Part shown: positions 1 to 64,000 of the stretch, piece after piece | Numbering within the stretch: position 1 is the first letter of the stretch | Layout of the letters: each line of letters starts with the position of its first letter | Origin: Symmachiella dynata | GTDB taxonomy: Bacteria; Planctomycetota; Planctomycetia; Planctomycetales; Planctomycetaceae | Direction of reading: 5' to 3' | Assembly (NCBI RefSeq): GCF_007747995.1 | Contig: NZ_CP036276.1 | Coordinates: 3,959,001-4,023,000, forward strand | Length of the DNA: 64,000 bases | Notes under the pieces: model-generated | Database searches by the model: none | Seen by the model: only the letters and a program-made list of their open reading frames with translations | What the model was told of the DNA's origin: nothing | Made by a program: the position numbers and the translations under genes

Positions 1-1611
<1,611 letters not shown>

Positions 1612-2067
1612 CAACACTCCTGATAAAATCTTCAGGGACGGACTTCATAGTGTCTGTAAACGAAACGAAAAAAGCAATTCCCATGCCACTGGCCGCTACG
1701 AGACGTCCTGGCGACTCGAAAAACTGAACCGTCCAGTGAGAGCGGCAGTGCTATCACTGACGTGGTACACGACTTTGCTCGCGTTGAAATGTTAGAGAAA
1801 CAGCTGACGAAAACAAACGCGTGGTACAGTCTGCATCAACACGATTGCGGCGAGGTCGCTTGGGTTCTGGTCACTCCTCTTGGTGACGAAACAATTGTTT
1901 TGGGATTGTACCGTTTAAAGTTTGGCATGACGATTGCATTTACGGCGGAACCGGTGTGAGTGATCGCGGGGCAATCGGCATGACATGCGATGTTTTCCGT
2001 TGAGTCACGAGCAGTCGAACTGATCTTCCCCACCCCTACCGTGTCAACAAAGACATGGAGATCATTG
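1612..2067. other. Intergenic region between divergent mrpA-like and DUF488 genes
   Basis: This stretch separates two divergent genes and should contain both promoters. I see no convincing -35/-10 pair. A plus-strand frame of about 60 codons ending at 1959 has no ribosome-binding site and no recognisable motif, so I do not call it. Confidence 0.4.
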
Positions 2068-2445
2068 ATGGCCAAGCGTCAACCAGAGATACGAATTGCG
2101 CGAGCGTACAATCCGCCGCCGGCGGATGATTGTTATCGAGTCCTCGTGGATCGCCTATGGCCGCGCGGGATTAAAAAAGAGAATTTGAATCTCGACCGCT
2201 GGATGAAGGACCTGGCCCCGAGCACCGACTTGCGTCGTTGGTTCAATCACGATCCACAGCGTTGGGATCAGTTCCGCAAACGGTATTTCAAAGAACTTGA
2301 CGCACTGTCGGACAGCGTGTCCGAGATGTTAAATACGGCAGGAGAGCGTCCGATCCTGTTTCTCTACGGCGCTCGCGACGAACAACATAACCAAGCGATT
2401 GTGCTTAAAGAGTGGATCGAGAAACATGCGGAGGCGCTGAAATAA
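2068..2445 (+). CDS. DUF488 family protein (YeaO-like)
   Basis: This 125-residue protein of the DUF488/YeaO family has no established biochemical function; the family is small, soluble and cytoplasmic. Family hallmarks are IRIARAYNPPPADDCYRVLV near the N-terminus, then LVDRLWPRGI, WMKDLAPS, LRRWFNHDP and a C-terminal LLYGARDEQHN-like segment (here FLYGARDEQHNQA). I chose the ATG at 2068 over the in-frame start at 1990. It has GGAG seven bases upstream, and the family begins at about this point; the extra 26 codons upstream look non-coding. It stands alone, divergent from the antiporter gene. Confidence 0.85.
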   Translation: MAKRQPEIRIARAYNPPPADDCYRVLVDRLWPRGIKKENLNLDRWMKDLAPSTDLRRWFNHDPQRWDQFRKRYFKELDALSDSVSEMLNTAGERPILFLYGARDEQHNQAIVLKEWIEKHAEALK

Positions 2446-2587
2446 AACGAGATCAGGAATTGCGGCCATGTCATAAAAAATGAGAATTGCGACCTATTCG
2501 CCCGTTGAAAAACAAAAAACGTACGAGAGTTGGGGGGGGCTGGGGCTGCTATGTCCCCATCGAAGGGTCACGCAAAGCATAGGTGCC

Positions 2588-2704
2588 TTATTCGCAGCAT
2601 CGTGACACAAGAACGCCCAAAGCATAGGCCGCAAGCAAAACAAAGATCATAGTGAACCATTCACACATCCTTTTGGCGTTGTCTTGAGAATATCGATTGC
2701 TCAT
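2588..2704 (-). CDS. Putative 38-residue single-span membrane peptide
   Basis: This short frame encodes 38 residues. A polar N-terminus (MSNRYSQDNAKRMCEW) is followed by a hydrophobic run FTMIFVLLAAYALGVLV of about 17 residues, then SRCCE. The ATG at 2704 is preceded by AAAGGAGTCCTCA, a strong Shine-Dalgarno sequence at good spacing, which is the main reason to accept it. It would be a bitopic inner-membrane peptide with Cys residues on both sides of the span. I recognise no family. It is not close to another minus-strand gene and would be monocistronic. Chance occurrence of a short hydrophobic frame behind a good ribosome-binding site is possible, so confidence is moderate. Confidence 0.5.
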   Translation of the reverse strand: MSNRYSQDNAKRMCEWFTMIFVLLAAYALGVLVSRCCE

Positions 2705-3460
2705 TGAGGACTCCTTTTATGAACCTTTCATCCGACGGTCGCACCATCAACTTGAAGACAGCAAAATCTATGCCGTCACATGCCATGCAAGGAACGCGAC
2801 TCGTTCAGGCCTACGGGATGAGATTGGACTGATGGATACGTGCGGTTGACAGCGATGGCCTGCCGTGCCTGCCCTGTCAACCCTGGGTGACAGTGTCGCG
2901 ATCCATGGACAGATTTGTTCAGAGCAACGCGTAAAGTGTTCTCGGCCCAAACGAGTTATCATCCATGTTGCTCTGTTTATTTGTGTTTGAGGGCATCACC
3001 CCATCGCCCCGGCTTGGACTCGGTGGGTATCCTCAGTGGCACGAGTTTGACGATCGAAAAAACCTCTCGAAATGGGTAAGTATGCTCGGGTCTGCCCGCA
3101 GTTGCGACCTATTTCTGCCAGTGAAGCCGACGCGTCACGTCGCTTGGTTGAACGGCATTTTACATTTGATGGTCGAGACGATTGGTTCGACCACACGTTT
3201 GCAAAGCGAGACTCGCGAATCATTCATGACTCACCCATGGCTCGAATTGCCATTCGTGGAGAGAGCGTTTGACAGACAGCTCAGGCGTGTTGATCATGAG
3301 AACCGTTAACAGTATGCCATGCGTCCCCGAACGTCGGAACTTGGCGGATGTTCTCGGCGTCGTCCTGGGAGAGCGGTTTTGTTGATAACAAACGACCTTG
3401 GTTTACAGCATTTCCCGCCCAGAAGTTCTGTTTGAACTATGTCGTCTCGCTATGTGATTC
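2705..3460. other. Apparently non-coding or decayed region
   Basis: There is no convincing gene here. Plus-strand frames at 2965-3309 (114 codons) and 3072-3272 (66 codons) overlap each other, lack ribosome-binding sites and show no known motif. The latter (for example [15 protein letters not shown]) may be a decayed fragment. The region borders a clear pseudogene, so it may be part of the same degraded locus. Confidence 0.35.
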
Positions 3461-3487
3461 TTGAATTATTCTGCTCGGATACAAACC

Positions 3488-3830
3488 ATGATCAAGCGGG
3501 GAATGGCAGTGGTTGTCGTTGTCGCAATCTTGATTGGTGGGCTGATCTACAGTCAGCAGCGGCCCGAATTGCTGAAGGTATCGGGGTTTATCGAAGCGGA
3601 TGATATTCGAGTCGGCTCGCGTATCGGCGGCGGGCGAGTCACTGCCCGTTGTTCCCGCCCGCGATGAATGGGGGAAGGCTGCGTTGGCGATCGAGATGCG
3701 AGCCCGACTGCTCTACAACCCTAATCTAGAAAGTTCGCACTTCTTTGTCCCCGGACTGGTCGGCATCATTTTGCAATTTGTCACCCTTTTCTGACCTCCT
3801 TCGCCATCGCACGCTACCACAAACAACTCG
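3488..3830 (+). pseudogene. Remnant of HlyD-type adaptor fused to ABC-2 permease fragment
   Basis: The first 50 or so codons read as the start of a HlyD/YbhG-like membrane-fusion protein: a hydrophobic anchor (VVVVVAILIGGLIY), then LLKVSGFIEADDIRVGSRIG. The frame then changes. From about 3678 a second frame reads like the middle of an ABC-2 drug-exporter permease (YhhJ/YbhS type): RARLLYNPNLESSHFFVPGL, GIILQFVTLF. A one-base shift at about 3790 then gives LTSFAIAR. In intact loci these are separate genes with an ATPase gene between them, so an internal deletion of about 3 kb plus frameshifts has left a fused scar. No functional product is expected. Confidence 0.7.
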
Positions 3831-3992
3831 GATGATATGCTGTCATCGAGCAGGTCAAGCATAATGACACCGTGCGGTCCACTTTGCGAAGTGCCATTCA
3901 CGACTCGTACGACTGGGGTTTAGAGTGCCGAACGCAGTCCAGAAGAACGCGTCAAACGGTCACAACTGGCGAGCTCGTTGCGTCGCAAGCAC

Positions 3993-5438
3993 TTAATGCT
4001 TGTTAATCTCATCGGGTGAAATCAGCAGGTCACCATTACGATCAAGTCGCTGAAATGCCGGCTCGTCTCCGATGAATTCGCGGCTTGAGATGTCCCCATC
4101 TCGATTTCGGTCCATCGCAAGAAACCATTCCGGGGCATCGTACTTAACGGCCGCAAGCAGTTTTTGCGGTCGTCCCCGGCTGAAGATCATGCGGATTTGC
4201 CGGGGAACATCTGCGTGGGCAAAAGTGTCTGGAGGATACCGGTGGATTTCCTGCACGTTCTTCGCGGAGGATGCGATTTCACGTAGCGAAAGACGCCCAT
4301 CAGCGTTGGTGTCGAGAATCTCAAACAAGCCCCGACGAAAGTCCAAAACGGTGACGAGAACCTGTCCAGCGGCCAATTTTTCTTGCAGCACAATCCATCG
4401 ATCCAGTTCCTCAATTGTCAGTTGGCCATCGCGATTATGATCTGCAGCTGCAACGAGTGCCCGTAGGTCGGCCTGGTTTTTGCGTTCTGTTTCGGCTGCG
4501 TTTAAGCAGGAGTCGTGATTTGCATCTGCAGATTGAAACCGCGTCCGCAATTTTTGCGCGGCTGCTTCCAGATGTTCGCCGAGTTTTCCCTCGTCGCTAC
4601 GTAGGAGGACACGCACCCGGTCTGCATCGATTCTCATGGTCGTCGATGTAAATGACTTGGAAAAATTGACCTTCATGGTCTGCGCATGGACTTGGACCTC
4701 ATCTTTTTCCAGTTGGTCCGCCTGAAAACTGTGATCAACATCCATTGATTGAGGAAGGAACCGCAGGGGTAATTCCCGGATGACGGTGTGTTGATCGGCC
4801 CTCGATTTTGTTACGAGCCATCGATAGGCCCCACTTGTGCCGGGATAGTTCAAGCGGGGAAGAATCTCTTCAGGCGTAATCGTCTCGTCAGCGTTTACGT
4901 CAAGTGCGGAAAGTACAGTCGGCGCATTCTTCCATTCCGTGGTGCTGATCCTCCGATTGTTGTCATGGTCCAATATTTTGAGGATCGCCGACGTCAACGC
5001 AGTTGACGAGGGAGCAAGTCCCGCACTGATGGTCACTCCGCCGACGCCGCGCTTTCGATACCAGTCTGTCATTTCGATCTGTGTGATGCTTCCATCACTA
5101 TTGGTATCTAGGTCCATCGGGGAATGGTAGCCGTGACCAAACTGCGAGATCGGATTCCATAACGTCTGCCTCAAGTTAAATGGCGAGGGGAGCCGCATTG
5201 CTTCTTTGAAGGTGAGTTCCCCGTTTTGGTCGTTGTCGTAGTAGGCAAACAACTCGGCAAAGGCGTCGTCCCAGATTGTGGAGAGCGGTTTGCCGTTAAT
5301 TTCCACCGGAATGGCAATCCGCTCGATTGTTCCCCTGTCCCCGACCAACAGAAAGTCCACGTCAGCTGCGCGTGAATCGCTGGAAACTGCATCACCACCA
5401 ATTGTTGCGATTGCGAGGAATATGCTGTAGCGAAACAT
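3993..5438 (-). CDS. Exported protein with nine EF-hand-like repeats
   Basis: This 481-residue protein starts with a short hydrophobic signal-like segment (FRYSIFLAIATIGGDAV). It contains at least nine calcium-binding EF-hand loops, including DNDQNGELTFKEA, DTNSDGSITQIEM, DHDNNRRISTTEW, DVNADETITPEEI, DHNRDGQLTIEEL, DTNADGRLSLREI, DRNRDGDISSREF and DRNGDLLISPDEI. Most keep Asp at positions 1, 3 and 5 and Gly at 6. Multi-EF-hand exported proteins are frequent in planctomycetes, with no assigned role beyond probable Ca2+ binding. It is the last gene of the six-gene operon. Its ATG overlaps the stop of the DUF1501 gene by one base (TAATG), which indicates translational coupling. Confidence 0.85.
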   Translation of the reverse strand: MFRYSIFLAIATIGGDAVSSDSRAADVDFLLVGDRGTIERIAIPVEINGKPLSTIWDDAFAELFAYYDNDQNGELTFKEAMRLPSPFNLRQTLWNPISQFGHGYHSPMDLDTNSDGSITQIEMTDWYRKRGVGGVTISAGLAPSSTALTSAILKILDHDNNRRISTTEWKNAPTVLSALDVNADETITPEEILPRLNYPGTSGAYRWLVTKSRADQHTVIRELPLRFLPQSMDVDHSFQADQLEKDEVQVHAQTMKVNFSKSFTSTTMRIDADRVRVLLRSDEGKLGEHLEAAAQKLRTRFQSADANHDSCLNAAETERKNQADLRALVAAADHNRDGQLTIEELDRWIVLQEKLAAGQVLVTVLDFRRGLFEILDTNADGRLSLREIASSAKNVQEIHRYPPDTFAHADVPRQIRMIFSRGRPQKLLAAVKYDAPEWFLAMDRNRDGDISSREFIGDEPAFQRLDRNGDLLISPDEINKH

Positions 5439-6721
5439 TACAGTAGCTCCGTGATGACTTTGGCATCGGGATCGGCGATGCGGATCGGGCGGCTGACATT
5501 GGAGAGATTCTGCTTACGCGGGTCGATGTCGACAATTTTGCAGACCGTGGCGATCAGATCCGGCACCGTTAGCGGGTGGTCGACCACTTGGGTTCCGTCT
5601 TGGCTGGTGCGACCAATGGCTTGTCCGCCTCGAATACCGCCTCCGGCCAAAACCGCCGACCAAGTGTTTGGCCAATGGTCGCGTCCGCTGTTGCCGTTAA
5701 TGCGTGGCGTGCGGCCAAACTCTCCTTGGCAGACGATGAGCGTGGATTCGAGCAAGCCACGGTCTTTGAGGTCGCCCAACAAGGTGGCGAAGCCAATGTC
5801 TAGCTGCTCCGATAGTCCTTTCACTTGCTCGAAGTTATTGCGATGGGTGTCCCAACCGCCGATGGCGAGTTCGACGAAGGGCACACCACGTTCCACCAGG
5901 CGGCGGGCGAGCAAACACCCTTGACCGAATGTCCCCCGTCCATACCGGTCACGTAGTTTGTCCGATTCGTCATCAAGATCGAAAGCAGACGCGGCCTGTG
6001 GACGCATCAGGCGTACGGCGCGATCCGTAGCCGACAGCAGTGAATCGACAACTAGGCTGTTCCGATTGTGGGCAAATCCTGTCTCCAGTCCTTCAAGAAG
6101 TTGGAGCCGCGTTTTCTGTGTCGCGGGTGACACACCTTCAATTCCCGATAGGTTGGGCACAGTGAGGTCTCCATTTTGACCTTCTCCACCGATGTTCAGT
6201 GGTGAGAATTCCGGGCCAAGAAATCCGCAGCCGACTTCGCTCAATTGCAAACTGGGAGCGATACTAACGAAACGCGGCAGGTCGGCCGAACGATCATCTC
6301 GCTCGTGTGCCATGATGGCACCGAATGCAGGAAAACGGATGGCTCCCTGGGGCCGGTAACCGGTGCGGAGCAGATGTGTGGCGCGCCGATGGTCTCCTTC
6401 ACGGCTCGTCAAAGAGCGAATGATGGCCATCTCCTGCATCTGCCGGGCGAGTTGTGGCAGGTGTTCGGAAATTTGCATCCCTTCCACCGCTGTATCGATT
6501 GGCTTAAACGGCCCGCCATTTTTATGGCCTGGCTTGAGATCCCACAGATCAATGGTGGCCGGACCACCGGTGAGCCAGAGCATGATGACCGACTTTCCCG
6601 TTGGTCTGTCATGGGCTGTATCATCTGCCAATGCTTCCAACCAGCCGATACCACATGCTGCACCAAACGTACTGAACCGCAGCCAGTTGCGGCGACTGAG
6701 TGCGAGATGTTCCTCAAACAT
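5438..6721 (-). CDS. DUF1501 family protein, Tat-exported
   Basis: This 427-residue member of DUF1501 has the alkaline-phosphatase/sulfatase-like fold and is very common in planctomycetes. The N-terminus carries a twin-arginine signal (SRRNWLRFSTFGAACGIG). Downstream are IMLWLTGGPATIDLWDLKPG, SEHLPQLA, IIRSLTSREGDHRRATHLL, GGWDTHRNNF, a CQGEFGRTPRINGNSGRDHW block and HPLTVPDLIATV. This order of His/Asp motifs is characteristic of the family. DUF1501 genes usually sit beside DUF1549/DUF1553 genes, as here, and the pair is thought to act on an extracellular substrate, unknown for this protein. It overlaps the downstream EF-hand gene by one base and lies 14 bases after the DUF1559 gene. Confidence 0.92.
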   Translation of the reverse strand: MFEEHLALSRRNWLRFSTFGAACGIGWLEALADDTAHDRPTGKSVIMLWLTGGPATIDLWDLKPGHKNGGPFKPIDTAVEGMQISEHLPQLARQMQEMAIIRSLTSREGDHRRATHLLRTGYRPQGAIRFPAFGAIMAHERDDRSADLPRFVSIAPSLQLSEVGCGFLGPEFSPLNIGGEGQNGDLTVPNLSGIEGVSPATQKTRLQLLEGLETGFAHNRNSLVVDSLLSATDRAVRLMRPQAASAFDLDDESDKLRDRYGRGTFGQGCLLARRLVERGVPFVELAIGGWDTHRNNFEQVKGLSEQLDIGFATLLGDLKDRGLLESTLIVCQGEFGRTPRINGNSGRDHWPNTWSAVLAGGGIRGGQAIGRTSQDGTQVVDHPLTVPDLIATVCKIVDIDPRKQNLSNVSRPIRIADPDAKVITELL

Positions 6722-6735
6722 AGACTGCCTCCATT

Positions 6736-7659
6736 TTAATAGTCGTACGAGGAGATAACCTCACCATTGGCTCGCGTAAAGATAGCCAGCAGAACGAATA
6801 AATCGAGTTGTTCGGATAAAAAGCGAACTTGCCCGTCAGCAAACAGGAACTGCGCTCCCCCATTGTGAAAACTGTAAACCGCATCATCGTTCGTGCAGTT
6901 GATCGTACAGGGGCCGGGCCAGTTGCGGCCATCGGGCTGATGACCGTGGGCCTGGAAGTAGGGCGCACCATCCGCCCAGGCTCCAAAACCGCGATTGCCA
7001 TACATGGGATGTGGTTGTTTATCACGGAAGACATACAGCGAAGGCACGCCGGCTGCTTCGGCGATCAGCAGCGTGTTCGATAAACCGTCGGTAACGTCGC
7101 TCGGTCTACACCATTCCTCTCGACTGAACATCCCTTTGACATTCGTCGATTCCGGCAACCATCCACGAGAGACGACTGCAGGGGACACACGGTTGCAGGC
7201 GAGATAGTCGAGCACAGCGCCGGTATAGGGCGCCTCGCAACGCTCAATTGTGCCTTGCGACACCCGTTTGCCACCGGCTGCAGGACATTCGAAGACCGGA
7301 ATGTGGGTTTGAATGGCCTGAGCATTAGCGGAATCACACCAATGAACGGAGAAGTCGTATTGCGGGTGAATGGCCTCTCCCCCCGGCAGGTAAGGGAGAA
7401 TAAACGACGTCCAACCGTGCGACTTTGGCACGCGCATATAGGCTGCCGGAAACTGTCCGGAATGACTGACATAGCTTTGTACTGCCACACCGATCTGCCG
7501 CAGATTATCTGCACATTTTTTCTGGCGGGCGATTTCACGCGTCTGCTCGACCGCCGGGCCCAGCAAGGCAACAACAAGGCCCACTATGCTGATGACTACG
7601 AGCAGTTCTACGATCGTGAATCCCTTGCGACGCGTGTAACGTTTTCGGCTGCTGAACAT
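6736..7659 (-). CDS. DUF1559 pseudopilin-like protein (H-X9-DG family)
   Basis: This 307-residue protein has a type IV prepilin-like N-terminus: basic residues, then KGFTIVELLVVISIVGLVVA, with processing expected after the Gly. A DUF1559 body follows, with QKKCADNLRQIGVAVQSYV, FPAAYM and GWTSFILPYLPG. Near the C-terminus is the FHNGGAQFLFADGQVRFL segment that gives the family its H-X9-DG name. These proteins are expanded by the dozen in planctomycete genomes and are probably surface or periplasmic pseudopilins of unknown function. It sits 16 bases after the DUF1549 gene and just before the DUF1501 gene. It is divergent from the operon's first DUF1559 protein, so it is not a recent tandem duplicate. 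Confidence 0.92.
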   Translation of the reverse strand: MFSSRKRYTRRKGFTIVELLVVISIVGLVVALLGPAVEQTREIARQKKCADNLRQIGVAVQSYVSHSGQFPAAYMRVPKSHGWTSFILPYLPGGEAIHPQYDFSVHWCDSANAQAIQTHIPVFECPAAGGKRVSQGTIERCEAPYTGAVLDYLACNRVSPAVVSRGWLPESTNVKGMFSREEWCRPSDVTDGLSNTLLIAEAAGVPSLYVFRDKQPHPMYGNRGFGAWADGAPYFQAHGHQPDGRNWPGPCTINCTNDDAVYSFHNGGAQFLFADGQVRFLSEQLDLFVLLAIFTRANGEVISSYDY

Positions 7660-7675
7660 GGCATTCGCTTCGGTT

Positions 7676-9250
7676 TTAGTGGTTGGTGTTGAATTCGCTA
7701 CTGTTGAGCAACGCCCAGAAAATGTCCGCCAGCGCTGCAGAGCGGTCCTCGCTCTGTTTCAAATGATCGGCGAGCGGCCTCCCCTCCCCTTCCGATGGGC
7801 GGCGCGAATACGTTGCCAAAAACAATGTCTCAACGCGTTCCTTGTCAGACAGAAACGGAGCGCTTTCTATGGCAACAAGCAGCGGTGTCTGGCCGGCTGC
7901 TGTGGCTTCGCCGGTCAGTGAACCATTCATCAACAACAGAGTCTGCACAAGAGCCCGTTGTCCTTCACTGGGACGTTGCACAAGAAAGCGTGCCGCAAAT
8001 TTCTGACGTGGGTGCTTGCGGTAGCCGAGGTGAGTAGCCGTGACGTCCTGTTTCAATCCGGCAGCCGTTCGGAGACTGTTGTAGAGCTGTTCGCCGGTGA
8101 GTGAACGTGTTGGCATCTGTGCGAAGAGTTGTGGATCATCGACCAACGACGAGTCGCTCGATGAAACTGTGGACAACTGATAAGACCGACTTAGCACGAT
8201 GGTCCGTACGAGAAACCGTAGGTCGAAGTCACTTTGGACGAAAGCCTCTGCAAGCCGATCGAGTAATTGGGGATGGCTGGCGGGGATTGCTCCAGAAAGA
8301 TCGTCCAATGGTTCAATGAACCCGGTGCCCAGAAAGTTCGCCCACATTCGATTGACCGCGTTGCGTGCAAAATACGGATTCTCGCTGGAGATGATCCAGT
8401 CCGCCAAGAGTTCGCGCCCCGTGCCGACTCTGATTTTATTAGGCCACTTAACGGGTTTAGATGTAAAGAGTGTCGCCTCGACTGTCATCTCTGTGTCATC
8501 AACGGCAATTGTCAACGCAGCGTTGGGCTGTGCGACGTCGGTTGAAGGCCGAGTAAAAAACGCCGCTGTTTGCCAAAATTGCTCACGCGTCCAGCGGGCG
8601 AACGGGTGATCGTGACACTGGGCACAATCGATGTTAATCCCCTGAAAGGCACGGGCTGTGTTGGCGGCCAGGATTTCCGGCTTCATGTCGCTGACGGCGA
8701 TGAATGCCGACGAGCCGATCTCATCGCCGTCTGGATTGATGGGAACCGCCATGCCGTTCACTGGGACACACAATTGCTGGCGTACCAATTCGTCAAAAGG
8801 AGCACGTTCGCGAAGCCGTCTTGCCAGCCAGCTTTCGTAATCAAAAATGAGTCGCTTGAATTCCTGTGTATCGGTCTGGGGAATCCACATCCGCCGTAAA
8901 ATCGTCGCGGCATGATGTGCAAACTCCGGCGACGATAGAAGGCGATCCACCAAGCGTTCTCGCTTCTGCGGTTTGTCGTCGGCTAAAAATCCCCGTACTT
9001 CGGCAATCGTAGGGATACGGCCGACCAGATCGAGCGAAACGCGTCTCAAGAATTCGCTATCGCTCGTGATGACCGCCGGGGTTACTCCCTGGCCCTTCCA
9101 GCCTGCTTCAATCCGATTGTCGATTTCCACCTTGAGACTGTCCGCCTTGGGCGCATGTTCTGCTGCACTCAAGGTGGGAAGTCCTAAGAGCAGACAACTG
9201 CTAAGCACCCCGAGCAGGCATGCCCGGTCACGTTGCGACAAGTCGCTCAT
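7676..9250 (-). CDS. DUF1549/DUF1553 domain protein with CxxCH motif
   Basis: This 524-residue protein has a signal peptide (ACLLGVLSSCLLLGLPTLSAAE). A DUF1549 domain follows, with SEFLRRVSLDLVGRIPT, RERLVDRLLSSPEFA and, near residue 212, IDCAQCHDHPF, a CxxCH of cytochrome type. A DUF1553 domain comes next (ADWIISSENPYFARNAVNR, MWANFLGTGFIEPLDDL). The separate planctomycete cytochrome C domain often found at the N-terminus of larger relatives is absent. Partner DUF1501 genes are usually adjacent, as here. I chose the ATG at 9250 because it overlaps the stop of the upstream lipoprotein gene by one base (TAATG); the longer frame from 9265 would overlap it by 16 bases. The exact function is unknown. 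Confidence 0.92.
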   Translation of the reverse strand: MSDLSQRDRACLLGVLSSCLLLGLPTLSAAEHAPKADSLKVEIDNRIEAGWKGQGVTPAVITSDSEFLRRVSLDLVGRIPTIAEVRGFLADDKPQKRERLVDRLLSSPEFAHHAATILRRMWIPQTDTQEFKRLIFDYESWLARRLRERAPFDELVRQQLCVPVNGMAVPINPDGDEIGSSAFIAVSDMKPEILAANTARAFQGINIDCAQCHDHPFARWTREQFWQTAAFFTRPSTDVAQPNAALTIAVDDTEMTVEATLFTSKPVKWPNKIRVGTGRELLADWIISSENPYFARNAVNRMWANFLGTGFIEPLDDLSGAIPASHPQLLDRLAEAFVQSDFDLRFLVRTIVLSRSYQLSTVSSSDSSLVDDPQLFAQMPTRSLTGEQLYNSLRTAAGLKQDVTATHLGYRKHPRQKFAARFLVQRPSEGQRALVQTLLLMNGSLTGEATAAGQTPLLVAIESAPFLSDKERVETLFLATYSRRPSEGEGRPLADHLKQSEDRSAALADIFWALLNSSEFNTNH

Positions 9251-9699
9251 TATTCCAGCTCCCATGTGGGCAACTTGGGGTTAGACTCTTCAACGGTGAC
9301 TTTCAGGACGGATTTGTCCGGCGTGGCATACCGCCCGCGCAGTCGGTCCGGGCTGGGACCGCGTGCCTCTGGGTTTTCCGGCCAGATCACGGTGACCTTG
9401 TATTCACCGGCAGGCGCACCATCGGAGGTGTCGTAGGTGGTCACGTTGAAAACGCCGTCCTCTCCTACGCGTGCGAATGGTTTATTTCCTTTCGTAAGCC
9501 CCACATCCCCCACAGGATGCAACAACACATACGCACCGTACGCCGGCTCCCCACGAACGGTCACATTGCCGCTGACCGGAAAGACTGGTGTCTCGACGTA
9601 TTCTTTTTCGCCGGAGCATCCACCCAGCAGAATCAGGATTCCCAGGCAGACAACGAAATGCCGAGGCAAACCCGGCAGCGGACCCTTTTGAACAGACAT
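9250..9699 (-). CDS. Small lipoprotein, carboxypeptidase-regulatory-like fold
   Basis: This 149-residue protein has a lipoprotein signal: hydrophobic VVCLGILILLGG ending in Cys28. The rest looks like an Ig-like or transthyretin-like beta domain (FPVSGNVTVRGEPAYGAYVL, then GVFNVTTYDTSDGAPAGEYK and VTVIWPENPEA). This pattern is very common for small planctomycete lipoproteins located next to DUF1559 genes. It would be anchored in the inner or outer membrane and may bind carbohydrate or protein; the role is unknown. It lies 85 bases after the first DUF1559 gene and is coupled to the DUF1549/1553 gene by a one-base overlap. Confidence 0.85.
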   Translation of the reverse strand: MSVQKGPLPGLPRHFVVCLGILILLGGCSGEKEYVETPVFPVSGNVTVRGEPAYGAYVLLHPVGDVGLTKGNKPFARVGEDGVFNVTTYDTSDGAPAGEYKVTVIWPENPEARGPSPDRLRGRYATPDKSVLKVTVEESNPKLPTWELE

Positions 9700-9784
9700 G
9701 CGAGCACAACCTTCTTCTCAGCCAGCAACAGTCGACCGGTGACGTCTAAAATAAAACGAGTAAACACACAACGAACGATAGTCG

Positions 9785-10678
9785 TCAGAACGGCAACTGA
9801 ATGACTTCCCCGTCATCCACGCTGATCATCTTCATCACGAGGTCAACTGGTATGCTTTCACCAATCATGTGAGCCGACCCATCTCCCATCAGAACGTGAC
9901 TTCCGCCGGGGTGAAAAGAATATATCCCTTCCAGGTTGCTGCAATTGACGACGCAAGGTCCGAATTTCGTGAGCCCGTCGTGTGTATAGCCACTGGGAAA
10001 AATCCGCTGAGGTGCGGCCCACATACCCCACTCATTAAAGTAACTGACTTTCGAGCTATCCGGTTGCTTAACGCCTCCCGCCCAATAGTCCGGGCGTCCA
10101 GCCAGTTCGGAAACGGCAATGCTGTTGGTCAATCCATCTAGCACATGACGGGGCCGGCCCTTGTTGATGTGAAGCATCCCGGAACCGGAATTGGGCGTGA
10201 TCTGAATGTCGTAATAGCCCACCAGTGCCTGATAGTCGCCCACCATGCTTTCCGTGGGGGGCTCACCAATGTCGTTGATGGTGCCGGCGGTGTCATTGGG
10301 AATCAGCCGAGCCCCGCCCGGTGTTGACGGACAGACAAACACTGAGACGAGTTGTTGCGTGGCGGCCTCGTTCTCACGATCCCAGTAGTCATAGTCAAAG
10401 TCGTAGTCGTTTTGCAGATTGGTCCGCTCCAGGAATGGCAAAATCAGAGTGCACCAGCCGGTTCGTGGCGTTCGCAATCGGCCGGGAGGGAACCGGCCAT
10501 GCGTGTCGAGATAATTATGCAGTGCAATGCCGATCTGTTTGAGGTTGTTCTTGCACTGCGTTCTACGAGCCGCTTCTCGCGCTTGCTGCACAGCTGGCAG
10601 CAAGAGTGCAACAAGAATGGCGATAATGGCGATCACCACGAGCAGTTCAATGAGAGTAAATCCGCGCTGATTACGCAT
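9785..10678 (-). CDS. DUF1559 pseudopilin-like protein, first gene of operon
   Basis: This 297-residue protein begins [20 protein letters not shown], a textbook prepilin-type leader. The conserved [20 protein letters not shown] segment of DUF1559 follows, with [13 protein letters not shown] and a C-terminal [18 protein letters not shown] (H-X9-DG). I chose the ATG at 10678, with AAAGGA about six bases upstream, over the in-frame start at 10852. The extra 58 codons would place the leader internally, which does not fit prepilin processing. It is the first gene of the minus-strand operon ending at 3993, so the operon promoter should lie just above 10680. Confidence 0.92.
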
Positions 10679-11545
10679 CGAAAGTCCTTTCGCGTCTCTG
10701 AAAGTCAATCTAATGGATATTCCGATCGGCGAAAGATGGTCTGTTCGCTTGCAAGCTGACAGCAAGTTGGCTGCGTTGGTCGGAATTTTGTCTGAAACAG
10801 GCGTACGCAAATATCGCGCCAAGTGTGCAACTCGGAGAAAAGGCCTGCGCACCGGTGTTTTTCTTAGGCGTCAAAACGTACGGTGGACAAAAAACCGCCA
10901 ACAGATGTCAAATTTAAGCCGCTGCATTTCGTGTCGAATGACAGCATCAAGCGCCTCGGACCGCGCGGTCAAAAAACAAGGACGGTCGAACGTGGAAGGA
11001 CGAAACGAGGTTGGCCCCAAGATTTCTTTGTAGGCGGAAATCATGCTGTCCACCCGCAGTTGAGACTGCAAATTGGGGGAGGCTTCACGAAACGCGCGCA
11101 AGGATAGCAATGGCGTTAAGATCGTGGGCGCTGGGCAATCAAGCGGCACGTTCGTACCGTGGGAACCGACCGCGGTGTCGTTCGCGGCAATTCAGTACGA
11201 TCGTGTGATTCTCCGGCAATGGCTGGGTGATCGAGACTTGCCGACGTTTGCACTGCCGAAGATCACACCCTTCGCTCAAGCCCCACGCGTTTCGGAATGC
11301 CGGAATTTCCGCCAAGCCACGACCGGCAAACCACAGCTGCAGGTTTGCGAATTTCGCGAACAGAACCAGCAGCGGGGCGAAACCCCGTTCCACCTTGAAT
11401 GAAGCCCTTCAAATTCAGCAGTTTTCTCGGGCTGTTCACGGCTATTGCTATACCGCTGAAACGCTCGCCACACGCACTTGATCGGTCGAAAGCGGCTCTC
11501 TGGGCGGATTGCCCCCTGCAGACCAAGAGAGGCTCGTCGGTGGCT
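10679..11545. other. Long intergenic region between two minus-strand operons
   Basis: No gene is supported here. Several frames of 60-110 codons exist on both strands but overlap each other and lack ribosome-binding sites. The part nearest 10680 should hold the promoter of the DUF1559 operon. Between about 11300 and 11390 there are several short palindromes (separate entry), which explain some of the apparent open frames by base composition. Confidence 0.4.
11301..11387. repeat. Cluster of short perfect palindromes
   Basis: Three perfect inverted repeats lie within 87 bases: CGGAATTTCCG at 11301-11311, GCGAATTTCGC at 11347-11357, and CGGGG/CCCCG around a five-base CGAAA loop at 11373-11387. 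The first two share the pattern n-GAATTTC-n. This looks like a structured extragenic element. I suspect, from memory only, that similar sequence is dispersed in other planctomycete genomes, but I could not test this. Confidence 0.4.
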
Positions 11546-12532
11546 TCAATTGAGGACCGGAACCGGAACCGAATCGAGGATTTCTTTGACGATTTTTGGA
11601 CCGGAATCAATGTCGACTGCCAGTCGAACCTCCAAGATTGGGCCGGCGACATGTTGGATGTCATCAGGAACCACAAAGTCCCGGCGTTGAAGGTGCGCCC
11701 ACGCCTGAGCGGCTCTTTGCCAGGTGAGTAACCCCCGCGGGCTCAGCCCGAGTGTGATGTCGCGATGGTTACGTGTCGCAGTGGCCAGATCAACAAGATA
11801 CCGTTGAACGTTCACGTCTACACCAACCCCTGCAACGTGCTGCTGTAGCAATTGTAACTGAGCCGGATCGATGATTGCTTTCGAGGCTGTGGGGTTTTGT
11901 TCTTGAGGGCCGACATTCGCCGCGAGCATGGAAAGTTCACTGCTCGGATCGGGATAACCGATGCGCAATTTCATGGAGAACCGGTCGAGTTGGGCTTCTG
12001 GAAGTGGAAATGCTCCGTGGCTCTCAACTGGATTCTGAGTAGCGATGACAATAAACGAGTCACTCAGCGGGTAGGTTTGATTATCGATCGTCACTTGCCG
12101 CTCGGCCATCGCTTCAAAGAGCGCGCTTTGTGTACGAGGTGTGGCTCGATTGATTTCGTCGGCCAGCAACACATCGGAGAAAATCGGCCCTTCTCGAAAC
12201 TCGAAACCGCGCGACTTCTGATTGAAGATGTTAAAACCGGTGATGTCACCAGGGAGCAAGTCCGGGGTACATTGTACGCGGGCAAATCTTCCTCCTATGA
12301 CTCTGGCGACTGCTTTGGCTAAAGTCGTTTTTCCTAGACCGGGAAGATCGTCGAACAAAATGTGCCCCCGCGACAGGACGCAGGCGAGCACGAGTTCCAC
12401 AATATCCGACTTGCCGATCAATGCTTCGTTGAGTGACAACCGTAAACCATCAATGGTGGATTGATATTGGCAATGGCCTTCTGTGCTCGGGGCCTCTTGA
12501 TTTTTTGAATTCATGGTTTCTAGTTTAGTCAT
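11546..12532 (-). CDS. MoxR family AAA+ ATPase
   Basis: This 328-residue AAA+ ATPase of the MoxR family is a chaperone-like factor thought to activate or assemble partners encoded next to it. It has ALIGKSDIVELVLACVLSRG, Walker A DDLPGLGKTTLAKA, Walker B LLADEINRATPRTQSALFEA, sensor 1 IVIATQNPVESHGAFPLPEA and the sensor 2 region LGLSPRGLLTWQRAAQAW. I chose the ATG at 12532 because it overlaps the stop of the upstream transglutaminase-like gene as ATGA, indicating coupling; an ATG at 12514 is also possible. The usual order is MoxR first, then DUF58; here MoxR is last in the operon (DUF58, transglutaminase-like, MoxR). Confidence 0.93.
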   Translation of the reverse strand: MTKLETMNSKNQEAPSTEGHCQYQSTIDGLRLSLNEALIGKSDIVELVLACVLSRGHILFDDLPGLGKTTLAKAVARVIGGRFARVQCTPDLLPGDITGFNIFNQKSRGFEFREGPIFSDVLLADEINRATPRTQSALFEAMAERQVTIDNQTYPLSDSFIVIATQNPVESHGAFPLPEAQLDRFSMKLRIGYPDPSSELSMLAANVGPQEQNPTASKAIIDPAQLQLLQQHVAGVGVDVNVQRYLVDLATATRNHRDITLGLSPRGLLTWQRAAQAWAHLQRRDFVVPDDIQHVAGPILEVRLAVDIDSGPKIVKEILDSVPVPVLN

Positions 12533-14967
12533 CGCTGATGGTCTCCTTGTTGGGCCCAAGAACGTAACTGTGGCGTTCGCAGATGCTGGATCGCGTTTCT
12601 GCAAGCATGGGCCGTTTGGTCACGATCGGCGGTTTTTAAAGTCGCGGGAGCATACAGAGCACGCTCCAAGATATTGATGAAAAACGATAATTGATTTTTT
12701 GATTCTTCCGACAGGCCTTGGGAGCGATCGAGGTACCATTGACGAACCGTCACTGTCGAAGGACGCGGTAATCCCGCCAACCAGGAGCGATACTCCAACA
12801 TGTACAGGGTGGCTCGAATTCTGTGGATCGGATGCCCCCAACGCCAAAGCCGGATTAAGCTGATGAGGCCCCAATCGAGCCAAGTGAATCGGGTGTACCA
12901 AATCCCCAAAAGCACGAATCCTCCACTCATTAGCAGGAAAACATTCGCTTTCAGCCAGCCCGTTAAGGCCGCTGCAAGCTGAGCGAATTGTTGCTTCCAG
13001 GTCAAAACTTCCGGCGGTGGTTCGTAGCCGGGTGTCGGTTCGACAGCAACCCACTTAGAACCACCGACTCCGACTTCCACCCAAACATGAACGTCTTCCG
13101 GTAAGACGATGGTCTGCCCTCCGGCGCGGTCGTAGTTTTTAGGGTCAGCATAGAACCCGGTGACAAGCCGGGTCGGATATCCTTGTGAGCGGAGCATCAC
13201 CGCTGCCGTGGTGGCAAACAAATAATCCGGGCCGCAGCCCGCATTCAGAAAATGATTCACCACATCATCGGTCGCTTCCGGAGCGGTTGCGAGCGGATCA
13301 TGTGCGAAGTCCGATCTCAAGTGCGAAACGATCGCTTCTACCTGCTGCCAACCACGGGGAACACTAGCCGTCCATTCCGCAGCGAGCGTGGCGGCTTTTT
13401 GACTCTGAGGCGGAATCGCCAAATGCCGTTTTACTGTTGCGGACGCGATCGCTGCCCGTGATTTCCGTTGATCTTCACGAAATTTCCGATGGACCGGGAG
13501 ATTCTTCGTGAAATCCAGTTCGCGTAAGCAATTGAGATTCACTTTGGAGGATTGGGTGTAGAGCACTGTCAATTGCGGGATCAAGTCGCGTTGAGGCATC
13601 TCCACGACTCCATCTGTCGACCAACCATAGAAATCCACGAGGTCGATCTTGTCGATATGCACAGCTGTGATTTGCGGAGGAGAGGGGACACGCTTTGTCT
13701 TGAGGTTAATGATTTTCACACCATGAGTTTCCAGACCACCTGGAATGGCAAAGTTCGCTGCAGGTTGTACTTGCACCCACGGCTTGTCCTCTCGCATCTG
13801 AAGCGAGAGATTGGAATGATTTAATTTTTCGTTAGAGTGCTCCCAGTCACGGCCGTTGAAGGTGTCGTACCGCTCGATGGCCAAGTGCAGCGGGACACGA
13901 CCGACGACATGCAACAAAGCCGGGGCTTTGCGATCTTTGAGATCCAAATGTTTTCGCGCGACCATACGCCGAATGGTGGAAAATTCTTTCCCGCTCCGCT
14001 CCGTTTTCGCAGTGCGCTGGTGCGTGATTTTCATGTTGCCCTGCGGGAGACCTTTGGCGCGCTCTCGTTTTTTGGGAGGTTTCGGCGGCTCACCATATGT
14101 TTCGTTCATCATGTCGTATAAAGAAGGCATTTCGGATTCGAGAAACAAATCGCTTTCAACCGGTCCAAAACTGCTGGCGTCTTCTTGGGCAGCGACCATC
14201 GCGTCTCCGTCACCGACTCCCGAACGTGCCAAATCATTGCTGTCGTTATTTCCTCCGGAGGTCGGCATGAAACCGCCTAAAACATATGTGGCCCCACCGG
14301 TTGTGCCGAAGAGCACCGCCAGCAGCAGCAGGCCCCCGGCAACACTCGCCAACACAGACGAACGGACCGGGAGACAGCGGTCGGAACGATGTGAGGCGTA
14401 GGTATTGCTGACCCGCTCCCAATAACGAGCCATGAGCCACCACAGCATCATCACACCGAATAATCCCGCCAGAACAAAAACCACAGGCTGTGTACAAATG
14501 ATTAAGACGTAAAGCGTCATAAAACTGCTGATCAAACAAGCGACTTGTTGGCAGCGACGCCAATGAGAATAAGCAGCAGCGATCAATCCCGCATTTTGCA
14601 GGGTCGTAAGCATCAGGGTTTCCGGGGCTTCTCCCAATCCGATGGCGCGAGAAAGAAGCTCCGTCAGCGTCGGCCACAACACCCAGCCTGCGATGATCGC
14701 GGGCGCAAATTTGATCAGCTTGTTCTTGGGGGATTGGTCTCCACGGAGGAACCACCAAATGCTCCAAGGCAAACCGACTGATAGCAATGCCGAAAGAAAC
14801 AGCAAGCTCACCGATCGCGTGGATTCAAAGCGGGGTATCAATAAGGTGATCGCGGCCACTGTTGCTAGCAGCAGAGTCCCCGATTCCGAAGGTTTTTCAG
14901 AGAACGGTTTCATGTGCGATCGCGGCAATGGGGATGCGCCAGCTTTAGTTGGTAGACCAGTTGTCAT
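12529..14967 (-). CDS. TgpA-like membrane protein with transglutaminase-like domain
   Basis: This protein of about 812 residues has several N-terminal membrane spans (LLLATVAAITLLIPRF, SVSLLFLSALLSVGLPW, and more up to about residue 230), a large extracytoplasmic region with a transglutaminase-like domain, and a C-terminal membrane span and tail. The core is recognised by the AGCGPDYLFATTAAVMLRSQ segment, RLVTGFYADP, DVHVWVEVGVG and WVAVEPTPGYEPP. The canonical catalytic Cys (in C-x-x-F-A) appears to be Asp, and the usual Asp before PTPG is Glu, so thiol chemistry is doubtful unless the nearby GCG Cys substitutes. I chose the ATG at 14967 because GGGAAAGG lies just upstream; it overlaps the DUF58 gene by 23 bases. 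Cofactors of this kind work with DUF58 and MoxR proteins at the cell envelope. Confidence 0.88.
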   Translation of the reverse strand: MTTGLPTKAGASPLPRSHMKPFSEKPSESGTLLLATVAAITLLIPRFESTRSVSLLFLSALLSVGLPWSIWWFLRGDQSPKNKLIKFAPAIIAGWVLWPTLTELLSRAIGLGEAPETLMLTTLQNAGLIAAAYSHWRRCQQVACLISSFMTLYVLIICTQPVVFVLAGLFGVMMLWWLMARYWERVSNTYASHRSDRCLPVRSSVLASVAGGLLLLAVLFGTTGGATYVLGGFMPTSGGNNDSNDLARSGVGDGDAMVAAQEDASSFGPVESDLFLESEMPSLYDMMNETYGEPPKPPKKRERAKGLPQGNMKITHQRTAKTERSGKEFSTIRRMVARKHLDLKDRKAPALLHVVGRVPLHLAIERYDTFNGRDWEHSNEKLNHSNLSLQMREDKPWVQVQPAANFAIPGGLETHGVKIINLKTKRVPSPPQITAVHIDKIDLVDFYGWSTDGVVEMPQRDLIPQLTVLYTQSSKVNLNCLRELDFTKNLPVHRKFREDQRKSRAAIASATVKRHLAIPPQSQKAATLAAEWTASVPRGWQQVEAIVSHLRSDFAHDPLATAPEATDDVVNHFLNAGCGPDYLFATTAAVMLRSQGYPTRLVTGFYADPKNYDRAGGQTIVLPEDVHVWVEVGVGGSKWVAVEPTPGYEPPPEVLTWKQQFAQLAAALTGWLKANVFLLMSGGFVLLGIWYTRFTWLDWGLISLIRLWRWGHPIHRIRATLYMLEYRSWLAGLPRPSTVTVRQWYLDRSQGLSEESKNQLSFFINILERALYAPATLKTADRDQTAHACRNAIQHLRTPQLRSWAQQGDHQR

Positions 14968-16291
14968 GGCATTGCCTTTCCCATTGATGTCGAAGTTGTT
15001 GGGATGTGTTCTCAGAGACATCGAACCACATCCAAGCTTTCGTACTTCGGTCTGTGGATAGTGACGTTCCGGTGCGGTCTAAGTCGTATGCTGGGGTCTC
15101 TTCGTTGTTTTGTAGAGATGATCGTTGATCTAAAACGATCACGTGAAACGAAGGGAATTCGCTAAGCAGTGACGATTCACTGAGACGTTCCCAACCGGCA
15201 ACAGTTGTCACAAACAGAGTCATTTGAGCCCGTTCACCTGTGGTGAGGGTAATGCTTTCTTTTTGTGATGCAGACAAAGGTGCAAAACGTGCCAAGCGAT
15301 CGTTGATTTGTTGGATGCTGCCGTGAGCTGCCGGGACCGCTTGACGCTCATCATTGAGTTCACAACTCAAATCACAAGCGTGGCCATGAAACTCTTGGCA
15401 GAGGCTGGCGACGGTCCGCAGTCCCCAGTCGAGCAATTCTCGCTCTTTGGGGGTCTGATCGGAAAACGCCCAAGGATCAAGTGTGACGACAATCCTCTGC
15501 CGCGAGGCTGTCTGGCGCTCACAGACAATCAATCGGTCTTGACGTGCCGTATGTGCCCAATGAATCCTCCTTAGCGAGTCCCCTTCTCGATAATCTCGAG
15601 CGGAAAGAATATCTCCGTCGCTGCCCGCTCGATCCACAAAGGCTCCCACTGCTGAAAGTCGCTCACCTAGAAGGAGCGGCAAAGATTTCAAATCGACACA
15701 ACGTGGCCAAACGATCAATTGCTCGTTTAAGACAATCGGCTGATGAGCCTGCCATAAACCGAAAGGAAATCCCGTACCCAACAACGGTGGTTCCAGCGGA
15801 TAGACTCCCCGGCGAGGAGGCACATACTCAAAGGTGAATTGGGTTTTCGACCAACCGCTGACACTGGCCAAAGCCGTTGTCGCGGTTTCGCATTGGACTT
15901 CACCTGCGCTTTCGAAGAATCCTCGTTCAACCAACAACCCCCAAACCGCCCAAGGCCAACGATTGGTCACAACGAGTGTCACCTGTATCGAATCCTGTTC
16001 ATGGCAGCGGTGTCGTTCAAACTCGATTTCAGCCGTCAATCCCCGCATCGCCAACCAAGGCCATGCCACCCCCAGCGCGGTCACCAACGAGACCACTCCG
16101 CAGACGAACCAGCCTTGTGGAACCGCAAAGAGTCCAATGACCGCCGAAGCGATCGCAGCGAGTACAAACCAGCCGATCGGTTGCTTAAGCCAGTAGACGT
16201 ATTTGTTGGCCCAGGGACAATAATCGTAGTTGCCGACCGTCATGATCCGGTCGGTAACCCGGGATAGAAATTCCGACAGATTTCGGCTCAT
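14945..16291 (-). CDS. DUF58 domain protein
   Basis: This 448-residue protein has two adjacent N-terminal membrane spans (IGWFVLAAIASAVIGLFAVP, GWFVCGVVSLVTALGVAW) and a soluble DUF58 domain. The diagnostic motif is ILSARDYREGDSLRRIHWAH followed by TARQDRLIVCE. The region after it is von Willebrand A-like, with IVVTLDPWAFSDQ. DUF58 proteins are partners of MoxR ATPases and transglutaminase-like proteins, as in this operon, and are probably involved in envelope assembly; the substrate is unknown. I chose the ATG at 16291 because AAGGA lies seven bases upstream; the longer frame from 16354 adds a non-family N-terminus. Confidence 0.92.
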   Translation of the reverse strand: MSRNLSEFLSRVTDRIMTVGNYDYCPWANKYVYWLKQPIGWFVLAAIASAVIGLFAVPQGWFVCGVVSLVTALGVAWPWLAMRGLTAEIEFERHRCHEQDSIQVTLVVTNRWPWAVWGLLVERGFFESAGEVQCETATTALASVSGWSKTQFTFEYVPPRRGVYPLEPPLLGTGFPFGLWQAHQPIVLNEQLIVWPRCVDLKSLPLLLGERLSAVGAFVDRAGSDGDILSARDYREGDSLRRIHWAHTARQDRLIVCERQTASRQRIVVTLDPWAFSDQTPKERELLDWGLRTVASLCQEFHGHACDLSCELNDERQAVPAAHGSIQQINDRLARFAPLSASQKESITLTTGERAQMTLFVTTVAGWERLSESSLLSEFPSFHVIVLDQRSSLQNNEETPAYDLDRTGTSLSTDRSTKAWMWFDVSENTSQQLRHQWERQCHDNWSTN

Positions 16292-16388
16292 TCGGATTCC
16301 TTCATAAATTAGCAAGCAGCCTAAAACCGGCCGGCTCAAATATTTTTCTAACAACGCTGATTCAGAGAAGGCTGGTTCTGTTGTAAAA

Positions 16389-18005
16389 CTAATTCAACTC
16401 CGTTGTGCGAAATTCTGAGCGACAATATCCGTAGGCTTTCTCGACATAGGTGATCATGGTCCGCGCTTCTTGAAAGCGGCCAGCCACCACATAATCCTCC
16501 AAAGTATCGAGACTGTAGAGAACCTCCTCCACACTCTCTTGCTGAGCTGGGGTTGGCTCTTGCCAGCGGATCAAAACGCTCGTTGTCAGCTTCTCAGCAT
16601 GACTGCGCAATTGTTCCAAACGGCGTCGAGACTCCCGTGTGTCCTGATCTCGAACAGCGTCATAGGCGTCGACGCGAATGTTGTTCATGTCCTCGAACAA
16701 ATCGTCGGTGGAGGGGTAATACAGGAATAAACCCACGACTCCCAAGGCCACCGAGCAAACGGCTCCGACGAAATAGAGCTGTAACGGGGTTAACCTAGGA
16801 TTCCAGCGAGAATTGGCAGTCGTCGCGACCTCTCCTTCGTCTTTGCGCATAAGATGTTCGATGCTCACTCGGTCTCCCAGGATTCTCAAGACAATCCCCA
16901 CCAGAGCCAACAATAAAAACAGTCCCAAACCACAGATTTGATCGATCGTGATTTTTCGTGAGACTTCCGACCAGACCCAACCGAAATGCGATTGTTCTGC
17001 ACTGACAACCGCTAGCCGTGTGAAGGGGTCGAATGCGTGCGTATGATCAGCAACCGTGGCGTTTCCGCTGATGATGGTGCGATCTGCCGTTAATCCGATT
17101 GCAAGTGTCGCTCCGATCAATAGTGAGACAAACAACAGGAGCGACTTCACCCCATAGTCGCGGCGGAGCCAATTCGCGACACCAACGTTGGCTCCCGCTC
17201 CAAGAATGATCAGGGCAAAGGCCGCGCCCAAAGAGTAACCGTCCCGCACGATGTGCCCGAAGTGCATCATGACCTCAGTCGGGGTGACGTACACGGGAAT
17301 CGCCACCAACCCCATGATGACCGGCGCGAAGACATTGTCGCGCGTCAATCCCGTCTGCAAGACGCCGTGAGGCAAGAAGGCTCCCAGAAATCCGACAGCC
17401 AGCAATGCTAAGCCGTAATCAATCGCGGCCGGCCCGACCAATGACCGAGCCGTCGTGCTGCCCATCACAGCCAGGCGATCAATACTGCGGCGGGGCGCTT
17501 GCTCAAGATCTTCCGGATCAATATCCCGTTTGTCGGAGACGACGCGATTCCAAATTAAGCCAATCCCGACGGACACCACGAATGTGCCCACCGCAAAATA
17601 CAACAACATCACCGGCGCAATGTGACTGAGCCCGTAGACAATCGACACCGGGTTGAGCACCGGGGCTACCAGGACGAAACTCAACACCGTCCCGCTTGGT
17701 ATTCCAGCGCGACGGAGTTCTCGAGCAACCGGCAACGCGCCTAATGAACAGATCGGCAATAGGACACCCAATGCCCAAGCACGAAAAGGGCCGGTCCAAT
17801 GACCGACGCCTAGCAGGCTCCGCACGCGTTGGGCTCCTACCAAACCACGTAAAAGTCCGGCTGCTAAAACGCCCGCGACCAGAAACGGTGCTGCATCGAC
17901 CATGGCCTCGGTGATTCTCAGCACCGCACTCCAAAAGGTCGTATTGAAGTCAGTCAGAAAACCGCGATAGCCGGCGCCGTCTGCTAAGATGGGTAGAAAG
18001 TTCAT
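16389..18005 (-). CDS. ArsP/DUF318-family permease with C-terminal helical extension
   Basis: This 538-residue membrane protein belongs to the DUF318 (UPF0718, ArsP-like) permease family, whose studied members export organoarsenicals. Family features are SLLGVGHWTGPFRAWALG, the conserved LLPICSLGALPVARELRRAG loop and FVLVAPVLNPVSIVYGL. The second repeat has VIMGLVAIPVYVTPTEVMMH and FALIILGAGANVGVANWL. ArsP proteins usually show a CSC motif at the loop; only the first Cys is kept here. The last 110 or so residues, after one more membrane span, form a predicted charged helical region (QLRSHAEKLTT, TLEDYVVAGRFQEARTM) not typical of the family. It lies two bases after the His-rich lipoprotein gene, so the pair likely cooperates in metal or metalloid handling. 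The substrate cannot be read from sequence. Confidence 0.8.
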   Translation of the reverse strand: MNFLPILADGAGYRGFLTDFNTTFWSAVLRITEAMVDAAPFLVAGVLAAGLLRGLVGAQRVRSLLGVGHWTGPFRAWALGVLLPICSLGALPVARELRRAGIPSGTVLSFVLVAPVLNPVSIVYGLSHIAPVMLLYFAVGTFVVSVGIGLIWNRVVSDKRDIDPEDLEQAPRRSIDRLAVMGSTTARSLVGPAAIDYGLALLAVGFLGAFLPHGVLQTGLTRDNVFAPVIMGLVAIPVYVTPTEVMMHFGHIVRDGYSLGAAFALIILGAGANVGVANWLRRDYGVKSLLLFVSLLIGATLAIGLTADRTIISGNATVADHTHAFDPFTRLAVVSAEQSHFGWVWSEVSRKITIDQICGLGLFLLLALVGIVLRILGDRVSIEHLMRKDEGEVATTANSRWNPRLTPLQLYFVGAVCSVALGVVGLFLYYPSTDDLFEDMNNIRVDAYDAVRDQDTRESRRRLEQLRSHAEKLTTSVLIRWQEPTPAQQESVEEVLYSLDTLEDYVVAGRFQEARTMITYVEKAYGYCRSEFRTTELN

Positions 18006-18007
18006 GG

Positions 18008-18622
18008 TTACTTCTCATCCTGATGGTGATGCTCATGTGTGCTATCGGAGTCTGCCTCCTTGCAAGAGATCGAGAAGCTGAAGTTCATCCGTTCCTGTCC
18101 CACCTTTAATTTGGGAATCACGATCATTAATTCTTCTGCATCTGGATAGACATCTTTTAAATTTGCGGAATATTTTAAGGGCTGGCCTTCGACGTCTTCA
18201 GCGGTAAACTGGATCTCTTTAGACTTGGGCCGCTTCTGACCGACTGCGTCGACTAATGCAAGAATCTCTTGGGCATCGGGGCGATAATCTTCAACACCAC
18301 CGTCGTCGGATTCTCTCGCCACGAAGAATTGAACTTCGTCTGCAGTCTGCGGCATGACCTCCACGAAATAATGTGTCGCCCCATCTTTGTTGTGTGTATG
18401 GCCAATTTCGACCAGTTTGCCGCCGTGGAGCGGTTGGGCTTTGCTGTGGTCATGGGCATGCGAGTGTAAGCCATGATGTTCTTCGTTGTGGCTATGCTCT
18501 TCAGAGACAGGCTTGGAATTGGATTCTCCATTCTGGTTGGCTTCATCGACCGCTGTCCCACATCCGCAAACACTGCCGCACAATGCGATGATTATGCTCA
18601 ACTGAAACTTCAACGCGCGCAT
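18008..18622 (-). CDS. His-rich periplasmic lipoprotein, putative metal binder
   Basis: This 204-residue protein has a lipoprotein-type signal (LSIIIALCGSVCGCG, lipid Cys about 19-21). A His-rich linker follows (SEEHSHNEEHHGLHSHAHDH), then a beta-rich body starting at PLHGGKLVEIGHTHN, and a second His cluster at the C-terminus (THEHHHQDEK). Similar planctomycete proteins occur beside cation-efflux and permease genes. It probably binds Zn2+, Cu+ or a related ion in the periplasm and passes it to, or senses it for, the adjacent permease, whose start codon is two bases away. AGGAAAG precedes the ATG at 18622. The metal is an inference from the His clusters only. Confidence 0.75.
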   Translation of the reverse strand: MRALKFQLSIIIALCGSVCGCGTAVDEANQNGESNSKPVSEEHSHNEEHHGLHSHAHDHSKAQPLHGGKLVEIGHTHNKDGATHYFVEVMPQTADEVQFFVARESDDGGVEDYRPDAQEILALVDAVGQKRPKSKEIQFTAEDVEGQPLKYSANLKDVYPDAEELMIVIPKLKVGQERMNFSFSISCKEADSDSTHEHHHQDEK

Positions 18623-18936
18623 CTTTCCTGCCTTTCTGGATTAAAAAATTCTGCTCTTACTCTCGAACCACATGGAGAGGGATTCATCGAATGACTCTTC
18701 CATGAATACAAGCACGGCCTTTGCGGCAGCATTCGCTGGACGTAAGTCGATGCAATTGCGGGGTCTTGTTGGTGAAACATGACAACACGAACTGCACAGC
18801 GACGCCGTCATCCCAAGCTGAGCTTGGTCACAATCTGTATTCGGATTGACATCAACGAAATGAATTGTGCGCGCAACAAAACACCGCAGAGTGAAACTGC
18901 TGAACAATTGGCGGTGCTTAGAAATTGCGATTCAAC
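18623..18936. other. Intergenic region in the metal-type locus
   Basis: This region lies between the His/Cys-rich gene and the lipoprotein gene on the same strand. It may hold a second promoter. A minus-strand frame of 88 codons has no motif or ribosome-binding site. I see no clear terminator. Confidence 0.35.
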
Positions 18937-19377
18937 TTAGTCGCGTGCTGCTAGCGAGCAACATGGCGGAGCACGGGACCGGCAGCCGGCCGGTTTGAAA
19001 AGCGGGCGATTCGGCTGGGCGAGATCATCAGTGAAATGCACGATGCCCAAGGCCGATGAAAGGGTCACAATCGTGCACAGGCTCTGCGCTTGGCAAAGCA
19101 GTTTACAGATGGCACAGTCAGAAGGATCGTGCTTCTTCGGGGTGGGCGAAGGAGCTTTGGTTGGATTTTCACCCGCATGGCTGTGTGAATGCCCATGGCC
19201 GTGTGAGTGAACGTGGCCGTGGCAGCATGTCGAACTGGCATGCTCACAGCTTGCCTCACACTGTCTGCAATCAGCTGTCGAGCAGTGCAAATCATGCAGC
19301 GCATTGCCGCACGTTACTTGCAGGAGAAATGCCAGCAACGCCGCGATGGTCACAAATTGTCGAACAAAGTGTACCAA
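18937..19377 (-). CDS. Small His/Cys-rich exported or membrane protein
   Basis: This 146-residue protein has an N-terminal hydrophobic segment (QFVTIAALLAFLLQVTCG). A Cys-rich stretch (HCSTADCRQCEASCEHASS, CC) follows, then an alternating His run (HGHVHSHGHGHSHSH), a proline-rich linker, and DCAICKLLCQAQSL followed by a second hydrophobic segment. The layout recalls DUF2946-type small membrane proteins found next to copper or zinc genes. The start is a TTG at 19377, with GAAGG about 7 bases upstream and a strong promoter at 19435-19463 giving a leader of about 50 bases, which supports a real gene despite the unusual start. It heads the locus of His-rich lipoprotein and permease. Function: probable metal buffering or sensing in the envelope, by inference. 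Confidence 0.65.
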   Translation of the reverse strand: MVHFVRQFVTIAALLAFLLQVTCGNALHDLHCSTADCRQCEASCEHASSTCCHGHVHSHGHGHSHSHAGENPTKAPSPTPKKHDPSDCAICKLLCQAQSLCTIVTLSSALGIVHFTDDLAQPNRPLFKPAGCRSRAPPCCSLAARD

Positions 19378-19434
19378 GATTTACCTTCGAACCAGGACGC
19401 CGTAAAAGCGCAATGGAAATTGCCGAATCAACTC

Positions 19435-19463
19435 ATTATCAATGGTACGCTGGCGACAGTCAA
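19435..19463 (-). promoter_or_regulatory. Sigma70-like promoter of the metal-type locus
   Basis: Reading the minus strand, TTGACT (19463-19458) is followed after exactly 17 bases by GATAAT (19440-19435). These match the -35 and -10 consensus at five of six positions each. Transcription would start near 19428 and give a leader of about 50 bases before the TTG start at 19377. Partly palindromic sequence just upstream (TTGCA...TGCAA near 19485) could be an operator, but no known metal-regulator box is clear. Confidence 0.55.
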
Positions 19464-20110
19464 TGCGTTTGAGGTGTGTTTGCAAATGTTATGCAAAAGC
19501 ATCTGTGGTGTAGGGATGCGGCCCGCTTTGTGGAACGGACGGCCGAGAACCACTGGGAGAAATCGAGCAATTTACCGGCCCTGGCCGCGGCTTTGCCGTA
19601 AACCATCGACGCCTGATCCCGGTTTGGGCCGCCACTGACCTCCCCAAATACACTATTTGGGGGGATTTCTTGTTGGAAAATACGACTTCGTCAAGGTTCA
19701 GTTCGCTCTGCCACACTGACGAAGTCCGCTCACCTGTGGAGTGCCGGCTCCACGATTGGCCCCGTTTTCACGCTGCGATCGCAATCGAACGTGGTGATCT
19801 CAGCGTATTTTCGGCCGCTATCTGGAATGGTTCGCCCTGTGAGAGTGTGACTGCGGCTTGGAATCGCCTCGGAGAGGGCCGATCTCGCGCCATCAATTCG
19901 GCGAGAAATTTGCCCCAGTTGAGGCCTTCGCAGCCGCAGGAGAGGGAGGCAGACTGTCGAGCGAAACATCGAGATTTAGAGATCGACCGCCGTCTGCCTC
20001 AAGAATCCGGCAATGTGCAAAAAAGCATCCGCGTTCTCCTCGAATGATAATGGATTATTGCTATGATAAGGACAATTCCATTCCATTTATACTGCGAGTA
20101 TTCTTCGAAG
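19464..20110. other. Divergent intergenic region upstream of pyruvate carboxylase
   Basis: No gene is supported. Short frames here (up to about 140 codons counted on the plus strand) overlap and lack motifs. The region contains a stem-loop at 19640-19664 (separate entry) and must contain the promoter for the carboxylase gene, which I could not place. The last 60 bases are AT-rich (near 20041-20070), as expected for a leader or promoter. Confidence 0.35.
19640..19664 (+). terminator. Strong stem-loop, possible terminator or leader structure
   Basis: An 11-base-pair stem with a CAC loop is formed by CTCCCCAAATA at 19640-19650 and TATTTGGGGGG at 19654-19664 (one G-T pair). GATTTCTTGTT follows on the plus strand, only a weak T-tract. 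No convincing plus-strand gene ends upstream. On the minus strand no T-run follows. It may instead be an mRNA leader structure or protein-binding inverted repeat about 450 bases upstream of the carboxylase start. Confidence 0.4.
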
Positions 20111-23100
20111 ATGACTGAAATCAAGCGACTGTTAGCTGCAAATCGTAGTGAGATTGCCATCCGGATCTTTCGGAGTGCCCACGAGTTGGATATCCAAACC
20201 GTGGCGATCTACTCTCATGAAGACCGTTATGCCTTGCACCGCTTCAAAGCGGACGAAGCTTACCAAATTGGTAAACCGGGCGAGCCGATCCAAGCTTATC
20301 TGGATATCGATGCCATTATCACCTTGGCAAAAGAGCAGAATATAGACGCAATCCACCCTGGCTATGGATTTCTCTCCGAGAATCCGCAATTTGCTCAGGC
20401 GTGTGAAGATGCGGGAATCATTTTTGTGGGACCGCGTGTCGAGACGCTCAAGCAATTGGGTGACAAAATTTCAGCACGTGTCGTCGCCGAAAAAGCGAAC
20501 GTTCCAGTACTCGGTGGTGGCGGTGGAGCGATCACTAATGCTGAGCAAGGACTGCGGTTCGCGGAGCAGGTCGGATTCCCAGTTATTCTCAAAGCAGCTC
20601 ACGGTGGTGGCGGGCGCGGCATGCGTGTTGTACGTGATGCCACAGAATTTGAACAGGCTTTCGATCAGGCTCGGCGGGAATCACTCATCGCCTTTGGCAG
20701 CCCAGACATCTTCGTCGAAAGATTTATTGAACGGGCACGGCACATTGAAGTGCAGTTGCTCGGCGACCAGCATGGACAACTGGTCCATCTCTATGAACGC
20801 GATTGTTCCGTGCAAAGGCGGCACCAAAAGGTCGTTGAGATCGCGCCAGCCCCCAATCTGGAGACAAGCCTGCGCCAGGCGCTCTGTGATTCTGCTGTGG
20901 CCATCGGTCGAGCGGTGAACTACGAGAACGCGGGAACTGTCGAGTTTCTCGTCGACGCGGATACCAACGATTTCTACTTCATCGAAGTCAACCCACGGAT
21001 TCAGGTCGAGCACACGGTAACCGAACAGGTCACCGGTGTGGATATCGTCAAATCTCAGATCCTTATCGCACAAGGGGCACAGCTTGAGGATCCCGCGATC
21101 GATCTGCCGTCTCAAGAGGCAATTGCTACCCACGGTTTTGCCATTCAATGCCGCGTGACGACAGAGGACACAGAGAACCTCTTCATGCCGGATTATGGCC
21201 GAATCACCCATTATCGTTCCGCCAGCGGTATGGGAATTCGCCTCGACGCAGGTACGGCATTCTCCGGAGCGGTGGTTTATCCCTTCTACGATTCTTTACT
21301 AGTGAAAGTGACCTCTTGGGCCCGTAATTTTCCGGGTGCTGCACATCGCATTGAACGCTGTTTGCAGGAATTTCGTATCCGGGGTGTCAAAACCAATATT
21401 CCGTTCCTCATCAAGCTGGTCATGCATTCCACTTTTATTGAAGGGAACTGCACGACCACCTTTATCGATGAAACTCCGGAGCTATTCGACTTCCCGCCGC
21501 GAAAGGACCGGGCCACAAAGTTGCTCGCCTATCTGGGGGAGATGATTGTCAACGGCAATTCACTGGTGAAAAACCGACCGCAAGCAACGCGACGCATTCC
21601 TGCCCCTCTGCCCAAATTTGAATCGACGGCGCCGATTCCCGACAGCATGCGGCAAAAGTTTCAGCGACTCGGAGCCGAAAAGTTTTCCAAGTCATTGCTG
21701 GAGCATAAACCGCTGCTTCTGACTGACACGACGTTTCGCGATGCCCACCAATCGCTGTTGGCGACGCGGCTGCGAACCTATGACATGCTGCGAATTGCCG
21801 ATGTTTATGCACGGCATTGTCCGGAACTATTCTCACTGGAAATGTGGGGCGGAGCCACGTTCGACACGTCGATGCGTTTCCTCAAAGAGTATCCCTGGCA
21901 GCGGCTTTCCGAAATGAGAGACCGGGTGCCCAACATTTTGTTTCAGATGTTGTTGCGAGCCTCCAATGCGGTGGGCTACACCAATTATCCCGACAACGTG
22001 GTTCGAGAGTTCGTCAAGGAAGCCGCGGGAGCTGGCATTGATGTCTTCCGTGTGTTTGATGCATTGAACTGGGTCGAGAACATGCAAGTCGCGATGGATG
22101 CCGTCATCGAATCGGGTGCGATCTGCGAGGCGACGATTTGCTACACCGGCGATATTCTTGACCCGCACCAAACCAAATATGACTTGAAATACTATGTCGA
22201 GATGGCAAAACGCCTGGAAGGTATGGGAGCTCACATTCTCGCCATTAAAGATATGGCGGGGCTTTGCAAACCGTATGCGGCGGAATTGCTGGTCAAGACG
22301 CTGCGTCAAGAAGTCGGCCTGCCCATCCATTTCCATACCCATGATACAGGTGGGGTGCAGGCGGCATCGCTCGTCAAAGCGGCAGAAGCCGGGGTCCACA
22401 TCGTCGATGCGGCGCTGGCTCCGCTCTCCGGCGGAACGTCGCAGCCGAATTTGAATACGCTCGTCGAATCAATAAAGTTCACCGATCGCGAAACCGGTTT
22501 GCAGTCGGCTCGGCTCGATGAAATTGCGGATTATTGGCGCGCGGTCCGTGAATTCTATACACCGTTCGAAAGTCCCGTCCTGCCGGCCGGCAGCGATCTT
22601 TATCAACATCAAATGCCGGGCGGTCAGTACACCAACCTTTATCAGCAAGCGCGCGCTTTGGGTTTGGCCGATCGTTGGAGCGAAGTCTGTCGCATGTATG
22701 CGGATGTCAACCAACTGTTCGGCGACATTGTGAAGGTGACGCCTACATCGAAGGCGGTTGGCGACATGGCACTCTTTTTGATATCGAATGAGATGACAAC
22801 CGAAGATGTCGTCTCTTCAGATCGTGAGTTGGCTTTCCCTCAATCGGTCGTCGATTTAATCAGCGGACGGATGGGCCAAACGCCGGGTGGGTTTCCTGCC
22901 AATGTGCAAAAGCGAATCTTGCGGGGGGAATCACCTGTCGAAGGACGTCCCGGTGCGAACCTTCCCCCGGCAGATTTTGAACAGTCCCACGAGAAGCTCC
23001 AAGAAATTCTGGGCCACAAACCGACACACCGCGAAGCTTTGTCACATCTACTCTATCCAGAGGTGTTTGAAGATTTCGCACGTCACGACCAAACCTACGG

Positions 23101-23563
23101 CGACACGAGTGTCCTGCCGACACCAGCATTCCTCTATGGACTGGAGCCGGGAGAAGAGATCTCTGTCGAAATCGAACCGGGCAAGACACTGATCATTCGC
23201 CTGCAAACCGTCGGTGAGCCGCACGAAGATGGGCGCCGCACGGTTTTCTTCGAACTCAACGGTCAGCCTCGTGAAGTCACCATCACCGACCGGTCTCTGG
23301 AACCCGATGCCCCGCGTCGTCTCAAGGCCGATGCCAACGACCCATCGCATGTCGCGGCCAGCATGCCCGGTATGGTCGTGAACATCGCCGTTCAACCGGG
23401 AGACGCCGTTGCCAAAGGCCAGAAGCTCCTCATGCTTGAAGCGATGAAGATGCAGACGATCGTCGCTGCTGAACATGATGGAATCGTCGGGGAAACTTTA
23501 GTACACAGCGGAACTCAAGTCGAAAGCGGCGATCTACTGATGACCGTAGAACCGAAGGAGTGA
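20111..23563 (+). CDS. pyc: Pyruvate carboxylase
   Basis: This 1150-residue single-chain pyruvate carboxylase makes oxaloacetate from pyruvate, bicarbonate and ATP (anaplerosis). The biotin carboxylase part runs from KRLLAANRSEIAIRIFRSA through the ATP-grasp VILKAAHGGGGRGMRVV and FIEVNPRIQVEHTVTEQVTG. The carboxyltransferase part starts at LLLTDTTFRDAHQSLLATRL, has EMWGGATFDTSMRFL, the catalytic-lysine region AIKDMAGLCKP and HFHTHDTGG. The biotin carrier ends the protein with MLEAMKMQT, the biotinylated Lys being residue 1113. Length matches the family (about 1150). I chose the ATG at 20111 because the family begins with this KRLLAANRSE stretch; the in-frame start at 20063 adds 16 unrelated residues. 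Confidence 0.97.
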   Translation: MTEIKRLLAANRSEIAIRIFRSAHELDIQTVAIYSHEDRYALHRFKADEAYQIGKPGEPIQAYLDIDAIITLAKEQNIDAIHPGYGFLSENPQFAQACEDAGIIFVGPRVETLKQLGDKISARVVAEKANVPVLGGGGGAITNAEQGLRFAEQVGFPVILKAAHGGGGRGMRVVRDATEFEQAFDQARRESLIAFGSPDIFVERFIERARHIEVQLLGDQHGQLVHLYERDCSVQRRHQKVVEIAPAPNLETSLRQALCDSAVAIGRAVNYENAGTVEFLVDADTNDFYFIEVNPRIQVEHTVTEQVTGVDIVKSQILIAQGAQLEDPAIDLPSQEAIATHGFAIQCRVTTEDTENLFMPDYGRITHYRSASGMGIRLDAGTAFSGAVVYPFYDSLLVKVTSWARNFPGAAHRIERCLQEFRIRGVKTNIPFLIKLVMHSTFIEGNCTTTFIDETPELFDFPPRKDRATKLLAYLGEMIVNGNSLVKNRPQATRRIPAPLPKFESTAPIPDSMRQKFQRLGAEKFSKSLLEHKPLLLTDTTFRDAHQSLLATRLRTYDMLRIADVYARHCPELFSLEMWGGATFDTSMRFLKEYPWQRLSEMRDRVPNILFQMLLRASNAVGYTNYPDNVVREFVKEAAGAGIDVFRVFDALNWVENMQVAMDAVIESGAICEATICYTGDILDPHQTKYDLKYYVEMAKRLEGMGAHILAIKDMAGLCKPYAAELLVKTLRQEVGLPIHFHTHDTGGVQAASLVKAAEAGVHIVDAALAPLSGGTSQPNLNTLVESIKFTDRETGLQSARLDEIADYWRAVREFYTPFESPVLPAGSDLYQHQMPGGQYTNLYQQARALGLADRWSEVCRMYADVNQLFGDIVKVTPTSKAVGDMALFLISNEMTTEDVVSSDRELAFPQSVVDLISGRMGQTPGGFPANVQKRILRGESPVEGRPGANLPPADFEQSHEKLQEILGHKPTHREALSHLLYPEVFEDFARHDQTYGDTSVLPTPAFLYGLEPGEEISVEIEPGKTLIIRLQTVGEPHEDGRRTVFFELNGQPREVTITDRSLEPDAPRRLKADANDPSHVAASMPGMVVNIAVQPGDAVAKGQKLLMLEAMKMQTIVAAEHDGIVGETLVHSGTQVESGDLLMTVEPKE

Positions 23564-23574
23564 TGGACGTCGAT

Positions 23575-23593
23575 TCAGGAGGAGAACTCCTGA
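23575..23593 (+). terminator. Hairpin just after pyruvate carboxylase stop
   Basis: A perfect seven-base stem, TCAGGAG (23575-23581) and CTCCTGA (23587-23593), closes a GAGAA loop 12 bases after the stop codon. No T-run follows, so it is at best a processing or Rho-assisted end rather than a classical intrinsic terminator. Confidence 0.35.
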
Positions 23594-23620
23594 CCGCGGC
23601 AGCAGTCTTCCCTACAAGTC

Positions 23621-23696
23621 GTTTCAAAACCCTCTGGCGCGTCTCACTGACACTGTTCTGAACGTTTCTAGAACAAACGCAACCGGGTTTTGAAAC
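23621..23696. repeat. 12-base inverted repeat with 52-base loop between convergent genes
   Basis: GTTTCAAAACCC at 23621-23632 is repeated in inverted orientation as GGGTTTTGAAAC at 23685-23696. The loop contains the palindrome GTTCTAGAAC-like sequence near 23666-23674. It lies between the convergent carboxylase and esterase genes and could serve as a bidirectional transcription end or be the scar of a miniature element. Confidence 0.45.
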
Positions 23697-23837
23697 TGGT
23701 TCTAGCTCGTTGGCTGCTTGACGACAGAGAATCTATATGCATCCATGATCTGAATGTCGTGCTTGGATTGCTCTGTAGGGTTTGCCACAGGTGGGGCGAA
23801 TTCCGCCAATGGACATCCGCTGTTTGACGTAACCAGC

Positions 23838-24833
23838 TTATTCAAATACCACGGGCGTGAATGGAAGTTCGTTGGTGGTACGCGGTTTGAACCGGCCCCG
23901 CTGAATCGCTTTGAGCTTGTGTCGCTCGGCGCTCGGGTCTTTTTCTGTCATCGGTTTCAAGGCCCGGGTAATAAAACGAAAGACTTCTGGATAGCGCCAT
24001 TCTTTCGAGCGACCGACATGCGCGGCACCGCGATGCAAGTGATAATCGTGTTCAATCGCTGCGTCGAACAACAACCGGTGCAGCAACTCCACGGAGCGGA
24101 AGTTCCCGTTTGCGTCTTCATCGCCGACTTCGATGAGCAATTGCAGGCCTGACTCTCGCAGTTTCTTCGGATGATCGATGACCATCGTCGGAGGATGGGT
24201 GCTACGCCAAAAAGTTCTGTCCACGGGATTGCCAAAACGGGATCCGTGATCAGCCAAGACCTTCGCGTCGAAATAGCTGATGTCCCAATCCTCCAGCTTT
24301 AGCACAGCGGGAAAGCCGGGGGCGATGGAAACCGCTGCGGCGAACATTGTCGGGTGCCGAAATGCGATCCTCAGCGTGCCCTGCCCTCCAAATGAACTCC
24401 CCCCGATCACGGTTCCCGATCGGTCCGGTAGGACCTGATAATGTTCACGCATGTATTTTAACATCTGATCGGTGATAAACGTGTCCCATTGGTTTGTGCC
24501 ATCCAGCCAGTCAATATAGAAGGACGCACCTGTGACCGGTGCCACTACGACACAAGGCAAAAGATCTCCGGTCGCCCAAGCCTTCTCGATGTAGGACCGC
24601 ATGTGCTTTCCCAGGACATCTTTCCCAGAGGTTCCGCCATGCAACCAGATAAACAACGGGAAAGGCTGGGAAGCCTGTTGATAGCCTGGCGGTAGGAGCA
24701 CATCGACGGTGGCGGGGCTGGGGACGAGTGTGGATTCCAGCTTGAGTTGCTCCATTTTGCCGGGCAATGATGTTTGCGCGCTGCAAGTAGAGGCACTCAC
24801 GCCGAGGATCACGAACAGAATCAGGTATCGCAT
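23838..24833 (-). CDS. Exported esterase (PF00756-type alpha/beta hydrolase)
   Basis: This 331-residue protein has a signal peptide (YLILFVILGVSASTCSAQ) and an alpha/beta-hydrolase of the putative-esterase type (esterase D, enterochelin-esterase relatives). FPLFIWLHGGTSGKD provides the oxyanion region, VIGGSSFGGQG the nucleophile elbow with its Ser, and RGAAHVGRSKEWR a candidate catalytic His. A candidate Asp or Glu is in LLIEVGDEDANGNF. It would hydrolyse an ester in the periplasm or outside; the substrate is unknown. I chose the ATG at 24833, with GAGGCGAG upstream, over 24887 because it places the signal peptide at the N-terminus. It is convergent with the carboxylase gene and divergent from the zinc-ribbon gene. 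Confidence 0.85.
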   Translation of the reverse strand: MRYLILFVILGVSASTCSAQTSLPGKMEQLKLESTLVPSPATVDVLLPPGYQQASQPFPLFIWLHGGTSGKDVLGKHMRSYIEKAWATGDLLPCVVVAPVTGASFYIDWLDGTNQWDTFITDQMLKYMREHYQVLPDRSGTVIGGSSFGGQGTLRIAFRHPTMFAAAVSIAPGFPAVLKLEDWDISYFDAKVLADHGSRFGNPVDRTFWRSTHPPTMVIDHPKKLRESGLQLLIEVGDEDANGNFRSVELLHRLLFDAAIEHDYHLHRGAAHVGRSKEWRYPEVFRFITRALKPMTEKDPSAERHKLKAIQRGRFKPRTTNELPFTPVVFE

Positions 24834-25057
24834 GGACTCGCCTCGATGAAGATGAATTTTGATTCCGACGCAGTTCACTGGTATCATTCGCCGAAACCCT
24901 CGTCATTCCGCACTCTGCAAAATAGAGGAGCGCATCCGTCCGGTCAATTGTTGCTACAATGAGCAATGTTTATCATCCGTTCAATACGGATCATGGCCTG
25001 CAGGTCGGTTGAGAACAATCATTAAACCGCACTCAATTTTTCCAAATGGAGGTGCTG

Positions 25058-25702
25058 ATGATTATTGGACCGGACGAAGTCATCGCTTGCCCAAGATGTC
25101 GTGAACTGGCGAAGTACCAATCACTGATTTCCGGAAACACGTTTGGTGCGATCTGTTTTTCTGACGGTAAACAAATTGCCCCCATGTTGCCGAGTCCTCC
25201 TGCTGTTGTGAACTGCAGCCAATGCGGCAAATGTTATTGGCTGAAAGATGCATTAGTCGTTGGCACAGTCGAGAGCCCGACGGATGAAATCGATCCCAAT
25301 TGGACTCAAGCTCCGATGATTGAGGAACCCACTGCTGAACAATACTACCAAGCAATAGGAGACGGATTGGCACAAAACATTTCGGAGGAGAGAAAACTCC
25401 GAATTCTTGCGTGGTGGCGAGACAACGACTACGACCGTGGTGGAGAAGCCGAGGACGAAATTCAACGTAGGCCCCCATCTTCGCTGCGCAATAAAAACCT
25501 CGAAGCACTTATAAGACTCGCATCGACCGATACAGACGACGAGAAGCTATTAAAGGCCGAAATGTATCGCGAACTCGGTGACATAGAGTCCGCGAAGCAG
25601 TTGCTAGATCAAGTCGAGGCTTCTGAACTGGCATACGTCGTGGACGAAATTCGAAAAATGTGTGAAAATGGTGAAACGAAAGTCAGGATGCTCCTACCAT
25701 AG
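25058..25702 (+). CDS. Hypothetical protein with N-terminal zinc ribbon
   Basis: This 214-residue soluble protein has two CxxC pairs at the N-terminus (ACPRCRE and NCSQCGKCYW) about 38 residues apart, as in a zinc ribbon. The C-terminal part is helical and charged and looks like one or two TPR-like hairpins (KLLKAEMYRELGDIESAKQL). I recognise no named family; a cytosolic role in protein interaction is a guess. I chose the ATG at 25058 because GGAGG lies five bases upstream; that Shine-Dalgarno overlaps an in-frame ATG at 25046 that would otherwise be used. It is a single gene, divergent from the esterase. Confidence 0.75.
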   Translation: MIIGPDEVIACPRCRELAKYQSLISGNTFGAICFSDGKQIAPMLPSPPAVVNCSQCGKCYWLKDALVVGTVESPTDEIDPNWTQAPMIEEPTAEQYYQAIGDGLAQNISEERKLRILAWWRDNDYDRGGEAEDEIQRRPPSSLRNKNLEALIRLASTDTDDEKLLKAEMYRELGDIESAKQLLDQVEASELAYVVDEIRKMCENGETKVRMLLP

Positions 25703-25962
25703 CGATGCACGATGAATCGATTACCAATGCCTGTCCGCCATGCTTGATTGCGCTGTTAAATTCTGCTGGGAATGTCTGCTCACAATCAAAAAGGATGTAG
25801 CGGAAAGTTGACTGTAGGCTACCAGGCATCTGTTCAGTGATGTGCCCACGGATTGTCGATTGGCGTACGCGGCCATATTGTCGTAAGCGATTCATTCCAG
25901 AATCGACTCTTTGAGGTCGCACAACATCTGATGGAGAAGTCTGAATCATCAACTCACCAGCG

Positions 25963-26349
25963 GCGGTTTTTCAAATCAGTCGTGGCTGGTGCGGCAATGA
26001 TATCATCACCGGTTTGCGCCACAAAGATGCGGTCTGTCGGGCGAATTTTTCCATCGATGTTCACAACGTCTTCCCCGATGGTTCCAATCCTGCTGACGTG
26101 AAGCGTTATCGATCTGCGGGGGTCAAGGCATATGACATTCCGCTTCCCGCACTGATCGCGGCTGATGTGGACGGTTTGATGATGGCCGGCCGCTGCATCA
26201 GCGGTGACTTCATCGCTCACTCCAGCTACCGCGTGACTGGCAATTCTGTGCCCATGGACGAAGCCGCCGGCTTGACGTCGGTAGCGTCCCTCAAACAGGG
26301 AGTCATGCCACATGAACTCTCCTGGGACACGGTCCAGAAGGCTACTTAA
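25963..26349 (+). pseudogene. C-terminal fragment of a FAD-dependent oxidoreductase
   Basis: This open stretch reads like the C-terminal end of a FAD_oxidored (PF12831-type) enzyme: IITGLRHKDAVCRAN, then FSIDVHNVFPDG, YDIPLPALIAADVDGLMMAG, RCISGDFIAHSSYRVTGNSV and a terminal EAAGLTSVASLKQG. These are the FAD-binding end motifs. The N-terminal Rossmann GxGxxG part of about 300 residues is missing upstream, where no continuous frame exists. A short frame could still be translated from a TTG at 26014, but it would lack the cofactor site. I regard it as a decayed gene. No ribosome-binding site is apparent. Confidence 0.7.
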
Positions 26350-26560
26350 CATAGCCGGTTCTAGGTGCGGACTGAGGAGGGGATAGCAACTCGGTCTTTA
26401 AAACGAGGCTGTTTGATGCGTGCTGGATTCTGGCTGTGCTTTGAATGAAGAGCTCAACCCACGCGAATCTATCCTATTTCCACGTAGGCAGGGCCTTTTT
26501 ACAACTGCTCAAATCTGACTTTTCCCGCGATCTTTCTTCGAAGCGATGCAAAGACGACTG

Positions 26561-28042
26561 CTATCCATGCAGCGCTCGATGGGCCTTGCAAAGAAATCGC
26601 AGCGACAGATCTTCACGGATGGAACTCGAAACCAACGTCTTGCTGCCGTCAAAATCCAGAGCCTCGTCCTGCTGAGCTTCGACGGTGGCGGCGAACGCTT
26701 CGGGAGAGATGAATTCCTCGAGGCAGAAGCGGAGGATGCTTTTTCGCAGCTTGGAATAATCGACGACCGGACAGACCGTCAGAAAATACACAATCCGTTC
26801 GGCGGCCACAGTTTCTGCCGGTCGGTTCTGATCGTCGATCCATGCCACGCCAACTTGGTCAAGGAGGCCGTACAAGTACTGCAAAACCACCGGTGCCACA
26901 GAAACGACTTGGTCCAACTCTGCAAGAACAGACTCAGGTTCGGAGAGTAGTCCGGTAAGAACGGGGACAATAGCGGAACGGACATTGTTCGACGCGTTCC
27001 AGATTTTTGGCATCTCCTGCAGGAGCAATCGAATGTGTATATTTCCTACCGTGGGGAGTCCTTTGATGCCAGCCGCGAGTTCCGTTAAGTAGTCAAACTG
27101 TATGAGTTCGCTCCCCATTTCAAGTTGGAAGCTATCGAATAATGCGATTTCTTTGCGGCAAGTCTCAAGAATTCTAGCGGCATCCGAGTTTTGGCTCCAA
27201 GCGGCATGGTTGGCAGCTGCAATCGTCAGTCGCACCCATTCCATCGGAGAAAAATCAACGAAGGTTGTGCGATGAACAATAAGATCTTCGCGTATGACCC
27301 GCCAATTCTTTGCGGTCGCAGCATGCTTCCATCGCTGACGCAGTAATACCGATCGAGAATTGGCCGGAAAGTTCTTGAGAAATTGCCCGGTTTTGTCACT
27401 GAGCGCGAATCTTGGTTCACAGATCAGTTCTTGCCGAAAAAGTTCACGCAGACATACAGATCCGTTCGCTCGTGAAAGGCCATGCAACAACCAGTCGGCC
27501 GGTTTTCGCCGCGAGTCGAGATCAGGATTGAGAATTAACTGCCAATAGAGGGCAGCAGCAGTCGTTTCCGAAGGATGCTGTTCGTCAGCTTGAATGAGAC
27601 TACGGTACGCCTCAACAACACGCTTTTCATCATGGTTTGCGAATAGCCCCCCAACATCCGGGGCGTGTTTGCGCCCTCCCCTAGCGGAGGGTGGTCCATT
27701 CGAACCGATTGGCGAATCGAAAGATCGTTTGCCGTTGCCGTTACCGTTTCCACTGGGCGAATGTTGATAGGACGAACCGTCATGGGACCAGTTTTCACTT
27801 GACGGGTTTTCATGAGAGGGATGCTTGGGGGGAACCTGACTGCCGAGAATCGCTTTGAGTCGTTGATAGGTCTCATGGATCCGTTGGAATTGCTCTGGAT
27901 GAGTATCGGGGCGAAAGTGGCGTATTAGTTGGGAATAGGCTCGGCGAAGTTCAACACGCTTGGCATTGGGCTCCAGCCCAAATAGCTCCCAGGGATTGAG
28001 CGGCCACTGCGAGGAGTCCTCGGGCAGAGAAATATCAGTCAT
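26561..28042 (-). CDS. J-domain-like protein of the Hsp70 operon (DjlB/DjlC-like)
   Basis: This 493-residue protein has an N-terminal J-like domain (about residues 15-68): NPWELFGLEPNAKRVELRRA, YSQLIRHFRPDTHPEQF, IHETYQRLKAIL. The HPD signature of DnaJ is RPD here, with HPEQF just after. E. coli DjlB and DjlC, co-chaperones of HscC, also have divergent J domains. A low-complexity linker follows (HSPSGNGNGNGKRSF), then a helical region with no recognised domain. The ATG overlaps the stop of the TPR gene by ATGA, so the three genes are translationally coupled. It probably delivers clients to, or stimulates the ATPase of, the Hsp70 at 29963-31699; loss of His in HPD normally weakens stimulation. 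Confidence 0.75.
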   Translation of the reverse strand: MTDISLPEDSSQWPLNPWELFGLEPNAKRVELRRAYSQLIRHFRPDTHPEQFQRIHETYQRLKAILGSQVPPKHPSHENPSSENWSHDGSSYQHSPSGNGNGNGKRSFDSPIGSNGPPSARGGRKHAPDVGGLFANHDEKRVVEAYRSLIQADEQHPSETTAAALYWQLILNPDLDSRRKPADWLLHGLSRANGSVCLRELFRQELICEPRFALSDKTGQFLKNFPANSRSVLLRQRWKHAATAKNWRVIREDLIVHRTTFVDFSPMEWVRLTIAAANHAAWSQNSDAARILETCRKEIALFDSFQLEMGSELIQFDYLTELAAGIKGLPTVGNIHIRLLLQEMPKIWNASNNVRSAIVPVLTGLLSEPESVLAELDQVVSVAPVVLQYLYGLLDQVGVAWIDDQNRPAETVAAERIVYFLTVCPVVDYSKLRKSILRFCLEEFISPEAFAATVEAQQDEALDFDGSKTLVSSSIREDLSLRFLCKAHRALHG

Positions 28043-29970
28043 GGTTGAACCTTCCCCGCGTTGCGCGCTTTGAGGGGCTGGTTCGTATCTAACTCTTGTA
28101 CACCCTTTGCTGCGGAGTTCTTGCCATGCTCGCGAAGAATGGTTTCGTTCGTGGAATTGACCAATTCAAGGATTTCCTGGAATCGATCATCCGCCTGCAG
28201 GTGCTTGAGTGCGGCTGAATTGGTCATCATCTTGGAGTCCACGAATCCCGACATCACGGCAAAGGTCAACGTTCGAAATATCTCGCGCCGAAGATCGTCC
28301 AAGTCCGCGGGGGCATCGATGGGGTCAGCTTGTTTAATAAGAATCCCGTCGGCGACTGCAAGTCGTTCGGAGATTGTGAACAGACGGCGGGCATTGGATC
28401 CGTAAGGCATCGTACTGGCACCGCAAAAGGCTCTGTGCTCCAGCAACACGCTCACTGCATCTTCGGCCAATCCGTTTTTCAGAAGCGCATGACTGAAGTT
28501 GTGTAAGTTGATGTCCAGGTATCGCAGCGCTGTCTCGTTCTGCGGATCCATTCTGACCGCTTGTCGCTGAAATCGAACGGCTGACTCTAAATGGTCGCGA
28601 ATTTCGTTGGCCGCATCTTCCTGATTGAGCTTGAGCGTAAGATTGTTTAGCAATGCGCCGAGAATGCTGAGAGTCTCACTCGATGCACGGCCTGCCTCAG
28701 CCAGTGGCAACGCAGCATCGATACCGGTCTGGAAAACCTGGCGAGCATCGTCGATATCGTCGGTCGCATTACCGACTGTTAGGCACGTGAGCACACATTG
28801 CCTGATATATTTCTCGTTGTCGGGATAATCACGGGCCAAGTCTTTGAGTAGTGCGAGTGCTTTTCGTTGAAACTCCTGTTTGTCGTAATCCGGTGGATCC
28901 ATAAAGCTCTGCGCCGGCGCGGCGTCGTCAATATCGACTTGAGATTGCTGCGCGCCGAGTAAGTAAATTTGGGCAAGTTCGTAGCGGATTTCTTCGGTCG
29001 CAGTTCCGTTGGTAATTTGTCTCTCCAGATCCGGTATTCTACCCAGTAAAATTATGGTGGCGAATGAAGCTCTCAATTCCTTTTGATCCATATTCGCTGC
29101 CGGTGGCAATTGAAAGTTCGGCATCGTCACAGAAGGCACATAGGGGCTCTGCCGATTGGGCCTCCTTGGTCGGTCGCTTGCGCGAATGATAAAAATGAAA
29201 ATTGAACCCACAAAAATGGCAAGAAACAGAATAGGCTTCAGTGGGAGTATCTCACCTCTGTTCGCCTTGGAGAGTCGCAGTTTATTTCTGCGTTTCTTTG
29301 CCGCAACGGAATAGGCATGCTGAGCTGAGTCGAGTTGGGCGATTTCGTCAATGAATCTTGTGCCGAGGTGACTTTGATCGCGGGCTTGGGCTGCATACTT
29401 TGAGAACTGAAGCTGCCGCGCACAATTCGCCCACGTGTTTCGATCAAGACGCGCGATCTGGACCATCTGTTGCCAACGTTCCGCACGCTCTTTCGGTCCG
29501 AGGAACCGCAGTTTCAAATCCCATGCCGCAATGGCGTAGGCTGTCGGTTGAGATGGATCTTGTTCTAGACCCGTCAGATCTGCATCAAGTGCCGACTGAA
29601 TTTCATCCAGTCTGGCGCGCAAATGCGGAAGACGTTCCGCTCGCAGATACAGGTCTGCCAGTTCGTCGGATAGTGCGCTCTTGTTCTTTAACCGCTCCTT
29701 CAGTGGGATATCACAACAGCGTTTGGCAAACGCACGCACGGCCATCACCTCGGCCTGTTCGTCCAGCCAAAGTGTCGGCCGTGGATCAACCGCTGCACCG
29801 GCGAGCACGCGAATGGCCATCGATGTGTGTTCGTTGGGCGCAAAACCTGTATTAACAATCCGCCGGCGAATTCCGCTTTCGATGCCCTCCTCTTTGAGCC
29901 CCAGCACTTTCATCGCCCATTTGTCCCGCGGCGACGGTGGTTTCGGGTGAGCACCTCCTGGTTCAGTCAT
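28039..29970 (-). CDS. TPR-like protein with one membrane span, in Hsp70 operon
   Basis: This 643-residue protein has a cytoplasmic N-terminal helical domain (about 1-230), one membrane segment (ILFLAIFVGSIFIFIIRA, about 235-252), a short disordered linker (RPRRPNRQSPYV), and a long helical C-terminal region. That region has tetratricopeptide character (FQRKALALLKDLARDYPDNE, FQRQAVRMDPQNETALRYL). I recognise no named family. It lies between the Hsp70 and J-like genes, overlapping the Hsp70 stop by 8 bases and the J-like start by 4. It could anchor the chaperone pair at the membrane, with the TPR-like part outside; this topology is inferred from one hydrophobic stretch. Confidence 0.75.
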   Translation of the reverse strand: MTEPGGAHPKPPSPRDKWAMKVLGLKEEGIESGIRRRIVNTGFAPNEHTSMAIRVLAGAAVDPRPTLWLDEQAEVMAVRAFAKRCCDIPLKERLKNKSALSDELADLYLRAERLPHLRARLDEIQSALDADLTGLEQDPSQPTAYAIAAWDLKLRFLGPKERAERWQQMVQIARLDRNTWANCARQLQFSKYAAQARDQSHLGTRFIDEIAQLDSAQHAYSVAAKKRRNKLRLSKANRGEILPLKPILFLAIFVGSIFIFIIRASDRPRRPNRQSPYVPSVTMPNFQLPPAANMDQKELRASFATIILLGRIPDLERQITNGTATEEIRYELAQIYLLGAQQSQVDIDDAAPAQSFMDPPDYDKQEFQRKALALLKDLARDYPDNEKYIRQCVLTCLTVGNATDDIDDARQVFQTGIDAALPLAEAGRASSETLSILGALLNNLTLKLNQEDAANEIRDHLESAVRFQRQAVRMDPQNETALRYLDINLHNFSHALLKNGLAEDAVSVLLEHRAFCGASTMPYGSNARRLFTISERLAVADGILIKQADPIDAPADLDDLRREIFRTLTFAVMSGFVDSKMMTNSAALKHLQADDRFQEILELVNSTNETILREHGKNSAAKGVQELDTNQPLKARNAGKVQP

Positions 29971-31699
29971 CGCAAGACCACTCCTCAGGTGATTCGGGAT
30001 CTGCCGTATCTAAGAAGCGTAAAAGATAGCTTGTTGCGAGTTCGATTGTTGTCTTGTCCTGCGACTCAAGTGCTGATTCGAATGCATCGAGAAGTTGATC
30101 GAGTTCGCCTCGAGCGGTCAGTTCGAGTTGCTCATACACCCGTTCGGCCCGCTTCAGTAAATATCGATTCTGCTCCTCGTCGCGGGGGTGTGTTTTTAAC
30201 GCCTGCATACGCTGCAGTGTTTGTTCAATTTCCCCGTCGGACAACTCACCAGCCAACTGGGTAATCACGTGGCTAAACATCTGCCCGGTTTCTAAAATGG
30301 TGGCCTCAGCCTCCAGGACACCGTTCATGTCGTAGGTGAAGCGGATCGACACCGATTCTCGCGGAGGGCCGGATGGAATGCCCACGACTCGGAATTCACC
30401 AAGCTGTAAATTGTCTTTAACCATGCGACATTCGCCCTGGTAGATCTCGACTTGGATTTCTGTCTGATTGGCGTATATCGTGCCCACGTTATGCACGCGA
30501 CTCACGGGAATTGTTGTATTGCGTTCGATAATTGGAGAAAAATAGCCTGGGCGATGCTCGGTTCCAAATCGTTTGGCGATTCCGATTCCCAACGTAAAGG
30601 GGGCGACATCCGTAACGACGAGATCTTCGAGCGCCGCATCGCGCGCGATCAAACCAGCTTGAACCGTCGCCCCGATTGCCACGACTTCATCGGGATTCAG
30701 ACGGCATTCGGGATCCTGCTTGAAATAATTGCGCACATATTCACGCACTGCCGGCATTCGAGTCGCACCGCCCACCAGCACAATGGCGTCGACATCACGC
30801 CGGTCAAGACCTGCATCACCCAGGGCACGGCGGATGGGGATATCCATTCGACGGACAATGTGTTTCGTCCAGTCTTCATACATCTCACGCGTGACGCGCT
30901 CGGTTGTGGGAACCGGATTGAGTGTCCCATCCGTATCGGGAAATGGCACTTCGACGACCGTTGTTCTTGCTAAATCGCGTTTTGCCGTCTCGCACAATTG
31001 CGTCATGCGAGCGACCAATCGTGGCGCATTCAATTCTGCTTGCTCAAACACATGACCGCGTTTCTCAAGCAGTCGAGCGACAAATGTCGAGGTAAAGTCT
31101 TCGCCCCCTAAGAAGCATTCGCCGGATGAGGCGCGAACTTCCACGACACCTTCGAACTGGTCAATAATCGATATGTCGAAAGTACCGCCTCCGAGATCGA
31201 ACACCACAGCAACGCGTTCCGACTGACTGTCGTGCAGACCATAGGCCAAAGCCGCTGCGGTTGGCTCGTTCACAATACGCGCGATACTGAGCCCGGCAAG
31301 TTCACCGGCACGAATTGTGGCGCGACGTTGGTGTTCATTGAAGTAAGCCGGAACCGTGATAACGGCCTGCTCGATCGATTCGCCGAATTGCAGCTCTGCA
31401 TCCTTTTTCAAGGAATTCAAAACCAACCCTGACAACTCGATCGGAGTAAAGCTTTGGCCCGCAAGTTCATAGACACGCTCTGTTCCCATGGCCCGCTTGA
31501 ATGCCGAAGCACACCGTTCAGGGGCCACAACCTGCAACTCCTTGGCCGTTGCCCCAACCACCACGTTGTCTTCCATATCGATCCCGACAACCGACGGGGT
31601 CAATATTTGTCCCAGTGCATTGGGAACCAGTGTCGGCGCACCGTCAATGATCGTTCCTAAAGCCGAATTTGTCGTTCCCAGGTCGATTCCGACTATCAT
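29963..31699 (-). CDS. hscC: Hsp70-family chaperone, HscC-like
   Basis: This 578-residue Hsp70 is shorter than DnaK (about 638). ATPase motifs: GIDLGTTNSALG phosphate-1 loop, AVITVPAYFNEHQRRATIRA, VVFDLGGGTFDISII phosphate-2, DAIVLVGGATRMPAVRE adenosine loop. The substrate-binding beta domain is present (VTDVAPFTLGIGIAKRFG, IIERNTTIPVSRVHNVGT), with a shortened helical lid. The length, the TNSALG form of the phosphate-1 loop and the downstream divergent J-like partner point to HscC, the minor Hsp70 of E. coli, rather than DnaK. AGGAACC precedes the ATG. No CIRCE element was seen upstream, so heat-shock control by HrcA is not supported. It heads the three-gene operon. Confidence 0.88.
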   Translation of the reverse strand: MIVGIDLGTTNSALGTIIDGAPTLVPNALGQILTPSVVGIDMEDNVVVGATAKELQVVAPERCASAFKRAMGTERVYELAGQSFTPIELSGLVLNSLKKDAELQFGESIEQAVITVPAYFNEHQRRATIRAGELAGLSIARIVNEPTAAALAYGLHDSQSERVAVVFDLGGGTFDISIIDQFEGVVEVRASSGECFLGGEDFTSTFVARLLEKRGHVFEQAELNAPRLVARMTQLCETAKRDLARTTVVEVPFPDTDGTLNPVPTTERVTREMYEDWTKHIVRRMDIPIRRALGDAGLDRRDVDAIVLVGGATRMPAVREYVRNYFKQDPECRLNPDEVVAIGATVQAGLIARDAALEDLVVTDVAPFTLGIGIAKRFGTEHRPGYFSPIIERNTTIPVSRVHNVGTIYANQTEIQVEIYQGECRMVKDNLQLGEFRVVGIPSGPPRESVSIRFTYDMNGVLEAEATILETGQMFSHVITQLAGELSDGEIEQTLQRMQALKTHPRDEEQNRYLLKRAERVYEQLELTARGELDQLLDAFESALESQDKTTIELATSYLLRFLDTADPESPEEWSCDD

Positions 31700-32138
31700 C
31701 TGTTGGTTCCTGATTGTTCGTTGCTGCGACAGACAGAACTCCCGAATAAACCAATCCGATTGTACCGGCCAGAATCGTCGTTGGAAATCGGATTATAGGA
31801 TTGGCCCTGCGAACGGAACTCTGAACCGGGGGTTATGGGCTAGCCAGCAGTGGATTTATCGCAAAGCAACAAAATTGAAGAATCTTGGAAGTAGCGGAAG
31901 ATCCGTCAAGCCAAACCAAGTGCTTGATTTTGTATTAAACAAGGCGGAATATGCCCGGTGGGGGAAAGAGTTGGAGGAATACGCACGGAACGGTTAGATC
32001 AAGGTGCTTTTAACCGACACGACATTCGATCAGACAACGCGGATGGTAGGAGAGACTATCTTCGAACTTCGCGATTGGGCGAGTCTTGGATGGAAAACTT
32101 TTAATCCGTAATTTGATATACGAAAGTCGAGCTAATAT
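31700..32138. other. Intergenic region with possible toxin-gene tail
   Basis: Divergent region upstream of the Hsp70 operon. On the plus strand the last 65 or so codons before a stop at 31997 (ending LNKAEYARWGKELEEYARNG) read like the end of a real protein. They have no start of their own and could be the tail of a deleted polymorphic toxin, given the immunity-like genes just downstream. TACAAT on the minus strand near 31770 is a possible -10 for the Hsp70 operon, with only a weak -35. Confidence 0.35.
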
Positions 32139-32924
32139 ATGAGCGGCAGCCAGCAGGGTAACGCAGATCACAACATCGATGCGGCGGCAGTGGAAGGTAT
32201 CGTAGAGAAAGCGCATCGCCGAATTGCGGGATTGCAGAAATCCGAAGCAGATCTGGGGGTAACTAACGATCGGCGACAAGGATATTTAGTTGACGCTAAA
32301 GATGCATTTCATGCTTTATATGTGCTTGGCGATAAAAAGTCTGCTCGAGTATGGGCAGAGCGAGGCGTGGCGTATGCGCTGGAGTTCTTTTTTGGTGTGT
32401 GGCGAGATCAAGTCCCGTCAGGCAATGGGCGTAACCAGCCGCCCAACCGGGAGTGGCAGGATCGATCCCTCAATTGGGTAGAACCATTGGAGGAAGCGTT
32501 AGTGCTAGCGACAATATTGGAGCGCTGGGATGATGTGCGTAGGCTAGCGGAGTTCCCGCGCGACGATATTAGTGAGAATGACGGTATCGTTGCAGTCATG
32601 GATGCTTGTTGGCTTTACCTGTGTGGGGTGATTCGAGGACGTGATCCCCAGGAGCTTGAGCCGTTTCAACAGAGGGTGATTGATCAAGGGCGAAAACGGG
32701 ACAAGCTGTTTTTAGAGTTTGTCAAAGCACTAGCCCGAGGTGAGGGCGTTGCACTGCAGCAGGCAGCCGACGAGTACTTCAAACAGTTTCTGCGTGTTGA
32801 GACGAGGAAAGACATGACATCCTTTGATTGGGACGGCACCATTCTCGTGCACTATGCGACACATTTGGGTTACGACTTGCAAATTCCAGAAAAGTATCGC
32901 AAATACTTTGTAACTCTTTCGTAA
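32139..32924 (+). CDS. Immunity-like helical protein (Imm49-like, tentative)
   Basis: This 261-residue all-helical, acidic, cytosolic-type protein has no signal peptide. Segments such as YLVDAKDAFHALYVLGDKKS, VEPLEEALVLATILERWDDV and the terminal FDWDGTILVHYATHLGYDL resemble helical immunity proteins of polymorphic toxin systems, Imm49 in particular, but I am not certain of the family. The position fits: a second immunity-like gene follows after 47 bases, then an RHS-repeat fragment. No intact toxin gene is present, so it may be an orphan immunity gene. The ATG at 32139 has no strong Shine-Dalgarno. Base composition is visibly more AT-rich than neighbouring genes, which suggests transfer. Confidence 0.6.
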   Translation: MSGSQQGNADHNIDAAAVEGIVEKAHRRIAGLQKSEADLGVTNDRRQGYLVDAKDAFHALYVLGDKKSARVWAERGVAYALEFFFGVWRDQVPSGNGRNQPPNREWQDRSLNWVEPLEEALVLATILERWDDVRRLAEFPRDDISENDGIVAVMDACWLYLCGVIRGRDPQELEPFQQRVIDQGRKRDKLFLEFVKALARGEGVALQQAADEYFKQFLRVETRKDMTSFDWDGTILVHYATHLGYDLQIPEKYRKYFVTLS

Positions 32925-32971
32925 CATTGCCGAATAAGTTGTGCCCCAACGAAAAATGAAAAGAGCTGCCG

Positions 32972-33535
32972 ATGAGCATCTGTCTGACCGCATACATGCT
33001 GGAGTTGGAAAAATTGGATTCTATTTTGGGGTCGAGTGCCATAGACCAAGATTTACAAGAGCGACTCCAGCAGTACGCCGGCAATCAGCAACGGATGTTT
33101 GTGGGTCAGGATTTCGCGCTATTGGTCGAGCAATCTGCATTTCGTCTGCTAGCGGGTGAGTTCGCGAATGCGGCACACGACGATCTGATTCTCGAAGGTT
33201 TTGAAGCAGTGTGTGCGGTGATCGGCGTCCCGATTGGCGTGGGGCCATTCGCCGGATGCCGGTTCGAACTATTTGAGGAGTGCGGCCAAACAGGTGAATG
33301 GTTGGCCGCACGGGGCTGCCCAATTTCAAAAGTCGCTACCGCATCGGACATCTATCGGCAGATGGGGTATATTCGACATTCGGAAATGCCCGGATTATTG
33401 GCCGAGGTGACGTCACGTATCGACGGCACGGATGATATTGTCGAAACCGAAGTGATGGATGCATGGGAAACCTTGGAGGATTGGTTTACCAAGGGCATAG
33501 ATCGCAAGCTAGATATAATCAGTTTTCAGCACTAA
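32972..33535 (+). CDS. Hypothetical immunity-like protein
   Basis: This 187-residue protein begins SICLTAYMLELEKLDSILGS and continues with LQERLQQYAGNQQRM and a conserved-looking middle (GFEAVCAVIGVPIGVGPFA, FELFEECGQTGEWLAARGCP). It is acidic and soluble. The opening resembles small proteins of DUF7691 type that occur next to toxin remnants; I cannot confirm this by eye. It follows the previous immunity-like gene by 47 bases in the same direction, probably co-transcribed. An RHS fragment starts 48 bases after its stop. Function unknown; an orphan antitoxin or immunity role is an inference from context. Confidence 0.55.
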   Translation: MSICLTAYMLELEKLDSILGSSAIDQDLQERLQQYAGNQQRMFVGQDFALLVEQSAFRLLAGEFANAAHDDLILEGFEAVCAVIGVPIGVGPFAGCRFELFEECGQTGEWLAARGCPISKVATASDIYRQMGYIRHSEMPGLLAEVTSRIDGTDDIVETEVMDAWETLEDWFTKGIDRKLDIISFQH

Positions 33536-33582
33536 CATCCCGTTGCCCTCCTGCCTGACGCACATGTAACACTACGATCCTT

Positions 33583-33720
33583 GGCAGTACCCGCACCGTC
33601 CTCGATGCGGCCGCGGCGTTCGTACAGCTCTACGCCGACACCGCCTACGGCAGGGCCATCGGCTTCGACGAAGCCGCCGCCCTGACAACCCGAGTTTACA
33701 GCGGCGAAGCCTGGGACCAG
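33583..33720 (+). pseudogene. RHS/YD-repeat core fragment
   Basis: A 46-codon open stretch reads GSTRTVLDAAAAFVQLYADT, AYGRAIGFDEAAALTTRVY, SGEAWDQ. This is the conserved end of an RHS core repeat (normally DGxGSTR...YAYDAYG...YTGEQFD). There is no start, the sequence just upstream is out of frame, and the characteristic DxxxGQYYLRARYY ending is missing downstream. It is the scar of a large polymorphic-toxin gene. The fragment is markedly GC-rich compared with the immunity-like genes before it. Confidence 0.75.
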
Positions 33721-33894
33721 TTCAGTCGGCTCAATTCAAGTTGCATGAGGTTTTGGCGACGGTGCCTCTCTCTGATTGTGCGATACGATGCTGAGATGAG
33801 ACGCTGGGAATTGTGGTGAAATTCGCGAAATAGCCCTGTTTCTCGGTTCTGCCAATAAGCATGCCATCCGCGTCGGTCACGCGCTGTCTGGTCG

Positions 33895-34020
33895 TTATCC
33901 GCTGCTGAGCATGACTTCCGTATCACGCAACTTCTTGACAATCTGCTCCGGCGGATGCCGCTGGCGTGTTTTCTTCACCGGAGAAACTTCTTGCCCACGA
34001 TCAGGCTGGTAGATTTTCAT
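33895..34020 (-). pseudogene. IS3-family transposase OrfA N-terminal fragment
   Basis: Forty-one codons on the minus strand read MKIYQPDRGQEVSPVKKTRQ, RHPPEQIVKKLRDTEVMLSS G and then stop. KKTRQRHPPEQIVKKLRDTE is the start of IS3-family OrfA (helix-turn-helix), usually about 90 residues and followed by OrfB with a DDE domain. Here the frame ends early and no OrfB is found. No terminal inverted repeats or target duplication could be recognised, so only a remnant remains. Confidence 0.7.
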
Positions 34021-34972
34021 GCCCTCTGCAACAGCTTTTGGGGAGCAGGCCACTTTGACTGAGTGCGGGACCGGCAGTCCGTGCGAGGGAAGAATGATTG
34101 ATCTTCCCCAGGTGGTTGCTTAGGCCGGACTGTCATAATGCTCCATGTCGGCCTCTCCACCGTAATGCCGATATTTTCTCGCAGGCTTCCAAACGTCAAT
34201 CTAACCGGAAATAGTCAAACCCATCATTATTTGAGCAACCACTGTCAGAGACATTAGATTTTTGTTGAATACAATTGCTTCCTCCCGTACATTGCTTATC
34301 CAGTCAAATTTTATCAATTCTCACTTTTTCATTTTGGCTATCAATACCTCCACTTTCATTCTTTTATTGGAACTATAAACAAAATGACAAGAACTCTTTT
34401 TTCAACGATCGAAACCGCGGTTGAAGCGACAGCAAATGGGAAAGCGCTCCATAGTGTCGATTCAAAAAACCGCGATAACCTCGGCACGCATTTCATCAAC
34501 AGCGAAGAGCTGAGTCAGTTTGAAATGCTGCCATTGCCCGGACCCTCGCCGCAATTGGCATGGGAGCCGATGGTTTCGTAGACCAGGGACAAGAATGAGC
34601 CCTAATTTGTAAGTCCCGTTGACCATCGTCGCTGCTGTCACGGGAACTGTCGTCATGCACAGTCGCTGACAGTTCGCTGGATGTTCGACGCGACAAGCTG
34701 AGCGGAAGGCCTCACTTGTCTCGGGCTCTCCCGACCGCACGTAGCGAAATCAGGCGGATTATTGTTGCGTACCGGGTAGACGGAAGTCGTTGTCGAGCTT
34801 TGCCGAATGGCAGGACTGCCTGTTGCGAGCGTGATCTTCGAAGTCTGAAAGCCGCGATGTCACCGGTCTGGCGTGCCGTTCGAAACGGACTCAAACCACG
34901 AAACAAATTGAGCTTCATATGATCCCGATAGATGACTTGGTATAGTATTGAGAGCGAAATTCGTCAAATCCA
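34021..34972. other. Accessory intergenic region, no supported gene
   Basis: No supported gene. A plus-strand frame of 65 codons at 34384-34581 follows an AT-rich stretch (34200-34380) that could be a promoter region, but it has no Shine-Dalgarno and no known motif, and it ends without a family-like C-terminus. The region follows insertion-sequence and RHS remnants and is probably degraded. A promoter for the terpene-synthase-like gene is expected near 34900-34970. Confidence 0.4.
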
Positions 34973-36550
34973 ATGCAATTGGAAGACTTCACAATCCCTT
35001 CAAAAGTGCACGTGAACTGGAATACCGACATGAACAAGGGAATCCAACACATCACACCATCGGGCATTACAAATAGGGTCCGACGAACTCCGACAAACAG
35101 CGCGCTTCCTGACGGAGAGGTAATCACCATTGTCACAAATGGTGCCAACGATGAGATTGCGGCACAAGCCGCTCTCCGACTGGGACAAGAAGGAATCCCG
35201 GCAAAAGTGGTTCACGGAAGGTATGTTACGAATTCCGAGTCTCACCGGCTCGACGAGACAGCGGACGGGGTCAGTGCATTTCTGATTCTTGACCCGGATT
35301 ACGAGGGAACCGCAACGGCGGCCTCGCTGCCGGACATCTCCAACAAATCCAAATCGACCCGCACTGCAAATAAGCTGCGACTGGACCCTGCTCCGGCTGA
35401 CAGTTTGCCACCGCATCGCTCGACTCAGAGCCGTGTCGACAGGATTGTCCAAACAGTGCGTAGTTTCAAGCAAAAGGATCTCCCCCGTCAACGGGTTACG
35501 CCTGACGCCTACAATCGGTTTGATTCCTCCGGATCGGGTCGTGATCCAATCTCCAAAGAATTTCGGAAGCGGCCGGAAATAGGGGAACAGTTCGAATTAT
35601 CGGAAGACTTGTTGCAACGAGAACTGGAGTTGGTCAAGGCGGCGAGACTCAGCGAAGAGGTCGAAGCGTTTTTTGACGTCTATTCTCAGGTCGGTGCCCG
35701 GACGCGATTTTTGTGGCAATGGTGTGTCCACGGCGCGGAGCTGACGACGATCTCCAACGTCGCGCCGCAATGGCGACGTCACGTATGTGACACAAAGGTT
35801 TTGTCCATCATGCTTTGCGTGCTCTTGGACGACGTCGCTGATGAACAAGGCAATGAGCCGCTGCTCGAAGCCTTGATGAAAATCATCGAGGGGCAGCCCG
35901 CTCCAGCGATGCAAAATTTTTCAGCAAAGGACCGTAAAACTGCTGAGGTTACTCAGTACTTGTCCCAAATATACGAAAGCCGAATATCAGAATATCCGCT
36001 ACACGATGTGTACAAACGATTACTGGAATTCGATTTGATGCAATATTTCAACACGATGAGGTACTCCTGCCTGCTGAACGAGAACCTCAGTCTGCTCAAC
36101 GTCACCGAACACGAACTATACTTGCCTCACGCCATGCACATGATGAGCTTCTCGACACTGGACCTGATGTGCACGCCAGAATTTGACGTGCACGAACTGG
36201 GACGGTTCCGGGAAGCAATTTGGCATGCCCAATGCATGGGACGCGTCGGTAACCTGCTTAGTACGTGGGAACGCGAGATTGAGCAAACCGACTTCACGAG
36301 TGGTGTTTTTGCTCGTGCAGTCATCAAGGGAGACCTGAACGTTGACCAGCTGAATGCCAGTGATGCCCCCGCGATTGAAGCGGCCATCCTCGGCGGAGGT
36401 CACGAACAATATTTTCTGAACCGTTGGCATGAACATCGAGAATGCCTCAAGACGAAGCTCGCTGAGATTCATTCGGTTGATTTACACGGATTTGTCGAAG
36501 CTCAAGAGCGATTCTTTCGGATGCACTTAGCCTGCCGGGGAGCGATCTGA
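34973..36550 (+). CDS. Terpene-synthase-like protein with DXS-C-terminus-like N-domain
   Basis: This 525-residue protein seems to join two domains. Residues about 45-105 (GEVITIVTNGANDEIAAQAA, GIPAKVVHGRYV, FLILDPDYEGTA) look like the transketolase C-terminal domain as in DXS. A low-complexity linker follows. Residues about 230-520 look like a class I terpene synthase: an aspartate-rich motif LLDDVADEQG with D286, D287, D290 and E291, and about 140 residues later GNLLSTWEREIEQTD, giving an NSE-type triad N427, T431 and E435. The domain would bind Mg2+-diphosphate and cyclise a prenyl diphosphate; the substrate is unknown. ispH lies 4.3 kb downstream. The start has no strong ribosome-binding site; an ATG at 35030 is an alternative. 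Confidence 0.65.
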   Translation: MQLEDFTIPSKVHVNWNTDMNKGIQHITPSGITNRVRRTPTNSALPDGEVITIVTNGANDEIAAQAALRLGQEGIPAKVVHGRYVTNSESHRLDETADGVSAFLILDPDYEGTATAASLPDISNKSKSTRTANKLRLDPAPADSLPPHRSTQSRVDRIVQTVRSFKQKDLPRQRVTPDAYNRFDSSGSGRDPISKEFRKRPEIGEQFELSEDLLQRELELVKAARLSEEVEAFFDVYSQVGARTRFLWQWCVHGAELTTISNVAPQWRRHVCDTKVLSIMLCVLLDDVADEQGNEPLLEALMKIIEGQPAPAMQNFSAKDRKTAEVTQYLSQIYESRISEYPLHDVYKRLLEFDLMQYFNTMRYSCLLNENLSLLNVTEHELYLPHAMHMMSFSTLDLMCTPEFDVHELGRFREAIWHAQCMGRVGNLLSTWEREIEQTDFTSGVFARAVIKGDLNVDQLNASDAPAIEAAILGGGHEQYFLNRWHEHRECLKTKLAEIHSVDLHGFVEAQERFFRMHLACRGAI

Positions 36551-36595
36551 GCATTGAAGTCGACCGGTTGGTTCCGGTGGCAAGAGATTATCAGA

Positions 36596-39500
36596 ATGAC
36601 TGAGTGGCTATTAAAAAAGACCGGCGCTCACTACATCCTGGCGATGATGATTTTAACCCGCCCGATTTGCCTCATCGGTGGTGGGCTAACGATCTATTAC
36701 ATCAACCTGACGATGAATCTCGATGCACGCATTTTCCATTTGCTCATCGCCTATTCGTCAATCTTAATCCCGGTAGCGACCGCGCTGACAGTATTCATGG
36801 CGCTGCGTGAGACACGCACGTTGCGAAAAGTGCTCGCGCAAATTTCTCGCAAAGAAGAAGTCGATGCAACCGAGGGAAAACAAGCCGGTCGCGAAGCGGT
36901 GGTTTTTTCTAGGGTTCACCATAGTCGGGAAGCGGTCTATGTGACCCTTATCTGCGTGGTGCTGTTTTGTGCCCTGCTGGTGTTTCTCAACCAAGCCCCC
37001 TTGAAGGTGGCAATTCAGATTTCTTTCGCCGGATTCGTCGGCATTGCATCCGTTTTGATGGGGACCTTTTTTGCAAGCGAACGCTGGATGGTTCCGGTGA
37101 TCAACTTGCTGATTCGACGGGGCGTGGCGATCGATTACGCCACGATCCCGGTCGGCAAGATTCAATGGCGGATGAACATTTCGTTCGGACTGACCATCTT
37201 GGTGACCGCACTGATGATCGGTGCTTTGGCGAATCAACGAGCGTGGGAGATTTCAGAAAATCCAGGACAGGCAGCTAACGCAGTCACAATCCTGAGAAGG
37301 CACACGTTTTACATCACCATGGCAGCGTTTTCGGTCGGGCTGTTTCTCTCGCGGATGCTTGCGAATTCCGTAGCGTCTCGCATCGACATGCTGATGACCG
37401 CGATGAAGCAAGTCCAAGATGGCACGCTGTCGAAACGCGTCCTGATGACAGGAAATGATGAGATTGACGTTCTGGGACGTCAGTTCAACTTGATGGTTGG
37501 AAAGCTTCAGCAAGATGATTACACAATCCGGGACCTGAACACCAATCTTGAACAAAAGGTACAGACTCGAACCAGTGAGTTAGAAATCGCTCGCGCTGAT
37601 GCCGAAGCCGCCAATCGCTCAAAAAGCGACTTCATCGCCAATATTTCGCATGAATTGCGGACGCCCCTCAACGGGGTGATTGGAATGACCGAATTGTTGC
37701 TCAACACGACTTTGAACACTCAACAGCGCAAATATGCGAAGGTAGCCGGAATCTCGGGAACCACTCTACTGCAACTCCTGAACGAAGTTCTGGACTATTC
37801 AAAAATTGAAGCGGGTAAACTTGAAATTGAAAACATCGACTTCAAGCTGTTGGATGTCATCGAACCCGTGTTGGAGATTGCCGCACATCGCTGTTGCGAG
37901 AAAGGCATTGCACTGGCCAGTTATGTGGATCCAGCCATTCCACTCACCGTGAAAGGCGATCCGGGACGTGTGCGGCAGATTCTCAACAACCTCATGAACA
38001 ACGCGATCAAATTCACCGAACAGGGGAGCATCGTGTTGCGCGTCGAGTTGGATCGTGTTGACGGTGCAACCACAACGCTTCGCTTTAGCGTTGCCGACAC
38101 CGGAATCGGAATTCCGCCCACTCGATTCGATCGATTGTTCAAATCGTTCTCACAGGTCGATGCCTCAACGACTCGCCAATACGGCGGAACTGGCCTGGGA
38201 TTATCGATCTGTAAAGAGTTGTGCGCGTTGATGAAGGGGCACATTGGGTTTGAAAGTCAATCCGGCGTCGGATCGACCTTTGCATTCAGCATCCCCTTCG
38301 AAAACGTACCGACCGCAAAACTCAATTTTTCACAGGTCGCTGCGGATCTCAAAGGGCACCGAGTGCTCCTTGTCGAACACGACGGCGTCGCCAGGACCTT
38401 GCTACACAACCAGTTGAAGGCCTGGGGCTGTCTTGTCGATGCCGAGTCTGCCGGTCATGCAGCAATGGATCGGTTGTACCAAGCCACCGCAGAGAAGCAG
38501 CCGTATCACACGGTGTTGATCGAGAAAGATTTAGCAGACCCCGAAATGGTCGCCTGGATCACACTGGCGCATACCGAAACGACGATACGCGAACCACGCC
38601 TCATTCAACTGGTTGCATTGACCGATCAAATAGACGAGCCCACGTTACGCAAGCAGGGGTTCTACGGCTCTCTCGCGATCCCCGTGTTACCGTCGGAACT
38701 CATTCATGTGATTGGCCCCACCAGCGTCGATTCCTCGCAGAGCGACGATGCGATGTCATTTGCCCGCAAGTGTGCTGAGATGCGCGGCAACTCTCAACAC
38801 AGGAAACTGAAGAAAACGGGGCACAGCAACGCACGGATTCTTGTGGCTGAGGACAATTACATTAATCAGGAGGTGGTCGCCGAGATTCTGTCTAATGCCG
38901 GCTACGCGTGTCAGATCGTCGCCAACGGCCGTCAAGCGCTCGAAACCGTTCGCAAAGATCAATACGACTTGGTCTTGATGGATTGCCAAATGCCGGAGAT
39001 GGACGGGCTGGAGGCGACGCGGGCCATTCGCGAATACGAAAGCGAAAATACGAATCAGGAATCCAAAGCGCTACCGATTGTGGCTTTAACGGCGAGTGCC
39101 TTGACCGGTGAACGCGAACGGTGTTTAGCCGCAGGAATGAACGATTATCTCAGCAAGCCGCTAGACCCATTGCGTTTGATCGAAACGATTGAAGCCCAAT
39201 TATCACAGTGGGATGAGACGTCACTCCAAGTTGACGATGGACAGGCTGCGAGCCTGCCATCCGCGGCCAGTAGCAATGAATCGGACTACGAGACGAAATC
39301 AAACAACGACGATGCCGCCGTTGATATTTTGGATGTCGACGGGCTGCTACGGCGATGTAACGGAAAATTGGAACTCGCCGAACGATTGCTCGGTAAATTC
39401 CACGACCGTTTGGACGATGATTTGCAGAAGATCGAACACAGCGTTGAAAGCTGCGATCTCAAACGAACCGCAACGCTGGCTCACGCACTCAAAGGCTCCT

Positions 39501-39700
39501 CTTCCAATCTTTCCGCCGAAAGGATACGGCAAGCCGCGACAGACCTGGAGCAGGTGGCCCGGACCGATGATGTCGAAGATCTGTACCAGTTCTTGGAACT
39601 ACTGAAAACGGAATGCGAAGTATTCTTAAATATGGAACCAACCTTGTCGGAACACCGCCAACTTGAATTGGTGGAATCTTCGATGACGTCAGTGAACTGA
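36596..39700 (+). CDS. Hybrid sensor histidine kinase (HAMP, HisKA, HATPase, two receivers, Hpt)
   Basis: This protein of about 1034 residues has membrane spans around residues 15-65, 110-150 and 190-260, a HAMP domain, and then a HisKA domain with the phospho-acceptor His352 in FIANISHELRTPLNGVIG. The ATPase has NNLMNNAIKFTEQGSI, DTGIGIPPTRFDRLFKSF and YGGTGLGLSICKELC. A first receiver-like domain is degenerate (VLIEKDLADPEM has Glu where the phosphorylated Asp should be). The second is intact, with Asp796 in YDLVLMDCQMPEMDG. The C-terminal Hpt domain has His963 in TLAHALKGSSSN. This is a BarA-type phosphorelay. I chose the ATG at 36596, though a TTG at 36554 is in frame. The response regulator 25 bases downstream is the likely output partner. 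Confidence 0.9.
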   Translation: MTEWLLKKTGAHYILAMMILTRPICLIGGGLTIYYINLTMNLDARIFHLLIAYSSILIPVATALTVFMALRETRTLRKVLAQISRKEEVDATEGKQAGREAVVFSRVHHSREAVYVTLICVVLFCALLVFLNQAPLKVAIQISFAGFVGIASVLMGTFFASERWMVPVINLLIRRGVAIDYATIPVGKIQWRMNISFGLTILVTALMIGALANQRAWEISENPGQAANAVTILRRHTFYITMAAFSVGLFLSRMLANSVASRIDMLMTAMKQVQDGTLSKRVLMTGNDEIDVLGRQFNLMVGKLQQDDYTIRDLNTNLEQKVQTRTSELEIARADAEAANRSKSDFIANISHELRTPLNGVIGMTELLLNTTLNTQQRKYAKVAGISGTTLLQLLNEVLDYSKIEAGKLEIENIDFKLLDVIEPVLEIAAHRCCEKGIALASYVDPAIPLTVKGDPGRVRQILNNLMNNAIKFTEQGSIVLRVELDRVDGATTTLRFSVADTGIGIPPTRFDRLFKSFSQVDASTTRQYGGTGLGLSICKELCALMKGHIGFESQSGVGSTFAFSIPFENVPTAKLNFSQVAADLKGHRVLLVEHDGVARTLLHNQLKAWGCLVDAESAGHAAMDRLYQATAEKQPYHTVLIEKDLADPEMVAWITLAHTETTIREPRLIQLVALTDQIDEPTLRKQGFYGSLAIPVLPSELIHVIGPTSVDSSQSDDAMSFARKCAEMRGNSQHRKLKKTGHSNARILVAEDNYINQEVVAEILSNAGYACQIVANGRQALETVRKDQYDLVLMDCQMPEMDGLEATRAIREYESENTNQESKALPIVALTASALTGERERCLAAGMNDYLSKPLDPLRLIETIEAQLSQWDETSLQVDDGQAASLPSAASSNESDYETKSNNDDAAVDILDVDGLLRRCNGKLELAERLLGKFHDRLDDDLQKIEHSVESCDLKRTATLAHALKGSSSNLSAERIRQAATDLEQVARTDDVEDLYQFLELLKTECEVFLNMEPTLSEHRQLELVESSMTSVN

Positions 39701-39724
39701 CTCAAAACCACGGAAAGAAATCCT

Positions 39725-40774
39725 ATGCCCATCTTGATTGTTGATGACGACGATATTGCCCTGGAATTGCTTCAAAATACTCTTGAAGACGAAGGGTACG
39801 AAGTCGAGTCTGCAAACAACGGATACGATGCCTTGGAAAAATTGCGGTCCGGCCGCTTTCAGACCGTCGTCTCAGATTGGGAAATGGACATCATGGACGG
39901 AGTCCAGCTTTGCCGCGAGGTGCGGAAACGCTGTTTCTCCAGTTATATCTACTTCATTCTTGTGACCGGGCGTACTTCGACGAAGGATGTCGTGGAGGGA
40001 CTCGATGCCGGCGCTGATGATTTTATCGCCAAGCCGTTCGAGCCTGCGGAATTGTGCGTGCGGCTTCGAGTTGGTGAGCGGATTCGTGCCTTGGAAAGTC
40101 GCAATGGCATGATTTTCGCGCTCGCCAAGTTGGCGGAATCGCGTGATACCGATACAGGAAGCCATCTGGACCGCATCCGCGACTACTGCCGCGTTTTAGC
40201 GCAGCAGCTTTCCACATTGCCTGCGTATCGCGACATCGTCGATGGGGACTACATTCAAACTCTCTATCAAACGAGTCCCTTACACGATATTGGAAAGGTC
40301 GGCATCCCTGACAACATCTTGCTAAAACCAGGCAAGCTGACCGAAGAAGAATTCGCCATCATGAAGACACATGTCGAAATCGGAGCTGAGACGTTGGCGG
40401 CGGTTGCAGCGAATCACCCCGGCATGGACTTTTTGGATATGGCATTGGAACTGACTCTGTCGCATCATGAACGATTCGACGGGAGCGGCTACCCCCAAGG
40501 CCTAGTTGCCGATGAAATCCCATTGAGTGGGCGAATCTTGGCATTGGCGGACGTCTATGACGCGATCACGACCGAACGAGTTTACAAAAAGGCTGCGACG
40601 CATGATGTGGCGCGCTCAGTGATCGTTAAAGGACGCGGGGCACATTTTGACCCTGACATCGTGGATGCTTTTCTCGCTGTGGAAAAGGAGTTCATCGAAA
40701 TCAAAAGTCAGTTCGAATCGACGAATGAGATCACTGATTACCCATCCAGCCTGCAAGTACAACTTGCCGTTTAA
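39725..40774 (+). CDS. Response regulator with HD-GYP phosphodiesterase domain
   Basis: This 349-residue protein has an N-terminal receiver (ILIVDDDDIALELL, phosphorylated Asp51 in VVSDWEMDIMDG, Lys in DDFIAKPFEPAEL). A C-terminal HD-GYP domain follows, with SPLHDIGKVGIPDNILLKPG (His187, Asp188) and HHERFDGSGYPQGL. HD-GYP enzymes hydrolyse cyclic di-GMP at a di- or tri-iron centre, so the phosphorelay from the upstream kinase probably lowers cyclic di-GMP. The gene lies 25 bases after the kinase stop and is probably in the same transcript. A diguanylate cyclase at 61.5 kb makes the same messenger. Confidence 0.93.
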   Translation: MPILIVDDDDIALELLQNTLEDEGYEVESANNGYDALEKLRSGRFQTVVSDWEMDIMDGVQLCREVRKRCFSSYIYFILVTGRTSTKDVVEGLDAGADDFIAKPFEPAELCVRLRVGERIRALESRNGMIFALAKLAESRDTDTGSHLDRIRDYCRVLAQQLSTLPAYRDIVDGDYIQTLYQTSPLHDIGKVGIPDNILLKPGKLTEEEFAIMKTHVEIGAETLAAVAANHPGMDFLDMALELTLSHHERFDGSGYPQGLVADEIPLSGRILALADVYDAITTERVYKKAATHDVARSVIVKGRGAHFDPDIVDAFLAVEKEFIEIKSQFESTNEITDYPSSLQVQLAV

Positions 40775-40890
40775 CGTAATAAACGGACTTTCATTTACTC
40801 TCATACCAGTCGCTGCTTTTTGGACCGGAACGATGTGAACCCGCAGACTAGGTTATTTCAATAGCTTTCTCCCCCTCTGGAAGGACAATT

Positions 40891-41820
40891 ATGAAGATCC
40901 TCTTGCCGAACCCACACGGTTTTTGTGCTGGGGTCGTCATGGCGATTCAAAGTCTCGAAAAAGCATTGGAGTTATACGGCGCACCGATATATGTGTTTCA
41001 TGAAATTGTCCACAACAAACATGTCGTCGATGGGTTTTGCCAACGCGGCGTCATTTTTGTGGATGGTCTCGATGAGATCCCCGAGTCAAGCCATGTGTTG
41101 TTTAGCGCCCATGGAGTCTCTCCCGACATCCGGAAACAGGCAAGAACCAGGCGGCTGAAAACGATTGATGCCACTTGTCCGCTCGTTTCAAAAGTGCATA
41201 CAGAAGCCGTTAAGTTTGTCGCGGCCGGCTACTCTGTGCTACTCATCGGCCATGCCGGACACGATGAAGCGGTGGGGACCATCGGGGAAGCCCCCGATCA
41301 AATCCAACTGATCGAAACGATTGAAGACGTGGACACGGTGAAGGTCCCTGACCCAGAGAAAGTTGCTTACTTGACGCAAACAACTCTGAGTCTCGATCAT
41401 GTCAAAAATATCGTCGACCGACTTGAACAGCGCTATCCCCGAATCATCGGACCTGCCAAGCAGGACATTTGCTTCGCCACACAGAACCGGCAAACGGCTG
41501 TGAAAGAATTGCTTTCGGAGGCTGATGTTGTGTTGGTGATCGGTAGCCAAAACAGCTCCAACAGCAATCGCTTGGCCGAAGTCGCGAGGGAAGCCGGCAA
41601 ACCGTCCTACCTGATCGATCATGTCGGCGAAATCGATCCGAACTGGCTTCGCCCGCAGGACACTGTCATTTTGACGGCAGGAGCAAGTGCTCCGGAAGAA
41701 CTTGTCGATGAATGCCTCAATTATCTTTGCTCACAATTTCAAGCCACGGTGGAATCGCGGGACATCCGGCAAGAGCGCGCACGATTTGATTTGCCGGTTG
41801 AACTCCGTTCTGTGCTCTAA
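40891..41820 (+). CDS. ispH: 4-hydroxy-3-methylbut-2-enyl diphosphate reductase (IspH/LytB)
   Basis: This 309-residue enzyme makes IPP and DMAPP, the last step of the MEP isoprenoid pathway. The three [4Fe-4S] ligands are present: Cys12 (PHGFCAGV), Cys96 (IDATCPLVSKVH) and Cys194 (DICFATQNRQTAV). Other signatures are VFHEIVHNKHVV, VLFSAHGVSP, GHAGHDEAVGT and the substrate loop SQNSSNSNRLAEVA. Length is normal. GGAAGGAC lies upstream of the ATG at good spacing. It follows the HD-GYP gene by 116 bases and could have its own promoter. The terpene-synthase-like gene at 34973 would use its products after prenyl elongation. Confidence 0.97.
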   Translation: MKILLPNPHGFCAGVVMAIQSLEKALELYGAPIYVFHEIVHNKHVVDGFCQRGVIFVDGLDEIPESSHVLFSAHGVSPDIRKQARTRRLKTIDATCPLVSKVHTEAVKFVAAGYSVLLIGHAGHDEAVGTIGEAPDQIQLIETIEDVDTVKVPDPEKVAYLTQTTLSLDHVKNIVDRLEQRYPRIIGPAKQDICFATQNRQTAVKELLSEADVVLVIGSQNSSNSNRLAEVAREAGKPSYLIDHVGEIDPNWLRPQDTVILTAGASAPEELVDECLNYLCSQFQATVESRDIRQERARFDLPVELRSVL

Positions 41821-42346
41821 GAAATTCACTCTGACCGCTGATGCTCGTATTTCACGCAACTCGACATACTTCCCGAGTTATGCGTCTGCTTTGATCGGTC
41901 GATCGCGTAATCCACCGTTTGCTATAACACGGCGCGCGGGGCAACGGCCTCTGCGACACGCCTTTGCTGCAATCTGCGCAGCACTTGCGTGCGGGCGGAC
42001 CTCTCTACCGAGCATTTAAAATAGAGTTGCCCGCTTCACAACCGCTGATTTCGCAGGGGGGGGCAACCCCGGCAGGCTCGAGTAGTCTAATCGCTGCTCT
42101 AGCTGATCCCACAATCCAGGGGAATCGAAGTGCTCAGCCCGGCTGCTTGGCTGAGAGCAGAAACGCGGGCGTCCACTCAACATTTCTATCGTACCGGCTA
42201 CTTCTCGGGTGTTTTCCCCAGCTTTTCCGAGCCGCGCAACGACCAGGACACCTTGCTTGGCTCGTCAAATCTGGTTGTCAATGTTTTGGTCGCGCCTACA
42301 ATATCAGTGTCTAATACGTTTAATTCCCCGCTAAAAATGGCTATTC
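41821..42346. other. Intergenic region between ispH and the lipid operon
   Basis: No gene is supported. Two overlapping plus-strand frames (each about 110 codons) lack motifs and ribosome-binding sites. A G8 run occurs near 42056-42063. The promoter for the DUF1295 operon should lie here, but I could not identify it; no terminator is obvious after ispH. Confidence 0.35.
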
Positions 42347-43147
42347 GTGACTGAAATCTCCCCCTTACTCGTCAATGCTGCAGTCGTTGCAGGCATGATG
42401 CTCTGCGTTTGGCTGGTCAGTCTGCTCTTGAATGACGTGAGTATCGTCGACTTGGTCTGGGGGGTGGGGTTTGTTGTGATCGCTTGGGTGAGTTTTCTGA
42501 TTACTGGAATGCCCACGCCTCAGAAATGGATTATTGTGGGACTGGCGAGTCTTTGGGGACTACGTTTAAGCGGCTACCTGTCCTGGAGAAACCACGGAAA
42601 ACCGGAGGATTATCGGTACCGTGAGATGCGAGAGAAGCACGGTCGCAGTTTTCCACTGCGCAGTCTGTTTACCGTTTTTGGGCTGCAAGGGATGATCATG
42701 TGGATCGTTTCCCTGCCCCTACAGACGGGGCAAATTGAGAACAATCAAGCTCGCATTGGTATTCTAGCTGTTTTGGGCATGGTTCTGTGGTGCATTGGAT
42801 TTCTATTCGAATCAATCGGCGACTGGCAGCTTGCAAGATTTAAGGCAGATCCGGCGAATGCAGGCCAAGTAATGGACCGTGGATTGTGGCGTTACACGCG
42901 ACACCCCAATTATTTCGGCGACTTTCTTGTCTGGTGGGGGCTTTATTGTGTTTCCTTTGGTCGCGGCACTGCATGGTGGTCGGTCATTGGGCCGATTGTG
43001 ATGTCCGTTTTTCTCATGCGCGTATCAGGCGTCACGTTACTGGAAAGCTCACTGAAAACTCGCAAAAAGGGATACGAGGCCTATATCCGACGCACGCATG
43101 CGTTTTTTCCATTTCCACCAAAACGCGAGACAACTCAGAAGCTTTAA
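42347..43147 (+). CDS. DUF1295 family membrane protein (steroid-5-alpha-reductase-like)
   Basis: This 266-residue polytopic protein belongs to DUF1295. Signatures are DLVWGVGFVVIAW near the N-terminus, LWGLRLSGYLSWRN, EDYRYREMREKHG, and the strongly conserved C-terminal LWRYTRHPNYFGDFLVWWG with the YEAYIRRTHAFFP ending. DUF1295 proteins are fold relatives of steroid 5-alpha-reductase and isoprenylcysteine methyltransferase. They are common in gene sets with cyclopropane-synthase-like methyltransferases and DUF1365, as in this window. They probably reduce a double bond in a lipid using NAD(P)H. The start is a GTG at 42347 with no clear Shine-Dalgarno. It is the first of three plus-strand genes that face the methyltransferase operon. 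Confidence 0.88.
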   Translation: MTEISPLLVNAAVVAGMMLCVWLVSLLLNDVSIVDLVWGVGFVVIAWVSFLITGMPTPQKWIIVGLASLWGLRLSGYLSWRNHGKPEDYRYREMREKHGRSFPLRSLFTVFGLQGMIMWIVSLPLQTGQIENNQARIGILAVLGMVLWCIGFLFESIGDWQLARFKADPANAGQVMDRGLWRYTRHPNYFGDFLVWWGLYCVSFGRGTAWWSVIGPIVMSVFLMRVSGVTLLESSLKTRKKGYEAYIRRTHAFFPFPPKRETTQKL

Positions 43148-43194
43148 CAGGTCGCATCCTGACTTGTGTTTCGGGCGACGAGCGGAAGTGAGCA

Positions 43195-44751
43195 ATGGTT
43201 ATTGGTCAAATCAAGACAGGTCCTCACATGCCAAATCAGCGATCCATTCTTCTCACTGGTGGCACAGGTTATGTCGGGGGACGCCTCATCCCTTTACTGG
43301 AGAAACAGGGATACCCGCTGCGCTGCGTTGCACGCCAGCCGCAACATCTCGAGGCGCGCGTCCAAGCTTCGACAGAAATCGTGCAAGGGGACCTTTTCGA
43401 ACCTGAGTCGCTGCGCACCGCGTTGGACGGCATCGACACCGCCTTTTATATGGTCCATTCGTTGGGGACCGGACAAGACTTTGAGAAAGAAGACCGTACG
43501 GCAGCACTCAACTTTGCTGAGGCGGCGCGGCATGCCAACGTGCGGCGGATTATCTATCTTGGCGGGCTTGGTGAATCACAGGATGGCTTGTCGCCTCACC
43601 TGCGCAGCCGGCAGGAAGTGGGAGACATCTTACGCCAGGCAGGATCGCAGGTCATTGAGTTTCGCGCTTCCATTATCATTGGGTCGGGAAGTTTGTCTTT
43701 TGAATTGATCCGCAGTCTGGTTCAAAAGTTACCCGTTATGATCTGGCCGCAATGGGTTTCAACACCGGCGCAGCCGATCGCGATCGAGGATGTCTTGGCC
43801 TATTTGATGGCAGCGATTGAATATATCGACCAGGAAAGTCGCGTCTTTGAGATTGGCGGGCCGGATCAAGTGTCGTACGGCGGCGTGATGTTGGAGTATG
43901 CAAACCAACGTGGTCTGAAACGTTGGACAATTCCCGTCCCGTTTTTAAGCCCCCGTCTTTCGAGTCTGTGGTTGGGCTTAGTCACGCCGGTCTTTGCGCG
44001 CATCGGTCGAAAACTGGTGGAAAGTTTGCGTAATCCGACAGTGGTCCACAATGACGACGCGCTGCAAGCTTTTCCCGACATCCAACCGCGCAGTTCTCAA
44101 GCGGCGATCGCTCGCGCACTGGCCAAGGAAGACCAGGAATTTGCCGAAACACGGTGGTCCGATGCCATTTCCTCGGCAGGTTCCCCCAAGAGTTGGGGGG
44201 GAGTTCGTTTCGGCAATCGGCTGGTTGATTCGAGGACAGCCACCACTCACGTTTCCGCAGAACGAGCCTTTGAACCCATTCGAAAAATCGGTGGAAAGAC
44301 CGGTTGGTACTTTGCGACTTGGTTGTGGAGAATCCGCGGCTATCTGGACCTGATGGTTGGTGGGGTCGGAATGCGTCGGGGACGCCGCAATCCGAATACT
44401 TTGACTGTTGGTGAAACCCTCGATTTCTGGCGCGTACAAGCCTATGAGCCAAATCGCAGGTTGCGGCTTGATGCAGAAATGAAACTTCCTGGACGGGCTT
44501 GGCTGGAGTTCGAAGTGACCGAGTCGGCGGGGGCAACGACGATTCGCCAGACGGCTGTCTTCGATCCGGTGGGTTTACTGGGGCTGATGTACTGGTATGG
44601 AATTTATCCACTGCACCGCTTGATCTTCGCCGGAATGTTACGTGAAATCGTAAAGGCGGCTGAGCGAACGAATTCTCCAAACACGTTTCCGGAAAAACTA
44701 ACGACAGCATCTATAGGCGAGGATGTCACTCATGCAAACACAAGCTCCTGA
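43195..44751 (+). CDS. SDR epimerase-like protein with C-terminal DUF2867
   Basis: This 518-residue fusion has an extended SDR/NmrA-like domain first, with the Rossmann motif LLTGGTGYVGGRLI, DLFEPESLRTALDGIDTAF, YMVHSLG and IIYLGGLGESQDGLS. A DUF2867 domain (about residues 330-490) follows, with VSAERAFEPIRKIGGKTGWY, LDFWRVQAYEPNRRLRLDAE and MYWYGIYPLHRLIF. This architecture is widespread in bacteria; the substrate is unknown but the domain pair is often near lipid genes. GGAAG lies seven bases before the ATG at 43195; an ATG at 43228 is an alternative closer to family starts. It overlaps the phosphatase gene by about 20 bases, so the genes are coupled. Confidence 0.88.
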   Translation: MVIGQIKTGPHMPNQRSILLTGGTGYVGGRLIPLLEKQGYPLRCVARQPQHLEARVQASTEIVQGDLFEPESLRTALDGIDTAFYMVHSLGTGQDFEKEDRTAALNFAEAARHANVRRIIYLGGLGESQDGLSPHLRSRQEVGDILRQAGSQVIEFRASIIIGSGSLSFELIRSLVQKLPVMIWPQWVSTPAQPIAIEDVLAYLMAAIEYIDQESRVFEIGGPDQVSYGGVMLEYANQRGLKRWTIPVPFLSPRLSSLWLGLVTPVFARIGRKLVESLRNPTVVHNDDALQAFPDIQPRSSQAAIARALAKEDQEFAETRWSDAISSAGSPKSWGGVRFGNRLVDSRTATTHVSAERAFEPIRKIGGKTGWYFATWLWRIRGYLDLMVGGVGMRRGRRNPNTLTVGETLDFWRVQAYEPNRRLRLDAEMKLPGRAWLEFEVTESAGATTIRQTAVFDPVGLLGLMYWYGIYPLHRLIFAGMLREIVKAAERTNSPNTFPEKLTTASIGEDVTHANTSS

Positions 44752-45577
44752 GCGAATGCAGTGCATGGAGGTGTGGGGGGGCAATCGCGCGGTTGACCGC
44801 ACTTTGACAACGACCGGATTGGACGTGAGTGTCCATAGCAGCCCGCATGCAAATTCTCAAAGCGGGGGTGACGTGTGCTATGTTTCCTCTTGTGCTTCGG
44901 GGCGAATCACACGCATTCTGTTGGCCGATGTCAGCGGTCATGGTGACGCCGTGGCGGACCGCGCGGTTATTCTTCGACAGCTGATGCGCCGCAATATCAA
45001 TCGGATTGATCAGTCCTCGTTAGTGAACTCGATCAATCAAGAATTCGTCGTGGCTTCGACACAAGGGCACTTTGCGACAGCGCTAATCGGAACGTTTTTC
45101 TACCCAACAGGAATGTTGACGCTCAGCAATGCCGGGCATCCACATCCGCTGATTTATCAACACAAAACCGGGAGATGGCGAGAGCTGAAAGCAGAAGAAC
45201 CGGAACCGACGGAAGCATGTAATTTCCCTCTGGGGATCGAAGCAGATGAAAGCTATTCAGACCTACGCACGCGGTTAAACCCTGGCGATTTGGTGCTTGC
45301 TTTCACCGACGGTCTCATCGAAATCGAACAACCCAACGGACAACTGCTTGGTGCCGATGGCCTGTTACAGGTCGTTTCTCGCCTAGAACACTCCGATCCG
45401 AACCGTTTCATCGAATCTTTGATCCAGGAAATCGCCCCTCGGAAAGACGCACTCAATACGGGTGACGATGTGTCGATCATCTTATTCCAGACCAACACGG
45501 AGAGTGTCTCACTCCGTGATAACCTGCTCTCACCCTTCCGCGTTGTCGCTGGTTTTTTCCATCAAGGGACTGCTTGA
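44732..45577 (+). CDS. SpoIIE-type PP2C protein phosphatase
   Basis: This 281-residue single-domain serine phosphatase belongs to the SpoIIE/RsbU family. Metal-binding motifs are SGGDVCYVSS, ILLADVSGHGDAVADRA and NTGDDVSIILF; FATALIGTFF, LTLSNAGHPHPLIY and LVLAFTDGLIEI are further family motifs. It has no sensor domain of its own, unlike RsbU or hybrid forms. These enzymes usually control an anti-sigma-factor antagonist, but no such gene is in the window. It overlaps the SDR-DUF2867 gene, so it is part of the lipid operon, an unusual place. GAGG lies nine bases before the ATG at 44732; an ATG at 44723 is also in frame. Confidence 0.85.
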   Translation: MQTQAPERMQCMEVWGGNRAVDRTLTTTGLDVSVHSSPHANSQSGGDVCYVSSCASGRITRILLADVSGHGDAVADRAVILRQLMRRNINRIDQSSLVNSINQEFVVASTQGHFATALIGTFFYPTGMLTLSNAGHPHPLIYQHKTGRWRELKAEEPEPTEACNFPLGIEADESYSDLRTRLNPGDLVLAFTDGLIEIEQPNGQLLGADGLLQVVSRLEHSDPNRFIESLIQEIAPRKDALNTGDDVSIILFQTNTESVSLRDNLLSPFRVVAGFFHQGTA

Positions 45578-45646
45578 AACCCGATCATTGATTTAGATGA
45601 CATGAGTGTCACGAAATGAGCGAACGGAGTTGCAAAAAGCATGACT

Positions 45647-46414
45647 TCATCTTGCCACTTTGTGCTTTGGGACGATGGTAGACAAGCCACCGTCGACTCC
45701 GATCACTTGGCCGGTGATCCAAGTGTTTGCCGGTTGAAGCAGCCACTCGATCGCTGAGGCAATATCAGAGGGCTCCCCTAATCGTCCAAGGACATGCATC
45801 GCAACCGAGGCTGACTCCGCTGCTGGAGTCTCCCACAATGCCTTGGTCATTTGTGATTTGACGAGTCCTGGTGCGACCGCGTTCACTCGGATTCCGCGAC
45901 TGGCGTACGTTGCCGCCGCCGAACGTGTTAAACCGATGACCCCTGCCTTTGCAGCAGCGATTGCTTCGTGAGTTGCGAGCCCGATTTGAGCAGCGGCCGA
46001 TGAAATCAAGACCACCGAGCCTCCGGTACGACGCATGAGTTTTCCAGCGGCGCTGACGACGTAAAACGCGGACGTCAAATTGACGGCAATCGTATCGTTC
46101 CACTCCGCCTCGGAGGTCATGTGTGCAGCCTTGAGAATCACCGAACCGATGCAATTCACAACGCCATCAATCTTGCCATGACTCTCCACCGCATGCTGCA
46201 GACATTCATGGATTGATGCCGGACGATTCGCGTCGACAATGTGAGAACTCGCATCCAACTCCGTGCTGAGTTGATCGAGTTTTTCCGAGTTCCTTCCGCC
46301 CAGCACCACCTGGGCTCCAGATGCGACCAGCCGACGACTTAATTCGGAACCGATAGAACCGGTCGCCCCCAGGACCACAAATACAGGGAGTTCAGCGGCT
46401 TGAGCGTTTGTCAT
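45647..46414 (-). CDS. SDR-family oxidoreductase lacking the canonical Tyr
   Basis: This 255-residue classical-size SDR has the cofactor motif LGATGSIGSELSRRLV, the VNCIGSVIL form of NNAG, IRVNAVAPGLV and the GQVIGVDGGLS ending. The YxxxK active site reads IAAAK (in GLATHEAIAAAKAGVIGL), so the catalytic Tyr is Ile while Lys is kept, and Ser is in VLISSAAA. Similar proteins with this HEAIAAAKAG motif seem to occur beside cyclopropane-synthase-like genes (from memory), so the loss would be a subfamily trait. GGAGGA precedes the ATG at 46414. It is the last gene of the lipid-methyltransferase operon, 57 bases after its neighbour. Confidence 0.85.
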   Translation of the reverse strand: MTNAQAAELPVFVVLGATGSIGSELSRRLVASGAQVVLGGRNSEKLDQLSTELDASSHIVDANRPASIHECLQHAVESHGKIDGVVNCIGSVILKAAHMTSEAEWNDTIAVNLTSAFYVVSAAGKLMRRTGGSVVLISSAAAQIGLATHEAIAAAKAGVIGLTRSAAATYASRGIRVNAVAPGLVKSQMTKALWETPAAESASVAMHVLGRLGEPSDIASAIEWLLQPANTWITGQVIGVDGGLSTIVPKHKVAR

Positions 46415-46471
46415 TGAAAGTCCTCCTTCGTAACACACCATCTGGACGTTGATGTGATGTCATTTCGGAAA

Positions 46472-47530
46472 TCACTGTTCCCGACCGTGCTTCGCAAATA
46501 AATAGTGTGAGACCCACCACTCATTGCCACTGCGGAATGCAAACAGTTCCTCGCATGCCATGAAGAACAGCCGCCAACGTATGAACCATTTTTTGGCTTC
46601 GCCAGTTCCGTACGTTTTATTCAATAGCGGCATAACGTCGTCCCGGCAGGCATCCAAGTTCTTGAGCCAGGCACGGCATGTTTTTTCGTAGTGTCGGCCA
46701 TTCCAGCGCCACTGTCGTTCAACGGATAGGTCGTCTTGGTAACGCAACAGCAAGTCGTCACTCGGCATGATTCCGCCGGTGAAGAAATGACGCCCCATCC
46801 AATTCTGGCTGCCTTCGGTTTGGAAGGGATAAGTGAGATGTCGGTGACAAAACAGATGCACGAATAACTTTCCATCTGGTTTAAGCCACGTAGAAATCCG
46901 ACGCAGCAACTCCTGATGATTTCGCATGTGCTCAAACATCTCGACCGAGACAACACGGTCAAAGCGGTCCTCAATCTCAAAATCGTTCATATCGGCTGTT
47001 AACACGCGCACATTCGTCAAGCCCCGCTCCTGCAAACGCTGGTCAATGAACCGCCGCTGAACAGCCGAATTGGAAACCGAAGTCACCCGGCAATTCGGAA
47101 AAGTTTCGGCGATCCATAGCGACAATGATCCCCAACCGCATCCGAGATCCAGCACGTCCATCCCGTCCCGTATATCCGCCCGCACGCCGGTCATCTCCAG
47201 TGCGAACTGTTCCGCTTCATCCAGCGATGTGACTCCGGCGGGCCAATAACAACAACTGTACTTCAGATGCCTGCCTAGCACGCGATGGAAAAACTCAGCC
47301 GGCACTTCGTAGTGCTGCTGATTCGCTTTTTCGGGCAGTGGAGCAACCGGTCCGCTGGCTGCCGCTTTCATGAATGAATCCAGCCGAGCTTGCTGGTCTT
47401 CACACGTCCCCCGGTTTTCTACCTGAAGACGTTGCCTTAACAAGCGACGAATGCCATAGCGAATAGCCGTATCAGGCACGTAGCCGCGTTCGACCGCGTC
47501 TAAGGCATTGTTCACGACAAATAACGTCAT
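46472..47530 (-). CDS. CFA-synthase-family methyltransferase, coclaurine-NMT-like
   Basis: This 352-residue SAM-dependent methyltransferase belongs to the cyclopropane-fatty-acid synthase superfamily. Key motifs are [27 protein letters not shown], the SAM-binding [33 protein letters not shown] and [14 protein letters not shown]. The KYSCC motif and the [18 protein letters not shown] region resemble the plant coclaurine N-methyltransferase branch more than bacterial CFA synthase. It may methylate a lipid or an amine. It follows the other methyltransferase gene by 21 bases and differs strongly from it in sequence. Confidence 0.87.
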
Positions 47531-47551
47531 GGGAATTCAATCCTGTTGCTT

Positions 47552-48859
47552 TTAGTTGGCCGGAACTTCATCGATACGGCACTGAGGCTGCGCCAGCAGC
47601 ATTTGTACGACTCCTGTGGCACGTTCGCTAAAAGCTGCCTCGCAGTAGCACAAATAGTAGTGCCACATGCGCACGAAACGTTCAGAGAATCCAAGCTCGC
47701 GCACCGCATCAATTTGATCCCAGAAATTTTTTCGCCAACATCGCAATGTATGAGCGTAGTGCGGCGCGTAATCCTTAACGTCAAGAATTCGCATGCCCGT
47801 TTGCGATGAGACCGAGCGGTTCATCGCAGAAATCGATGGCAGGCAACCGCCCGGGAAAATGTAGCGTTGAATGAAATCGACTGATTTTAAGTACTGAGGG
47901 TAACGCTGCTCCGACATCGTGATTCCTTGAAGCAGCATCGCCCCATCGGGACCTAGCAATTCGCCGCATTTCCGAAAGAACACATCATAATGTTCGTGCC
48001 CTACCGCCTCGATCATTTCAATCGAGACAAGCTTGTCGTAACTCCCGGACAAGTCCCGGTAATCCTCTAGCAAAAGCGTGACGCGATCGCTCAACCCCGC
48101 ACGCTCGATGCGCCGGCGGGCGTAGGCCAACTGTTCCTTCGAAATCGTCGTCGTGGTCACGCGACAACCAAATGTTTTGGCCGCATACTCTGCGAAACCA
48201 CCCCACCCTGTTCCAATTTCCAGCAAATGGTCGGAGGGTTGTAGATTCAGCTTCCGGCCAATCAGATCCATTTTCGCAATCGAAGCATCGCCGAGAGACA
48301 TCTGATCGTCCTGAAACACTGCAGAAGAATACAACATCGTTTCGTCCAGGAAGAGTTCAAAGAAGTCGTTGCCCAGATCGTAATGCTCGTGAATATTGCG
48401 ACGTGCCCCTGCGCGTGTGTTGGTTCGCAGCTTGTGAATTGCCCGCGCCCCCCATTTCGCCAACCGTCCAAGACCACGGTCCAATTGCCGAGACTTATCG
48501 AGATTGCGGGCAAAGAGGCGAATGAGTTTGGTGAGATCATCGCAGGACCAATCGCCGGCGAGATAGGACTCAGCCGCCCCCAAGCTTCCACCTGTTAGCA
48601 CCTGTGAATAAAAGTCTGCATTGTGAACGGTCAGCGTTGTATGGAGATCCCTCTGCTGATCATCACCTAACACGTGTTTCTCTGCCCCATCGACGATGGT
48701 CAACTGTCCGGCTTGTAAACCGGACAATGTCCGCAGCAAGGCCGCTTTGACCAGTCGAGTTTTCAGAGTGACTGCTTGGTTCCTGGACTGGGAGCGACTG
48801 CCTGATCCGATACGGCCCAATGCTGCAAGTTCTGATGGTTTGGCCGGCAATTGAGTCAT
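47552..48859 (-). CDS. cfa: Cyclopropane-fatty-acyl-phospholipid synthase-like methyltransferase
   Basis: This 435-residue enzyme of the CFA synthase family has an N-terminal lipid-binding domain (TLTVHNADFYSQVLTGGSLG, AAESYLAGDWSCDDLTKLIR). The SAM domain starts with NIHEHYDLGNDFFELFLDET, MLYSSAVF. SAM motifs are LLEIGTGWGGFAEYAA and VSIEMIEAVGHEHYDVFF, with FIQRYIFPGGCLPSIS. It acts on phospholipid acyl chains, transferring a methylene or methyl to a double bond. I chose the ATG at 48859 because it overlaps the DUF1365 stop by ATGA. Genes of this type next to DUF1365 and FAD oxidases are known in light- and stress-responsive regulons of proteobacteria. Confidence 0.92.
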   Translation of the reverse strand: MTQLPAKPSELAALGRIGSGSRSQSRNQAVTLKTRLVKAALLRTLSGLQAGQLTIVDGAEKHVLGDDQQRDLHTTLTVHNADFYSQVLTGGSLGAAESYLAGDWSCDDLTKLIRLFARNLDKSRQLDRGLGRLAKWGARAIHKLRTNTRAGARRNIHEHYDLGNDFFELFLDETMLYSSAVFQDDQMSLGDASIAKMDLIGRKLNLQPSDHLLEIGTGWGGFAEYAAKTFGCRVTTTTISKEQLAYARRRIERAGLSDRVTLLLEDYRDLSGSYDKLVSIEMIEAVGHEHYDVFFRKCGELLGPDGAMLLQGITMSEQRYPQYLKSVDFIQRYIFPGGCLPSISAMNRSVSSQTGMRILDVKDYAPHYAHTLRCWRKNFWDQIDAVRELGFSERFVRMWHYYLCYCEAAFSERATGVVQMLLAQPQCRIDEVPAN

Positions 48860-49629
48860 GATGCAGGGACTTTCGATTGTTGAGAGGGACTGGGATGGGG
48901 ATAGTAGGGACACTGTTTCCACCACAAGCGCAGCGCTTGCCAGTAAATAGCGGCGACAACCTGGCCAGTGACAAAGGGGTAACGAATCAAGACCCGCGCC
49001 AGTTGTCCGGTCGTTATCGGCCGGCGAGCGAGCGTCATTGTCGCATCGAATAGTTTTGTGCCCTGCTCGAAACTGCTGATGTGAACGTCCAGGCCCTCGC
49101 CGGGATGCGACAGCGCCCACTGGTAATGTTGGGCCATGTCCATGAAGGGGGAAACGTGAAACGCTTTCGGATGGTGCGCAGAAAACGACGAATCCTGAGC
49201 AGTCGTATCTCGCTGCAATACGTAACAATGCTGCTCACCCCAGGGCGTGTTATTCACTTCCGCGACAATTGTTTCCACCTGTTCACCCATGCTGTCGAAG
49301 CAGTAATACAAGCAGAGCGGATTCATGGCATAACCAAAATAGCGCAGGTTGGTCAGCAGGCGTATCGGCCCGTTTGGACGCTGTCCTGTTTCCTCCTCCA
49401 CGAGATCGCGCACTGCCGTTTTCAAGGGGATTGAGGCATCTCCCAGATGATCTTCGCGGTGAAAACGGGCCAGTGCGGTTCGACGTGTCGACCATAACCA
49501 ACGATTGCGAAACACGGTCTCTAATTCGTCCAAATCCAGAGAGAGCAAGTAAAGGCTGTAGCCAAATTGATGATGCACCGGCCGTGTGCGGCGGTGGTGG
49601 ATTCGCCCTTCGTAGATGCAACTCTGCAT
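48856..49629 (-). CDS. DUF1365 family protein
   Basis: This 257-residue DUF1365 protein has the family opening SCIYEGRIHHRRTRPVHHQF, then GYSLYLLSLDLDEL, RLLTNLRYFGYAMNPLCLYY, VNNTPWGEQHCYVL and KAFHVSPFMDM. No activity is established for the family, which is nearly always found between a FAD amine-oxidase-like gene and a CFA-type methyltransferase gene, exactly as here. I chose the ATG at 49629, two bases after the oxidase stop (TGACCATG); a TTG at 49635 overlapping the stop is the alternative. Its own stop overlaps the next ATG. Confidence 0.92.
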   Translation of the reverse strand: MQSCIYEGRIHHRRTRPVHHQFGYSLYLLSLDLDELETVFRNRWLWSTRRTALARFHREDHLGDASIPLKTAVRDLVEEETGQRPNGPIRLLTNLRYFGYAMNPLCLYYCFDSMGEQVETIVAEVNNTPWGEQHCYVLQRDTTAQDSSFSAHHPKAFHVSPFMDMAQHYQWALSHPGEGLDVHISSFEQGTKLFDATMTLARRPITTGQLARVLIRYPFVTGQVVAAIYWQALRLWWKQCPYYPHPSPSQQSKVPAS

Positions 49630-49631
49630 GG

Positions 49632-50933
49632 TCAAACCGCCTCCTGAATCGCAGCGGGGCTTGACGTATTTGTTTTGGGAATGACGATTGGCGTTTCTTC
49701 AAACTGCCGACAGACAGCCAGCGCGCTGTTCACGCCGTCCTCGTGAAATCCATTGCCCCAATAGGCGCCGCAGAACGAGGTCCGATTGCGGCGGATCAGT
49801 CGGCCGTGTCGCTGTTGAGCCAACTTCCGTTGGGTCGTGAAGATGGGATGGCTATAAGCAATCCGTCGAATGACGCGGTCCGGATCAATGCGATCGTTGT
49901 CATTCAATGTCACGCAAAAGTCATACTGTGATTCGATGTGCTGCAGAATGTTCATGTTGTACGTGACAGTCGCTTCTTGCGAACGGCCGCGATGCAGATG
50001 ATAGTTCCAACTCGCCCATGCCCGGCGGCGTTTGGGCAGCACTGAGCGATCAGTGTGCAAAACGGCAATGCTATGACTGTAAGGAAACGCCCCCAGCAAA
50101 TGCTCCTCAAGCGGGGACTTATCCTGGAGGATTCGCAATGCCTGATCGGCGTGGCAAGCAAAAATGACTTCGTCATACTGCTCGGTTTGGCCGCCACTGT
50201 GGATCAACTCCACGCTATCGGCCAAACGCCGAACCGACTGCACGGGACATCGCAATCGAATGTTTTCGCGAAAACTCCGCGTCATCGCTTTGACATACTG
50301 AGAAGATCCGCCGCGAATCACCCGCCAGGTTGGCCGGTTGGTAAGGCTCAAGAGTCCGTGATTTTGATAGAACTCGACGATGAACCGCATCGGGAATTGC
50401 TCAAACGTCTGCGGGGGACAGGACCAAATTGCGGAGCCCATCGGCAACAGATATTGTTCGACAAACTGTTTTGAGTAACTGTGCTGCTGCAGATATTCAG
50501 AAACGGTCAGCGTTTCCAGACGATTTGCTGCCAACAACTCCGGAGCTTCTCGATTGAATCGCATGATGTCGCGAAGCATGCGATAGAAACGTGGCCGGAA
50601 TAGATTACTCCGCTGGGCAAAAAGTCCGTTGAAATTCGTACCGTTGTATTCCAAGCCTGTGGCATCGCACGAGACACTAAAGCTCATTGAGGTCGGATCA
50701 GAAGCAACACCCAATTCGTCGAGCAGTTTGACAAAGTTTGGGTACGTGCGGTCATTGAAGACGATGAACCCCGTATCAATCGTGTGCCGTTCACCCTCCA
50801 GGTCGACCTCAACGGTGTTCGTGTGACCTCCGACATAAGAATTCGCTTCGAAAATGGTGATCTCGTGGTGCGAAGACAGCCGGTACGCGGCAACTAGGCC
50901 GGAGATTCCCGATCCGATCACTGCAATTTTCAT
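49632..50933 (-). CDS. FAD-dependent amine-oxidase-like protein (lipid operon)
   Basis: This 433-residue flavoprotein begins MKIAVIGSGISGLVAAYRLS, the FAD-binding Rossmann motif, with IFEANSYVGGHTNTVEVD next. Family motifs include TGFIVFNDRTYPNFVKLLDE, LPMGSAIWSCPPQTFEQFP, WRVIRGGSSQYVKAM, FACHADQALRIL and the terminal FCGAYWGNGFHEDGV, which matches the NAD(P)/FAD-dependent proteins that pair with DUF1365. It probably oxidises or desaturates a fatty-acyl chain near the methylation site; this is an inference from the partner genes. AAGGTG lies just upstream of the ATG at 50933. It is the first gene of the five-gene minus-strand operon. Confidence 0.9.
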   Translation of the reverse strand: MKIAVIGSGISGLVAAYRLSSHHEITIFEANSYVGGHTNTVEVDLEGERHTIDTGFIVFNDRTYPNFVKLLDELGVASDPTSMSFSVSCDATGLEYNGTNFNGLFAQRSNLFRPRFYRMLRDIMRFNREAPELLAANRLETLTVSEYLQQHSYSKQFVEQYLLPMGSAIWSCPPQTFEQFPMRFIVEFYQNHGLLSLTNRPTWRVIRGGSSQYVKAMTRSFRENIRLRCPVQSVRRLADSVELIHSGGQTEQYDEVIFACHADQALRILQDKSPLEEHLLGAFPYSHSIAVLHTDRSVLPKRRRAWASWNYHLHRGRSQEATVTYNMNILQHIESQYDFCVTLNDNDRIDPDRVIRRIAYSHPIFTTQRKLAQQRHGRLIRRNRTSFCGAYWGNGFHEDGVNSALAVCRQFEETPIVIPKTNTSSPAAIQEAV

Positions 50934-51881
50934 CCGATTCACCTTGCCCCATTCCAAGCGCTTGACCAGATTAGCGCGAGTCACATGCGTATAGAACGTC
51001 CTAGTGGAGTGCCCACCAGGTCATTGCAGCGCGTCGTGCAGTGACATCTCAATGCTGCCCACCTGCGGATTGACCGATTGTTGACAAACAAAATCGCGAT
51101 CTGTCGCAATGAATTCTCACGCAAACGGATAAATGTGGTCCCATAACCCAGTTCATTGTAGGCGGCAGCGTCGACTGAACCACAAAAAACGCCTGATTTA
51201 TTGACAATTGCCGGATGATTTCGCAGTCGATCATCCTCGGTAGCTGATGTCGTGTGGCGGATACGATCCACTCTTGCCCCTTGGCTTGAGGCTGGATTCA
51301 GGACAGGAAATTGGCCCCAACATGGCCGCCTGGGAACTAGAAATCATTGCCGGAACCATGGCCACGTGGTGCTGTCCGAACCTGCGCAGTTGATCAATCG
51401 TTCACAATGAAAATGACTGGGCTGAAATGCTGCGCCTATTCCGCTGGATGTGGGGGGCCACTTCTTGAATGAATTGCGCAATCAAGCCTCGTGGGCGAAC
51501 TGCATTCATATTCCGTTATCACCGGTGAACGCGAAACTGGATTGTGACCGTTGATAACTCGTCGATCGCGAATTTATACTTGATTAGGGGAAAGCAAAGA
51601 AAGACGCTATCGGTTTCGGACGCAGCAGGCGGAGGGACTTCCATGAGTGCCTCCAAGTCGACAGATCACGCTGGCCAAGCGAGACTGGAGAATGGGCAAC
51701 GAATTGTGTTGTCGTACGCTGTCGTAACAGGGAATCAATTCTTGTTTGTAAAGCAGCCTTGGACTTTTGACTTTCGGTGACTCAATTGAAATCGGGGCGT
51801 AGAGTCAGTGACTTGCAACAATAAGTAACCACACATTTCTAAACCTGTCATTGCTGCGAGACAGCGAATTGCCAATAGACG
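50934..51881. other. Divergent intergenic region upstream of lipid and deacetylase genes
   Basis: No gene is supported in these 950 bases. A minus-strand frame of 96 codons (50981-51271) and a plus-strand frame of 78 codons (51544-51780) lack motifs and ribosome-binding sites. The promoter for the five-gene lipid operon should lie near 50950-51100. I looked for a recognisable light- or stress-type operator and saw none. Confidence 0.35.
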
Positions 51882-52814
51882 ATGACGATACTCTATTACG
51901 ATCCGATTTTTCTTGAACACAAAACGGGAGACCACCCCGAATCAACGGAACGAATCATTCCCGCCGCGCGGCGCATGCAGCTGATGGCATTTGATAACCA
52001 AAGCCGCCGCCCTGCATGGGGCCCGGCAACGTTGGATCGACTGTTGCGGGTTCATTCCCCCGATTATCTTGACTTGATCCAAAAATTAGCGGCCTCTGGA
52101 GGGGGGGCTATTGACGCGGATACGGTCGTCAGCGCACGCTCCTATGATGTCGCCTCCATGGCAGCCGGTGCAGTTTGTGATGCTGTTGAACGTGTTTTGA
52201 AGGGTGAAGACGAGACGGCTTTTTGTCTCGTGCGGCCGCCGGGCCATCATGCGCTTGAGGATCGCGGCATGGGCTTTTGTTTATTCAACAACGTCGCCGT
52301 CGGAAGCCGGTTGGCGATCGACGAGTTGGGACTCGACCGGGTTATGATTGTGGATTGGGACGTGCATCACGGTAACGGCACGCAAGCCACATTTTGGGAA
52401 GACCCGCAAGTCGGCTACTTCTCCATCCACCGGTCGCCATTTTATCCGTGGACGGGAACAGCCGATGAAACCGGTGTCGGCGCGGCGCGGGGAACAACCT
52501 TGAATTTGCCAATCTCCTTTGGCACACCACGGGATGAGTATTTAGAGACGTTCGCCGAGGGCGTCGAGCGATTTGCCGCGGCACTCAAACCACAGCTGAT
52601 ATTGATCAGTGCCGGCTTTGATGCGCATCGTCTGGATCCGGTTGGCTCACTGGGCTTGGAGAGTGAGGATTTTAGTCTCATGACGAAGATTGTATTACGT
52701 GTTGCTGCAACGCATGCCGGCGGTCGAGTCGTCAGTGTATTAGAAGGCGGATATAATCCGGTCGCACTGGCGGATTGCGTAGAGCACCATTTGCACGAAT
52801 TATTATCGATATGA
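51882..52814 (+). CDS. Histone-deacetylase-family protein (class II / AcuC-like)
   Basis: This 310-residue zinc-dependent amidohydrolase belongs to the histone deacetylase family. The catalytic pieces are CLVRPPGHHALEDRGMGFC (tandem His), IVDWDVHHGNGTQATFW (metal Asp and His), SIHRSPFYPWTGTADETG, ISAGFDAHRLDP (second metal Asp) and VLEGGYNP. In bacteria such enzymes remove acetyl groups from proteins or polyamines. The next gene, 48 bases downstream on the same strand, encodes a protein acetyltransferase of Pat type, so the two probably form an acetylation/deacetylation pair. Confidence 0.92.
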   Translation: MTILYYDPIFLEHKTGDHPESTERIIPAARRMQLMAFDNQSRRPAWGPATLDRLLRVHSPDYLDLIQKLAASGGGAIDADTVVSARSYDVASMAAGAVCDAVERVLKGEDETAFCLVRPPGHHALEDRGMGFCLFNNVAVGSRLAIDELGLDRVMIVDWDVHHGNGTQATFWEDPQVGYFSIHRSPFYPWTGTADETGVGAARGTTLNLPISFGTPRDEYLETFAEGVERFAAALKPQLILISAGFDAHRLDPVGSLGLESEDFSLMTKIVLRVAATHAGGRVVSVLEGGYNPVALADCVEHHLHELLSI

Positions 52815-52861
52815 CAGACCGCGACGATGGGTTTGGCGATTGAAAACGAAAGTCCGCAAGC

Positions 52862-55546
52862 ATGCCGATTCGTAACCTCAAGAAAATCTTCCAACCCGAG
52901 AGTGTCGCCGTCATCGGTGCGAGCAACCGCATATCGAGCGTTGGACGAACGGTCCTGCGGAATTTGATCGATGACGGATTCGCCGGTGAGATCTATCTCG
53001 TCAACCCAAAGCACAAGATGATTGACGAGATCCCCTGTTTCGCCAAGGTGGCCGATCTGCCCAAGCCGCCGGACCTAGCCATCATTTGCACACCGGCAGC
53101 CACTGTGCCTGACTTAGCGCGACAGTGCGGCGAAGTTGGCGTCAAAGGATTGGTGATCTTATCGGCAGGGTTTCGCGAGACAGGTCGTGACGGGGAGATG
53201 CTGGAAGCAGAATTGGCTGCGCAGGCCAAACAATTCCCCGGGATGCGGATCATCGGCCCCAATTGTCTAGGAATTCTCGCACCGCATGCGTCGCTGAACG
53301 CCAGTTTTGCTACCGACATGCCGGCAAAAGGCAGCGTGGCTTTTCTTTCACAGTCCGGTGCGCTCTGTTCCTCGGTTCTGGATTGGGCGCTGCAGGAAAA
53401 GATTGGATTCTCCTGCTTTGTCTCTGTGGGAAATATGCTCGATGTGGGCATTGCCGATTTAATTGACTACCTGGCCATGGATCAATGGACCGAGTCGATT
53501 ATTCTGTACGTCGAATCGATCACAGAAGCTCGCCAGTTTATGTCGGCCGCGCGTGCGTTTACAAAAAGCAAACCAATCATCGTCTATAAGGCCGGGCGAT
53601 TTGCAGAATCGGCCAAGGCGGCCGCATCCCATACAGGCGCTCTGGCAGGCGTGGACGCTGTCTACCAAGCCGCATTCACGCGAGCCGGCATGGTACGCGT
53701 TTTTGAGATCGATCATTTGTTTGACTGCGCGGAGTTGTTGGCCCGCCATGCGTCTCCCAAGGTTTCTCGCTTGGCGATTGTCACAAATGCCGGTGGTCCC
53801 GGCGTGATCGCCACCGACGCGTTATTGGAACGGCACGGTTCATTGGCAAATCTGAGCGACACAACGCTCGCTCAACTGGATAAGCAACTTCCCAATGCGT
53901 GGTCGCATGGAAATCCAGTCGACGTCTTGGGGGATGCGACTCCGGCACGGATCGGCAAGGCGGTCAAGGTCGTGTTGTCCGACAAACAAGCCGACGGTCT
54001 GTTGGTGATTCTCTCTCCACAAGCGATGACTGATCCCACGGGAGTTGCTCAAGCCGTGATCGAGGCGACGCAGCAATCGACGAAGCCCGTGCTTACGGTA
54101 TGGATGGGGGGGCAAAAAGTACGCAAAGGGATCGAACTTTTCAATCATGCAGGCATTCCCACGTACTCCTCACCTGAACAGGCAGTCCGCGCGTTTCTCT
54201 ACTTAGTTGCGTATGCGCGAAATCGACAACTCCTGACTGAAACGCCGCGCGAAATGCCTGTCGAGTTTCCACTCAACCGCGCCAAATTGCGAGCCGTCTT
54301 CGACACCATCCTCAGTGAAGGTCAGGATATCCTGACAGAGAACACCTCCAAAGCGCTGCTCGAAGCGTATGAGATCCCTGTCGCCCAGACATATGTCGCC
54401 CGCAACGCCGACGATGCAGTCGAGTACGCGATGCGTGTCGGATATCCTGTCGTTTTGAAGGTGTTTTCGCCGCAGATCACCCACAAAACTGATGTCGGCG
54501 GCGTCGAGTTGAACCTCGCTGGTGAACAAGACGTCCGGGCGGCGTTTGAGCACGTTGTGGCAAATGCCAAACGGCACCGGCCCGATGCAGATGTACAGGG
54601 GGTCACGGTGCAGCGCATGGTTTCTGCCCCCAACGGACGCGAACTGATCGTCGGGGCAAAACGCGACCCGGTGTTTGGTGTGGTACTCCTGGTGGGAGCC
54701 GGCGGGGTTACGGCCGAATTGTATCAGGACACGGCGTTGGAATTGCCGCCGCTGAATGAGCGACTGGCGCGGCGGATGTTGGAATCGCTTCGATCCTGGC
54801 CGCTGCTCAGCGGCTACCGCGGAGGTGCCGCTGTGAATGTCGATCGCCTCATCGAGGTCTTAATCCGCCTATCATATTTGGTGGCTGACTATCCCGAAAT
54901 CAAGGAGTTAGACGTCAATCCGCTGCTCGTCACCCCCGACGCAGTCACGGCGCTGGATGCCCGGATCGTGTTGGATCACGAAGCTATTTTGCATCCCGCT
55001 CGCCCCTATTCCCATCTGGCGATCCGTCCCTATCCCGAGGAGTTTATCCGACAAGCCAAGCTCAAAGACGGTACGACCATCTTATTGAGGCCGATTAAAC
55101 CCGAGGACGAACCGCTCTGGCACGCATTATTGGCGAGTTGTTCTCCGGAATCGATTCGCTTCCGATTTCGGTATATGTTCAAGAAGACGACGCATGAGAT
55201 GGCTGCACGGTTTTGTTTTAATGACTACGACCGCGAAATGGCCATCGTTGCCGAAACTGAAATCGACGACAAACGCCATCTCATCGGTGTTGGGAGACTC
55301 GTGGCGGATGCCGATCACAGCAAAGCAGAATATGCAATATTGATCGGAGATGATTGGCAAGGCTTGGGGTTGGGTTCACTGTTGACCGACTACTGTCTCG
55401 AGGTCTGCCAAAGGTGGGGTGTCACAGAGGTCACAGCTGAAACGGATCCGACAAACCATCGCATGCTCGATATCTTCCGGAAACGGTCGTTTACCTTGGA
55501 TGCCACGAGTTGCCCCGATTCAGTTCTCGTGGCAAAGCACTTGTGA
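52862..55546 (+). CDS. Acyl-CoA synthetase-like protein with C-terminal GNAT domain (Pat/PatZ type)
   Basis: This 894-residue protein has the Pat/YfiQ architecture. CoA-binding domain: FQPESVAVIGASNRISSVGR. Succinyl-CoA-ligase-like domain: FLSQSGALCSSVLDW and KAAASHTGALAGVDAVYQ, which keeps a His at the phospho-His position. ATP-grasp: SKALLEAYEIPVAQTYVA, VLKVFSPQITHKTDVGGVEL, RELIVGAKRDPVFG. GNAT domain from about residue 735: RPIKPEDEPLWHALLASCSP and the acetyl-CoA loop DDWQGLGLGSLL. Such proteins acetylate lysines, for example on acetyl-CoA synthetase, in response to metabolism. A true ADP-forming acetate-CoA ligase activity cannot be excluded because the His is present. It follows the deacetylase gene. 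Confidence 0.92.
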   Translation: MPIRNLKKIFQPESVAVIGASNRISSVGRTVLRNLIDDGFAGEIYLVNPKHKMIDEIPCFAKVADLPKPPDLAIICTPAATVPDLARQCGEVGVKGLVILSAGFRETGRDGEMLEAELAAQAKQFPGMRIIGPNCLGILAPHASLNASFATDMPAKGSVAFLSQSGALCSSVLDWALQEKIGFSCFVSVGNMLDVGIADLIDYLAMDQWTESIILYVESITEARQFMSAARAFTKSKPIIVYKAGRFAESAKAAASHTGALAGVDAVYQAAFTRAGMVRVFEIDHLFDCAELLARHASPKVSRLAIVTNAGGPGVIATDALLERHGSLANLSDTTLAQLDKQLPNAWSHGNPVDVLGDATPARIGKAVKVVLSDKQADGLLVILSPQAMTDPTGVAQAVIEATQQSTKPVLTVWMGGQKVRKGIELFNHAGIPTYSSPEQAVRAFLYLVAYARNRQLLTETPREMPVEFPLNRAKLRAVFDTILSEGQDILTENTSKALLEAYEIPVAQTYVARNADDAVEYAMRVGYPVVLKVFSPQITHKTDVGGVELNLAGEQDVRAAFEHVVANAKRHRPDADVQGVTVQRMVSAPNGRELIVGAKRDPVFGVVLLVGAGGVTAELYQDTALELPPLNERLARRMLESLRSWPLLSGYRGGAAVNVDRLIEVLIRLSYLVADYPEIKELDVNPLLVTPDAVTALDARIVLDHEAILHPARPYSHLAIRPYPEEFIRQAKLKDGTTILLRPIKPEDEPLWHALLASCSPESIRFRFRYMFKKTTHEMAARFCFNDYDREMAIVAETEIDDKRHLIGVGRLVADADHSKAEYAILIGDDWQGLGLGSLLTDYCLEVCQRWGVTEVTAETDPTNHRMLDIFRKRSFTLDATSCPDSVLVAKHL

Positions 55547-55741
55547 ATCAAAACCAAGTGTTCCACCGGCGACACCGGCGACACCAACGACAATCCAACC
55601 CAATTGTAAACAATCGACAGAAAACCTAGCTCTTGGGCTGAAGAAGCCAAAAGAGTCAGAGACGTTCAATTGACCAAAGTCCCTCCGGTGGCGAATTCCG
55701 CTGCAGATGCGGTGAGGAGTCGGTCTCAGCATGGATCGTTG

Positions 55742-58438
55742 TCAAGAACGAATGGGCTCATGGTCTGTTCTTATTTGATTCACGATCGTCGTATCTTTGA
55801 TCTTGTCATCTTTGGCCAACAGGTAGGCTTTACTCAGAATTAGGGAAAGTGTGTTGTCGCCTTCGAACGGCAAATAAAGATTGTCAGTTCGTCGCGTTCC
55901 TCCGCCGCGTTTCTGCACGATGCACAGATAACGATCGTTGGGTGACATCAAAATATTGCTCGAACCAAGGTGAATTTTGTACGTCCGAAGTTTGCCGTCG
56001 ACTATGAGAAACCGACCGTCCAGCCGACATTGATCCGCAATTTCGAGCCGAGGCAAGATTTGTTCCAGCGCTTTTCTTCGCGTGAGAGCCGATTGTGAGA
56101 GTTCGCCGAAGGAAAACTGTTCCCAGTAATCGTCGTGCTCAGCAACGCCCTCTCGCTCCCGCCATTCCGGATCGTTTCCAATACTCGTTACGCCCACGAA
56201 CAAATCAACGTCCCTCATCACCTCGGAGAATACAATCGGATCAATCGTCTCCAACGGCAAAGGGGTTGCTAATTCGGGGGCACCGTCTTGCAGAGCAAAG
56301 AACTGTACGTGCGAGGTGGCGACGTGCGTATAGACGAAGTTTTGAGTGATATTGGTATCGCCTTCCAATGGATCTACGTAAAACGCGATATGCAGACCCT
56401 GTTGGGGCAAGTCCAAGCTGGGCGCATTCCATGAGTCCCAGTCCCCCTGTAAGTCATACCTCCAACCACGCTGCTGGCAAAGTGCGGCAAATTGATGCTG
56501 GCGAATGATGTGGGAGGAAAAACGAAGAGAGCGATCAACGGTTTCACGCTCTGCATCCGTCACAACATAGACCTCGCGATGGGCTTGTTTGAACGGCTGA
56601 GACACTTGGTGCGCGTCCAGCCATTGTCGCCACTGCAAGACTTCGTTGGCTGAACAGTGCATTGGATGCCAGAGGGAAATACGGCATTCAGGATCGGGTA
56701 GGAATGAGTGGCCAGCCGAAGTGACCCACTGTCCCTCGTGCCACATCACCGCGGTGATGCTCGCATCTTGCCCAACATTCCAAATGAGTCGACAAGCAAC
56801 CACACCAACGAGCGGATGGTCCAGAAAACGCTTTCGGAAATCACTCAGGTTCCAAGATCGCTCGGTTAGATACAGATGTTCAATCCGGTAGCGGAGTGAA
56901 GGCATGAGTATGTCGATGTCCTTTAACCGCTTCTTCAACTGCTTAAGTTGGTCACTGCACGTCTCTTTGACTGCTTTGGGCACCGTCTTTTGAATGCTGC
57001 CGTCTGGCCGACGCCAGATGAGTTGGTGCTTCTGATGAGCGTTGATTGTTGCTTCCGCCGTAAACCCAGCTATCTTCTCATGCAGCTGTCCGACGCGTGT
57101 CAGTCCATATCTGGGCACGCTGATTTCAACCAGATCCTCTTCCACCATACCGGCGTTGGAAGCAGCTGTTTGAAAGGCCTTGGCGATCTGCTTTCTGGTC
57201 GATATGTGCTTGGCTCGTGATTGCAGTCGCCCCAATTGGGCAATGGCGCAGTCGCTGGCCAATGTTGAGAGTGCAATCAGACACGCATTGCCAATTTTGG
57301 GTGACCGCGGTCCGACCTCCCGAATCTTTTGGAAGCATTTTTCCGCAGCATCACCGACGCCGCTGATCAACGACTCGTCATTGACAAGCGATGTCGTCCA
57401 CACCAGGCCTCTCAAGCAGTCGATATGTGTGTCATGGATCTCAGTTTCTTCGCTGTACTCTATGCGATAACCGTAGTCGAATCGCTGGCATTCTCCCGGC
57501 TGTCCGATTGCTGCCAAAATGGAGACCGTCACGCGGACAAACTCGCTGGTGCCGATCCCGTCGAGACACTCACGCGACTGCTTGATGAACTTCTTTGTGG
57601 GCTTCGATCCTTTGGCCGTGCTGCAGTGCCGCAGGAACTCGTGCCATCTGTTTCTCGATTCGTCGGGCATCTTGCCCAATTCAATCAGCAAGGCGTTCGT
57701 CCATGCTTCTCCTGTGTTAAAGTCTAAAGCGACAGAGGCAATGGGTGAATCGGCATCATTCGGATCCACCTTGCACTTCGATTCCAGCGATTCGAAAGCC
57801 TTGGCATCACACGCGGGCATGGCCAACAAAGCTTCAATTCTCTGCCCCGCTTTGCGAGCATCGCTGTAGACTGAACCAGAATTGTATTCTGTGGCCATCC
57901 GCTGTAGCTGCTGCCGTATCGAATTGCACAAACCGTGCTCGGCGACGTGCCGTTCGACATTGGCAAGAATCGGAGTGATCGGCAAGCCTGTGATGATGAA
58001 TGAGACATTGGCCAGCGGAGTTAATAGACCAACGATTTCAACGTCCGTGTAAGGCAGTTTTCTTCGCAGCAGTGATGACAGCACCACGTCGCAGACTTGA
58101 TCGGTTGTTAGGTCAATGAAGTTCTGATTGCCAAGATGCTTAAGAGCCAAGGCAACGGCAGCCTTTTGAGTCGCGTGATTTGCCGTCTGGATATTTCGGC
58201 CCGACTCGTAGTCTTTTAGGCTGATTTTTCCTGAACCACGTCGTATCGCAGATGCTTCGTCATTCAGTTGCATCGCGGCTGCAAGCCAGCCACCGAAGTG
58301 GGGCTTTGAGGCTTCCAGTTCGTTGTTTTGTTTGACTTCTGCGACAAGCTGTGCGATTTGTTTTTCCGCATTGTGCCGAGCAGCGGTTGGTTCGCTTCCC
58401 ATGTCCGCAATATCCGGGTTGGAGACCTGTGAAACCAT
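55742..58438 (-). CDS. Large DUF4132/DUF7737-type protein, partner of GG-tailed protein
   Basis: This 898-residue protein has a helical N-terminal half with ARM/HEAT-like character. About residues 480-640 resemble DUF4132 (MolR-related): QLKQLKKRLKDIDILMPSLR, SDFRKRFLDHPLVGVVACRL, VMWHEGQWV, ISLWHPMHCSANEVLQWRQW. The C-terminal 110 residues match what I know as DUF7737: ADQCRLDGRFLIVDGKLRTY, KIHLGSSNILMSPNDRYLC, YLPFEGDNTLSLILSKAYLL. No signal peptide or membrane span is apparent. The biochemical role of these domains is not established. The gene lies 39 bases downstream of the 132-residue GG-tailed gene in the same direction, probably one transcript. The ATG at 58438 has AGGG about 11 bases upstream. 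Confidence 0.75.
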   Translation of the reverse strand: MVSQVSNPDIADMGSEPTAARHNAEKQIAQLVAEVKQNNELEASKPHFGGWLAAAMQLNDEASAIRRGSGKISLKDYESGRNIQTANHATQKAAVALALKHLGNQNFIDLTTDQVCDVVLSSLLRRKLPYTDVEIVGLLTPLANVSFIITGLPITPILANVERHVAEHGLCNSIRQQLQRMATEYNSGSVYSDARKAGQRIEALLAMPACDAKAFESLESKCKVDPNDADSPIASVALDFNTGEAWTNALLIELGKMPDESRNRWHEFLRHCSTAKGSKPTKKFIKQSRECLDGIGTSEFVRVTVSILAAIGQPGECQRFDYGYRIEYSEETEIHDTHIDCLRGLVWTTSLVNDESLISGVGDAAEKCFQKIREVGPRSPKIGNACLIALSTLASDCAIAQLGRLQSRAKHISTRKQIAKAFQTAASNAGMVEEDLVEISVPRYGLTRVGQLHEKIAGFTAEATINAHQKHQLIWRRPDGSIQKTVPKAVKETCSDQLKQLKKRLKDIDILMPSLRYRIEHLYLTERSWNLSDFRKRFLDHPLVGVVACRLIWNVGQDASITAVMWHEGQWVTSAGHSFLPDPECRISLWHPMHCSANEVLQWRQWLDAHQVSQPFKQAHREVYVVTDAERETVDRSLRFSSHIIRQHQFAALCQQRGWRYDLQGDWDSWNAPSLDLPQQGLHIAFYVDPLEGDTNITQNFVYTHVATSHVQFFALQDGAPELATPLPLETIDPIVFSEVMRDVDLFVGVTSIGNDPEWREREGVAEHDDYWEQFSFGELSQSALTRRKALEQILPRLEIADQCRLDGRFLIVDGKLRTYKIHLGSSNILMSPNDRYLCIVQKRGGGTRRTDNLYLPFEGDNTLSLILSKAYLLAKDDKIKDTTIVNQIRTDHEPIRS

Positions 58439-58477
58439 GGATTGTTGCCCTGTTGAGCCTAGTTCATTGAGAAATTC

Positions 58478-58876
58478 CTAGCCGCCCATCAGCATTGTTA
58501 AATGTAAGAACTTGATATCCGTTGAAGGTTCAATCCTGACGACTGCATCCAGCGAATTGAATTGCTCCTCGTTGATGAAGACCAATATCTGCTGATTCCG
58601 GAATGCCTCCTTGGTTTTGTCAAACTCTACCCGCCAGTCAATTGAACTTGATTGCGCCGGCTGAGTTCCATTTAACATCACTTCGTCCTGGCTCGGAACG
58701 ACCAGTGGCGGTTTCGGAGGCGCAACGGCTCGCTGAACATTGCAGTCCTTGACTCGCTGGAACACGTAGCTTCGAATCACCTCTTCAACCGTGACCTGGC
58801 TTTCGCGCAATTCGATATGAGTTGCTCCAAGCGTCTTTCCTGCCGTGGATTCGTCTCTGATCGTCAGTGTCGCCAT
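58478..58876 (-). CDS. Small protein with C-terminal Gly-Gly, ubiquitin/MoaD-like features
   Basis: This 132-residue protein starts ATLTIRDESTAGKTLGATHI, a beta-hairpin-like pattern, followed by VTVEEVIRSYVFQRVKDCN, similar to the first helix of a beta-grasp fold. After a proline-rich loop it resumes with QILVFINEEQFNSLDAVVRI and ends TDIKFLHLTMLMGG. A hydrophobic strand running into an exposed terminal Gly-Gly is the hallmark of ubiquitin-like and MoaD/ThiS proteins that are adenylated by an E1-like enzyme. No E1, JAB or E2-like gene is in the window. I believe related proteins with a VGG or GG end sit beside DUF4132-type genes in other bacteria, from memory only. The second of two adjacent ATGs (58876) has AGGAAGG at best spacing. 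Confidence 0.65.
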   Translation of the reverse strand: MATLTIRDESTAGKTLGATHIELRESQVTVEEVIRSYVFQRVKDCNVQRAVAPPKPPLVVPSQDEVMLNGTQPAQSSSIDWRVEFDKTKEAFRNQQILVFINEEQFNSLDAVVRIEPSTDIKFLHLTMLMGG

Positions 58877-59235
58877 CATCGCCCTTCCTCAAATCTGATC
58901 CCCAAGGACTAGCTATTCAAACGTGGCATATCCCCCGGTGCGTCGACGGCCCGGCAGATGCAAAGTCAGCCGCGCGAAACCGCTGACGTAGGACTATGTC
59001 GATTATGCCAGCAATACTGACCCTCCTGCAGCGAATTCTTAGCAGCACGGGAATTCCATATGGCTTAGTAGGATTGGGACTTCCGCCCGCCTCGTGGGCA
59101 TTCAATCGAAAGACACACACTGGCTCGTCCCACCAACGGCAAATTGGCGGGATTCCGTCGAAATTCAGGCTATCGATCCACGTCCTCATCCTCGGTGCGA
59201 TGAGGATTGGGTGAACCCGCCTGCCATGTATCGCC
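58877..59235. other. Intergenic region upstream of the GG-tailed gene
   Basis: This stretch lies after the stop of the methyltransferase/propeller gene on the same strand and should hold the promoter for the GG-protein operon. Frames of 72 and 144 codons overlap on opposite strands without motifs or ribosome-binding sites. I see no clear terminator or promoter. Confidence 0.35.
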
Positions 59236-60846
59236 CTATTCCTGCGATTCCAACAGACGATTGAGATGTTCCTTGTCGAAGTGAAGTACGGAGATTTGAT
59301 TATGATCCCACGTAGGTGCCGGAGCAGTGCCGATGTAAAGATGATGGACATGCTCTGTTGCGTTGGGTAGCAGGTTGGGAGTCACATGGCCGTAGGCATC
59401 GGTTTCTTGGCCCGACTTTTCTGCCAGCAGTCCCAAATCACGCCATTGCAGACCATCTGGACTTGAAGCCCAGTGGGTTCCTTTCCCTGACTCGTACAAC
59501 AGAACAAGCTTGTCCCCCAGCCTCTTCACGTCCACACCTCCAGCGTTACGACCGAAGACAGGGTTGTTGTTGTGCCGAACCCAATGCAGTCCATCTCGGG
59601 ACGTGGCGTAGCCAATGTCTCGGCGTGACTTGGACGATTTGGGGACATTGCTCACCGGTGAGTGGAGCGGGAAGTCCTTACGTCCGTCGTACCACATTTT
59701 GAATTGCCCATCTTCGTACAACACGGTCGGCCGACCGACCGACAGGGCATCCCATTGCCCAGCGGCCCCAGGTGAGAGAGCGACGCCATTTGTCTCCCAG
59801 TTCAACCCATCTTTCGAGGTTGCCACATCAATTTGATCAATCACATCTTTCTCGGCGCGCGTGTAGAACATGTAATACACGCCATCGACTTTGATCACAC
59901 TGGGGTCGTTGACGTGATTGGCTGTTCCATTGGAGAGCACGACACCTTTGCGAATCCAATGCTCGCCATCCTTTGACTCGGCATAGCTGATTCGGTCGTG
60001 GCCATCTTTTCCTTGGCAGCCATACCACATTTTAAATAGTCCATCATCAACCATCACGTCCGGAGCATAGATGTTGCCTTTGCCGTGAGGCGCGATTTCC
60101 GACTCTCCTTTTCCCCTCAGCAGAAGTTTCAACTCGGGAGGGGACGTTTTCTCGAACCGCACAAAGTACGATTCATCGAGCATGTCTTTCTTTTCCTCGA
60201 CCTGCTTGAAACCGGATTCGAGGATCTCTTGGGTGAAGACTTCCTGTCCGGCACGGACGTGGGTCATCAGCCATTCTCGGCTAACGCCTTCAATGCGGTG
60301 AAAGTCGATGAGGATCAATTGCCCACCCGGTTTCAGAGCACGGTGAATTGACTCCATGGTTTTGTGCGGAAACTCGAAGTGATGATACGTGTCGCAAATG
60401 AATGCCAAATCGATGGAATTGGGCGGCAGGTTGACGGAATCCTGTTTGCAGACCACGCCAGTAATGTTTTTGAGGCCCTGCTCCTGCGCCGTGCTCTCAA
60501 TGTGCTTCAGAAACTTCTCGGAGATGTCCACTGCGTAAATCCGCCCCGTGGGACCGACCAGGGGTGAAAACATGCGAGTGAACAGTCCCGTACCTGCTCC
60601 AATATCAGCAACGACCATGCCGGGCTTGAGTTGGCAGGCTTTGACGATCTGATGACGGTGGTCATAAGCGTCTCGCCCTTCATTCTCAAAACGTCCGATG
60701 AACTTCTCCACATCGACATCTTGGAATGCCTCATTGATGCCCGGCTTGACGCTCTTCTCTTGAGCAAAGAGCGGTGCCGTCCCCACAAGCACGAGCAAGG
60801 TTGCACACAGAACTTGAATGCCAAAGAATCTGATTAGGTGCCGCAC
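59236..60846 (-). CDS. Exported methyltransferase fused to GH43-like beta-propeller
   Basis: This protein of about 536 residues has a signal peptide (FFGIQVLCATLLVLVGTA, PLFAQ). A class I methyltransferase domain follows, about residues 35-230: VADIGAGTGLFTRMFSPL as SAM motif I, GRIYAVDISEKFLKHIE, LAFICDTYHHFEFPHKTM and ALKPGGQLILIDFHRIEG. A five-bladed-propeller domain of glycosidase-43/DUF377 type ends the protein: GLFKMWYGCQGKDGHDRISY, DGVYYMFYTRAE, GQFKMWYDGRKDF, HHLYIGTAPAPTW. The planctomycete exported methyltransferase form is known; the fusion to a propeller is unusual. I chose the GTG at 60846 because GGAG lies 8 bases upstream and the signal peptide becomes N-terminal; the ATG at 60954 has its ribosome-binding site adjoining with no spacer. 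Confidence 0.8.
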   Translation of the reverse strand: MRHLIRFFGIQVLCATLLVLVGTAPLFAQEKSVKPGINEAFQDVDVEKFIGRFENEGRDAYDHRHQIVKACQLKPGMVVADIGAGTGLFTRMFSPLVGPTGRIYAVDISEKFLKHIESTAQEQGLKNITGVVCKQDSVNLPPNSIDLAFICDTYHHFEFPHKTMESIHRALKPGGQLILIDFHRIEGVSREWLMTHVRAGQEVFTQEILESGFKQVEEKKDMLDESYFVRFEKTSPPELKLLLRGKGESEIAPHGKGNIYAPDVMVDDGLFKMWYGCQGKDGHDRISYAESKDGEHWIRKGVVLSNGTANHVNDPSVIKVDGVYYMFYTRAEKDVIDQIDVATSKDGLNWETNGVALSPGAAGQWDALSVGRPTVLYEDGQFKMWYDGRKDFPLHSPVSNVPKSSKSRRDIGYATSRDGLHWVRHNNNPVFGRNAGGVDVKRLGDKLVLLYESGKGTHWASSPDGLQWRDLGLLAEKSGQETDAYGHVTPNLLPNATEHVHHLYIGTAPAPTWDHNQISVLHFDKEHLNRLLESQE

Positions 60847-61486
60847 AGCGTTGGTCTCCGCATCATCTGATGTTTGTTGAAATCGACGTGCCAAAACAAG
60901 GGAATCCGATTCCTCAAGTTTAACGGAATTCGATGGAATTGCTATCGGTGCCATTCCTCAGGTGGCCATTGCTCAGTCGAGCGGTCCTCAACAAAACCAG
61001 AGTCGCTAGAACTTGGATTGTCGTACTGAAGCCCCTCCTGAATTCTCGTTGACATAGAGACCATGTCTTCCGACAACTCGTTTTTGCTTCTGCGCAGATT
61101 GCGGGCTACGTTGGCTTTTCTGCCCCGTAAGCAGCGAAGCCATCCCCTGCCCCAGCAACAGGGACGAGAGCAGAGAACACACCGAAAGCCGCGCCATTCA
61201 ATACCGCTTCCGTAGAAGTTATCCCCGAATGACGGTCTTGCGACTTACTTCTGATTCCGTTGATTGTCACCGCGAAATTTGCACCCACGTCGGTTATCAA
61301 CGCGGTGTTGCCGACCTCGGTGAGGAACGACCTCTCCGTCGGAATCTAGCTTTGGTCACCCTATCTTCGGTTCCACAGAGGGGGGGGCTCAAAGAGCACA
61401 GAGTCGGAGGCTCAGAGCAAGTGGAGTCGATGCGTTTCGGTCTGCTCGCCAGGGGCTTACAGAAAACTCATGCAAGACCTGTTGGC
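60847..61486. other. Intergenic region, no supported gene
   Basis: No gene is supported. Minus-strand frames at 61006-61197 and 61106-61300 overlap, lack ribosome-binding sites and show no known domain. A G7-G8 run lies at about 61381-61387. The methyltransferase/propeller promoter should lie near 60850-60960, possibly inside the rejected N-terminal extension. Confidence 0.35.
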
Positions 61487-62419
61487 TCATGGGTTCTCGA
61501 CAGAAATGACTGCAGGCAGAGCTGCGACTGGCAAACCGATTCCGTGATCGAAATAACAACAGCGATTCTTCCCGGCCGATTTGGCAGCGATAAGACATGC
61601 ATCAGCCCGTTTGATGAGCTCTAATTTTTCAAGGTTCTCAGTCTGTTGGGCAATTCCGATGGTCAATGTGATTTGCCGCACTTGATTCTCGATGCCGAAT
61701 GTGTGTTTTGCGAACGATTCCAAGAACTGCATGCCGCTCACTTGGGCAACGCTGATATCAGAGGCGGGTAGGACAATCGAGAATTCATCTCCACCGTACC
61801 GAGCCAACTGATGTTGTGGCTTTAGCGAGGCGGCAAGTACCTCCGCCACCTGCTGAAGAACGCGATCCCCTTCAACATGGCCTAGATCATCATTGATTAA
61901 CTTGAAGTCGTCGATGTCAATTAACATCAAAGAGTAGGCTTCGCCGTACAATCGGTAGCGTTTGAGGCTGTGGTCCAACCAATCGTTCATCGCACGGCGA
62001 TTGAATAAGCCTGTGAGGGCGTCAGTCCGTGCTTCGGCTTGGGACAATAGCAACCGCTGTTGTTGCTCAGCGATAACCAACCTTGCATGCTTGAGTTCCG
62101 CAACCATCTCGGCATAGTCGTTCCGATCATTGATTTCCGTTCGAACTTCGTCCGGCAACAAAGATCGATCGTCAGCAGCACTCGAATAATTGGGCCCAAT
62201 GGGAAACGAGCTTGCGGCCCATTCAGTGACAGCAAGTGCTTCTCGAAGTTCTTGATGAGATGCGGAGAGTCCAGGTTTTTCAAGGGACTGTTGAGTTGTC
62301 AAATCGTCAGAGTGCGATGTGAACTCACGCGTTGAGTCTCTTCGCTTGCACCACTGAGACCCCAGCCAAGCCCCGAGCAGTCCACAAGCCAGAGGATTTA
62401 GAAAATCAAAAATAGTCAA
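61487..62419 (-). CDS. Diguanylate cyclase (GGDEF) with one membrane anchor
   Basis: This protein of about 310 residues has an N-terminal hydrophobic anchor (FDFLNPLACGLLGAWLGSQW), a helical region (about 85-130) and a GGDEF domain. The catalytic motifs are DALTGLFNRRAMNDWL, LMLIDIDDFKLINDDLGHVE, GDRVLQQVAEVL and ARYGGDEFSIVLPA, with ITLTIGIAQ. It makes cyclic di-GMP from two GTP. The RxxD inhibitory site that should precede GGDEF reads KPQH, so product inhibition is probably absent. A TTG at 62419 with AAGG seven bases upstream seems the best start; an in-frame TTG at 62473 adds 18 residues. It stands alone on the minus strand. Confidence 0.85.
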   Translation of the reverse strand: MTIFDFLNPLACGLLGAWLGSQWCKRRDSTREFTSHSDDLTTQQSLEKPGLSASHQELREALAVTEWAASSFPIGPNYSSAADDRSLLPDEVRTEINDRNDYAEMVAELKHARLVIAEQQQRLLLSQAEARTDALTGLFNRRAMNDWLDHSLKRYRLYGEAYSLMLIDIDDFKLINDDLGHVEGDRVLQQVAEVLAASLKPQHQLARYGGDEFSIVLPASDISVAQVSGMQFLESFAKHTFGIENQVRQITLTIGIAQQTENLEKLELIKRADACLIAAKSAGKNRCCYFDHGIGLPVAALPAVISVENP

Positions 62420-63029
62420 AACACTACCTTTGTCATCCTGGCTCTGTGCGACAGTTTCTGGTTCGACTACCAATGAGTGGAACCGTAAACGTTTCGGTAT
62501 GAAAGCCTACGATTCTGCCGCGCTGCCTGAATTCGGAGTCCTGAAGTTCTCGAGATTTCAGCACAATTTCAGCACCCTTGAGCACTACAATCCCTACTCT
62601 GCTTTTAAGAGGAACTCACAGAAACTGCTGGTCTGTTTCAGAATCGAAATCCAGTCGCTCCAGATTGTTCGTACAGCAATTCATCGCTGGGCTTGTGCTG
62701 AGAAGCAGGTTGACACTCAGGGCCGTTAAACACTGTCTCCCCCCTCCCCGACTCACCCCTGCGAGCAATTTTGAGAGTGGCCGATAGAGAACAGTTGCAT
62801 GTTACGGAAGATCTAACGGTTGTGCCGAACTTTCTAGAGAATCTGGAATTTTGAGAAATTCACATTGTACGGACCGATCAATAGACAGATGACCATTGGG
62901 GAATGACCTCGTGAGATCGACTGTATTCTCATTTCACACGCATTACCTTTACAAAATCTCCAGAATTCAGAGTCTTGGAGGCGTTCGGCGATACTCTGAC
63001 TTAGGGTTTGACGGAAATCGGGACGAATC
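62420..63029. other. Divergent intergenic region before the FadL-type gene
   Basis: No gene is supported in this divergent region between the cyclase and the outer-membrane protein gene. Overlapping short frames on both strands lack motifs. The part from 62840 to 62960 is AT-rich and could hold the plus-strand promoter, but no consensus pair was found. Confidence 0.35.
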
Positions 63030-64000
63030 ATGAAGAAAATTGTGGCTTATCTGCTTCTTGCTGTAACAGCCCAACTGCTGGTCCCTAGTCGCGCCCAATC
63101 CAATGGTGTGGTTCGAGACAGCATTGGTGCGACAAGTTCGGGGCGTGGCGGGACCAACCTCGCGCATCATGACAACGGGGCCGTCATTCTGAACAATCCC
63201 GCGGCGATGGTGAACGTCAAGGGTTCGGGACTCTCCGAGTTTGGCGTCGATACCGTAATCACGGATCTTGACTATTCCGATCCGGAAAATAACACAAGCG
63301 CGGTCAATACAAATGTCCTTCCGGAAATCTCGGTGATCCGCAAAAGCCTGGACGGCCGATGGGCCGTGGGATTTGGCGCCTTCGCACCGGCCGGATATGG
63401 TGCGACATGGAAGCTGTCGAATCCAATTTTAGGAACAAATACCTACAAGTCGTTTGGCGCACTGGGCAAAATCATGCCCGGGGTGGCCTACCAAGTGAAT
63501 GACGATCTCTCCATCGGTGCATCAATGGGGGTGGCGGTCAGCCATCTGGAATTCGAAAGCCCGTTCTTCCTGCAAACCGGTCCGCTGGCCGGAGCTCCGA
63601 CCCAATTCGATTTGCAGGCCACCGGGGCCAGCCTCGCCTGGAACGTGGGTCTGCAATATCAACTCGATGAGTGGACGACTATTGGAGCCGGCTTTATTGG
63701 CGAGACCCGCATGGAATACGATGGCAATGTTCGCGCTGCTGTGGTCGGATTGGGACCGCAGCCGATCGAAAGTCGCTTCGATGCGGAGGTCGACCTGGCT
63801 TGGCCACGTTCTGCCGGCGTGGGGGTAGCCCACTGGCTCAATTGTCGGCAACGGATTTCCACAGATCTGATGTGGTACGACTGGTCGAACGCCTATGACC
63901 AACTCGACATCCGATTGCGAAACTCAACGAACCCGATCTTTCCCGCCGTTTTGGGCCCTGAGATTTCCGACTCCTTTCCGCTCCGTTGGCGTGACAGTCT
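63030..64000 (+). CDS. FadL/TodX-family outer-membrane transport protein, 3' end cut by window
   Basis: About 323 codons are visible before the window ends. The protein has a signal peptide (KKIVAYLLLAVTAQLLVPSR, A). The mature N-terminus follows the FadL pattern: SIGATSSGRGGTNLAHHDNG, then AVILNNPAAM, the conserved NPA motif of the N-terminal hatch. A beta-barrel pattern follows, with WAVGFGAFAPAGYGATWKL, IMPGVAYQVNDDLSIGASMG, WNVGLQYQLDEWTTIGAGF and STDLMWYDWSNAY. FadL relatives import hydrophobic compounds such as fatty acids or aromatics across the outer membrane. The ATG at 63030 has a GGGA-type ribosome-binding site close upstream. Confidence 0.88.
   Translation, partial: MKKIVAYLLLAVTAQLLVPSRAQSNGVVRDSIGATSSGRGGTNLAHHDNGAVILNNPAAMVNVKGSGLSEFGVDTVITDLDYSDPENNTSAVNTNVLPEISVIRKSLDGRWAVGFGAFAPAGYGATWKLSNPILGTNTYKSFGALGKIMPGVAYQVNDDLSIGASMGVAVSHLEFESPFFLQTGPLAGAPTQFDLQATGASLAWNVGLQYQLDEWTTIGAGFIGETRMEYDGNVRAAVVGLGPQPIESRFDAEVDLAWPRSAGVGVAHWLNCRQRISTDLMWYDWSNAYDQLDIRLRNSTNPIFPAVLGPEISDSFPLRWRDS

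Follow-up and report, generated by a model that had tools for sequence, protein, structure and literature searches.

The terminal Gly-Gly of a small ubiquitin-like protein (Ubl) encoded by Symmachiella dynata and a single cysteine, Cys839, of the large protein encoded by the adjacent gene are kept or lost jointly among their homologs, which suggests, on the strength of aligned sequences, that the two proteins react together. This covariation is new here. Cys839 most likely handles the Ubl C-terminus covalently, and there is about an even chance that the genes constitute a two-gene Ubl module in which the C-terminal glycine is held covalently on Cys839 of the DUF7737 domain. Positions refer to the window, i.e., the whole 64,000-nucleotide stretch that was analyzed. 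The evidence for each feature is given in brackets.

58478–58876, minus strand: ubiquitin-like (beta-grasp, predicted) protein, 132 aa, C-terminus MLMGG (sequence, AF2, Foldseek, family tails)
58481–58486, minus strand: terminal Gly-Gly codons, immediately 5′ of the TAG stop at 58478–58480 (sequence, conservation)
55742–58438, minus strand: large partner, 898 aa, with a helical HEAT/ARM-like N-terminal part followed by DUF4132 and DUF7737 (Pfam, model, Foldseek)
56462–57001, minus strand: DUF4132 domain, residues 480–659 (Pfam, own-genome search)
55772–56083, minus strand: DUF7737 domain, residues 786–889 (Pfam)
55922–55924, minus strand: Cys839 codon (YLCIV), the DUF7737 residue covarying with the Gly-Gly tail (alignment, tree, sequence)

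The gene pair and the predicted fold of the small protein

The small ORF (58478–58879, minus strand) has 133 codons from its first ATG (58879) and 132 from its second, and ends in FLHLTMLMGG followed by TAG. The large ORF lies on the same strand, separated by 39 bases. Pfam assigns DUF4132 (E 5e-44, 150.7 bits) and DUF7737 (E 2e-39, 134.2 bits; curated cut-off 27 for both) to the 898-residue protein. The ORF pair, spacing, and domain parts proposed by the sequence-only reading are confirmed. No WGR domain is called by Pfam in this protein, and DUF5724 is absent from the window form. Alpha-solenoids predominate among the best 50 Foldseek matches of the large protein, and no match reaches E 0.001. 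A search of PDB sequences returned just five matches to the large protein (best E 0.32) and none to the DUF7737 profile up to E 10. The same genome harbors a second complete pair, with its Ubl at G000:C1:3145309-3145695 and the tail LVGG.

The AF2 model of the 132-residue protein (mean pLDDT 81.0) is predicted to have the beta-beta-alpha-beta-beta arrangement, with elements E2-10, E15-23, H30-51, H81-93, E97-101, E104-106, E112-114, and E120-125 and a low-confidence insert separating the first helix from the second. The best 50 of 516 Foldseek matches are mostly ubiquitin, SUMO, NEDD8, ISG15, and MOCS2A, with weak E-values (0.018 to 0.094) that never reach 0.001; the top target TM-score among them, 0.59, belongs to human MOCS2A (MoaD type, 5mpo_A). 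The beta-grasp fold suspected earlier is thus borne out by prediction, its look-alikes standing at weak E-values. No Pfam family, and hence no known Ubl, MoaD, or ThiS profile there, matches the window protein at E up to 1; the same holds for four relatives at E up to 10, and the Ubl profile has no match among PDB sequences up to E 10. Pfam, NCBIfam, and PADLOC provide no significant family name, the best stray matches being an NCBIfam model at E 0.0086 (to a distant relative, far under the model cut-off) and PADLOC PDC-S09 at E 0.03.

Of 73 distinct members of the close family, the window protein among them, 71 have Gly-Gly immediately before the stop codon; not counted are L071, whose Ubl is cut off by the contig end, the broken L075, and L087–L092, which are distant. 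By comparison, the other small genes predicted in these loci number 299, and just 4 of them end in Gly-Gly. The distant DUF5724 branch carries the tail in only 7 of 17 rows. Gly-Gly is near-invariant in the close family, in support of the sequence-only reading, but not in that branch. Within the close family, none of the observations named beforehand as counting against the proposal (variable tails, another fold, missing linkage) was made.

Linkage to DUF7737 and joint loss of Gly-Gly and Cys839

A homolog of the large protein (HMM) is present in 56 of the 64 loci obtained from a scan of genome contigs, usually as the next gene and in some loci just upstream. Neighbors are taken as genes up to about 1.2 kb apart, the largest gaps being 901, 952, and 1175 bases (L049, L142, and L213). 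Given these 56 loci and the tail frequencies of family and control, the genomic pairing is more than chance. Among 199 genomes of the phylum, the small gene adjoins 11 of 12 DUF7737 loci, the exceptional twelfth beginning 69 bases from a contig end, and none of 22 DUF4132 loci that lack DUF7737. The predicted linkage thus stands, conserved in records of eleven phyla, but with DUF7737 and not DUF4132 as its key. In the sequence-only reading the partner was described too generally; what marks it is DUF7737 with its cysteine.

Several genomes depart from the pairwise arrangement. Orphan Ubls with an AG tail (G039), a CVA tail (G353), or a broken copy (G357) occur in genomes in which no DUF7737 was found, G353 and G357 being metagenome bins; these orphans speak for the module, as does an Acetobacter plasmid that carries a DUF7737 with F at the place of Cys839 (by eye) and no Ubl. 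Other cases speak against it. DUF7737 is absent from the genome of L071, whose contig stops before the Ubl tail, and from that of G115, which has a distant GG-tailed Ubl-like ORF (VAGG). Ubl and partner lie apart from each other in G002, G354, and G356, and two of three Cys-containing DUF7737 copies in Nonomuraea have no adjoining Ubl. L091/L109, a distant Ubl that ends in VAGG and whose genome lacks DUF7737, was not counted as a pair. Carriage by viruses or phages was rejected: no relative was confirmed in IMG/VR, and the DUF5724-type partner matches nothing in phages.

Where the Ubl has a GG tail, all 74 partners have Cys839; where it does not, none of the 10 partners does, the replacements being S (5), F (3), N (1), and A (1). 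No other column across the last 430 residues of the large protein separates the two groups perfectly in all rows, and the same is true when the DUF5724 type is taken by itself (7 of 7 GG versus 0 of 10 non-GG). ORFs lacking a stop codon were left out of these 84 rows, as were pairs that duplicate a retained pair over the last 60 Ubl residues. The window pair is not one of the 84; it served as reference in the column test and as the 85th row in the tree. Nonomuraea L223 (GG/C) came after the counts and is outside them; and the G092 DUF7737 (V at 839) and the decayed L023 copy (P at 839), neither with a visible Ubl of its own, enter no pair count. On a tree built without the Cys839 column, each trait changes three times and all three independent pairs agree, such that Gly-Gly and Cys are jointly lost three times; the sign test gives p 0.25, three events being too few to reach 0.05. 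The bootstrap of this tree had not settled, and long branches were flagged. The non-GG tails read AGA, SG, AGSYW, TGTYW, SGAYW, and SGRLW, and pairs lacking both features, still neighbors in 10 of the 84 rows, are kept in seven Bacteroidota loci. Since a side branch comprising Bacteroidota and certain planctomycetes has lost both features, the Ubl–partner complex probably has a non-covalent role as well.

Neighboring genes and the Deinococcus operon

When 879 predicted genes from the 64 loci are clustered, nothing but the pair and its antisense ORFs turns up in over six loci. Among the same genes, phmmer with the four ThiF proteins and one JAB protein of the own genome finds no relative at E 1e-3, in agreement with the earlier remark that no E1 or protease gene is visible nearby. 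The four ThiF-family genes all lie outside the window, and the JAB gene sits together with one E1 at 1702–1703 kb, away from the pair. Within one genus, the Ubl-containing G126 and the Ubl-free G105 carry two ThiF proteins each, and across 17 genomes of the genus the count ranges from 1 to 11. The idea that the unit includes an E1 or JAB of its own was rejected. The DUF7737 pattern PN....C followed by SK.LLA resembles the E2 motif at first sight. Homology to E2 was rejected upon comparison of the DUF7737 profile with four yeast E2s (hhalign P 0.64, score 9.7 versus 7.6 to 19.3 for 20 shuffled E2 profiles).

In Deinococcus radiodurans, DR_A0165 (SEP068184) and DR_A0166 make up the DUF5724-type version of this two-gene operon. 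The Ubl has 134 residues and the tail LAGG, its partner is a 1626-residue DUF5724-DUF4132-DUF7737 protein with the cysteine, and thioredoxin and YeeE/YedE genes lie directly upstream. We infer that our locus L215 is drA0165-drA0166, because the order thioredoxin, Ubl, DUF4132 fits PMC9650054 and PMC8533742. Stress induction of this pair is in print (PMC9650054, PMC8533742); the operon belongs to the DdrO regulon, and mitomycin C induces DRA0166 in an IrrE-dependent manner (PMC8533742). For DR_A0165, a MoaD/SAMP1-like structure has been predicted, with MOCS2A and SAMP1 named, and the knockout exhibits higher H2O2 survival (PMC9650054). In the same work, Trx1 bound the Ubl in pull-downs, and 157 co-immunoprecipitated proteins were common to the N- and C-terminally tagged protein, so those contacts do not require a free Gly-Gly end, which counts against the covalent reading. 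The available text of the two papers makes no mention of the Gly-Gly tail, the cysteine partner, or small-protein relatives in other phyla.

DR_A0165 has been described as Deinococcus-only and without an RDRM (PMC9650054). The RDRM palindrome TTATGCTATTTACATAA was found here upstream in three of four Deinococcus loci. Outside Deinococcus, 61 upstream regions, that of the window pair among them, contain neither it nor any of four further SOS-box patterns, and SOS-type boxes there were rejected. The window form differs from that of D. radiodurans in the missing DUF5724.

Candidate mechanism, alternatives, and known systems

It is proposed that the small protein is a beta-grasp Ubl produced with a mature Gly-Gly end. 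A housekeeping E1 of the MoeB/ThiF type, with its gene elsewhere in the genome, would activate it, and the Ubl would bind the partner with its HEAT-like scaffold, DUF4132, and DUF7737. The C-terminal glycine could then be held on Cys839 as a thioester or acyl-persulfide, and Cys839 may hand the Ubl to a target or move sulfur. Fold prediction, tail, linkage, and joint loss were computed here; conjugation or sulfur transfer is what we infer from them. A more specific version is somewhat unlikely: DUF7737 would be a new cysteine enzyme of unassigned structure that forms a thioester with its genomically linked Ubl and modifies proteins, which in Deinococcus would follow DNA damage. It would work without a dedicated E1 or a recognizable E2, and degenerate "pseudo-conjugating" pairs would have lost cysteine and glycine jointly.

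The Ubl could instead be a constitutive non-covalent subunit with a structural or regulatory role, Gly-Gly and Cys doing no more than packing together, the tail being small and its pocket tight. The persistence of neighboring pairs that lack both features, the absence of own-set E1 or JAB relatives among the neighbors, and the lack of an extra ThiF gene in G126 over G105 would all suit such a subunit; the near-invariant tail of the close family does not, nor does a cysteine found in every GG partner, whose S, F, N, or A replacements look like lost chemistry, and this account is considered unlikely. A sulfur relay, in which the Ubl acts as a MoaD/ThiS-like thiocarboxylate and Cys839 as the persulfide or acceptor site for a thiolated product, is likewise unlikely. 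It draws on the MOCS2A match, on MOCS2A and SAMP1 in the prediction published for DR_A0165, on the thioredoxin and YeeE/YedE genes of the D. radiodurans locus, and on the published Trx1 pull-down (PMC9650054). However, no sulfur-enzyme gene was recognized by eye among clusters recurring in at least 3 of the 64 loci, and moeA and moeB are unchanged under conditions that induce the drA0165-drA0166 operon (PMC8533742). The molybdate link of the sequence-only reading finds no support. No molybdenum gene was recognized by eye in those recurring clusters, and neither the 22 DUF4132 loci without DUF7737 nor E. coli yehI has a Ubl partner, the next small protein, YehK, ending in QEIE. A role of the large protein as a MolR relative that regulates molybdate or transcription, with the Ubl as accessory, is highly improbable, given also that the E. 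coli control genome has no DUF7737 match and the window protein no called WGR domain; the DUF4132 domain in common with E. coli YehI is what speaks for it.

No function is known for the Pfam families DUF4132, DUF5724, and DUF7737, and the joint loss of Gly-Gly and Cys offers them a concrete, testable chemistry; a "Deinococcus-only" stress peptide now belongs to a ubiquitin-like family that records of eleven phyla contain. Should conjugation prove true, prokaryotes would have a Ubl pathway to which neither an E1 nor a JAB is linked and whose cysteine partner is of a new kind; in Deinococcus it would stand under DNA-damage control.

MoaD ends in Gly-Gly and has MoaE as its partner, while that of ThiS is ThiG. 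Bil and CBASS cGAS conjugation belong with the bacterial ubiquitin-like operons considered below. The small protein resembles MoaD/MOCS2A, ThiS, and SAMP1 in its predicted beta-grasp fold and Gly-Gly end, and differs from MoaD and ThiS in having no Pfam match, in the low-confidence insert between its helices, and in its DUF7737 partner. MolR/YehI, a WGR-DUF4132 protein (PMC8533742) whose gene molR is listed as LexA-regulated in E. coli (PMC11039860), shares DUF4132 with the large partner and differs in lacking DUF7737 and an adjoining Ubl gene. Bacterial ubiquitin-like operons that carry E1, E2-like, and JAB genes (Iyer 2006, PMC1779556) differ from the pair, which has no E1 or JAB relative among its neighbors and a DUF7737–E2 similarity at chance level; what they have in common with it is a small Ubl and a cysteine in the partner.

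The gene pair and the predicted fold of its small member

The small ubiquitin-like protein (Ubl) and its partner are encoded 39 bases apart, and the sizes, positions, spacing, and Gly-Gly (GG) tail given by the sequence-only reading are confirmed. The pair and the genes that flank it are the following:

58478-58879, minus strand: Ubl, 132/133 residues, ending MLMGG, then TAG
55742-58438, minus strand: partner, 898 residues, DUF4132 and DUF7737 (Pfam)
52862-55546, plus strand: acyl-CoA-ligase-like protein with ATP-grasp and GNAT domains (Pfam)
59236-60954, minus strand: one ORF with a methyltransferase domain, then a glycoside-hydrolase-like (GH130/GH43/GH32) region

The flanking genes look unrelated to the pair. 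The domain layout of 52862-55546 is presumably PatZ-like, and a histone-deacetylase-like ORF (51882-52814, by eye) lies just upstream of it. The Symmachiella dynata genome, a single contig of 7.77 Mb, harbors a second complete pair at ~3145-3148 kb. Most of the named records among the closest homologues are planctomycetes.

The Ubl matches no Pfam family, and its profile has no match among PDB sequences up to E 10. AlphaFold2 (68 aligned sequences) models it as a beta-grasp with a mean pLDDT of 81.0, a helical insert at lower confidence, and a flexible tail. Among the best 50 of 516 rows of a Foldseek search against the PDB, the look-alikes are chiefly ubiquitin, SUMO, NEDD8, ISG15, and MOCS2A, the last having the highest target TM-score (0.59; 5mpo_A, probability 0.97). 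On the basis of this model the beta-grasp proposed from sequence is likely, but the E-values in these rows are weak: the best, 0.018, belongs to a chain labeled cathepsin G - EapH1 complex, and none is ≤0.001. In a model of the read-through chain, the DUF4132-DUF7737 part folds at mostly high pLDDT.

Linkage to DUF7737 and distribution of the pair

A scan of genome contigs for the Ubl yielded 64 loci, 56 of which contain a partner homologue. When their 879 predicted genes are clustered, only the pair and ORFs antisense to it recur in more than six loci. Two of the eight partnerless loci end at a contig end (L055, with a DUF7737 found in its genome, and L071, with none seen in its genome bin); six do not. 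Three of these (L022, L035, and L067, from genomes G002, G354, and G356, respectively) have a DUF7737 elsewhere in the genome, and none was found in genomes G039 and G353, both with non-GG tails, or in G357, which has a broken copy of the small gene.

Across 199 genomes of the phylum, the small gene lies beside 11 of 12 DUF7737 places (near-complete matches over the cut-off; one match under it and a fragment of 25 residues are not counted), and the twelfth (G092) begins 69 bases from a contig end. The same genomes contain 34 DUF4132 places, 22 of them without DUF7737 over the cut-off; a region scan found the small gene within reach of 0/22, several of which lie on short contigs, with the gene running off the contig in at least two (L151, L163). 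E. coli yehI lacks both DUF7737 and a GG neighbor. Because the small gene tracks DUF7737 and is absent at DUF4132-only places, the partner feature linked to the Ubl is DUF7737; the proposed linkage to DUF4132/DUF7737 genes holds for the former domain only in the company of the latter.

The spread is patchy: 17 of the phylum's 294 genomes give a Ubl match, and in the phylum to which the Chitinophaga genome G346 belongs, 9 of 296 genomes have DUF7737. By record titles and annotations, the pair occurs in Planctomycetota, Gemmatimonadota, Acidobacteriota, Nitrospirota, Chloroflexota, Cyanobacteriota, Bacteroidota, and Armatimonadota (many of these records being metagenome bins, which may be mislabeled), as well as in Deinococcota, Pseudomonadota, and Actinomycetota. 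A second type, reached via weak Ubl matches, has a DUF5724-DUF4132-DUF7737 partner of ~1620-1730 residues; its domains were assigned by Pfam for L104 and L215 and by length and likeness for the remaining members.

Individual loci depart from the simple pair. One Ubl gene precedes two tandem DUF4132-type proteins of 861 and 863 aa (L032:10394-15574), and a decayed second DUF7737-type ORF with P at the cysteine site lies upstream of an intact pair (L023:668-2098). A distant Ubl-like ORF with the tail VAGG (L109:1834-2424) has a same-strand neighbor that looks unrelated, and no DUF7737 was found in its genome, G115.

Joint variation of the Gly-Gly tail and Cys839

Of 73 distinct close-family proteins, counting the one in the window, 71 have GG directly at the stop codon; among the other small genes predicted in the same loci, 4 of 299 end this way. 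The exceptions are L062 (G039; tail AG) and L064 (G353; tail VA). The expected invariance of GG is thus nearly complete in the close family and does not extend to the DUF5724 type, whose tails vary (LAGG, LAGA, LSG, LAGSYW, LTGTYW, LSGAYW, and LSGRLW).

Cys839 of the partner (YLCIV, in DUF7737) is retained in 90 of 98 DUF7737 rows and replaced in eight, namely seven of the DUF5724 type and one decayed copy. In 78 distinct pairs of DUF7737 and neighboring Ubl, 69 are GG/Cys, 9 are non-GG/non-Cys, and 0 are discordant. With six pairs from a plasmid collection added (84 rows), Cys839 is present in 74/74 partners of GG Ubls versus 0/10 partners of non-GG Ubls, which carry S (5), F (3), N (1), or A (1); the Fisher value is set aside because it treats rows as independent. 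Among the alignment columns that the window protein fills over the last 430 residues, only position 839 separates the two sets perfectly, and the same is true within the DUF5724 type alone (7/7 versus 0/10). The window pair and an additional Nonomuraea locus (L223) are concordant for GG and Cys. The covariation also fits an Acetobacter plasmid whose DUF7737 carries F at this site (by eye) and which has no Ubl.

In a tree built without column 839, whose bootstrap had not settled and whose long branches were flagged, each trait changes three times, and 3/3 independent comparisons go together. An earlier 78-row tree again gives three and three changes, two on starred branches. Relatedness matters here: the number of events, three, is small, and significance is beyond the reach of a sign test (p 0.25). 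For three changes placed randomly over 167 branches, the probability of striking the same three is ~1e-6, a rough value that ignores branch lengths. Against strict adjacency, the Nonomuraea region searched has three DUF7737 copies with Cys and one neighboring Ubl, and the partners in G002, G354, and G356 (L202, L204, and L205) have no adjoining Ubl.

A covalent mechanism can be proposed in which the Ubl, activated by a housekeeping E1, would bind DUF7737, Cys839 would take its C-terminus, and a target or sulfur acceptor would come next. Pairs that have lost both groups exist, however, which suggests that the complex also functions without GG/Cys chemistry and keeps alive the alternative of the Ubl as a non-covalent subunit of the partner.

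For the covalent mechanism, an E1, if one acts, is probably a housekeeping enzyme. Four genes of the ThiF family and one JAB gene occur in the genome, all outside the window, and no neighbor gene among the 879 of the 64 loci is related to these proteins at E 1e-3 (the remaining neighbors being judged by eye), which bears out the earlier remark that no E1 is visible. Within one genus, G126 (Ubl present) and G105 (Ubl absent) have two ThiF proteins each; the 17 genomes of that genus have 1 to 11, including 4 in G234 (Ubl present) and 3 and 11 in G278 and G289 (Ubl absent). In the S. dynata genome, a JAB and a ThiF/E1-like gene lie side by side far from the window pair (L098:6005-7910; G000:C1 ~1702-1704 kb). 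DUF7737 was also tested as an E2-like homologue, and no homology was found.

The Deinococcus homologue and related systems

The D. radiodurans pair, assigned by gene order and size, is drA0165-drA0166, for which induction and a phenotype have been reported. According to PMC8533742, the operon is strongly upregulated on DdrO depletion, with a motif at -83; mitomycin C raises DRA0166 in the wild type but not in an irrE mutant, and moeA and moeB are given as not differentially expressed. In PMC9650054, SEP068184 (DR_A0165) is upregulated by gamma rays and H2O2, its knockout has higher H2O2 resistance, 157 co-IP proteins are common to the N- and C-tagged forms, and a pull-down with Trx1 is described. 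The same text describes the protein as Deinococcus-only and the RDRM as absent. An RDRM-like palindrome, TTATGCTATTTACATAA, is nevertheless found ~80-100 bases upstream of the Ubl gene in 3/4 Deinococcus loci (L215, L217, and L218), D. radiodurans among them, in contradiction to that statement and in agreement with PMC8533742; Ubl relatives, likewise, are found in many phyla.

Within the open-access literature, a scope that leaves most subscription journals and all of bioRxiv outside, no paper was found on DUF4132 together with a ubiquitin-like protein or naming DUF5724 or DUF7737. Growth is reported to be slowed when molR1 deletion is combined with lepA deletion (PMC4245954), a hint that MolR-type DUF4132 proteins may function outside molybdenum. 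The structure prediction for SEP068184 in PMC9650054 resembles MOCS2A and SAMP1.
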